This document shows positions 1-33,783 of a stretch of DNA of 33,783 nt, piece by piece. Position 1 is the stretch's first letter, and the number at the start of each line of letters is the position of its first letter. The position numbers and the translations under genes are program-made. Source of the stretch: Desulfobacterales bacterium (GTDB lineage Bacteria > Desulfobacterota > Desulfobacteria > Desulfobacterales > UBA2156); NCBI GenBank assembly GCA_027025555.1, contig JALVQN010000127.1, positions 1 through 33,783 on the forward strand, read 5' to 3'. The notes under the pieces are model-generated. The model saw only the letters and a list, made by a program, of their open reading frames with translations, did not search any database and was not told where the DNA came from.

Positions 1-33
1 GCGGCTCTCAAAGAGCTTGAGGGCGTCTTATGA
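1..33 (+). CDS. 3' end of an upstream gene (possibly transketolase N-terminal subunit)
   Basis: Only ten codons are visible, reading AALKELEGVL and then TGA. The stop at 31-33 overlaps the ATG of the next gene at 30-32 (ATGA), so the two are translationally coupled. The next gene is a C-terminal transketolase half, and such split enzymes are usually encoded as an N-terminal/C-terminal pair, so the upstream gene is probably the TPP-pyrophosphate-binding half. The visible residues are too few to prove this. Confidence 0.5.
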   Translation, partial: AALKELEGVL

Positions 34-956
34 GATCGGCATTCATTCGCGAATTATTTGAATTGGCACAAGAAGACCCACGGATCGTACTGGTCGTAGG
101 GGATCTTGGATTTGGGGTTGTTACCCAGTTTATGGAGAACCTGCCGAAACAGTTTATCAATGCCGGAGTCGCGGAACAGAACATGACAGGACTCGCCGCA
201 GGAATGGCGCTCAGTGGAAAAATTGTTTTTACATATTCAATTGCCAATTTTCCGGTCTTGCGCCCGCTTGAACAGATCAGAAACGACATCTGTTATCATA
301 ATGCGAATGTGAGAATCACGGCGGTGGGCGGTGGTTTCGCCTATGGTTCCCTCGGGCCTTCTCACCATGCGACCGAAGACATCGCCGTTATGAGGGCCAT
401 ACCGAACATGCTTGTCGTTGCACCAGGGGATCCGGTGGAAACGCGCTTTGCGGTACGCGAGCTGATCAAACACCAGGGTCCGGCCTATCTTCGGCTGGGA
501 AGAGACAAAGAACACATCGTTCACAAGGAGTTGCCGGAGTTTCGTCTGGGACAAGCGATCACCGTCCGGGACGGAGAAGATGCCACCTTTATTGCCACGG
601 GGGGACTGCTCCATAACGCCGTTTGTGCAGCGGAAAAGTTATCTGCCGCAGGTATTCAGGTGCGGGTGGTGAGCATGCCTACCGTAAAACCGTTGGATGA
701 AGAGGTTGTTCGGGCTGCAGCGTGTGACACTTCGGCCGTTTTTACAATAGAAGAACATAGCATCATTGGCGGACTTGGAGGTGCAGTGAGTGAAGTGCTG
801 ATGGAGTCGGGAGAGCGGCCGAAGTACTTTAAACGAATTGGTTTGAACGGCGAGTTTTCGTCCATCGTGGGCGATCAGGACTATCTTCGTTCACAATACG
901 GTTTGGATGTGGCCGGCATTGTTCAAGCTGTTCGGGAAGTATTGGGTGCCGATTGA
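30..956 (+). CDS. Transketolase, C-terminal subunit (split enzyme)
   Basis: This 308-residue protein corresponds to the pyrimidine-binding plus C-terminal domains of transketolase/DXS-like enzymes. The first half carries the GVAEQNM motif, whose Glu49 is the conserved residue contacting the aminopyrimidine of thiamine diphosphate. The region around GGGFAYGSLGPSHHATEDIA is typical of the family. Residues from about 180 to the end form the transketolase C domain. It lacks the N-terminal pyrophosphate-binding half, so it should work as a heterotetramer with the product of the gene it overlaps upstream. Split transketolases occur both in central metabolism and in sugar-nucleotide or lipopolysaccharide clusters. 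The polysaccharide genes that follow favour a role in a specialised sugar pathway, but that is inference. The family call is firm and the substrate unknown. Confidence 0.9.
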   Translation: MRSAFIRELFELAQEDPRIVLVVGDLGFGVVTQFMENLPKQFINAGVAEQNMTGLAAGMALSGKIVFTYSIANFPVLRPLEQIRNDICYHNANVRITAVGGGFAYGSLGPSHHATEDIAVMRAIPNMLVVAPGDPVETRFAVRELIKHQGPAYLRLGRDKEHIVHKELPEFRLGQAITVRDGEDATFIATGGLLHNAVCAAEKLSAAGIQVRVVSMPTVKPLDEEVVRAAACDTSAVFTIEEHSIIGGLGGAVSEVLMESGERPKYFKRIGLNGEFSSIVGDQDYLRSQYGLDVAGIVQAVREVLGAD

Positions 957-1271
957 TGAAAAGTTCAGGATGATATGGAAAACTTCAGGATAAGGGCAGG
1001 TTTGAAAGATACATTGCGGAATATTGGCGATGATGTCTTTTACCTGGTTTGTTTTTTGTCTCGGTGAAGATTATGATGGTATTTTATTTTTACTATTGCT
1101 AAAAATTTGTCAAGAGTGAAGACCTGACCCCTTTTGGGTTAAATCTTTTTTTCTCTTCCAAAACGTGCATTACACCCACTAAAGCGTGGCTTCTTCCCGC
1201 CTGACGTTTCCTTTCTTGGGATAAAAGAAAACATAGTTTGAGGTTGTGACTTTTAAAAAGGGAGTCGCAAT
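957..1271 (+). other. AT-rich intergenic region with one solo repeat copy
   Basis: No credible gene lies in these 315 bases, which are visibly richer in A and T than the flanking genes. Two imperfect 14-nt direct copies (958-971 and 978-991, one mismatch) lie just after the transketolase stop. A solo copy of the dispersed 24-nt repeat lies at 1108-1131. Its end forms a weak ACCC/GGGT stem (1127-1139) followed by a T-run (1146-1152), which could act as a weak terminator. A leader for the next gene presumably starts in the right half, but no convincing promoter was seen. Confidence 0.6.
1108..1131 (-). repeat. Solo REP-like repeat copy
   Basis: This copy matches the 24-nt family consensus in reverse orientation (GACCCC end at 1126-1131). 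No inverted partner was found in the surrounding intergenic space, unlike the other eight copies, which are paired. It could be a remnant of a decayed pair. Confidence 0.9.
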
Positions 1272-3176
1272 ATGATCAGGCAGTTTAAAAATATCAATTT
1301 TTATGTGGTGCTGTTTGGCGACATGGCCCTGTTCGCCCTGTCATTGATCGGCGCCTTTTGCCTGCGATTCGACTTTGATTTCACAAACGCCCATTTCCAA
1401 GGCATCCTGTTGATGTTGCCCTATGTTGTGGGGTTGAAGGCCGTGGTGTTTGTTTTCATGGGGCGCTATCGCGGCATGTGGCGTTACGTGGGCCTTTCCG
1501 ACATGCTTCAGCTTATGTATGCCGTCTTCATCTCCAGTGTCTTGCTCACCGGTGTAGTGGGATTCTTTTTTCGCTTTCAGGGCTTTCCGAGGTCGGTGTT
1601 TGTCTTGGACTTTTTCTTGACGCTTTTTTGGGTGGGGGGATTCCGGTTGTTGATCCGCCTGGCCTATGGGCGGGTTTCCCGTCTGGAAGACGGCCGGATC
1701 GCCATTCACACCGGCAATCAAAAAGGGCGGCGGACCTTGATCGTGGGCGCCGGGGATGCCGGGGAAAAGACGTACCGGGAGCTTCGGGACAACCCGCGGC
1801 TGCCCAACAAGGTGATCGGGTTCGTGGACGACGATTCCGGGAAAGCGGGCAAGAAGATCCACGGTGTACCGGTGCTGGGCCCTCTGGAAAAGATAGACGA
1901 GTATGTGGAGCGGCTGAAGGTGGAGGAGATCCTCATTGCCATCCCGTCGGCAGCCGGGCAACGGATGCGTCGGATCGTGCAATTGTGCGAGGGATCCGGT
2001 GTGCCCTTTAGAACCCTGCCGGGGCTGGGGGATCTCATCGAGGGGAAGGTGGATGTACAGGCCTTGCGGGAGGTTCGCTATGAGGACTTGCTGGGACGGC
2101 CCGCGTCAGAGATCCGGATCGATGAGGTGCGCGGGTATATGACGGGTCGGTGTATCCTGGTTACAGGCGCAGGGGGCTCCATCGGTTCTGAACTTTGCCG
2201 GCAGATCATCCGGTTTGAACCGGGGAAAATGGTCTTGCTGGATGCTTCGGAATCGGCGCTGTATGCCATCCAGATGGAGATGCAACACAAGTTCGCTTTT
2301 AAAAAATGCTGTGCGGTCATGGCCAAGACCCACAGCAATGGCATCATGGATGCGGTCCTCCGGGCCCATCGGCCCGAGGTGCTCTTTCATGCCGCCGCGT
2401 ACAAGCATGTACCCATGCTGGAGACCAACCCCTGGGAGGCGGTGTTTCACAATATCCAGGGAACGTACAGGGTCATGGAAAGTGCGGTGGCCCATGGGGT
2501 GAAGCGGTGTGTTTTGGTTTCCACGGACAAGGCGGTGCGGCCCACCAATGTGATGGGGGCCAGCAAGCGGGTGGCGGAGATGATCATGCGGGCATACCAG
2601 GGAAACGGCACCCGGATGATGGCCGTGCGATTCGGCAACGTGGTGGGATCTTCGGGGTCGGTGGTGCCGCTTTTCCAGGAGCAAATCGCCCGGGGCGGGC
2701 CCGTGACCGTGACTCATCCCGAGGCCATGCGCTACTTCATGACGATACCCGAAGCCTGCCAGTTGATCTTACAGGCGGGCGCCATCGGAAAGGATGCCGA
2801 AATATTCGTACTGCACATGGGAACACCGGTTCGGATTGCGGACATGGCGAGGGACCTGATCCAGCTGTCCGGGAAGGTGCCGGATGAAGACATCAAGATT
2901 GTTTACACGGGACTGCGGCCCGGCGAAAAGCTTTACGAGGAGCTGATCACCATGGGGGAGGGAATCGTGGCAACCTCCCATGACCGGATTATGGTCTTGA
3001 AAGAGGGCGGGGGGTGGAACGGGTTTTCGGACCAGGAGGAATTTCGGCGGTGGCTGTTGGGCGGTATCGAGGAACTGACGGCGTTGGCCCGGGCCCATGA
3101 CGGGCCGGGCATTAAAAGAAAGCTCAAGGAGATGGTGCCCGAGTACCAATGCCAGGACAGTGAATATGTCTTTTAA
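1272..3176 (+). CDS. Membrane-bound nucleoside-diphosphate-sugar 4,6-dehydratase (WbpM/CapD-type)
   Basis: This 634-residue protein has the layout of the long WbpM/CapD/WbcP class. Four hydrophobic segments lie within about residues 8-130. A CoA-binding-like Rossmann domain starts with GAGDAGEKTYREL near residue 158. The catalytic extended-SDR domain starts with VTGAGGSIGSE near 295. The catalytic stretch STDKAVRPTNVMGASKR has Met428 and Lys432, so the usual YxxxK Tyr is replaced by Met, as is typical of the large membrane enzymes. The expected reaction is NAD(P)-dependent dehydration of a UDP-N-acetylhexosamine to the 4-keto-6-deoxy sugar, feeding O-antigen or exopolysaccharide synthesis at the inner membrane. 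The start is supported by a GGGAG site just upstream. The stop at 3174-3176 lies one base before a repeat element. Confidence 0.93.
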   Translation: MIRQFKNINFYVVLFGDMALFALSLIGAFCLRFDFDFTNAHFQGILLMLPYVVGLKAVVFVFMGRYRGMWRYVGLSDMLQLMYAVFISSVLLTGVVGFFFRFQGFPRSVFVLDFFLTLFWVGGFRLLIRLAYGRVSRLEDGRIAIHTGNQKGRRTLIVGAGDAGEKTYRELRDNPRLPNKVIGFVDDDSGKAGKKIHGVPVLGPLEKIDEYVERLKVEEILIAIPSAAGQRMRRIVQLCEGSGVPFRTLPGLGDLIEGKVDVQALREVRYEDLLGRPASEIRIDEVRGYMTGRCILVTGAGGSIGSELCRQIIRFEPGKMVLLDASESALYAIQMEMQHKFAFKKCCAVMAKTHSNGIMDAVLRAHRPEVLFHAAAYKHVPMLETNPWEAVFHNIQGTYRVMESAVAHGVKRCVLVSTDKAVRPTNVMGASKRVAEMIMRAYQGNGTRMMAVRFGNVVGSSGSVVPLFQEQIARGGPVTVTHPEAMRYFMTIPEACQLILQAGAIGKDAEIFVLHMGTPVRIADMARDLIQLSGKVPDEDIKIVYTGLRPGEKLYEELITMGEGIVATSHDRIMVLKEGGGWNGFSDQEEFRRWLLGGIEELTALARAHDGPGIKRKLKEMVPEYQCQDSEYVF

Positions 3177-3177
3177 C

Positions 3178-3201
3178 GGGGTCAGGTCTTCACTCTTGAC
3201 A
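3178..3201 (+). repeat. REP-like repeat, left arm of the 177-bp pair
   Basis: Exact match to the consensus, starting GGGGTCAGG and ending CTTGACA. It begins one base after the stop codon of the dehydratase gene. Confidence 0.95.
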
Positions 3202-3331
3202 CTTTTTTGGACAGAAGCGATTTCTGTCGGCGTGAAAAGTAACCGGTTGCGCTTTTGTAAACAAAGATCCGTTTTTACAACTATGAATAAGGCAAATGAT
3301 GGCGGGGGCCATCGTCGCAATGAGATGAATC

Positions 3332-3354
3332 TGTCAAGAGTGAAGACCTGACCC
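3332..3354 (-). repeat. REP-like repeat, right arm of the 177-bp pair
   Basis: This copy is one base short at the GGGG end: it ends GACCCT rather than GACCCC. The next gene's ATG starts only three bases beyond it. Confidence 0.93.
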
Positions 3355-3357
3355 TGG

Positions 3358-4752
3358 ATGGATGAGAAGATGAGTCGGGTTTTGAGCGGTGTGGTCTATG
3401 GGATTCTCGCCACGATACCGGTGCTGTTCGGGGCGGTGCAGCCGTGGGTGTGGTCCGCCTACACGGTGTTTATCTTTTTGGCCTATGCCTTGAGCGTGTG
3501 GCAGAGAGGATCCCGGGACAATCCGGGCATGGGCTGGGCGGGACAGGGGGTGCTGGGTATCTTTTTCGCGTGGTCCGTTTTTCAGATCGTTCCGCTTCCA
3601 CCCGCGATCCTCAAACTGCTTTCCCCTGTAAAACAGGCCAATGCAGCGCGCGCCTTCTCACTGATGGGTGAAGCACTCCCATGGCAAAGCCTTTCCTATT
3701 CTATGCGTGTTTCCCTGGCTGAGATCGCTTTTTGCCTGGGGCTTTTTGCGTTTTACCAGGTTTTAACTAGGGTCATCCGGGAAGAACGCCGGTTCAAGAC
3801 GGTGGTGACGCTGATGATGATGCTGGGAGTGGCGGAAGCCCTATATGGCATCATCCAAGCCCTGGTACCGGCGGTGGGCGTGCTGTGGACGGATGCCTCT
3901 TCTGCCGGATTTGGCAATGCCCGGGGTACATATATCAACCGGAACAACTTCGCCGGGTTCATGGAGATGGTGATCCCCGTAACCCTTGGCTTTGCCATGG
4001 CCGTATCGTACTGGCCGGTGCGGGGTAAACTGAAAAAAATTCTGGGCTATGACCGTCTCAACAAAAGCCTCTTTTTTGCCATGATGCTGGTGGTCATGCT
4101 CTTGGCCCTGGTCTTTTCCAAGTCCCGGGCCGGGATCATGGGGGCTGCGGTGGCGGTTTTGGCCTTTTTCATCGTGAGCCGGATTGCGATGAAAAGAAAA
4201 AGCAAAGTGGTCTGGCTTTTAATAGGGACTGTGCTTTGCTTGTTTTTAGTGTACGGGTTGAGCATGGGGTTTGGACCGGTGATCGAGCGGTTTTTGCGTA
4301 TCGGCAAGGATAACAGCCGGCTGGATATCTGGAAGGATACCTTGCGCCTCATCCAGGATCATCCCCTGGGGGTGGGGCTGGGCAATTATGAGACCGTCTT
4401 CCAGGTGTACCACGTGCACTTCAATCCGAACCTGCGGGTCTTGGATGCCCACAATGACTACCTGCAGGTCTTGGCCGAAAGCGGCTGGCCGGGATTTGTG
4501 GTCTTGGCCGGGGGGTTTTTGTATTTCTTGGTGCAGCGGTTTCGTCGCATAGCGAATATGAATCCGGATGAGGATCCCTTTTCTTTTTTTATTTCCCTGG
4601 GGGCCTTGTGTGGTCTGACAGCCCTTTTTTTTCACAGTGGGTTCGATTTCAACCTGCAGATTCCGGCCAACGCCCTCTATTTTGTCACCCTCATGGCCCT
4701 TGTCCGCCGGGGTCAGGTCTTCACTCTTGACACTCAGACTAGCCCTCAATAA
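3358..4752 (+). CDS. O-antigen ligase/polymerase family membrane protein, C-terminus rewritten by an element
   Basis: This 464-residue polytopic membrane protein has about ten or more hydrophobic segments and the Wzy_C/O-antigen ligase signatures: GTYINRNNFAGFMEM, FSKSRAGIMG, PLGVGLGNYETV and AHNDYLQ (His365), the last in the large periplasmic loop. The family either polymerises repeat units (Wzy) or transfers glycan to an acceptor (WaaL). Family and context do not separate these roles. The start is uncertain: ATG at 3358 is three bases after a repeat element, and an in-frame ATG at 3370 is equally possible. Neither has a good ribosome-binding site, perhaps because the element removed it. From codon 451 the frame runs into the left end of the transposase element, so roughly the last 13 residues (GQVFTLDTQTSPQ) come from mobile DNA. 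Confidence 0.88.
   Translation: MDEKMSRVLSGVVYGILATIPVLFGAVQPWVWSAYTVFIFLAYALSVWQRGSRDNPGMGWAGQGVLGIFFAWSVFQIVPLPPAILKLLSPVKQANAARAFSLMGEALPWQSLSYSMRVSLAEIAFCLGLFAFYQVLTRVIREERRFKTVVTLMMMLGVAEALYGIIQALVPAVGVLWTDASSAGFGNARGTYINRNNFAGFMEMVIPVTLGFAMAVSYWPVRGKLKKILGYDRLNKSLFFAMMLVVMLLALVFSKSRAGIMGAAVAVLAFFIVSRIAMKRKSKVVWLLIGTVLCLFLVYGLSMGFGPVIERFLRIGKDNSRLDIWKDTLRLIQDHPLGVGLGNYETVFQVYHVHFNPNLRVLDAHNDYLQVLAESGWPGFVVLAGGFLYFLVQRFRRIANMNPDEDPFSFFISLGALCGLTALFFHSGFDFNLQIPANALYFVTLMALVRRGQVFTLDTQTSPQ
4709..4732 (+). repeat. REP-like repeat, left end of the transposase element
   Basis: Exact consensus copy inside the 3' end of the O-antigen ligase frame, where it is translated as GQVFTLD. Its last six bases (4727-4732) are a perfect TTGACA. 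Confidence 0.95.
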
Positions 4753-4755
4753 AAG
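4727..4755 (+). promoter_or_regulatory. Candidate promoter for the transposase
   Basis: A perfect TTGACA (4727-4732) formed by the inner end of the left repeat is followed, after 17 bases, by TAAAAG (4750-4755), which matches four of six -10 positions. The predicted start point near 4762 is just upstream of the ribosome-binding site at 4769-4773. The element would therefore carry its own promoter. Confidence 0.45.
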
Positions 4756-4764
4756 AGTCTGAGT
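4732..4764 (+). promoter_or_regulatory. Hairpin in the transposase leader
   Basis: ACTCAGACT (4732-4740) and AGTCTGAGT (4756-4764) are perfect 9-base inverted repeats separated by 15 bases. The structure spans the candidate promoter spacer and ends four bases before the AGGAG site. It could limit transposase expression or form part of the element end. There is no T-run after it, so it is not a standard terminator. Confidence 0.6.
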
Positions 4765-4779
4765 CATGAGGAGACGAAC

Positions 4780-5733
4780 ATGGCACGTCCCTTGAGAATC
4801 GTCTATCCGGGCGCCTTTTATCACGTTACCTCCCGGGGCAACGAAAAAAAGGCGATATTCAAAAGCAATGGGGACCGATCGAAATTCCTTGAATATCTCC
4901 AATCGGCAAATGATCGGTATAATGCCGTCATTCACGTGTATTGCCTGATGGAGAACCATTACCACCTGCTCCTGGAAACACCATCAGGAAACCTTCCCCA
5001 GATCATGAGGCATATCAATGGTGCCTACACCACCTATTTCAACATCAAGCGAGACCGAAACGGCCACCTGTTCCAGGGGCGATATCAGGCCATATTGGTG
5101 GAACAGGATGTGTACGCCAAAGAACTTTCAAGATACATTCATTTAAATCCGGTAAGGGCCGGCGTGGTGGGAAGTCCGGAGGCATATCCCTGGTCGAGTT
5201 ACCTCTTTTATATTGGAGCACAGAAACCGCCTGCGTGGCTTCATCGAGACTTTATCCTTGGGTATTTCGGGGAAAACAGGATTGTGGCACAGAAAAAGTA
5301 CAAGGACTTTGTAAAAGCACTGGCGGGAAAGGCATACGAAAGCCCGATGGAAGCCGTGGTGGGTGCTACGGTGCTCGGTTCTGACGAATTCATCTCCAAT
5401 ATAAAAGAAGAATTCTTGGTAGATGAGATGCCGAATAAGGATGTTCCGGCTCTTAAAGTACTGGCCCCGAGAATATCGATGCAGGAGATTTTTAAATCAG
5501 TGAATGGGATCTTTGACAGTGACGCCAGACTCAGAAGAAATGTGAAAATGTATCTCTGCCGGAAGTATACCCCTGAGAAACTGCTGGCCATCGGAAAGCA
5601 TTTTCAAGTGGGCGAATCCGGGGTGTCCCAGGCCTGCCGAAGGATGCAACAGCGAATCGAGCAGGATCCGGCATTGAAAAAAAAGATCGCAAAGATAGAG
5701 GAGAGAATCAGGTTGTCAAGAGTGAAGACCTGA
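4780..5733 (+). CDS. REP-associated tyrosine transposase (Y1/HUH, RAYT) with C-terminal DnaA-like HTH
   Basis: This 317-residue Y1_Tnp-domain protein has an HUH metal motif at His60-Tyr61-His62 within MENHYHLLLETP and a likely catalytic Tyr119 in RYIHLNPVRAG. The opening PLRIVYPGAFYHVTSRGN is typical of the RAYT family. Such enzymes nick single-stranded DNA next to a hairpin and form a 5'-phosphotyrosine. A C-terminal extension ends with a helix-turn-helix near 267-292 (IGKHFQVGESGVSQACRRM) that resembles the DnaA C-terminal DNA-binding domain and may read the repeat. AGGAG at 4769-4773 supports the start. The last residues, LSRVKT and the stop, are encoded by the right-hand repeat. No frameshift or missing catalytic residue is seen, so it may be active. 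Confidence 0.93.
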   Translation: MARPLRIVYPGAFYHVTSRGNEKKAIFKSNGDRSKFLEYLQSANDRYNAVIHVYCLMENHYHLLLETPSGNLPQIMRHINGAYTTYFNIKRDRNGHLFQGRYQAILVEQDVYAKELSRYIHLNPVRAGVVGSPEAYPWSSYLFYIGAQKPPAWLHRDFILGYFGENRIVAQKKYKDFVKALAGKAYESPMEAVVGATVLGSDEFISNIKEEFLVDEMPNKDVPALKVLAPRISMQEIFKSVNGIFDSDARLRRNVKMYLCRKYTPEKLLAIGKHFQVGESGVSQACRRMQQRIEQDPALKKKIAKIEERIRLSRVKT

Positions 5734-5737
5734 CCCC
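5714..5737 (-). repeat. REP-like repeat, right end of the transposase element
   Basis: Exact inverted copy. It supplies the transposase stop codon (TGA 5731-5733) and ends seven bases before the next start codon. Confidence 0.95.
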
Positions 5738-5744
5738 GGGGAAG

Positions 5745-6536
5745 ATGATCGATATTCACAGCCATATTCTGCCGGGCATCGATGATGGTCCGGCCCGTAT
5801 GGATGAAACCCTGGAGATGGCGCGGGCCTACGAACAGGCGGGGTTCCATGTAGTCATCGCGACACCCCACCACGTGCCGGGGACGTCCTGGAATCCGGCT
5901 CCTGAAACCGTTCAATCCCTGGTGAGTCATGTAAACCGCATCCTGGTCCACGAAGGGATGCGGCTGCGGTTGCTTCCCGGCATGGAGGTCGGACTCGATC
6001 TGGATTTGGCCCGGATGCTGTCGAAAAAAGCCCTTTTAACCCTGGGGGGAACACAGTATGTCTTGGTGGAAACACCTTTTCAGAGGCTGCCCCTCAATTG
6101 GGAGCAGATGGTTTTTGATCTCACGGCGGCGGGATTTGCTGTCGTTTGGGCCCATCCGGAACGATGCCGCCAGCTTCAAAACAATCCGGCACCCATGGCG
6201 CGGATGCTCCAAATGGGATGTTTCCTCCAGATCAATTGGGGATCCATTTTGGGATATAATGGAGGGCATGTGGAAAAGTCGGCAAAGCGGATGCTTCAAA
6301 AGGGGTGGGTGCACTGCCTGGCCACCGACTGTCACGATGCCGTTTCCCGAACACCTGCCATCGGCATGGACGGTATGCGGATCCTGGAGGAGATCCTCGA
6401 CCCCGAAGCCGTCGGCGTGGTGGCCCATGAAAATCCTGTCCGCATTTTGCAATCTAAGCCCTTGACTCCTGTGATGCCTGTTGTAAAGCCGAAAAAAGAA
6501 TCCGGAATGCGGAGACTTTTTTCATGGAAGCGGTGA
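5745..6536 (+). CDS. CpsB/CapC-family PHP tyrosine-protein phosphatase
   Basis: This 263-residue PHP-fold metal phosphatase has the expected metal ligands in order: HSHILPGIDDG (His5, His7), ATPHHVPG, WAHPERC (His137, Glu139) and ATDCHD (Asp195, His197). Enzymes of this family dephosphorylate the C-terminal tyrosine cluster of BY-kinases such as the Wzc homologue two genes downstream, cycling the polysaccharide assembly machine. The length is normal for the family. The start MIDIHSH is canonical, but the transposase element ends only seven bases upstream, leaving GGGGAAG directly against the ATG, so the ribosome-binding site is poorly placed. The stop TGA overlaps the next ATG by one base. 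Confidence 0.93.
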   Translation: MIDIHSHILPGIDDGPARMDETLEMARAYEQAGFHVVIATPHHVPGTSWNPAPETVQSLVSHVNRILVHEGMRLRLLPGMEVGLDLDLARMLSKKALLTLGGTQYVLVETPFQRLPLNWEQMVFDLTAAGFAVVWAHPERCRQLQNNPAPMARMLQMGCFLQINWGSILGYNGGHVEKSAKRMLQKGWVHCLATDCHDAVSRTPAIGMDGMRILEEILDPEAVGVVAHENPVRILQSKPLTPVMPVVKPKKESGMRRLFSWKR

Positions 6537-7726
6537 TGAAAAAAGCGGTGCTTTCGCTCTTTCTAACAGCCCTCGGCGTCTGGCTCCTCCTCTTTTCCTG
6601 GCAGCAGCGGGAAGCGGCCCTTGAAACTTTCCAGCCCACCCTTGAAGCGGCCGCCCGCTTGAAGGCCTTGCCGGATGTGCAAAACCGTGTCGCTTTTCAA
6701 CAGTGGTTTGAAAACCGGCCCAAAGCGGCCATGCGGCTTTTTAAACAGGCCCTTTCCGGCAATTTTTTGCTGGTGGATGCCTGGCTGAAGCTGGGGGAAA
6801 TCGAGGCCGCCCGGGGCAACAAGGAGCAGGCCATCGCGATCCTGCGTTTCACGAAGCATCTTTCCCCCGGCGTGCTGCGATGGCAGTGGCAGCAGGCCAT
6901 GTTGGCCCTGGAGTTGAACTTGAGGGATCTCTTCCATCGTTTCATCAATGTGCTCATCGCCTCTCCCAGGTACCGGCAAAACGCCCTTTTTGTCCTTGAC
7001 CAGGAATACCAGGGCAATGCCGAAAGGGTAACGGATGTGCTGGTTGCCGAGAATCTGCCCGTTTACCTGGCCTGGTTGATGCAAGGGCGCCGGGTGGAGG
7101 ATACCCTGGTGGTTTGGGACAAGATGACCGCTTTCCAGAAAAAGGATCCCAAAATGCATCTCCGCTACGTTGATTTTCTCCTTCACAATCATCGGGTGGC
7201 CCGGGCCAAGGCAGCCTGGGGGAAAAGCGGATTGACCCATCCGGGATTTGAGAAAGAGATCACCCATGGGGGTTTTGACTGGCGCTTTTACAATCCCAAG
7301 GATCAACGATGGCATTTCAAAAGGACCTTCAATTCGGATCCGAACCGGTTGTACGTGGCCCAGATCACCTTTTTCGGGAAGAAAAACATCGATTTTCACC
7401 ACCTCTATCAAATCTTTCCGGTGGAACCCGGTGCCTCCTATACCCTTGCCTTTGAGTGGCGCAGCCAGGGTCTGAGCACGGATCAACGCCCTTTTATGGA
7501 AGTCTTCGGCTATGATTGCAAGGGACTGTATGCCAAAAGCGGCATGGTCCCAAAGGATACCGATTGGCAGACCGTGGAGATTGCCTTCACCGTGCCGGCG
7601 GGATGTGAGGCGGCCCAAGTCCGGTTGCGGCGCCTGCCAAGCAAGCGATTTGATTCCAAGATAGAAGGCCGACTGTGGCTGGATAATTTCCACCTGAACA
7701 AATTGGGGTCAGGTCTTCATTCTTGA
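6536..7726 (+). CDS. Membrane-anchored TPR-like protein of the polysaccharide cluster
   Basis: A 396-residue protein of unknown exact function. One N-terminal hydrophobic segment (about residues 3-22) looks like a signal anchor. Residues 30-240 are helical with TPR-like pairs such as AWLKLGEIEAARGNKEQAI. The last third resembles a beta-sandwich of carbohydrate-binding type (YTLAFEWRSQG, WQTVEIAFTVPAGCEAAQVR, LWLDNFHL). This suggests a periplasmic scaffold or glycan contact in export, which is inference. I chose ATG 6536 over 6524 because GGAAG sits five bases before it and it overlaps the phosphatase stop. The C-terminal GSGLHS and the stop codon are encoded by the repeat element at 7705, so the native end was replaced. 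Confidence 0.8.
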   Translation: MKKAVLSLFLTALGVWLLLFSWQQREAALETFQPTLEAAARLKALPDVQNRVAFQQWFENRPKAAMRLFKQALSGNFLLVDAWLKLGEIEAARGNKEQAIAILRFTKHLSPGVLRWQWQQAMLALELNLRDLFHRFINVLIASPRYRQNALFVLDQEYQGNAERVTDVLVAENLPVYLAWLMQGRRVEDTLVVWDKMTAFQKKDPKMHLRYVDFLLHNHRVARAKAAWGKSGLTHPGFEKEITHGGFDWRFYNPKDQRWHFKRTFNSDPNRLYVAQITFFGKKNIDFHHLYQIFPVEPGASYTLAFEWRSQGLSTDQRPFMEVFGYDCKGLYAKSGMVPKDTDWQTVEIAFTVPAGCEAAQVRLRRLPSKRFDSKIEGRLWLDNFHLNKLGSGLHS

Positions 7727-7728
7727 CA
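7705..7728 (+). repeat. REP-like repeat (variant), left arm of the 102-bp pair
   Basis: Consensus copy with one substitution, CATTCTTGAC in place of CACTCTTGAC. It is read in frame as the last codons of the TPR-like gene. Confidence 0.95.
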
Positions 7729-7782
7729 AATACACCTTAAATAGGGGCGTGAAGTTGACGAAAGAAAGAAAAAGGGGCAAAG

Positions 7783-7806
7783 TGTCAAGAATGAAGACCT
7801 GACCCC
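7783..7806 (-). repeat. REP-like repeat (variant), right arm of the 102-bp pair
   Basis: It carries the complementary substitution of the left arm (AAGAATGAAG). It ends eleven bases before the wzc-like start codon. Confidence 0.95.
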
Positions 7807-7817
7807 GAGGGGGAGAG

Positions 7818-10112
7818 ATGGATAGGAGAAAGCAACAGGAAGTGAACAAGGATATGCCGGTGTTTCTGGATGAGCGGCTTCCTTCCACGGAGGTGCGGGG
7901 ACCGGTGGCCGAGTGGGACGAAGAGGTCCACCTCAGGGATTACCTGGAGGTTTTGGTCCGCCGGAAGTGGCTGGTGATGAGCGTTTTAGGGCTTGTCTTT
8001 TTGTCCACGCTGATTTTTACCCTGTCAGCCACTCGGATCTACAAGGCCACGGGCCTGGTGGAGGTGCACCGGGAAGCGGCCAAGGTGACCAAGTTTGAGG
8101 AGGTGGTAGCCGCAGAGGCCCAAGCCCGGGAATTCTATCAGACCCAGGTGGAGCTTTTCAAAAGCGATGCCATGGCCAAAAGGATCATCGACAAGCTGGA
8201 TCTTGAAAATCATCCGGTCATTTTAGGGGCGGCCAAGAAAAAGAAAAACCGCTCTTTGCTGGCCGCGGTAAAGACCTTCATCAAAGGCCTGATCGTTTCA
8301 AAATCAAAGTGGAAAACGCCCGGAGAAAAAATCGGGGAAGAGATCTTAAAACAAAAACGCCTGCTCAACTTTGTCAAAGGCAACTTCTCCGTCAAGCCGA
8401 CCCGAAACGCCATGCTCATTTCCATTTCCTTCATGTGCCAGGATCGACGGCTGGCCCGGGACGTGGTCAACACCTACCTGGACGAGTTTGTCAACTGGAA
8501 GATGGAGCAAAAGGTCAAGGCCGCCGAGACGGCCCGTGGCTTTTTGATGCAGCAGATCGAACGGGCCAAGATCAACCTGGAACGGGCCGAGGAAGCATTG
8601 AACCGATTTGCCCAGCAGAGCGGGATCGTGTCCCTGAACACCAAGCTCAACAGTGTCTTTCGGCAGCTCGAAGAACTCAATACCGCCCTGGCCGTGGCCG
8701 AGGCCGAATTCATCCAGAAAGAAGCCACCTACCGGCAGGCCGTCACCGACGGACCCTCCAGCCTGGCGCAGGTCCTTTCCAATCCGGGAATCACCCAGCT
8801 CAAGGAAGAGTATGCCAATCTGTATGCCAAATACCAGGAGATGAGCACCACCTTTCACGACGCCTACCCGCCGCTTATGGCGCTCAAAAGCAAGATGCAA
8901 AGCATCTCCAAGCAGATCGAAACCGAAGAAAAGAAAATCTTCCAATCCATTGCCAATGATTACAAAACAGCCCTCAAGAAGCTCAATGCCTTGAAGGAAC
9001 GTGTAGAGCGGCAAAAGCAGCTTGCCATGGCACTCAACGAGCGGGCCACCCAGTACAAGATCATGGCGCGGGAGGTGGAGACCAACAAGCAGATCTACCG
9101 GAGTCTTTTGGAACGGGCCAAGGAAATCGAATCCATGGTGGGGGTGTCGGCCTCCAATATCCATATCGTGGACCGGGCGGACCTGCCCATCCTCCCTTTC
9201 AAGCCCAAGGTAACCCATAACCTGCTCTTGGCCATTGTGGTGGGCCTCATGGGAGGCATCGGGGCTGCTTTTCTGGTGGAGTATTTCACCGACACCATCA
9301 CCAATCCCGATGAGATCACAGACCGGTTCCAGATTCCCATCCTGGGCGTGATTCCCCTGGCCAAGTCCCTGAAGGGCCCCATTGAGACGGCATTTTCCTC
9401 GGATCCCCGGGCGCCCCTCACGGAAGCCGTACGCACCACCAAGGTGTCCATCGAGCTTTCCGGGAGCCAGAGCCGGGCAAAGAGCTTCTTGGTCTCCAGT
9501 GCCTTCCCGGAAGAAGGCAAAACCACCCTCGCCGTGAACCTGGCTCTTTCCTTTGCCGGGGCCGGGGAGAGGGTCCTTTTGGTGGATACGGACCTGAGGA
9601 AGCCGAAGCTCCACAAGATCTTTGCCAACGGGATTTCCCGGCCCAAGCATGGCCTTTCCAGCCTTATGGCCGGGATCACCAGGAAAGGGGGCCTGGTTTT
9701 CAAGACAAAACACAACAACCTCCATTACATTCCGGCCGGCCCCATCCCCCCCAACCCCGTGGAGCTTCTGGCCTCCAATCGATTCGGTGAATTCATGAAG
9801 CTGGTCAACGGCCGATACGACCGGGTGATCCTGGACGGCCCCCCGCACTACGGCTTTGCCGATGTCCTGGTGCTTTGCAAAAACGTGGGCGGCGTGGTGT
9901 TGGTCAGCAGCATCGGGGACACCACCCGGCAGGCCCTGCGCCATTTCAAAAGGGGAATTCTCAACGTCAACGGCGTGATTCTGGGGTGCGTGATCAACAA
10001 GGTGAATCTGGAAAAGCGCTACGGGTATCGTTCCTACTACCGGTATTATCAGGCCTACCATTATGATTACGGTGAAGGAAAGCGAAAGAAACGAAAAAGG
10101 CTCAGCCGATGA
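7818..10112 (+). CDS. Wzc-type polysaccharide co-polymerase and BY-kinase
   Basis: A 764-residue fused co-polymerase/autokinase. A Wzz domain with a first membrane segment (about 52-72) is followed by a long periplasmic coiled-coil region (about 190-450). A second membrane segment (about 470-490) precedes the cytoplasmic kinase domain: Walker A PEEGKTT (Lys568), Walker A' LLVDTDLRKP (Asp590, Asp592) and Walker B VILDGPP (Asp673). The C-terminus holds nine tyrosines between residues 735 and 751, the usual autophosphorylation cluster, followed by a basic tail. It controls chain length and export with the Wza-type channel and is presumably reset by the PHP phosphatase upstream. AGGGGGAGAG just before the ATG is a strong ribosome-binding site, starting right after the 102-bp element. 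Confidence 0.95.
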   Translation: MDRRKQQEVNKDMPVFLDERLPSTEVRGPVAEWDEEVHLRDYLEVLVRRKWLVMSVLGLVFLSTLIFTLSATRIYKATGLVEVHREAAKVTKFEEVVAAEAQAREFYQTQVELFKSDAMAKRIIDKLDLENHPVILGAAKKKKNRSLLAAVKTFIKGLIVSKSKWKTPGEKIGEEILKQKRLLNFVKGNFSVKPTRNAMLISISFMCQDRRLARDVVNTYLDEFVNWKMEQKVKAAETARGFLMQQIERAKINLERAEEALNRFAQQSGIVSLNTKLNSVFRQLEELNTALAVAEAEFIQKEATYRQAVTDGPSSLAQVLSNPGITQLKEEYANLYAKYQEMSTTFHDAYPPLMALKSKMQSISKQIETEEKKIFQSIANDYKTALKKLNALKERVERQKQLAMALNERATQYKIMAREVETNKQIYRSLLERAKEIESMVGVSASNIHIVDRADLPILPFKPKVTHNLLLAIVVGLMGGIGAAFLVEYFTDTITNPDEITDRFQIPILGVIPLAKSLKGPIETAFSSDPRAPLTEAVRTTKVSIELSGSQSRAKSFLVSSAFPEEGKTTLAVNLALSFAGAGERVLLVDTDLRKPKLHKIFANGISRPKHGLSSLMAGITRKGGLVFKTKHNNLHYIPAGPIPPNPVELLASNRFGEFMKLVNGRYDRVILDGPPHYGFADVLVLCKNVGGVVLVSSIGDTTRQALRHFKRGILNVNGVILGCVINKVNLEKRYGYRSYYRYYQAYHYDYGEGKRKKRKRLSR

Positions 10113-11730
10113 ACAGCGGCAACTGGAACGCTTTGTCAGAAGCGTTTTAGGTGCCAAAGATACGCCGGACCTGATTCGGTTGCTGGCTTCAGACGGGGCA
10201 TTGCTTTCCCTGTGCAAAGAGATGCTCGGGATGACCCCTGAAAGTGCGCCAAAGCGGTGGCAGCACTTCGGTGCCGCCTGCCGCAGATGGGGGGTGGCCC
10301 CGGAAAGGATCCGGGAACGCCTGGGACCGGCGGCCCGCTCCCTCGGGCTTTTGGTCCACGGGGTAAAGCAGGTGGATTACTACGGCGTGCTCGAGGTGGA
10401 TCCGTCCGCTTCGGCGGAGGAGATCCAAAGGGCCTATCACCAAAAGGCCAAGCGCCTGCACCCGGATACGCACACCGAAGGTTCAAAAGACGGTGCGGCC
10501 ATCCGCCGCCTCAACGAGGCGTACTCGGTCCTGAAAGATCCCACCCTGCGGCGTCATTACGATGAAAGCCGGCGCAGCATGGAGGCCTGGTGCGAATTTC
10601 CGGACTCCACTTATCCAGACGCAACAAGCAGGAGTCGGGCCCTCCAACGCATCCGGCAGATCCTTCAGATCGCCGGCCTGGTGGGGGTTTTATTGATCCT
10701 GACGCTGATTTTCAGCGATCTTTACAGGCACCGGTCCATGCAGGATGGATTTCAGGAGATTCAAAAGACCCATGTCAAGGCCGCCGCGGTGCCGCTGGAA
10801 AAGCCGGCGGCAAGCCTTTCGAAAAGTACCACGCATAAGCCGGAAGAGAACCCTCCCGCCTCCGGGGTCCGGGAGGCCTTTTCCCCTGAATCGGAAAAGG
10901 GAAACCCTGCGCCGAGAGTGCTTCCCACAACAGGCTTTTCCTCCTTGAAAGATAAAAAGTCGGAAAAGGCCCGGGATGAGAAGGCGATGAAGCCGTTGAA
11001 TAAGCCGGAAAAGGATCTGCCAAGGCTTTCGGAAAAGGCAAAAAGAAAAAAGGCGGTGGTCCTTTCCGATTCCGGGGAAAAACCCGGATACGATGCGATC
11101 CTGGAAAAGGTCATGCAAGACGTGGAAAAAAGGCGCCGGCAACGGGATGCTGCCGCGGAAGCGATCCCCGTGGCTGCAGGCAAGAAAGCGTTTCCGGTTC
11201 CTGAAGCGACAAGTGTTGCAAAGACTCCGGAGACAAAAGAGGCTTCAGAGTTGCCAACGGCAAAAGGCGTCAGGGAACCGAAAAAGCCCCCGGAGGCTTC
11301 GACCCTGTCCGATGCCAGGGCCTTGGCCATGGTGGAAAAACTTGCCGATGAGACGGAAGAGATCGAGCGGATCAAGGCCTTTATCCGCTCCTACTGCAAG
11401 GCCTATGAGAAAAGAGACCTGGGCGTATTTTCACGCTATTTTTCGGAAGATGCCGTGGAAAACGGAAAGGCCTTTTCCACTTTGGCACCGGAGTACCGAA
11501 GGACCTTTGCCACCGTGGATCAGCTGGATTACCAGATACAATTGTACCGGTTTTCCCATCTCATCGACCGGGGCATCTACCGGGTGCGGGGGACCTACCA
11601 TATTGCCTGGCGTCGCCACGGGGGAACACCCCGGGCAGGCAACGGGGAGATTGCCTTTGAACTGGTGAAAGAAAACGGCAGCTACCGGGTGAAAACGCTG
11701 ACCTACTCGGCCATTCAAGAAAATCGATGA
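10063..11730 (+). CDS. Membrane-anchored J-domain protein with NTF2-like C-terminal domain
   Basis: A 555-residue multi-domain protein. A short helical N-terminal part precedes a J domain at about 106-172 (YYGVLEVDPSASAEEIQRAY; HPD at 133-135). One membrane segment follows near 200-220 (GLVGVLLILTLIF). Next is a long Lys/Glu/Pro-rich low-complexity linker (about 235-430) and a C-terminal NTF2/SnoaL-like domain (about 435-550; IRSYCKAYEKRDLGVFSRYF). The J domain should recruit and stimulate DnaK at the inner membrane, and the C-terminal domain would lie across the membrane in the periplasm. The gene overlaps the Wzc-type gene by 50 bases, implying coupled expression. The start is uncertain: ATG 10063 or GTG 10072, neither with a good ribosome-binding site. 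The biological role is unknown. Confidence 0.85.
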   Translation: MITVKESERNEKGSADEQRQLERFVRSVLGAKDTPDLIRLLASDGALLSLCKEMLGMTPESAPKRWQHFGAACRRWGVAPERIRERLGPAARSLGLLVHGVKQVDYYGVLEVDPSASAEEIQRAYHQKAKRLHPDTHTEGSKDGAAIRRLNEAYSVLKDPTLRRHYDESRRSMEAWCEFPDSTYPDATSRSRALQRIRQILQIAGLVGVLLILTLIFSDLYRHRSMQDGFQEIQKTHVKAAAVPLEKPAASLSKSTTHKPEENPPASGVREAFSPESEKGNPAPRVLPTTGFSSLKDKKSEKARDEKAMKPLNKPEKDLPRLSEKAKRKKAVVLSDSGEKPGYDAILEKVMQDVEKRRRQRDAAAEAIPVAAGKKAFPVPEATSVAKTPETKEASELPTAKGVREPKKPPEASTLSDARALAMVEKLADETEEIERIKAFIRSYCKAYEKRDLGVFSRYFSEDAVENGKAFSTLAPEYRRTFATVDQLDYQIQLYRFSHLIDRGIYRVRGTYHIAWRRHGGTPRAGNGEIAFELVKENGSYRVKTLTYSAIQENR

Positions 11731-11754
11731 AGAAAGTTTCCCGGTGCCCTGGAT

Positions 11755-12777
11755 TTATCGGGCGGGATCGTGGTATCCGATGCCCAAAAAGCCGGGGATG
11801 CCGATGTTGATCCCGGCCCCGTGCACCATCTTTCCCCAGGCACTGTCTTTGGCGATGATCACATCCCGGTCGTTGACTTCTATGTTGTGTGCCGTGGGAT
11901 CCTTTTCAAGATCCACGCGGATGATCTCCCGCCCCTCTTTTCCCCGGTTCCGGATGATGGTGACTTCATTCCTTTCCGCATAGGGGGCAAACCCGCCGGC
12001 GGCCAGGATCGCTTCCTGGAGGTTCATCTTCGATTTCAATGGATAAGATCCTGGTTTTCGAACCGCCCCGTCCACGAAAAACATGCCCGCTTCAGGCACA
12101 AAGATCACATCCCCGCCGTTGATGGCGATGTTCAACTCCACCGCCCCTTCCTTGATAAGACGGTCCAGGTCCACGATATAGACGCGCCGGCTGTCGGGCG
12201 CCGCACTGCTCCGGCGCACCTGAACCAGGGAACCCGCCGTCTCTTTGAGCCCGCCCGCCAAAGCCAGCACATCCAACAGGCGCTGCTTGGCCATGTAATC
12301 GTAGGTGCCCGGATTTTTAACCTCCCCCACGAGGGTGATCCTCTGGCTGAAGTGTTCCTTCACGAAGACGCTGACATGGGGATCCTTGATGTATTTTTTA
12401 CGAAACAGGGTTTCGATGTGCGCTTCGGCTTCGGCCGTGGAAAGCCCCATCACCCGGACCTCGTTGAGCAGCGGCAATGACACGTATCCCCGTGAGCTGA
12501 CCCGGGTGATGCATCCCAGGGATTCGGCTTCCAGGACCCGGACCTCGATCAAGTCGCCGGGACCCAGGAGGTAGTCCCCGGGGTCCACGTTCAGGTTGGC
12601 GGCTGCAAAGAGTTGCGTGTTGAGCTTTTCAATCTCATCCGCCTTGGAATCCGTGGAAGAAACTGCGGCATAAGTCTGCACCAGGGATTCACTGGTACTC
12701 CTGGCCACACAACCCGGATAAAAAAGGAGTGGGAAAAGGGCACAAAAAAGAAGGGCCCAAAGACGTGTTCGGTGCAT
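11755..12777 (-). CDS. Wza-type polysaccharide export lipoprotein
   Basis: A 340-residue protein with a lipoprotein signal peptide (Cys23 in FYPGC). The Poly_export domain follows (DYLLGPGDLIEVRVLEAES, KDPHVSVFVKE), then two SLBB domains (ITLVGEVKNPGTYDY and FFVDGAVRKPGSYPL). It should form or contribute to the outer-membrane translocon for the glycan made by the plus-strand genes. I chose the second ATG at 12777 over 12804 because a strong GAGGAGG site lies just upstream and the signal peptide then has normal length. It is convergent with the J-domain gene, with only 24 bases between the stops, and is thus transcribed separately from the other polysaccharide genes. Confidence 0.93.
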   Translation of the reverse strand: MHRTRLWALLFCALFPLLFYPGCVARSTSESLVQTYAAVSSTDSKADEIEKLNTQLFAAANLNVDPGDYLLGPGDLIEVRVLEAESLGCITRVSSRGYVSLPLLNEVRVMGLSTAEAEAHIETLFRKKYIKDPHVSVFVKEHFSQRITLVGEVKNPGTYDYMAKQRLLDVLALAGGLKETAGSLVQVRRSSAAPDSRRVYIVDLDRLIKEGAVELNIAINGGDVIFVPEAGMFFVDGAVRKPGSYPLKSKMNLQEAILAAGGFAPYAERNEVTIIRNRGKEGREIIRVDLEKDPTAHNIEVNDRDVIIAKDSAWGKMVHGAGINIGIPGFLGIGYHDPAR

Positions 12778-12832
12778 TCCAGCCCTCCTCACTTCTGAAC
12801 TCACTTCTGAAAAGGCGTTAAATAAAATCGAT

Positions 12833-12877
12833 ACGGCGGTTTCCTGGTCTATCCATTGGAAACCGCCGTTTTATTTA
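12833..12877. terminator. Bidirectional rho-independent terminator
   Basis: A perfect 12-base inverted repeat, ACGGCGGTTTCC (12833-12844) and GGAAACCGCCGT (12858-12869), is separated by 13 bases. The right side continues TTTATTT. On the minus strand the stem is followed by ATCGATTTTATTT. It lies between the FecR-like gene and the Wza-type gene, both on the minus strand, so its likely job is to end the FecR-like transcript. Confidence 0.8.
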
Positions 12878-12959
12878 ATGCGTTCCCGGTTTTCTTGAAA
12901 TCCCCTATCTTTTCCCGCCGTTTGGCTGGGAGGAGGCAGCCAGGCCCATTGATTTTAAC

Positions 12960-13811
12960 TTAGGGCTGCTTGGGGCTGGCGGTGTTGTTATCGTCACCGC
13001 CGTTGTTACCGAAAAAAAGCATTCCCCCGATGATGCCGGCGGATCCGGCGAGGACAGCGCCGCTGCCCAAAAGCGCCCCGGCCGCTACTCTGCATTTTTT
13101 CTTGCATTCATCCCGTTTGTCACCCGGAGGGTATTTCTCCTCACAGAGTTTATAGCAGTTGCATTTTTCCTTGCATTTATCCTGTTTGTCACCCGGAGGG
13201 TATTTCTCCTCACAGAGTTTATTGCAATTTTCCTTGTTTTGGCCGGGAAGCGTAGCCTGGGCCAAAAGGAAGCGCTGTCCGGATTTGATTTTTCTTTCCC
13301 CGTCGGCCGTGGAAAGGATCATGGCACCGCCTTCAATCACTCCGATTTCCGCTGTTTGGCCGCTCACCGAGACATACCCTTTTAAAAGCGTGCTGTCCAC
13401 TGAGGCTTTGAGGACAACTTCTTGGATCACCACGGCGCCCCTGGGCGTGATCACGGTGATGGGTTGGGGCAGGGCCGTGATGCCGAAATAGACGCGGCCA
13501 TCTTGGAGGGCGAGCTGTCGGCCGTTTTTCGGCGTTCCGATCATCAAGGTGCTTTTATCGGCGGCCACCAGGTAAAGGGAATCCAGCTTGATGCCGCATT
13601 TGCCTTCCACCTTGAGAATTTTTCCTTCGGGCAGGGGCGACTCGGCCGTCAATTCCGCCACCTTGATCCTGCCGTCAAAAACTTGGATTTTACCGTTGGG
13701 GATAACCCGGGGCCCTCCCAGGGTGGCAGCGAAGCCCGATCCGGCAAAGACCAGGACACAGAGGATGGACAACGCCTGAAAAAAGCGTTTCTTTTTACCA
13801 AAGCGTTCCAT
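12960..13811 (-). CDS. FecR-like secreted protein with duplicated twin-CX3C module
   Basis: A 283-residue protein of unknown function. A signal peptide (cleavage near GFAA, residue 29) precedes a FecR-like beta-rich region (about 30-185; ITPRGAVVIQEVVLKASVDS). Residues 196-240 hold two tandem 23-residue units, each C-x3-C-x12-C-x3-C (Cys196, 200, 213, 217 and Cys219, 223, 236, 240), sharing the core LCEEKYPPGDK. A glycine/alanine-rich hydrophobic segment (about 242-267) and an Asn/Asp tail end the protein. Twin CX3C motifs usually form a disulfide-locked helical hairpin, which would suit an oxidising periplasm. AAGGGAAA upstream supports the start. It lies beside the export lipoprotein gene but is separated from it by a terminator. 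Confidence 0.75.
   Translation of the reverse strand: MERFGKKKRFFQALSILCVLVFAGSGFAATLGGPRVIPNGKIQVFDGRIKVAELTAESPLPEGKILKVEGKCGIKLDSLYLVAADKSTLMIGTPKNGRQLALQDGRVYFGITALPQPITVITPRGAVVIQEVVLKASVDSTLLKGYVSVSGQTAEIGVIEGGAMILSTADGERKIKSGQRFLLAQATLPGQNKENCNKLCEEKYPPGDKQDKCKEKCNCYKLCEEKYPPGDKRDECKKKCRVAAGALLGSGAVLAGSAGIIGGMLFFGNNGGDDNNTASPKQP
13091..13228 (-). repeat. 69-bp tandem duplication within the FecR-like gene
   Basis: Two adjacent 69-bp copies (13091-13159 and 13160-13228) differ at only a few bases. They encode the two twin-CX3C units. The near-identity suggests a recent in-frame duplication or ongoing homogenisation. Confidence 0.9.
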
Positions 13812-13888
13812 AATATTTCCCTTTTTTCTGGAAAGGTACTTGGGTTAATAACAATGTTAATTAATAGGTATTTTATTTAAAACCCCAT

Positions 13889-14344
13889 CTAAAAAGGTTT
13901 GTCAAGAATTTTCTTTATCCGGCTTATAATGTCGGTGCATTTTTGTTCCATGCGCAGCGCTTCCCGGGCATCGGTCTCATGGTCGAACCCGAACAAATGG
14001 AGGATGCCGTGAACCAGAAGCGTCATGAAGCGCCGTTCCACGGAGATGCCGGCGCTTTTCGCCTCCCTTTCCGCGGTTTGAAGGGAGATGACCACGTCTC
14101 CCACCAATCGGGGTGCGCCACAGGGGGAAGGGGCGCCGCCCATGGGGAAGGCGATGACGTTGGTGGGTCCGGAGCGGTTCAGGTAAGCCTGGTTCAGACG
14201 GGCAATCCCGGCATCGTCCATAAGGACCACCGAGAGTTCGGCGTCAGGGGAGCCCAAGGCGTCTAAGGCGACCTCTGCCGCCTGTCGCACCCGGGCCACC
14301 GGAATTGGGGACCGCGCGCAGCGGTTGTCGATCAAAACTGCCAT
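13889..14344 (-). CDS. ybeY: Endoribonuclease YbeY
   Basis: A 151-residue protein with the diagnostic zinc motif HGILHLFGFDH (His112, His116, His122) and the upstream SGPTNVIAFP motif. YbeY acts in 16S rRNA 3'-end maturation and ribosome quality control in the cytoplasm. The start MAVLIDNR is typical of deltaproteobacterial homologues and has GGGAAAA just upstream. It overlaps the 3' end of the pgpH frame by 101 bases in another reading frame. The gene order phoH-pgpH-ybeY is a common arrangement. Confidence 0.95.
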   Translation of the reverse strand: MAVLIDNRCARSPIPVARVRQAAEVALDALGSPDAELSVVLMDDAGIARLNQAYLNRSGPTNVIAFPMGGAPSPCGAPRLVGDVVISLQTAEREAKSAGISVERRFMTLLVHGILHLFGFDHETDAREALRMEQKCTDIISRIKKILDKPF

Positions 14345-16664
14345 TTTTCCCTTTTCCGTTCGTCGACCCTGCCGGGCTTTCCGGATACTCCACCCGGTGA
14401 TGATAGATGCCGGAGAGGATCTTGTTGAAGCTTTTTGCGATCAGGTGCAGATCGCGGAGGGTCAGCTCACAGTCATCGAGCTGCCCGTCCGAGAAGATCT
14501 TGTTGATCAGGTCCTGGACCAGGCCTTGAATCCGGGCCGGGGTGGGATTCTGAAGGCTCCGCGAAGCCGCTTCCACCACGTCGGCCAGCATCACCAGGCC
14601 GGCCTCCCGGGTCTGGGGTTTGGGACCCGGGTACCGGTAGTCGTCGATCTTGACCGCGTCTTCGCCCTTTTGCTGTTTGGCCCGTTCATAGAAATAGCTG
14701 ATGAGGCTCGTGCCGTGATGTTGCCGGATGGTGTCGATGATGGCCTGCCCCAGTTTGTGCTTTTTGGCCAGCTCCACTCCGGCCTTGATGTGGGAGATCA
14801 GGATCAGGCTGGACATGGAAGGGGCCAGCTTGTCGTGCCGGTTCTTTCCGTCAAGCTGGTTTTCAACGAAATAAAGGGGCTGCTTGAGCTTGCCGATGTC
14901 GTGGTAGTATCCGCACACCTTTGCCAAAAGCGGATGGGCCCCGATCTCGGCGGCGGCGGCCTCCACCAGGGATCCCACGATGACCGAGTGATGGTAGGTC
15001 CCCGGGGCTTCGATCATGAGCCGCCTGAGGAGGGGCTGGTCGAAGTGGGCCAGCTCCAGGAGGGTGATGTCCGTGGTGAAGCCGAAGGCAAGCTCGATGA
15101 GGGGGGCCATGCCGGTGACGATCATGCTCGCCACGATGCCCGCCTGAAAGGCGAGCCCCCAATCCCACAAGATGCGGACACCCGAAAAGGCCCCGAGATA
15201 GATGTCGATGGCCGTCACCAAAAGGATGTTGATCAGGCCCAGCTTCAAGCCGGCGATGATGAAGACCTTCCGCTGCCGGCAGTGCCGGATCCAGTGGGCC
15301 CCCAAAACGCTGCTCAAGAAGAAATAGATGAAGAGATCCAGGCGGTTTTGCAGCATGACGGCCACGGAGACGGAAAGGACCGTGGCAAAAGGGAAGGCCG
15401 CTTCCATGCCTAAAAAGAGGCACACCGCCATGGCGGCGGCGGCCAGGGGCATCCCGAAGTAGAAGGTGGCGGGTGACAGATCCAGGGGGTTGCTCTTGGC
15501 CATGGTGTCGATGAGGGAGACGGAGATCTTGGCGATGAAAAGGAAAAGGACCAGCGTGGCCGAGGCAAAGAGCAGGTTGCGGTTCAAGTATCTCCGGAAC
15601 GCTCCTTGAAGGGAGAGGATGGGGATGTAGAGGGCCAGCAAAAATCCCAGGATCATCATGGCGGCACCGAAACTGGTGGCCAGAAGGCGTTCTTTCCTGG
15701 AGCGCTCCTGGAAGGCTTTCAGCTTCATCAGCTGGAGTTCGGTGACGCGTTCCCCCTCCCTAAGGAGCATCTCGCCGGCCTTGATCCGGTACATGACGGG
15801 TTCAACGGCTTCACCGGCCTTTTTCCGGCGGGCTTCTGTTTCGTGCCGGTTCAGGGTGATGTCGGGCTGGATGAGTCTTCGGGTCAAATCGACCACCAGG
15901 GCCTTCACGGCGCGGGGGGCGCCCTTGAGGCGCTTCTCCCCGAAGACGGCCGCCATGGTCTTGGCCTGTTCATGGCCGTAGATGGATTTGAGTCGAGTGA
16001 GCTTTTTTTCCGTGTTGGATCCCACGGTGCGCAGGATGATGCCGTTTTTGGATGCTTTCAAAAGGAGATCTTTATTCGTGACCACGCCGTTTTCAAAAAT
16101 CCGGGTCAAAAGGTCTGAGATGGCAATGGCGATCTCTTTGGAAAACCGGTTTTTCACGAGCAGTTGAAACTGCTCGTCAGAAACCGGGATCCCGATTTTC
16201 TCTTCAAAGGCGGCCTTGAGCGTTTCCATTGGCTCCGGAGCCGGGGTCAGACGGCCGGCGGTGTCCGTGTTGAGATCCGGAGGCATGGCCGTGGGGGCAT
16301 CGGTCCTTTTGAACCTTCCCGGTTGCTGGAGTGCCTCTTGAAGGTCCTCGAAGGCCGAAAGGACCTGGCGCTTCAGCCGGTCGGCCATTTCCGCATCATG
16401 GTCGTAGACCGTGGGGATTGCCCGGATCGCCTTCTGGCGGGCGGCTTCCGTGGCCGATGGGTCTTTGATGAAAAAGTCTCTGTCGGATTTGATGTCGCGC
16501 CTGGCCACATCCCCCACCTGGTAGTCCAGGTCCTCGGTCACCACCAGGCCGGGATAGAGGATGAGGGGATAGAGGATGATGAGCCCCGTCAAAACGGCCC
16601 AGGGGATGAAATTGAAGGTGTTCAGCCTGCTGCCGAGCCCTTCCGTTGATCGGCGAAGGGTCAC
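14244..16664 (-). CDS. pgpH: 7TM-HD family c-di-AMP phosphodiesterase-like protein (PgpH)
   Basis: An 806-residue protein. An N-terminal membrane segment (about 20-40) is followed by a long extracytoplasmic 7TMR-HDED domain (to about 335). Seven membrane helices follow (about 340-535), then a cytoplasmic HD domain with TYHHSVIVGSL and YYHDIGKLKQP (His588-Asp589). Characterised members hydrolyse cyclic di-AMP. In this lineage the substrate is inferred from the family. The start is GTG, overlapping the phoH stop as GTGA. The tail after about residue 760 (PESPAGSTNGKGKNGS onward) is low-complexity and lies over the ybeY start in another frame, so the frame may once have ended earlier. Confidence 0.92.
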   Translation of the reverse strand: MTLRRSTEGLGSRLNTFNFIPWAVLTGLIILYPLILYPGLVVTEDLDYQVGDVARRDIKSDRDFFIKDPSATEAARQKAIRAIPTVYDHDAEMADRLKRQVLSAFEDLQEALQQPGRFKRTDAPTAMPPDLNTDTAGRLTPAPEPMETLKAAFEEKIGIPVSDEQFQLLVKNRFSKEIAIAISDLLTRIFENGVVTNKDLLLKASKNGIILRTVGSNTEKKLTRLKSIYGHEQAKTMAAVFGEKRLKGAPRAVKALVVDLTRRLIQPDITLNRHETEARRKKAGEAVEPVMYRIKAGEMLLREGERVTELQLMKLKAFQERSRKERLLATSFGAAMMILGFLLALYIPILSLQGAFRRYLNRNLLFASATLVLFLFIAKISVSLIDTMAKSNPLDLSPATFYFGMPLAAAAMAVCLFLGMEAAFPFATVLSVSVAVMLQNRLDLFIYFFLSSVLGAHWIRHCRQRKVFIIAGLKLGLINILLVTAIDIYLGAFSGVRILWDWGLAFQAGIVASMIVTGMAPLIELAFGFTTDITLLELAHFDQPLLRRLMIEAPGTYHHSVIVGSLVEAAAAEIGAHPLLAKVCGYYHDIGKLKQPLYFVENQLDGKNRHDKLAPSMSSLILISHIKAGVELAKKHKLGQAIIDTIRQHHGTSLISYFYERAKQQKGEDAVKIDDYRYPGPKPQTREAGLVMLADVVEAASRSLQNPTPARIQGLVQDLINKIFSDGQLDDCELTLRDLHLIAKSFNKILSGIYHHRVEYPESPAGSTNGKGKNGSFDRQPLRAVPNSGGPGATGGRGRLRRLGLP

Positions 16665-17653
16665 TGGTGTTTGTTTCCCTGTTTCCGGAGGTCCAGTTCC
16701 TCGTAGGCCCGGATGATTTCCTGGACCAGCTTGTGCCGGACCACGTCTTTTTTCGAGAAAAAGACGAACCGGATCCCCTCGATGCCCTGGAGGATTTGCT
16801 TGGATTCGATCAGTCCGGAGGCCTTGCCGGCCGGGAGGTCGGTTTGGGTGATATCCCCCGTGACCACCACCTTCGAATTGAAGCCGATGCGGGTCAAGAA
16901 CATCTTCATCTGTTCCGAGGTGGTGTTTTGGGCCTCATCCAAAATGATGAAGGCATCGTTTAACGTTCTCCCCCGCATGAACGCCAGGGGGGCCACCTCG
17001 ATCACCCCTTTTTCAATGAGGCGCGAGGTCTTTTCAAAACGCATCATGTCGTGGAGGGCATCATACAGGGGTCTCAAATAGGGGTCAACCTTTTCCGCGA
17101 TATCCCCGGGCAAAAATCCCAGGGCCTCCCCGGCCTCCACGGCCGGGCGGGTAAGAATAATCCGGTTCACCCGGCCCTTGGAAAGGGCGAAGACCGCCAT
17201 GGCCATGGCCAGATAGGTCTTTCCCGTGCCGGCGGGGCCGATGCCGAAGACGATGTCATAATTTCGGATGGCTTCGATGTAAGCCTTCTGGTTCGGGCTC
17301 TTGGGCGTGATAAGCCGGTTCTTGGCGGTCACGAAGAGGGTGTCCAAAAAGATCTCTTTGAGCCGGACGCGGTGGTCGGCGGTCAAGGCATTGAGGGCGT
17401 AGTCCACGTCTTCAGGAAACAGGGGATAGTTATTTTCCACAAGTTCATAGAGCTGATCCAGGAGGTTTTCCGCCAGGGCCACGGCGGTGCTGTCGCCCTG
17501 GATGAAGACGGCGTTTCCCCTGGCGTCTATGGAGACCTTGAGGGCTTCGGCGATGCGCGCAAGGTGGCTGTTCTGTTGGCCGTAGAGCTGCTGCACCAGC
17601 GCGTTTTTTTCAAAGGTGCACGTGGCGCTTGTGGTGTCTGGATTGGATTCCAT
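16661..17653 (-). CDS. phoH: PhoH-family ATPase
   Basis: A PhoH-like P-loop protein of 330 residues from ATG 17653, or 344 from GTG 17695. Walker A is GPAGTGKTYLAMAMA and Walker B is AFIILDEAQN, followed by FLTRIGFNSKVVVTGD, all typical. A KH-like N-terminal part precedes the ATPase domain. PhoH proteins are cytoplasmic, RNA-associated ATPases, often linked to ybeY. I favour the ATG, but neither start has a strong ribosome-binding site. The stop overlaps the pgpH start, so phoH is first in a phoH-pgpH-ybeY operon. Confidence 0.93.
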   Translation of the reverse strand: MESNPDTTSATCTFEKNALVQQLYGQQNSHLARIAEALKVSIDARGNAVFIQGDSTAVALAENLLDQLYELVENNYPLFPEDVDYALNALTADHRVRLKEIFLDTLFVTAKNRLITPKSPNQKAYIEAIRNYDIVFGIGPAGTGKTYLAMAMAVFALSKGRVNRIILTRPAVEAGEALGFLPGDIAEKVDPYLRPLYDALHDMMRFEKTSRLIEKGVIEVAPLAFMRGRTLNDAFIILDEAQNTTSEQMKMFLTRIGFNSKVVVTGDITQTDLPAGKASGLIESKQILQGIEGIRFVFFSKKDVVRHKLVQEIIRAYEELDLRKQGNKHQ

Positions 17654-17901
17654 GAAATCTTGATAAAAACGGGTGTCCGGACCCGGGAACCTCACCTGGG
17701 GGTACAGGGGACGCCCATCGCTTATAAAATACTTTAAAATGACTCCGATTTATCGCGGTTTAAAATGAACGGCCCCCAAAATGTTCTTGACAGGGATACC
17801 GGCTTTGATAGCGTAATACGTTTATGATGGATTCGGATAAAACACCATGCCTCCCCGGAAACATGCTGAGATGACCGGTTTCGGGGTGAAAGGGAAAAAC
17901 G

Positions 17902-18429
17902 ATGAACACCTTTGACATTGTGATTGCCGTTCTCATCGCATTTTTCATCATTCGGGGGGTGTTCAGGGGATTTGTCAAGGAATTTTTTTCGATTGTCGGC
18001 GTATTCGTGGGGTTCCTGGGGGCAATGCGCTATTACGAACGCCTTGCCGCCTTGATCACCGGGGAGATCATCAATCCCGCCTACTTGCCCATCGTCGCCT
18101 TTTTGGTCATCTTTGCCGTGGTGTATTTTATCATAAGCGTGTCGGGGGTGATAATCAAGTACCTTTTGAAAATCACCCTCCTGGGTTGGGTGGATCGGAT
18201 ATTGGGGGCGATCTCGGGAGGCCTGAAAGGGGGCCTGATCTCCGCCGTGTTTTTACTCGTGCTGATCACCTTCCTCCCCGCGGGGTCCCCCCTGGTGACC
18301 CGGTCGCACCTGGCGCCCCATCTGCTTTCCACCATCGAAAAGATGGCCCTCGTCCTTCCCAAAGAGATGCACCGTCGCTACAATGGCAACATCAAGGCCG
18401 TGAAAAAGGGCCTCCGCGGGCATCGGTAA
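17902..18429 (+). CDS. cvpA: CvpA-family inner-membrane protein
   Basis: A 175-residue protein with four hydrophobic segments (roughly 5-25, 28-46, 62-90, 103-127). The CvpA-family opening is MNTFDIVIAVLIAFFIIRG, followed by RGFVKEFFSIVG. CvpA homologues are linked to envelope stress tolerance and colicin V export, but their molecular role is unclear. AAGGGAAA upstream supports the start. It is divergent from phoH and leads a close plus-strand series with mazG, hisH and hisF. Confidence 0.88.
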   Translation: MNTFDIVIAVLIAFFIIRGVFRGFVKEFFSIVGVFVGFLGAMRYYERLAALITGEIINPAYLPIVAFLVIFAVVYFIISVSGVIIKYLLKITLLGWVDRILGAISGGLKGGLISAVFLLVLITFLPAGSPLVTRSHLAPHLLSTIEKMALVLPKEMHRRYNGNIKAVKKGLRGHR

Positions 18430-18458
18430 GGCCTTTATTGCAACGAAGGCGCCACCCC

Positions 18459-19253
18459 ATGAAACGCTTGACGGGATTGATCCGCTCTCTGCGCGGCCCC
18501 GGGGGATGCCCCTGGGACAGGGAACAGACGCCCGGGTCCATGGCGGGGTATCTCCTGGAGGAGACCTACGAATTGCTGGAGGCCATCGAGGCCGATGATG
18601 TTGCCGGCGTCTGCGAAGAGCTGGGGGATGTCCTGTTTCACCTGGTGTTCATTGTGGCGTGCTTCGAGGAAAAGGGGCACTTCGATCTGGACCAGGTGAT
18701 CCGGGGCGTCACGGAAAAGATGACCCGCAGACATCCCCACGTGTTCGGGGGCAAAGCCTTAAAAAGCGCCGATGCGGTCCGGGATCAGTGGCAGCGCATC
18801 AAGGCAAAAGAGAAAAACGACACCCGGGAGTCCCTCCTGGCCTCGGTGCCCCGGAATCTGCCCGCCCTGATTCGGGCCCTGAGGGTCTCCCAGCGTGCCG
18901 CCGGTGCGAAATTCGATTGGAAGGATATTTCCGGGGTCCTGGAAAAAGTGGAGGAAGAGTGGAAAGAGTTCAAAGCAGAACTGGACAATCTTTCGGATTG
19001 CCTGGAAAGGGACAGGGCGGCGCGGCTGGCCATGGAATTGGGGGACCTTCTTTTTACCCTTGTCAACGTGGCCCGGTTTGCCCGCGTGGATCCGGAAAGG
19101 GCCCTTCACGGCGCAACGAGAAAATTTGAAAGGCGTTTTCACTTCATGGAAAAACAGATCGTTCAAAGCGGAAGGGATATCCATTCGGTGCCTCAGGCCG
19201 AAAAGGATGCCTTGTGGGAAGCCGCCAAAGAGCAAACAACAGGAGAAAAATGA
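18459..19253 (+). CDS. mazG: Nucleoside triphosphate pyrophosphohydrolase MazG
   Basis: A 264-residue protein with two MazG domains. The first has the metal-binding pattern EETYELLEAIEADD with EELGDVLFHLVF and the early GPGGCPWDREQT typical of MazG. The second has EEEWKEFKAE with MELGDLLFTLVN. It hydrolyses NTPs to NMP and pyrophosphate as a house-cleaning enzyme. The frame is open far upstream, but the start at 18459 (MKRLTGLIRSLRGPGG) matches the family and has GAAGG upstream. An upstream start would run through cvpA. The stop overlaps the hisH start (ATGA). Confidence 0.94.
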   Translation: MKRLTGLIRSLRGPGGCPWDREQTPGSMAGYLLEETYELLEAIEADDVAGVCEELGDVLFHLVFIVACFEEKGHFDLDQVIRGVTEKMTRRHPHVFGGKALKSADAVRDQWQRIKAKEKNDTRESLLASVPRNLPALIRALRVSQRAAGAKFDWKDISGVLEKVEEEWKEFKAELDNLSDCLERDRAARLAMELGDLLFTLVNVARFARVDPERALHGATRKFERRFHFMEKQIVQSGRDIHSVPQAEKDALWEAAKEQTTGEK

Positions 19254-19888
19254 TTGCCATCATCGATTATGACGCCGGAAACCTGACCAGCGTGGCCCGG
19301 GCCGTCTCCCACCTGGGTTTCAGGTGTGCGGTGACCAATGACGTGGAAGCCATTCGACGCTCGGAAAGGATTATTTTCCCCGGGGTGGGGGCGGCCGGTT
19401 CGGCCATGGCTTCCTTGAGGCGCCTGGGCCTGGATCGCTGCCTGGCCGAGGCCTTTGCGCAGGGAAAGCCGATCTTAGGGATTTGCGTGGGAACGCAGGT
19501 GGTCCTGGAATACAGTGAAGAGAATGCGACGTCGTGTCTGGGATTCATCCCGGGGACCGTGAAAGCCTTTCCCGGGGATCTTAAGGATGCCGCGGGACAG
19601 CGTCTTAAGATTCCCCACATGGGATGGAATCGCATCCACAGGGTGCGGCCCCATCCGCTTTTGGCCGACATCCGGGAGACGGACGAGTTTTATTTTGTTC
19701 ACGGATACTATCCCCAACCCCGGGCCCCGGAATGGGTGGTGGGGCGCACCGAGTACGGCGTGACCTTCGCCTCGGTGATGGGCATGCGAAACCTCTTTGC
19801 CACCCAGTTTCATCCGGAAAAGAGCGGACGACCGGGCCTTTCCATCCTGAGGCGTTTTTGCAGGTGGGACGGGAAGGCGGATCGTTGA
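19250..19888 (+). CDS. hisH: Imidazole glycerol phosphate synthase, glutaminase subunit HisH
   Basis: A 212-residue class I glutamine amidotransferase. The nucleophile is Cys79 in LGICVGTQ (most HisH have GICLGMQ). His188 and Glu190 in [10 protein letters not shown] complete the triad, and [11 protein letters not shown] is the oxyanion strand. It supplies ammonia to HisF, encoded next. The start is ATG 19250, with AGGAG at 19241-19245 and overlap with the mazG stop. The longer open frame upstream lies within mazG and is unlikely. No other histidine genes are in the window, so histidine synthesis is a family-based inference. A glutaminase for another amidated product cannot be excluded. Confidence 0.9.
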
Positions 19889-19910
19889 GAATCAGACTGA
19901 AGGGACGACC

Positions 19911-20690
19911 ATGCTGAGCAAGCGCATCATCGTGTGTTTGGATGTTCGGGACGGAAAGACCACCAAGGGGATCCAATTCAAGGATAACGTCGACATCGGG
20001 GATCCGGTGGAGATGGCACGCCTGTACTATGAAACCGGGGTGGATGAGATTGTCTTTTACGATATCACCGCGTCTTACGAGAAGCGGGAGATCATGATCG
20101 ATGTGGTCCGGCGCGTGGCGGAGACCATTTTCATCCCCTTTTCCGTGGGCGGCGGGATCCGGAATGTGGAGGATATGCGCGCCGTGCTTTTGGCCGGCGC
20201 CGAAAAGATCAGCGTCAATTCCGCCGCGGTCCGGGATCCTTCCCTTATTTCAAAGGGGGCGGAAGCCTTCGGGAGCCAGTGCATCGTCCTGGGGATGGAT
20301 GTCAAGCATGTGGGCCCCAGGCCGGGCATCCCCTCGGGATATGAGATCGTCATCAACGGCGGCAGGACCGACATGGGGATGGATGCCCTGGAATGGGCCC
20401 GGGAAGCGGAACGCCTCGGGGCGGGCGAGATCTGCCTCAACGCCATCGACGCGGACGGCACCCGGGACGGCTATGAACTCCGTTTGACGGCGCTGATCTC
20501 CGAAAACGTGGGGATTCCCGTCATCGCATCAGGCGGAGCAGGCAAACCGGAGCATCTGTACGATGTGCTCACGAAGGGCAAGGCGGACGCCGCTCTGATT
20601 GCCTCCATGGTCCATTACGGCACCTATACGCTTGGCCAGATCAAGGCTTACCTGGCAAATCGCGGCCTCAAGATCCGCCAAACCTGGTAG
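19911..20690 (+). CDS. hisF: Imidazole glycerol phosphate synthase, cyclase subunit HisF
   Basis: A 259-residue (beta-alpha)8-barrel protein with Asp11 in [13 protein letters not shown], Lys19, Asp130 in VLGMDVKH, the SVGGGIR phosphate loop and [13 protein letters not shown]. It uses ammonia from HisH to form imidazole glycerol phosphate and AICAR. The N-terminal stretch [20 protein letters not shown] departs from the commoner RVVKGVNF version, matching a variant I associate with some Desulfobacterota. The stop TAG (20688-20690) shares its last G with the first base of a repeat element, so the element lies immediately after the coding sequence. Confidence 0.92.
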
Positions 20691-20713
20691 GGGTCAGGTC
20701 TTCACTCTTGACA
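20690..20713 (+). repeat. REP-like repeat, left arm of the 119-bp pair
   Basis: Exact consensus copy. Its first G is the last base of the hisF stop codon. Confidence 0.95.
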
Positions 20714-20784
20714 CTTTGTCGAAGGTGGCCAGTACATTCTTTTAAAAAATGCCTGAGAGTTCCCGAAAAGCGGGGGGGGGGGTC

Positions 20785-20808
20785 TGTCAAGAGTGAAGAC
20801 CTGACCCC
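20785..20808 (-). repeat. REP-like repeat, right arm of the 119-bp pair
   Basis: Exact inverted copy. On the minus strand it encodes the last residues and stop codon of the NUDIX gene. Confidence 0.95.
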
Positions 20809-21308
20809 GAATAGGCGGCGTAGTAGAGGCGGACGAAGCGCCGGTGGCTGTCGAAGGCGATCTCCGGCAGCTCTTTTTCAGGGAAAAAGGCCAGCGCGGA
20901 GGCGTCATCCCCTGCCCGGGGGGTGCCTTCGTAGGTCCTGACCAGGTATCCGATCATGAGGACCGCCCGGTACTGGGGGCTGGGGTTGGTGGTGACCCCC
21001 AGGAGCCGGGCGATTTTTCCGGAAAGGCCGGTCTCTTCAAGAAGTTCCCGGAGGGCGCCTGCCTCGGGCGTTTCGTCGATTTCCACGAACCCGCCGGGCA
21101 GACACCAGAATCCCTTCTTGGGTTCCACGCTGCGCTTGACCAAGAGCACCCGGTCCCGGTCATCCACCACCACCAGGCAGGTGGCCGGGATGGGGTTTTC
21201 ATAGACCGGTTCATTGCAGGCGGTGCAGAAAAGGCGCCGGTGCCCTTCGATCCACCGGCGGACCAGCCCGTTGCCGCAAAAGGGGCAGTGCGTCTTTTGG
21301 CGCAGCAT
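20787..21308 (-). CDS. NUDIX hydrolase with N-terminal zinc ribbon
   Basis: A 173-residue protein. A zinc ribbon (Cys8, Cys11, Cys28, Cys31) precedes a NUDIX domain with a complete box: Gly73, Glu79, then REL (87-89) and EETGL (91-95). The architecture resembles NudC/ADP-ribose pyrophosphatase-like proteins, which hydrolyse nucleoside diphosphates linked to another moiety; the exact substrate is unknown. The ATG overlaps the stop of the aldolase gene (TGATG), so the two are co-transcribed. The C-terminal GSGLHS and TGA come from the repeat element, the same peptide that ends the TPR-like gene at 7726, so the native tail was replaced. Confidence 0.9.
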   Translation of the reverse strand: MLRQKTHCPFCGNGLVRRWIEGHRRLFCTACNEPVYENPIPATCLVVVDDRDRVLLVKRSVEPKKGFWCLPGGFVEIDETPEAGALRELLEETGLSGKIARLLGVTTNPSPQYRAVLMIGYLVRTYEGTPRAGDDASALAFFPEKELPEIAFDSHRRFVRLYYAAYSGSGLHS

Positions 21309-22591
21309 CAGTCGTCGAAATCCCCGCTCGGCCCTTTATCGGCATTGAGGGTGGAGGCTTTCTGCGCGATGGCTTCCGGGGTCCACTCCGATGGGTCTTC
21401 GATCCGTTCGGCTTTGGGGCCCGGGTCAAAGGACCCGGTCTCCAGAATGGTCTCGATGCATAGATCGGCGGTATCTTTGGCGTTGAATACGTCGGTGATC
21501 ATGGTATGGACGAAATCCTCCACGCGCCGGACCATCCGTTGGCGGATTTCCTTGGGCTGGGCCAAGAGCCGGTTTTCAAAGGGCAGGTTGAGCTTCTTGA
21601 AGTTGCCTCCGGTCCATCCCTTTTCCCGGGCATAGGCGGTCATTTCGGCCCACAGCGCTTCGGTGACGCCCTGGTCTTTCAGTTTGATGAAATTCCCGTT
21701 TTCATCCAGCATGGCGTTGCCGTAGTCGTTCACCTCCAATCCCCAGGAGAGCATCTGGAGGGCCGTGGCCACATTGGCTTTGGTGGTGCGGGTTTTGGCG
21801 GCGATTTCCCTGAGGCGCTCCGAGTTGTTTCCGGAAGTGCCGTGCTGGGCGCCCGAGACCCGGTACGGGGAAAGGGCTTCATGGATCTGCCGGGTCAATT
21901 CCACCTGGATGCCCTGGTCGCTGGCCTCGATGCCGTGGGTGGTGCCGTTGTTGAGGGCGATCCAGTCCGGAAAGATATTGTGGGCATTGAGGCCCCGGAT
22001 CAGAAAGAGGGCTTCTTCCACGGTGGAAAGCCCTTCTTTTCCCTTGATCTCCCCCACTTCCGTCTCCAGACCCGCCCATGCAGGCACACAGGGAGAAAGG
22101 GTGATGTTGGCCATCAGGTTCTGGGCGTCGGGCAGGTGGGAGGCATCGATGGCGATGGACGTCATGCCGAACTCGAAGAGGGTGGGGATCTCCGTCTTGG
22201 CCTTCTCGATGTCCTTTTCTGATTTGATGCCGTAATGGTCGGCGTGCAGGGCCACCGGCACCGTGATCCCCATTTCGTTGAGCAGGGCGTCCACGATGCG
22301 GGCCATGTTCCAGTAATTGATGGCGCAATAGGCATCAATGCCGCCTTCGGACTTGGCGATTTCGATGATGATGGCGGCATTGGCCCGCTGGGCGGCCCTG
22401 AGGGCCCCTTGGATGACGAAGGTGTTGCGCCCGTTGGCGGCGATGGCGATCGCCTTTCCCTTTTTCAACATGGCCCGGTCGATGAACTTGCCGCTGACGA
22501 TGAGCCCTTTGGAGTTGGGAAACATCTGCCGGACGTTGGGGGGACGGCCGATTTCCACGGCTTTTTGAAAATCAGACGGTTGTACAGACAT
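21308..22591 (-). CDS. Class II fructose-bisphosphate aldolase
   Basis: A 427-residue zinc aldolase. ALHADHYG carries the catalytic Asp118 and zinc ligand His119. GLETEVGEIKGKEG, ALNNGTTHG and GAQHGTSGNN supply further metal and phosphate contacts. It cleaves or forms fructose 1,6-bisphosphate in glycolysis/gluconeogenesis. It is longer than the common form of about 350 residues, with extra sequence toward the C-terminus, as in a long class II subgroup. A strong AGGAGG-like site precedes the ATG. The NUDIX gene follows with overlapping stop and start. Confidence 0.93.
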   Translation of the reverse strand: MSVQPSDFQKAVEIGRPPNVRQMFPNSKGLIVSGKFIDRAMLKKGKAIAIAANGRNTFVIQGALRAAQRANAAIIIEIAKSEGGIDAYCAINYWNMARIVDALLNEMGITVPVALHADHYGIKSEKDIEKAKTEIPTLFEFGMTSIAIDASHLPDAQNLMANITLSPCVPAWAGLETEVGEIKGKEGLSTVEEALFLIRGLNAHNIFPDWIALNNGTTHGIEASDQGIQVELTRQIHEALSPYRVSGAQHGTSGNNSERLREIAAKTRTTKANVATALQMLSWGLEVNDYGNAMLDENGNFIKLKDQGVTEALWAEMTAYAREKGWTGGNFKKLNLPFENRLLAQPKEIRQRMVRRVEDFVHTMITDVFNAKDTADLCIETILETGSFDPGPKAERIEDPSEWTPEAIAQKASTLNADKGPSGDFDD

Positions 22592-22646
22592 GGACTTCCT
22601 CCTTTTCTATTTTGATGGGCATATGGGAAGAAATTGGGCAGCCGTT

Positions 22647-22892
22647 TCAAAGTCCCTTTTGGCTTTCGGCCCGGGCGCGGACCGCCCGGAGGATCTCTTC
22701 GATTTCTTTCCTGTAAGCGGCCGGAGCCTGGATTTCCCCCCATCCCTTTTGCATCTGGAACAATCCATCGTAGGCGGTGTCGTAATAGGAGCGGATCCTG
22801 TGGGGAATGTCTTGGTCTTTTAAAATGGATTCCACCAGTTGGGCTTCGATGGTGTTTTCGAGTCCGGCAATTTTGACAAAGGCCTCTTTCAC
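22647..22892 (-). CDS. DUF2007-like small protein
   Basis: An 81-residue cytoplasmic protein resembling the DUF2007 putative signal-transducing family (FVKIAGLENTIEAQLVESIL, then DIPHRI). Such domains are alpha-beta folds related to P-II-like folds with no settled function. I chose GTG 22892 because GGAGG lies eight bases before it. A TTG at 22910 would add six residues but has no such site. It sits between the DUF4124 gene and the aldolase gene on the same strand. Confidence 0.7.
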   Translation of the reverse strand: MKEAFVKIAGLENTIEAQLVESILKDQDIPHRIRSYYDTAYDGLFQMQKGWGEIQAPAAYRKEIEEILRAVRARAESQKGL

Positions 22893-22929
22893 GGGGTATT
22901 CCTCCACCAACGGAAAAACCCAAAAGACC

Positions 22930-23517
22930 TCACCGGGCCGGCGGCGGTGCGGCCTCCATCTTTTTCAAACGGGCTTTCAGATCCTCTTTCAACTGTTCAT
23001 TATAAGCGGAAACCTCCGCCTTGAACGCCTTCCTGCGCGCTTCATACGCCGCCATCTCTGCGTTGAGCCTTTCCACCGCCTTGTTGTATTCAATGGCCTG
23101 GGCGTGGGTCTTTCGCTTCTTCTTTTCTTTTTCAAGGGCGGCGTGTTTTTCCATGAGCCGGTTGTAATCGGCCTCCAGCTGTCTCCTCTTGTCCTCCAAA
23201 AGCTGTCTTTGCCGGTTCAGATCCGCGGCCTTTTGAGAGTCGGCTTTCGTGTTTCGGGCTTTTTGGCTTGACGCATCGGCCGGAGCCCCCGGCTCGGATT
23301 GCCCTTCCACCTCTTCATAAGGGATGGCTTGAGAACGTAAATGCTCCGGAACCTGGTTCAAGTCGTTCGTAAAACGGATGTTTCCGGCGCTGTCTGTATA
23401 CTTGTAGATCTCGCCGGCGGCAGGAAAGGAAAGTGCGGTGCAAAATACAAGCGTCCACAATGCGATGAAATGCATAGATGCACGCCGGAGTCGTATCCTG
23501 TCGGTGGTTTTCTCCAT
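22930..23517 (-). CDS. DUF4124-domain secreted protein with coiled coil
   Basis: A 195-residue protein. A signal peptide (hydrophobic stretch FIALWTLVFCTALSF, cleavage near PAAG) precedes a DUF4124 domain (EIYKYTDSAGNIRFTNDLNQ) and a long charged helix, very likely a coiled coil (about 90-190). It is probably periplasmic; the function is unknown. The start is ATG 23517, with AGGAG seven bases upstream. The open frame extends to 23646, but that segment lacks a start with a ribosome-binding site and would bury the signal peptide. Confidence 0.8.
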   Translation of the reverse strand: MEKTTDRIRLRRASMHFIALWTLVFCTALSFPAAGEIYKYTDSAGNIRFTNDLNQVPEHLRSQAIPYEEVEGQSEPGAPADASSQKARNTKADSQKAADLNRQRQLLEDKRRQLEADYNRLMEKHAALEKEKKKRKTHAQAIEYNKAVERLNAEMAAYEARRKAFKAEVSAYNEQLKEDLKARLKKMEAAPPPAR

Positions 23518-23633
23518 GGCCTTACTCCTGTGTTTTTGTCCGGCCAGAGTAACAGAATTTATTCCATTCCACAAGCCCGAGGCCCGATTTGAAAAACAGG
23601 GGTCCGCAACCTCCACCCAAATGAGATGGATGC

Positions 23634-23662
23634 TTGACACGCTCATGGAACTGAGATAAAAA
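23634..23662 (+). promoter_or_regulatory. Candidate sigma-70 promoter for lysS
   Basis: TTGACA (23634-23639) and TAAAAA (23657-23662) are separated by 17 bases, about 83 bases before the lysS start in the divergent intergenic region 23518-23744. The -35 is perfect and the -10 matches four of six positions. Confidence 0.5.
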
Positions 23663-23744
23663 TTTTAGTTTAAACTTAATACCGAAAAGGCCTCCCTTTG
23701 CGTTCCAAGGCGTTTAAAGGGGGAGCGGGAAAGCGCGATATTCC

Positions 23745-25244
23745 ATGGATCCCATGGCAGAAGAAAGCCACATCCTGGCGCAACGGAAACAGAAACTTGA
23801 TTCCCTGAGGCGCCTCAATATTCCTTTATACCCCAACGATTTCCGGGTGTCCCACGATATTTGCGACATTCGAAACGCCGTCAAGGCCGCACCGCCGAAA
23901 ACGATCACGGAACAGGGCCCCCTCTTTCGGACCGCCGGCCGCATCATGGCCGTCAACCGCTTCGGCAAGAGCGCCTTCATCCGGTTCAGGGATCGTACCG
24001 GCCAGATGCAGGCCTATATCCGCAAAGACAAGGTGAGTGATGCGGCCTTCGAAATATTCCAAAAGCTGGAAGCCGGAGATTTTGTCGGCCTGGAAGGTCC
24101 CATGTTCGTCACAAGGACCGGGGAATGGACGCTTCTGGCCAGGGATGTGAAGCTGATCTGCAAGGCCCTGCGTCCCTTACCCGAGAAATTTCATGGACTC
24201 AAGGATCCGGAAAAGCGGTATCGGCAGCGCTATCTCGACCTGATCATGAACCCCGGGGTCCGGGACCTGTTTGTCAGGAGGAGCCGCATCATCCAGTGCG
24301 TCAGGGAGTTTTTCATCGCCAAGGATTTCATGGAAGTGGAGACCCCCATGATGCAGCCCATTCCCGGGGGGGCGGAAGCCAAGCCCTTCAAGACCCATCA
24401 CAATGCCTTGGGGATGGACCTTTATTTAAGGATCGCGCCGGAACTCTACCTCAAACGCCTGGTGGTGGGCGGGTTCGAAAGGGTCTTTGAAATCAATCGA
24501 AGCTTTAGAAACGAGGGCGTCTCCACCCAGCACAACCCTGAATTCACCATGCTGGAATTTTACCAGGCCTATGCCACCTATGAGGACCTCATGGACCTGA
24601 CCGAAGCCTTGTTTCGGCATGTGGCCCAGGCCGTTTGCGGCACCCTTTCCATTTCATATCAGGGAAACGCCATCGATCTGCAAAAGCCCTGGCAACGGAT
24701 GCCCCTCTTGGAAGCCCTCAAGACCATCGGCCACATCGAGCCCGAAGTCCTTTCCGATCGTGGCCGGCTCCTGGCCCTGGCCGAGGCCCGGGGGATCCAG
24801 GTCACCAAGAAGGGGCGTACGGGAAAGATCCTGACCAAGCTTTTCGATGCCCTGGTGGAGCCCCATTTGATCCAGCCCACCTTCATCGTCGGCTATCCGG
24901 TGGAAGTCTCCCCCCTTTCGAAAAGGAGCGAGGCGGACCCGTCTTTGACGGAGCGTTTTGAGCTTTTCATCGGGGGGCGGGAGATTGCCAACGGCTTTTC
25001 CGAGCTCAACGATCCGGAAGACCAGAGGAATCGTTTTCTCGAGCAGGTCAAAAGGAGGCAGACCGGGGACCAAGAGGCGCACCCCATGGATGCGGATTAT
25101 ATCGAAGCGCTGGAATACGGGATGCCGCCCACTGCCGGAGAGGGCATCGGGATCGACCGGATGGTCATGCTCTTTACCGATGCCGGCTCCATCCGTGAAG
25201 TCATCTTTTTTCCGCATATGAAAACGCCGAGCCGGGGGTCGTGA
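23745..25244 (+). CDS. lysS: Lysyl-tRNA synthetase, class II
   Basis: A 499-residue class II synthetase. An N-terminal OB-fold anticodon-binding domain (about 58-150) is followed by the catalytic core with motif 1 (FMEVETPMMQPIPGGAEA), motif 2 (FEINRSFRNEGVSTQHNPEF) and motif 3 (GEGIGIDRMVMLF). It charges tRNA-Lys. The length is typical. The start could be ATG 23745 or 23754; neither has a clear ribosome-binding site. It is divergent from the DUF4124 gene and precedes the lol genes by 65 bases. Confidence 0.96.
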   Translation: MDPMAEESHILAQRKQKLDSLRRLNIPLYPNDFRVSHDICDIRNAVKAAPPKTITEQGPLFRTAGRIMAVNRFGKSAFIRFRDRTGQMQAYIRKDKVSDAAFEIFQKLEAGDFVGLEGPMFVTRTGEWTLLARDVKLICKALRPLPEKFHGLKDPEKRYRQRYLDLIMNPGVRDLFVRRSRIIQCVREFFIAKDFMEVETPMMQPIPGGAEAKPFKTHHNALGMDLYLRIAPELYLKRLVVGGFERVFEINRSFRNEGVSTQHNPEFTMLEFYQAYATYEDLMDLTEALFRHVAQAVCGTLSISYQGNAIDLQKPWQRMPLLEALKTIGHIEPEVLSDRGRLLALAEARGIQVTKKGRTGKILTKLFDALVEPHLIQPTFIVGYPVEVSPLSKRSEADPSLTERFELFIGGREIANGFSELNDPEDQRNRFLEQVKRRQTGDQEAHPMDADYIEALEYGMPPTAGEGIGIDRMVMLFTDAGSIREVIFFPHMKTPSRGS

Positions 25245-25309
25245 AGGCGGATGGTAAAGAACTGGGAGGCAGGTCAACCCGGTACACCCCGAGGACCTGG
25301 TAAAACGGA

Positions 25310-26548
25310 TTGACTTACGAATATTTCATCGGTCGTCGCTACCTCATGACCCGGCAGCGGCAGACCTTCATTTCCTTGATCACCCTGCTTTCCATCGCCG
25401 GCGTGATGGTGGGTGTGATGGCCCTCATCGTGGTGATCGCGGTCATGTCCGGATTCGAGTCGGATCTGAAATCCCGGATTCTCGGGGGGCAGGCCCATGT
25501 GGTCCTGTTGCGGCACGGAGGGAGGCTTACCGGCTACGATACCGTCGTGAAGCAGGTGGAAGCGACGCCGGGCGTGGTGGCGGCCACCCCGTTTATCTAT
25601 AGTCAGGTCATGCTTCGTTCGGCGGACGGTGTCGCCGGTGCGGTTTTGAGGGGGGTCCGGCCCGAAAGTGCCGGACGGGTCATTCCCAGCCTGCGCGGCA
25701 TCTCTTTTGAGACCAAAGAAAAAGCGCACCGAAAATCAAATGCCGCCTTCAGGGTCCCGGGGATCGTTTTGGGCAGGGAACTGGCCAGGAATCTGGCGGT
25801 CCACAAGGGCGACACCGTCTACCTGATTTCCCCCAAGGGGATGCTTTCTCCCATGGGACACCTGCCGGCCATGCGGCGTTTCAGGGTCACGGGTTTTTTC
25901 GAGTCCGGCATGTACGACTATGACGGCACCTTTGCTTACATCCGCCTGGAGGAGGCCCAGCGGCTCATGCGGATGCCGGAGGCGGTGACCGGCATTGAGG
26001 TGCGCGTGGCAAAGATTTACCAGGCCAGACAAGTGGCGGACCGGATCGTGGACAGGCTGGGGTTTCCCTTCTGGGCCAGGGATTGGATGCAGATGAATCA
26101 AAACCTTTTTTCCGCCTTGAAGCTGGAAAAAACGGTGATGTTTGTTATCCTGACGCTCATCGTTCTGGTGGCGGCGTTTAACATCGCGTCCACATTGATC
26201 ATGACGGTCATGGAAAAGACCCGGGATATCGCCATATTGAAAGCCATGGGGGCCACCGACAAGAGTATCCGGAAGATCTTCGTGTTCAAAGGGATGGTGA
26301 TCGGTACCGTGGGGACGCTCCTGGGCATGGTCGCGGGATTTTCACTGTGCGCCGTTCTCAAACGCTACCGGATCGTGGAGCTGACCGGGGATATTTACTA
26401 TTTCACCACCACGCTCCCGGTGAAACTGGAGATGCTGGATGTGGGGGTGATCGTTCTGGCCACTTTGGCCATCTGTTTCCTGGCCACGCTCTATCCGTCC
26501 CGTCAGGCGGCGCGACTCCATCCTGTGGAGGCGATTCGATATGGGTGA
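25310..26548 (+). CDS. LolC/LolE-family lipoprotein-releasing permease
   Basis: A 412-residue MacB-type permease. The first membrane helix (about 22-45, in ISLITLLSIAGVMVGVMALI) is followed by a large periplasmic domain (about 48-265). Three C-terminal helices (about 275-300, 320-345, 378-398) include the coupling region EKTRDIAILKAMGATDKSI. With LolD it extracts lipoproteins from the inner membrane for delivery to LolA. Only one such permease gene is present here, so a homodimer is possible. The start appears to be TTG 25310, since TYEYFIGRRYL matches the family N-terminus. An ATG at 25346 would cut into it. The lolD gene follows. Confidence 0.92.
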   Translation: MTYEYFIGRRYLMTRQRQTFISLITLLSIAGVMVGVMALIVVIAVMSGFESDLKSRILGGQAHVVLLRHGGRLTGYDTVVKQVEATPGVVAATPFIYSQVMLRSADGVAGAVLRGVRPESAGRVIPSLRGISFETKEKAHRKSNAAFRVPGIVLGRELARNLAVHKGDTVYLISPKGMLSPMGHLPAMRRFRVTGFFESGMYDYDGTFAYIRLEEAQRLMRMPEAVTGIEVRVAKIYQARQVADRIVDRLGFPFWARDWMQMNQNLFSALKLEKTVMFVILTLIVLVAAFNIASTLIMTVMEKTRDIAILKAMGATDKSIRKIFVFKGMVIGTVGTLLGMVAGFSLCAVLKRYRIVELTGDIYYFTTTLPVKLEMLDVGVIVLATLAICFLATLYPSRQAARLHPVEAIRYG

Positions 26549-26610
26549 AGGCCCGGCAACGGGGCGAAAGAAACCGGTGGCGGCAGAAGTTCCGGGCGGG
26601 AAGAAGAGCC

Positions 26611-27351
26611 ATGGAGCCGCTTGAGGCCGCCGGGACCGCGGCGACCCGTGAAGATGCCCCGACAGGGACGCCCTTGCTTGCCATGCAGGGGGTGCACAAG
26701 GTTTTCCACAACGGCGCCGCCACGATCGAGATCCTGAAAGGGGCCGACCTGGAACTGAGACGGGGGGAAACCCTTGCGGTGGTGGGACCTTCCGGGATCG
26801 GCAAGTCCACCCTGTTGCATATCCTGGGAACCCTGGACCGGCCGGACAAGGGGACGGTGACTTTCAAAGGGCAAGAGGTCTTTACATTGGACGACGCGGC
26901 CTTGGCGCGTTTCCGGAATGCATTCATCGGGTTTGTTTTTCAGTTTCATCATCTGCTCCCGGAGTTTTCCACCCTGGAAAACACCATGATGCCGGCGTTG
27001 ATCAAGGGAATGCCCCGGGAGGCGGCCCGGCAAGCGGCGGAGGAGATCCTCCGCCGGGTGGGGCTTTCCAACCGGCTCGGTCACAAGATCGTGACCCTGT
27101 CCGGGGGGGAACAGCAGCGGGTGGCCCTGGCCCGGGCCCTGGTCCTCAAGCCGGAGTTGCTCCTGGCCGATGAACCCACCGGAAATCTGGATGAGGCCAA
27201 CAGTCGTCAAGTCCATGCCTTGTTGAAAACCCTGAATCAGGACCTGGGCATGACATTGGTGGTGGTCACCCACAACATGCGCCTGGCCGGAGAGATGTCC
27301 AGGCGCGTCACCCTCTCGGAAGGGAAATTGGTGGATGCGGATTACAGTTAG
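26611..27351 (+). CDS. lolD: Lipoprotein-releasing ABC transporter ATP-binding protein LolD
   Basis: A 246-residue ABC ATPase. Walker A is GPSGIGKST (Lys65), the Q-loop is [15 protein letters not shown], the signature is [15 protein letters not shown], Walker B is [13 protein letters not shown], and the switch His is in [20 protein letters not shown] is characteristic of LolD. It powers lipoprotein release by the LolC/E permease. The frame is open upstream into that gene, but ATG 26611 follows GGAAGAAGAG and gives a near-normal length with a short N-terminal extension. The bamA gene overlaps its end by 17 bases. Confidence 0.92.
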
Positions 27352-30049
27352 AAACCCTTTCTGGGGCCTTTCAAAAGCCGGTGCGGGGAAGGGGCCCCCT
27401 GCCCGGAAGGGGTGGTGTCGCTGGCGCTTTCTGGTTTTGTGGATCGGGGTTCTGGGCTCCGTTTGGTTGGCCTCTCCGGCCTGTGGCGGGGAAACCCGCG
27501 CCAAGGTGACCCTGTTTCCTTTCCGCATCCATGCGCAGCCCCGGTATGCTTACTTGAAAGATGAACTTGTGCGGGTGATTCGCAAACGGCTCAGTCAGGA
27601 AGGCATCCGTGTGGTGGTCTCCAAGAAGCCTTTGGCTGCAGCGGATACGCCGGCCCTGGCCCGGGCCGCCCGTGAAGTGGCCCTTGAAAACGGATCGACC
27701 CATACCCTGTGGGGGAGCCTGACCCAGGTGGGGCAACGCTTCAGCATCGATGCCCGGCTCATGGAAACAGCCGCCCCGTGGATCCCCAAGGTGCTTACGG
27801 TGGAAGGGGAAAGGATCGAGACGCTGTTGGGCGCGGTGAAGACCCTTTCCGATGCGCTGATCCGCCGGATTTTCAAACAGGCCCAGGTGGTCCGTGTGTC
27901 GGTTTCGGGAAACAAGCGCATTGAAGCCGATGCCATACTCCGGGTCGTTCAGGTGAAAGCCGGCGATCCCTTTAGCCGCCGGGCCCTGTCCGAGGCCCTG
28001 AATCGCATTTACCGGATGGGGTATTTTGAGGACGTGCGCGTGGAAGCCGAAGACGTTGCCGGGGGAAAGGCGGTTGTCTTTCACGTGCGCGAGAAACCCA
28101 CCATCCGTAAAATCCGGTTTAAAGGCAACCGTATCTATGATGATGAGGAGCTTTCGGAAAATCTCGATATCCGGCCCGGATCCATCCTCAACATTTTCAA
28201 GGTGAAAGGGAATCTGAAGCGGATCGAGGATCTGTATAAGAAGAAGAACTATCACAATGTCCGGGTGACCTATCGGATCGAAGATTTGAAGAACAACCAG
28301 GCAGACCTGGAGATCCTCATTTCAGAAGGCAAGAAGCGCCGGATCAAGACCATCCGCTTTGAGGGCAACACCGTCTTTGACGCCAAAACCCTCAAGAAAG
28401 TCATGAGCACCTCCGAAAAGGGGCTTTTTTCTTTTATCACTTCCTCCGGGGATCTGGACCGGGACAAGCTTGCCCAGGACAAGGAGGCCCTGAGGGCCTT
28501 TTACCAGAACCATGGGTACCTGCATGCCAAAGTCAGCGATCCTGAAATAAAATACGTGAAGGACTGGATTGAAGTGACCTTTAAGATCTTCGAGGGCCCC
28601 CGATATAAGGTGGGCCGTGTCACCCTCTCCGGAGATGTGACCGACCGGGAGGCCTTGAAGAAGAAATTGGCCCTCTCCAAGGAGACCTACTTCAACCGGG
28701 AGACGGTCAGAAAAGATGTCCTGACCCTCACCGATTACTATTCGGATCAAGGCTACGCCCATGTGGAGGTTCTTCCCAAAGTGGATGAAAAAGTCGATGC
28801 GCGTGTGGTGAACATCGACTACCACATCCGGAAAGGCCCCCGGGTTTTCTTCGAGCGGATTGTCATCAGCGGAAACAGCAAAACCCGGGACAAGGTGATC
28901 CGTCGGGAGCTGCGGGTTTACGAACAGGGCCTTTTCAGCGGAAAGCGCCTCAAACGCAGCATCCGGAATCTCTACCGCCTCGATTACTTTCAAGACGTCA
29001 AGGTGAAGACCCAGAAAGGCTCCGCGGCAGACAGGATGATCTTGAAGATCGATGTGACGGAAAAATCCACGGGGTTTTTCAGTATCGGGGCGGGCTACAG
29101 CAGTGAAGACGATTTCTTTGCCATGGCCTCCGTCACCCAGCGCAATTTGTTCGGACGCGGCCAGACCATAAAGCTCCAGGCCAATGTGGGGGGGCGCTCG
29201 GACCGCTATAACTTGAGTTTCACCGAACCCTGGCTTTTTGACATTCCCTTGTCGGCCCGGGTGGATCTGTACCGGTGGATCAAGGATTACGACACGTACA
29301 ACAAGGATGCCACAGGCGGCGGGATTCGCCTCGGCTATCCCCTGTGGCTCGATTATTTGCGGTTTACAGTGGGGTACGCCTATGAGATATCCAATATCGA
29401 AGATATTGAAGAGGACGCCCCTCCCAGCATTCAGGATTTCGAGGGGACCAACACCCAGAGCACTGTTTCCGCGGAGCTGAAGTTCGATTCCAGGAACCGG
29501 ATCTTCAACCCCACCGAGGGGTCCATCCATCGGATCAGCGTGGAATATGCCGGGTTCGGGGGGAATATCGCCTTTACCAAGTATGTGGGCAAAACAGGAT
29601 GGTATTTTCCCATCTTCAAGGGGACCGTGGGCTTTCTCCATGCCAAGGGCGGGTATGTCCGTGAGAACTCCGGGGGAAGGCTTCCGGACTGGGAGCGGTT
29701 TTACCTGGGGGGGATCAATTCCCTCCGCGGATTTAAATGGCGGTCCATCAGCCCGGTGGATGAAGACGGGGTGAAGATCGGCGGGGACAAGTTTATCCAG
29801 TTCAATGCCGAGTACCTGGTCCCCCTCTTGCCCGACCTGGGCGTGTTCGGGGTGGCCTTCTTCGATACCGGGAATGCCTACGACAACGACGAGAACATCG
29901 ATCTGTCGAACATGCGGGAAAGCGCCGGCCTGGGTATCCGGTGGTTTTCACCCGTGGGCCCCATCCGGTTGGAGTATGGATTCATCCTGGATCGGCAGGA
30001 AGGGGAAAGTGCGGGGCGATGGGAGTTTTCCATATCCACGGGGCTCTAG
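27335..30049 (+). CDS. bamA: Outer-membrane assembly factor BamA with extra N-terminal domain
   Basis: A 904-residue outer-membrane protein. A signal sequence near 30-51 is followed by an extra domain of about 130 residues (55-185; AKVTLFPFRIHAQPRY, LWGSLTQVGQRFSIDARL) that is not a POTRA domain. Five POTRA repeats follow (about 187-600), each with a pattern like FKGNRIYDDEEL. A 16-strand barrel domain completes the protein (QRNLFGRGQTIKLQ, DSRNRIFNPTEGS and the loop 6 motif LGGINSLRGF). It folds and inserts outer-membrane proteins. It ends FSISTGL, with Leu where most BamA proteins have Phe or Trp. Its neighbours ompH, lpxD, fabZ and lpxA follow the classic bamA-to-lpxA order. Confidence 0.94.
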   Translation: MRITVRNPFWGLSKAGAGKGPPARKGWCRWRFLVLWIGVLGSVWLASPACGGETRAKVTLFPFRIHAQPRYAYLKDELVRVIRKRLSQEGIRVVVSKKPLAAADTPALARAAREVALENGSTHTLWGSLTQVGQRFSIDARLMETAAPWIPKVLTVEGERIETLLGAVKTLSDALIRRIFKQAQVVRVSVSGNKRIEADAILRVVQVKAGDPFSRRALSEALNRIYRMGYFEDVRVEAEDVAGGKAVVFHVREKPTIRKIRFKGNRIYDDEELSENLDIRPGSILNIFKVKGNLKRIEDLYKKKNYHNVRVTYRIEDLKNNQADLEILISEGKKRRIKTIRFEGNTVFDAKTLKKVMSTSEKGLFSFITSSGDLDRDKLAQDKEALRAFYQNHGYLHAKVSDPEIKYVKDWIEVTFKIFEGPRYKVGRVTLSGDVTDREALKKKLALSKETYFNRETVRKDVLTLTDYYSDQGYAHVEVLPKVDEKVDARVVNIDYHIRKGPRVFFERIVISGNSKTRDKVIRRELRVYEQGLFSGKRLKRSIRNLYRLDYFQDVKVKTQKGSAADRMILKIDVTEKSTGFFSIGAGYSSEDDFFAMASVTQRNLFGRGQTIKLQANVGGRSDRYNLSFTEPWLFDIPLSARVDLYRWIKDYDTYNKDATGGGIRLGYPLWLDYLRFTVGYAYEISNIEDIEEDAPPSIQDFEGTNTQSTVSAELKFDSRNRIFNPTEGSIHRISVEYAGFGGNIAFTKYVGKTGWYFPIFKGTVGFLHAKGGYVRENSGGRLPDWERFYLGGINSLRGFKWRSISPVDEDGVKIGGDKFIQFNAEYLVPLLPDLGVFGVAFFDTGNAYDNDENIDLSNMRESAGLGIRWFSPVGPIRLEYGFILDRQEGESAGRWEFSISTGL

Positions 30050-30110
30050 TCCGGGTCTCAACGCCGGATTTGAAATCAAAAGCAACAACCCGTATAGAAA
30101 GGAAGGAAGG

Positions 30111-30698
30111 ATGACTACAGTGAAGCGCTCGGGGATCCTGTGGGTCGCACTCCTGTTCTTTGCGGTGACAGGCGCCGCTTGGGGAGCCGACATCGCCAAG
30201 ATCGGCGTCGTGGATTTTCAGAAGGTGCTGTCCGTTTCGGAAGCCGGAAAGGCGGCCCAGGCGGAGATCAACAAAAAAGGCAAAGCCATGGAGGCCGAAC
30301 TGAAAAAACAGGGCGACGCCATCGAAGCGATTCGGCAACGGCTGGAACGCGAAGCCTTGGTCATGAACAAGGAAAAGCGTGAAGAAAGACAGCGGGAATT
30401 CAGGATCAAGGTCAACGATTTCAAGACCATGAAGAAGAAATACGCCGCCGACTTCAAAGAGATGGAAAAGCGGCTCATTGCAAAGATTCAAAGAGAGGTC
30501 ATGGCGCTGCTGAAGGAGATCGGGAAAAAAGAGGGCTATCTTTTGATTTTGGAACGGCGGGAAGGGGGGTTGCTGTACTTTCCCAGGGCCCTGGATCTCA
30601 CGGACCGCCTGATCCAGCGTTACAATGCCGAATTCGAAAAAAAAGCGGCCAACGCATCGGGGGGTACCAAGGCCCCGGTCAAAAAGAAGTCCCAGTAA
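30111..30698 (+). CDS. OmpH/Skp-family periplasmic chaperone
   Basis: A 195-residue protein. A signal peptide (to about GAAWGA, residue 26) precedes a short beta strand IAKIGVVDFQKVL. A long charged coiled coil follows (about 45-145), then LILERREGGLLYF and LDLTDRLIQRYN. This matches Skp, the trimeric chaperone that carries unfolded outer-membrane proteins to BamA, encoded just upstream. GGAAGGAAGG ahead of ATG 30111 fixes the start. Members of the family are often slightly shorter; the tail here is Lys/Ala-rich. Confidence 0.9.
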   Translation: MTTVKRSGILWVALLFFAVTGAAWGADIAKIGVVDFQKVLSVSEAGKAAQAEINKKGKAMEAELKKQGDAIEAIRQRLEREALVMNKEKREERQREFRIKVNDFKTMKKKYAADFKEMEKRLIAKIQREVMALLKEIGKKEGYLLILERREGGLLYFPRALDLTDRLIQRYNAEFEKKAANASGGTKAPVKKKSQ

Positions 30699-30732
30699 AA
30701 AGGGAGCCTTCCAGCAAAGGGAAACCCGGACA

Positions 30733-31773
30733 ATGGATATCAAAGTGTCTCGAATCGCCCGATGGGTGGACGGGGAGCTCTTGGGGGACCCGAACGTGAC
30801 CATATCCGGAGCGGCGCCCTTCGAGAAAGCAGGGCCCGGGGAGATCACCTGGGCCGGATCCCCCCGCTTTTTGAAAAGGCTCGAGGAAACGGGGGCCGGT
30901 GCGGTGATCGTCCCTAAAAAGACCCCGGCGTGTTCCTCCAGGACCCTCATCTGCGTGGAGAACCCCCAGGTGGCCTTTGCCAAGGTCATGGCGTCGATCT
31001 ACCCGGCCCAAACACCGGAACCCGGGATCAGTTCCATGGCCCATGTGGGGCCTCGGTTTTCCCACGGGGAGGCGGTCACCCTGTTTCCCTTTGTCTTTGT
31101 GGGGAAGGAGGTGCGCATCGGAGACCGGGTGGTCCTTCATCCCGGCGTGGTGGTGGGGGACGGCGTGGTCATCGGAAACGATGTGACGGTCCATCCGAAT
31201 GTGACCCTTGCCCCCCGTTGCCGCATCGGGAACCGGGTCATCATCCATGCCGGCACCGTCATCGGAAGCGACGGTTTCGGCTTTGCCCCGGACGGCGAAC
31301 GGTATCATAAGATTCCCCATATGGGGATTGTCCAGATCGACGATGACGTGGAGATCGGCGCCAACAACGCCATCGACCGGGGCACCTTTGGAAAGACCTG
31401 GATCCAGGAGGGCGTCAAGACCGACAACCTGGTCCATGTGGCCCATAACGTCACCGTGGGCGCCCATACGGTGCTGGTGGCCCAGGTGGGCATTTCAGGA
31501 AGTGTGACCATCGGAAGACACGCGGTCCTGGCCGGTCAGGCCGGCGTGGCCGGACACCTGGAGATCGGGGACCACGCCATCGTGGGGCCCCAGGCCGGGG
31601 TGGCAAAGTCCGTGGAAAAAGGAAAGACCGTTTCCGGCTCGGTGGCCATGCCCCATGGGGTCTGGCTCAGGGTCCAGCGGACGCTCCCGAAGCTGCCGGA
31701 GCTTTACAAAAAAGTGTTGGAGATGGAAAAACGACTCAAGCGGATCGAGGAAGAAAATGGAAAATCTCTATGA
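30733..31773 (+). CDS. lpxD: UDP-3-O-(3-hydroxyacyl)glucosamine N-acyltransferase LpxD
   Basis: A 346-residue left-handed beta-helix acyltransferase. An N-terminal uridine-binding domain (about 1-100) is followed by hexapeptide repeats (about 105-310) and a C-terminal helix. The catalytic base is His238 in [11 protein letters not shown], matching E. coli His239. It adds the N-linked acyl chain in lipid A synthesis. AAGGGAAA precedes the ATG. The fabZ gene starts 17 bases before its stop. Confidence 0.95.
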
Positions 31774-32203
31774 CATCCAAAGGATCATGGGGCATCTGCC
31801 CCATCGGTATCCCTTTTTGCTCATTGATCGGATCCTCGAACTGGTTCCCGGAGAGCGGGCCACGGCCCTGAAAAACGTCACCATCAACGAGCCGTTTTTC
31901 CAGGGCCATTTCCCCCGGGCGCCGGTCATGCCCGGGGTGTTGATCGTGGAGGCCATGGGCCAGGCGGGGGGGGTGCTGGCCTTCGAATCCATCGACAACA
32001 AGCGCCCGGAGGCATTGATCTATTTCATGGGCATCGATAAAGTCCGTTTCCGGAAGCCGGTGGTGCCCGGAGACCAACTGATCTTTGAAGTTCAAATCCT
32101 GAAAATGCGCGCCAAGGTGATCAAGATGGCCGGTGCGGCCAAGGTGGACGGGAGGCTCGTGACCGAGGCGGAGCTGATGGCGAGTATCGGAGAACGCCCA
32201 TGA
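31757..32203 (+). CDS. fabZ: 3-Hydroxyacyl-ACP dehydratase FabZ
   Basis: A 148-residue hot-dog-fold protein with the active-site pair His51 ([12 protein letters not shown]) and Glu65 (VEAMGQAGG), spaced 14 residues apart as in the E. coli enzyme, and [10 protein letters not shown] near the N-terminus. It dehydrates 3-hydroxyacyl-ACP in fatty-acid elongation, competing with the Lpx acyltransferases for the same pool. GAGGAAG lies just before the ATG. The start is inside the lpxD end and the stop overlaps the lpxA start. Confidence 0.96.
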
Positions 32204-32970
32204 TTCATCCCACGGCCATCGTCGATTCCAAAGCGGACATCGGGCAGGATGTACAGATTGGACCTTACGCCGTCATCCGCGAAAAGGTGATCATCGGCAA
32301 CGGGACACGCATCGGCTCCCACACGGTCATCGACCCCTATGTGACCATCGGTCCGGATTGCCACATATTCCAGCACGCCGCCATCGGTGCGGTTCCCCAA
32401 TCCGTCAAGTTCGGGGGCGAAGAGACCTATGTGAAGATCGGACGGGGAAGCACCGTTCGGGAATTTGTCACCATCCATCGGGGCACCGGTTTCGGCGGCG
32501 GCATCACCGAGGTGGGGGAGGAGAATTTCATCATGGCCTACTCCCACATCGCCCATGACTGTAAGACCGGGAGACGGGTGATGCTGGCCAACAACGCGAC
32601 CCTGGCCGGCCACATCACCATCGGCGACTATGCCACCATCGGGGGGTTGGTGGCCATCCATCAATACGTCCGGATCGGGGATTACGCCTTTGTGGGCGGG
32701 AAATCGGCCGTGGTCAAGGATGTGCCCCCTTATGTGATTGCTTCGGGAGACCGGGCCCACCTGCACGGCCTCAACAGCGTAGGATTAAGGCGCCAGGGCT
32801 TTTCGGAAAAGACCCTCGCCCAGTTGAAAAAAGCCTACCGGATCGTCTTTCGCATCGGCCTCACCTTAAACGAAGCCATCGAGCGGGTTCGGGCCGAGGT
32901 GGAGCAGATCCCCGAGGTGGTGGGCTTCGTCGAATTTGTGAAACAATCCCAGAGGGGGATCACGCGATAA
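32200..32970 (+). CDS. lpxA: UDP-N-acetylglucosamine O-acyltransferase LpxA
   Basis: A 256-residue beta-helix acyltransferase starting [14 protein letters not shown]. The catalytic His119 lies in YSHIAHDC, equivalent to E. coli His125. The C-terminal helical domain follows [19 protein letters not shown]. It carries out the first acylation of lipid A synthesis, placing a 3-hydroxyacyl chain on UDP-GlcNAc. The start overlaps the fabZ stop (ATGA). Confidence 0.96.
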
Positions 32971-33020
32971 CTGAGGCGGTCGATCCTGATACAGCTATCC
33001 ATTCCATCAACGGAAAGACC

Positions 33021-33783
33021 ATGACACGCGACCCGGCCCTAAACCGGCGGATCGGGCTGATTGCCGGAGGGGGACAGTTTCCCTTGCTTTTTTCAAAAAA
33101 GGCCAAAGAAGAGGGATTTTCCGTTTACGCCGCCGCATACCTCCACGAAGCCGATCCCGCCTTGTCCCAGCGGGTGGATGCCATCGAATGGATCCACCTG
33201 GGCCAGGTCCGCCGCCTGATCCGGTTTTTCAAGAAAAACCGTGTCCAAGAGGCGGTCATGATGGGATCCATTCAAAAGACACGCATGTTTTCGGACGTCA
33301 AGCCCGATACCAAGGCCATTGCGCTTTTTCTCAAGATGGCCAGCACCCATGACGACCGGATATTGCGGACGTTTGCCCATGCCCTGGAAAAGGAGGGTAT
33401 CCGGATCCGCCCCTCCACCTTCCTGCTTCCGGATCTGTTGGCGACCGAGGGGATCTGGACCCGGCGGCGTCCCAATCGATCCGAGCGGGCGGATATCGTT
33501 TTGGGATGGGAATGTGCCCGGGAGATCGGGAAGCTGGACATCGGACAATGTGTGATCGTGGGCGGCGGGACCATCCTGGCGGTGGAAGCCATCGAGGGGA
33601 CGGATGCGGCCATCTCCCGGGGCGGGCGTCTGGGGAAGGGGAATGCCGTGGCGGTGAAGGTGTGTAAACCCAATCAGGACACGCGCTTCGACATGCCCGC
33701 CGTGGGGGCCCGCACGGTCCATACCATGGCGGACGCCGGGGTGAGCGCCCTGGCCGTGGAAGCGGGAAAGACCGTGGTCTTTG
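33021..33783 (+). CDS. lpxI: UDP-2,3-diacylglucosamine pyrophosphatase LpxI (partial, runs off the window)
   Basis: The frame is open to the window edge, giving 254 codons of a protein usually near 270-290 residues. The N-terminal domain starts RIGLIAGGGQFPLLF. Later motifs include GSIQKTRMFSDVKPD, STHDDRIL, GGGTILAVEAIEGTDA and CKPNQDTRFDMPAVG, which are diagnostic of LpxI (formerly DUF1009). It hydrolyses UDP-2,3-diacylglucosamine to lipid X, replacing LpxH in lineages like this. GGAAAG before ATG 33021 and the lack of in-frame starts upstream fix the start. It continues the bamA-to-lpxA operon after a 50-base gap. Confidence 0.93.
   Translation, partial: MTRDPALNRRIGLIAGGGQFPLLFSKKAKEEGFSVYAAAYLHEADPALSQRVDAIEWIHLGQVRRLIRFFKKNRVQEAVMMGSIQKTRMFSDVKPDTKAIALFLKMASTHDDRILRTFAHALEKEGIRIRPSTFLLPDLLATEGIWTRRRPNRSERADIVLGWECAREIGKLDIGQCVIVGGGTILAVEAIEGTDAAISRGGRLGKGNAVAVKVCKPNQDTRFDMPAVGARTVHTMADAGVSALAVEAGKTVVF

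What the first reader, a model, noticed from the sequence alone, without database searches (positions are those of the whole stretch)
3178..5737. A RAYT and its REPIN-like satellites: nine copies of a GGGG-headed hairpin repeat
Seen: a 24-nt repeat occurs nine times (1108, 3178, 3332, 4709, 5714, 7705, 7783, 20690, 20785). Eight copies form four inverted pairs with GGGG outward, of 177, 1029, 102 and 119 bp. Only the 1029-bp pair holds a gene, an intact Y1/HUH transposase. On the GGGG strand each repeat can form GTCAGG paired with CTTGAC (one G-T wobble, 8-nt loop) preceded by GGG. Known: RAYT enzymes act on REP sequences made of a short guide tetranucleotide (often GTAG or GGAG) 5' of a hairpin, and REPINs are head-out REP pairs. 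Inferred: this is a RAYT/REPIN system with a GGGG guide and very short satellites in a Desulfobacterota-like genome.
Basis: partly seen in the sequence, partly recalled or inferred. Interest (0 to 1): 0.82.

Follow-up and report, generated by a model that had tools for sequence, protein, structure and literature searches.

The report
TIR-flanked tyrosine transposase with satellites
The window carries a known but little-studied bacterial mobile element (a single-strand-cutting transposase framed by 24-base inverted repeats) plus gene-less pairs of the same repeat, and its relatives carry stuttered duplications at the repeat ends that suggest where such enzymes cut.

Summary
In detail: nine copies of GGGGTCAGGTCTTCAYTCTTGACA, eight of them in four outward-facing pairs, one pair framing an intact Y1/HUH gene. 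The gene is not a classical GTAG RAYT. It is a TIRYT (TnpA-Y1 subclass 2.1, DnaA-like C-terminal HTH), a type already described with GGGGWSAS terminal inverted repeats (TIRs) and dispersed TIR families, so this is a new member of a known kind. The proposed per-repeat hairpin is not supported: it folds no better than shuffles, shows no covariation, and is absent in most relatives. What is conserved in TIRYT elements from several phyla is an 11-nt outer head, GGGTCARRYCT, just outside the gene. Copy density is highest where close TIRYTs occur. In a related genus, 55-bp TIR pairs are present or absent between species. Apparently new: TIR ends carry tandem "stutter" duplications of outer flank plus GGGGTC(A), 39 against 0.4 expected, with breakpoints at the outer edge and at the CA of GGGGTCA. 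They occur equally in short and 1-kb pairs, almost only outward, and vary between species at one orthologous element. Best reading: the enzyme nicks its own TIR there. That cutting step is inferred, and slippage at the repeat remains a rival.

The parts
4780..5733 (+). TIRYT gene (Y1/HUH tyrosine transposase, 317 aa); HUH H60-Y61-H62, catalytic Y119, DnaA domain IV-like HTH around residues 235-310; its stop codon TGA lies inside the 3' TIR
   Evidence: NF047646 82.1 bits (cut-off 80), PF01797 52.6 bits, Bac_DnaA_C 26.6 bits (below cut-off); profile matches to DnaA structures and TnpAREP 4er8; AlphaFold model pLDDT 91, matches 4er8 and DnaA DBD 3pvp
4707..4732 (+). left TIR of the TIRYT element (CCGGGGTCAGGTCTTCACTCTTGACA), 47 bp before the ATG
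   Evidence: 26-nt perfect inverted pair; same place and orientation in relatives
5714..5739 (-). right TIR of the TIRYT element, overlapping the end of the gene
   Evidence: in relatives the outer GGG most often lies 3 nt past the stop codon
4727..4755 (+). possible promoter: TTGACA of the TIR (4727-4732) as -35, 17-nt spacer, TAAAAG (4750-4755) as -10
   Evidence: 10 of 12 matches; 15 of 76 upstream TIRs against 4 of 67 downstream ones; weak, post hoc
3178..3201 (+). left TIR of satellite pair A
3332..3355 (-). right TIR of satellite pair A (AGGG end)
7705..7728 (+). left TIR of satellite pair C (ATTCTTGAC variant)
7783..7806 (-). right TIR of satellite pair C (same variant as its partner)
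   Evidence: the whole pair folds as a long hairpin, z -8.5
20690..20713 (+). left TIR of satellite pair D, abutting the hisF stop codon
20785..20808 (-). right TIR of satellite pair D, supplying the last codons and stop of the NUDIX gene
1108..1131 (-). single TIR copy without a partner

Best explanation
This is a TIRtron: a TIRYT gene framed by two inverted TIRs, with non-autonomous TIR pairs as satellites. The enzyme recognises the TIR (outer head GGGGTCAGGTCT; inner part lineage-specific), probably through its HUH domain acting on single-stranded TIR and its DnaA-like HTH. It cuts and rejoins one strand at the TIR end, moving or multiplying any DNA framed by two head-out TIRs. The cut is placed at the CA of GGGGTCA, with a second site at the outer edge. 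Abortive or repeated nicking at an inserted element leaves tandem copies of flank plus GGGGTC(A). Shown: anatomy, family, conserved head in fixed places, co-divergence of TIR and enzyme, presence/absence of 55-bp pairs between related species, and end-specific stutter that arises in place. Inferred: that the enzyme makes the cut, the exact phosphodiester, and that satellites move in trans.
For: Head motif present in correct orientation beside 78 of 88 TIRYT genes with full flanks (both sides in 55); wrong orientation 2 and 1. TIR similarity tracks protein similarity, Mantel r 0.42, 0 of 999 permutations; flank control r 0.10. Copy density tracks TIRYT. Related genus: 77, 51, 33 and 0 TIR copies in four species, the matching TIRYT in those with 77 and 33. 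55-bp pair at G318 C4:6138-6191 absent from G273. Stutter: 39 duplications with junction at TIR positions 0-8 in 270 heads against 0.37 expected, GGGGT control 3 of 958. In 395 genomes GGGGTCA-N3-17-GGGGTCARGTCT 121 times against 2 for the inverted-head control and 0 reversed. G318 pairs fetched without regard to stutter: 18 of 57 heads, junction at 6-7 in 13; random 19 of 20,000. Same rate in 1-kb pairs (27/141) and short pairs (19/91). Orthologous TIRYT end: one unit in G318, two in G273. Known TnpAREP enzymes cut at CT or CA (PMC8266576).
Against: No cleavage was measured. The window's own nine copies show no stutter; only one of 17 copies in this genome does (C193). G003 has 12 copies and G296 51 without a detected matching TIRYT. 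Only one clean empty site was found; a second (G296) is mixed with other changes. The start of the duplicated unit shows only a weak CA preference (11 of 35, post hoc), so the joining partner is not explained. The three short pairs of the window have unrelated interiors, so how they formed is unclear.
Confidence: 0.74

Rival explanations
1. The stutter duplications are replication slippage: the TIRs fold into a long hairpin, polymerase stalls a few bases into the stem and slips back, without any cut by the enzyme.
For: A whole short pair folds strongly (z -8.5 and -6.1); junctions lie 5-7 nt into the stem; both outer flanks of an element are weakly similar in inverted orientation (0 of 2000 permutations), as template switching would give.
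Against: The rate is the same for arms 0.8-1.3 kb apart as for arms under 250 bp, and unpaired copies still show 10%. Of 164 other inverted-repeat ends 5 had such duplications, and all 5 look like TIRYT-type ends missed by the filter. The junction sits at one position in many lineages.
Confidence: 0.3
2. A classical RAYT/REPIN system: each repeat is a REP with a GGGG guide at the foot of a small hairpin, and pairs are REPINs.
For: Head-out pairs, low-copy chromosomal gene, REP-associated HUH family; TGAC complementary to the head's GTCA is enriched in tails (50 of 138 against 3.4); some relatives' TIRs fold well (z -2.3 and -3.6).
Against: Window repeat folds no better than shuffles; no covariation in the stem (43 of 50 paired, 43.2 in shuffles); most TIRs lack TGAC; the enzyme is of the subclass reported without REPs (PMC6006769).
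Confidence: 0.12
3. An ordinary insertion sequence with TIRs whose short pairs are MITEs made by internal deletion.
For: Uniform element size in relatives (mostly about 0.91-0.96 or 1.01-1.08 kb), symmetric TIRs, presence/absence between species.
Against: No target-site duplication signal; Y1/HUH fold, not DDE; interiors of the window's short pairs are unrelated to the TIRYT ends.
Confidence: 0.08
4. The pairs are kept mainly as regulatory or 3'-end elements (terminators, stop-codon suppliers) and no longer move.
For: Copies abut gene ends and supply stop codons; strong pair hairpins.
Against: Presence/absence and unit-number differences between related species.
Confidence: 0.12

Closest known systems
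TIRtron / TIRYT (Di Nocera et al. 2013, PMC3733652)
   Same: Y1 gene flanked by inverted TIRs with GGGGWSAS (here GGGGTCAG); other TIR copies as dimers or clusters in the genome
   Different: Its searchable text does not mention Desulfobacterota members, the stutter at TIR ends, or a cut site
TnpA-Y1 subclass 2.1 with Bac_DnaA_C-like tail (Quentin et al. 2018, PMC6006769)
   Same: Long class 2 protein, NHYH and YIHLNP motifs, DnaA-like HTH
   Different: That study found no REP-like sequences; here TIRs and dispersed TIR pairs are documented
RAYT / REPIN (GTAG REPs; Bertels and Rainey 2011, PMC3116915)
   Same: Related HUH enzyme, outward-facing repeat pairs as non-autonomous units
   Different: GGGG head and no supported single-repeat hairpin; far fewer copies
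IS200/IS605 family
   Same: Y1/HUH catalytic fold
   Different: Symmetric TIRs instead of distinct subterminal hairpins, Y---NP instead of Y---Q, extra C-terminal domain

Membership tests
TIRYT / TIRtron | Y1 transposase gene flanked by inverted TIRs | tested here: met
   26-bp perfect TIRs at 4707-4732 and 5714-5739
TIRYT / TIRtron | TIR carries GGGGWSAS | tested here: met
   GGGGTCAG fits W=T, S=C, A, S=G (motif from PMC3733652)
TIRYT / TIRtron (subclass 2.1) | class 2 motifs NHYH/NHVH and Y-x-x-x-NP plus C-terminal HTH, often Bac_DnaA_C-like | tested here: met
   NHYH, YIHLNP; Bac_DnaA_C below Pfam cut-off in the window protein but found in 12 of 16 aligned members; fold match to DnaA DBD, TM 0.78 of the target, rmsd 1.9
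TIRYT / TIRtron | other copies of the TIR elsewhere in the genome (in some members) | tested here: met
   about 15 strong copies, mostly pairs
RAYT / REP | GTAG or GTGG tetranucleotide at the foot of the repeat | tested here: not met
   GGGG
RAYT / REP | each repeat forms a stable, structure-conserved hairpin | tested here: not met
   z -0.53; no covariation
RAYT / REP | enzyme binds and cleaves single-stranded repeat at CT or CA | not testable with these tools
   needs biochemistry; the stutter junction at CA is only suggestive
IS200/IS605 | Y---Q catalytic motif and distinct subterminal hairpins at the two ends | tested here: not met
   YIHLNP; ends identical and inverted
MITE of a DDE insertion sequence | target-site duplication | tested here: not met
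   no direct-repeat signal across 59 elements or in direct flank similarity

The most novel reading that the evidence does not exclude
TIRYTs are active single-strand nucleases with symmetric ends that nick their own TIR at GGGGT(C)A and at the outer edge. Each failed round copies a few bases of flank plus GGGGTCA outward, so TIR ends carry a readable record of enzyme activity, and any DNA between two head-out TIRs can be moved.
Probability: 0.42. Interest if true: 0.75.

Novelty: new member of a known kind. Interest (0 to 1): 0.58.

Why it matters
TIRYT-type genes (subclass 2.1) were found in about 15% of the species surveyed by Quentin et al. (2018), yet their DNA substrate, cut site and mobility were left open. 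The conserved head, the fixed element layout and the end-specific stutter give a concrete substrate and a predicted cleavage point that one oligonucleotide assay could confirm or reject.

Tried and rejected
Clean empty sites in the window's own genus: too diverged (about 75% identity) and intergenic regions replaced, so only absence of the element could be shown. Plasmid and phage collections as sources of empty sites: only distant TIRYTs, one weak phage hit. Target-site duplications: no signal. Hairpin covariation: none. Internal-deletion origin of the short pairs: interiors unrelated. Promoter inside the TIR: only a weak post hoc excess (the general scan did not list it). Cutting at matching CA sites on both sides of a stutter unit: only 11 of 35 units start with CA. 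G296 as an empty site for the TIRYT itself: it is a deletion ending exactly at the outer edge of the right TIR, not a simple empty site. Loci L227-L292 were partly picked through the stutter pattern and are not used for junction statistics.

Full report
Observation. Eight copies form four pairs with GGGG facing out; pair B frames a complete gene. A second Y1 gene in the genome (C26) is framed by its own, different inverted repeat (GGGGGACGTTGTTGAC...).

The gene. The 317-aa product matches NF047646 'REP-associated tyrosine transposase' (82.1 bits, cut-off 80) and Y1_Tnp, with a weak Bac_DnaA_C match at its C end. The HUH pair (H60, H62) and Y119 are invariant in 54 aligned relatives. An AlphaFold model (pLDDT 91) matches the E. 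coli TnpAREP structure 4er8 first and, with its tail, the DnaA DNA-binding domain 3pvp (TM 0.78 of the target, rmsd 1.9). DnaA's box-reading motif DHTTV (from general knowledge) is replaced by an xSxVS-like motif, so reading of DnaA boxes is unlikely.

What family. Quentin et al. 2018 place proteins with this tail in subclass 2.1, for which they found no REPs, and equate most of it with the TIRYTs of Di Nocera et al. 2013, whose TIRs share GGGGWSAS and can occur as dispersed dimers. The window's GGGGTCAG fits that consensus. The object is therefore a TIRtron, not a new kind of REP system.

TIR anatomy across phyla. 80 relatives came from public assemblies of Desulfobacterota/deltaproteobacteria, Nitrospirota, Omnitrophota, gamma- and betaproteobacteria and others. 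Beside 88 TIRYT genes with complete flanks the head GGGTCARRYCT-like motif lies in the correct orientation at 78 (both sides 55), wrongly oriented at 2 and 1. It sits mostly 44-108 bp before the ATG and usually 3-25 bp after the stop; very often the TGA of the head is the gene's own stop codon, as in the window. The fourth G is kept in about 80%, and the two ends of an element agree at positions -2 and -3 more than chance, so the TIR reaches slightly beyond GGGG. The head pattern was written after seeing some of these loci; orientation, position and co-divergence are the independent parts. The inner half varies by lineage and co-diverges with the protein (Mantel r 0.34-0.43, 0 of 999; control 0.10-0.13).

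The hairpin. The single repeat folds at -1.4 kcal/mol, no better than shuffles. TGAC complementary to the head's GTCA is enriched in tails (50 of 138 against 3.4), but the next stem positions show no covariation and most TIRs lack it. An alternative for the window's type is that TTGACA serves as a -35 box with a -10 17 bp on, which is only a lead. A whole pair does fold strongly (z -8.5, -6.1).

Satellites and mobility. Across 95 relatives, TIR-like density is 4.4 per Mb (median) in the four genomes with a close TIRYT, 0.60 with weaker ones and 0.39 with none; G003 is an exception with 12 copies, one of them beside a fragment matching the start of the gene. In a related genus four species carry 77, 51, 33 and 0 copies of GGGGTCAGGTCTCNACATATGACA, mostly as 55-bp pairs; a TIRYT 48-49% identical to P0001 is present in the species with 77 and 33. 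The pair at G318 C4:6138-6191 is absent from the orthologous site in G273 (about 87-91% identical flanks). No target-site duplication is seen.

Stutter. Outer flanks of TIRs often contain tandem units made of a few flank bases plus GGGGTC(A), for example CACAGAATAAGGGGTCA twice. In 270 distinct heads there were 39 such duplications with the junction at TIR positions 0 to 8, against 0.37 expected from random positions in the same loci; other GGGGT sites gave 3 of 958. Junctions peak at position 1 (outer edge) and at 5-6 (the CA of GGGGTCA). Duplications starting inside the TIR are rare (2). In 395 further genomes the pattern GGGGTCA-N3-17-GGGGTCARGTCT occurs 121 times in 40 genomes, the inverted-head control twice, the reversed pattern never; not every one of the 121 was checked as a true tandem unit. 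In G318 elements fetched by TIR alone, 18 of 57 heads are stuttered, 13 with junction at 6-7, against 19 of 20,000 random positions. The own genome shows one case (C193, TAACACCGGGGTC twice). Five of 164 other inverted-repeat ends had it, and all five look like TIRYT-type ends missed by the filter, one being GGGGACAG in a P. aeruginosa plasmid. The rate is 21% in short pairs, 19% in pairs 0.8-1.3 kb apart and 10% in unpaired copies, which speaks against simple hairpin slippage. At one orthologous TIRYT the right end has one unit in G318 and two in G273, so the units arise in place; in G296 the TIRYT is gone by a deletion ending exactly at the outer edge of the right TIR.

Mechanism. TnpAREP enzymes of other subclasses cut single strands at CT or CA (PMC8266576). 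The stutter junction at the CA of GGGGTCA and at the outer edge fits nicking of the TIR by the TIRYT, followed by faulty rejoining or repair. This step is inferred. I found no description of the stutter in the papers searched, though tandem reiteration of GTAG REP dimers with flanking DNA is mentioned by Di Nocera et al.. Most subscription literature was not searchable.

Verdict. Observation confirmed; interpretation partly right (related enzyme, real satellites) but the precise kind is TIRtron/TIRYT and the hairpin guide model is not supported. The element itself is a new member of a known kind; the stutter and the conserved head are the parts that could surprise a specialist.

Noticed in passing
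window 7705-7728, 20785-20808, 4709-4752, 5714-5733: TIRs supply the last codons or stop of several ORFs: GSGLHS* ends both the TPR gene and the NUDIX gene, the Wzy gene reads through a TIR, and the TIRYT stop lies in its own TIR.
   Followed up: partly
G000:C26 (L019): A second Y1 gene in the same genome with its own different inverted repeat GGGGGACGTTGTTGACAAAGTTGACTTATTG.
   Followed up: no
G054:C1:3849493-3894223: About a dozen TIRYT-like genes in one 45-kb stretch of a nearly finished genome.
   Followed up: no
L144, L146: Identical TIRYT insertion with identical flanks inside an Rhs-like gene in records named Rheinheimera and Paraglaciecola: recent transfer or contamination.
   Followed up: no
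L265 (G296:C69) 6618-6620: The TIRYT seen in G318 and G273 is missing through a deletion whose one end is exactly the outer edge of the right TIR.
   Followed up: partly
L313-L332: Many TIR pairs of G318 sit inside another palindromic repeat, TAGTACTACAGTGG...CCACTGTAGTACTA; 7 of its ends tested show no stutter.
   Followed up: partly
window 13091-13228: A 69-bp tandem duplication, 93% identical.
   Followed up: no
window 20772-20782: A run of 11 G inside satellite pair D.
   Followed up: no
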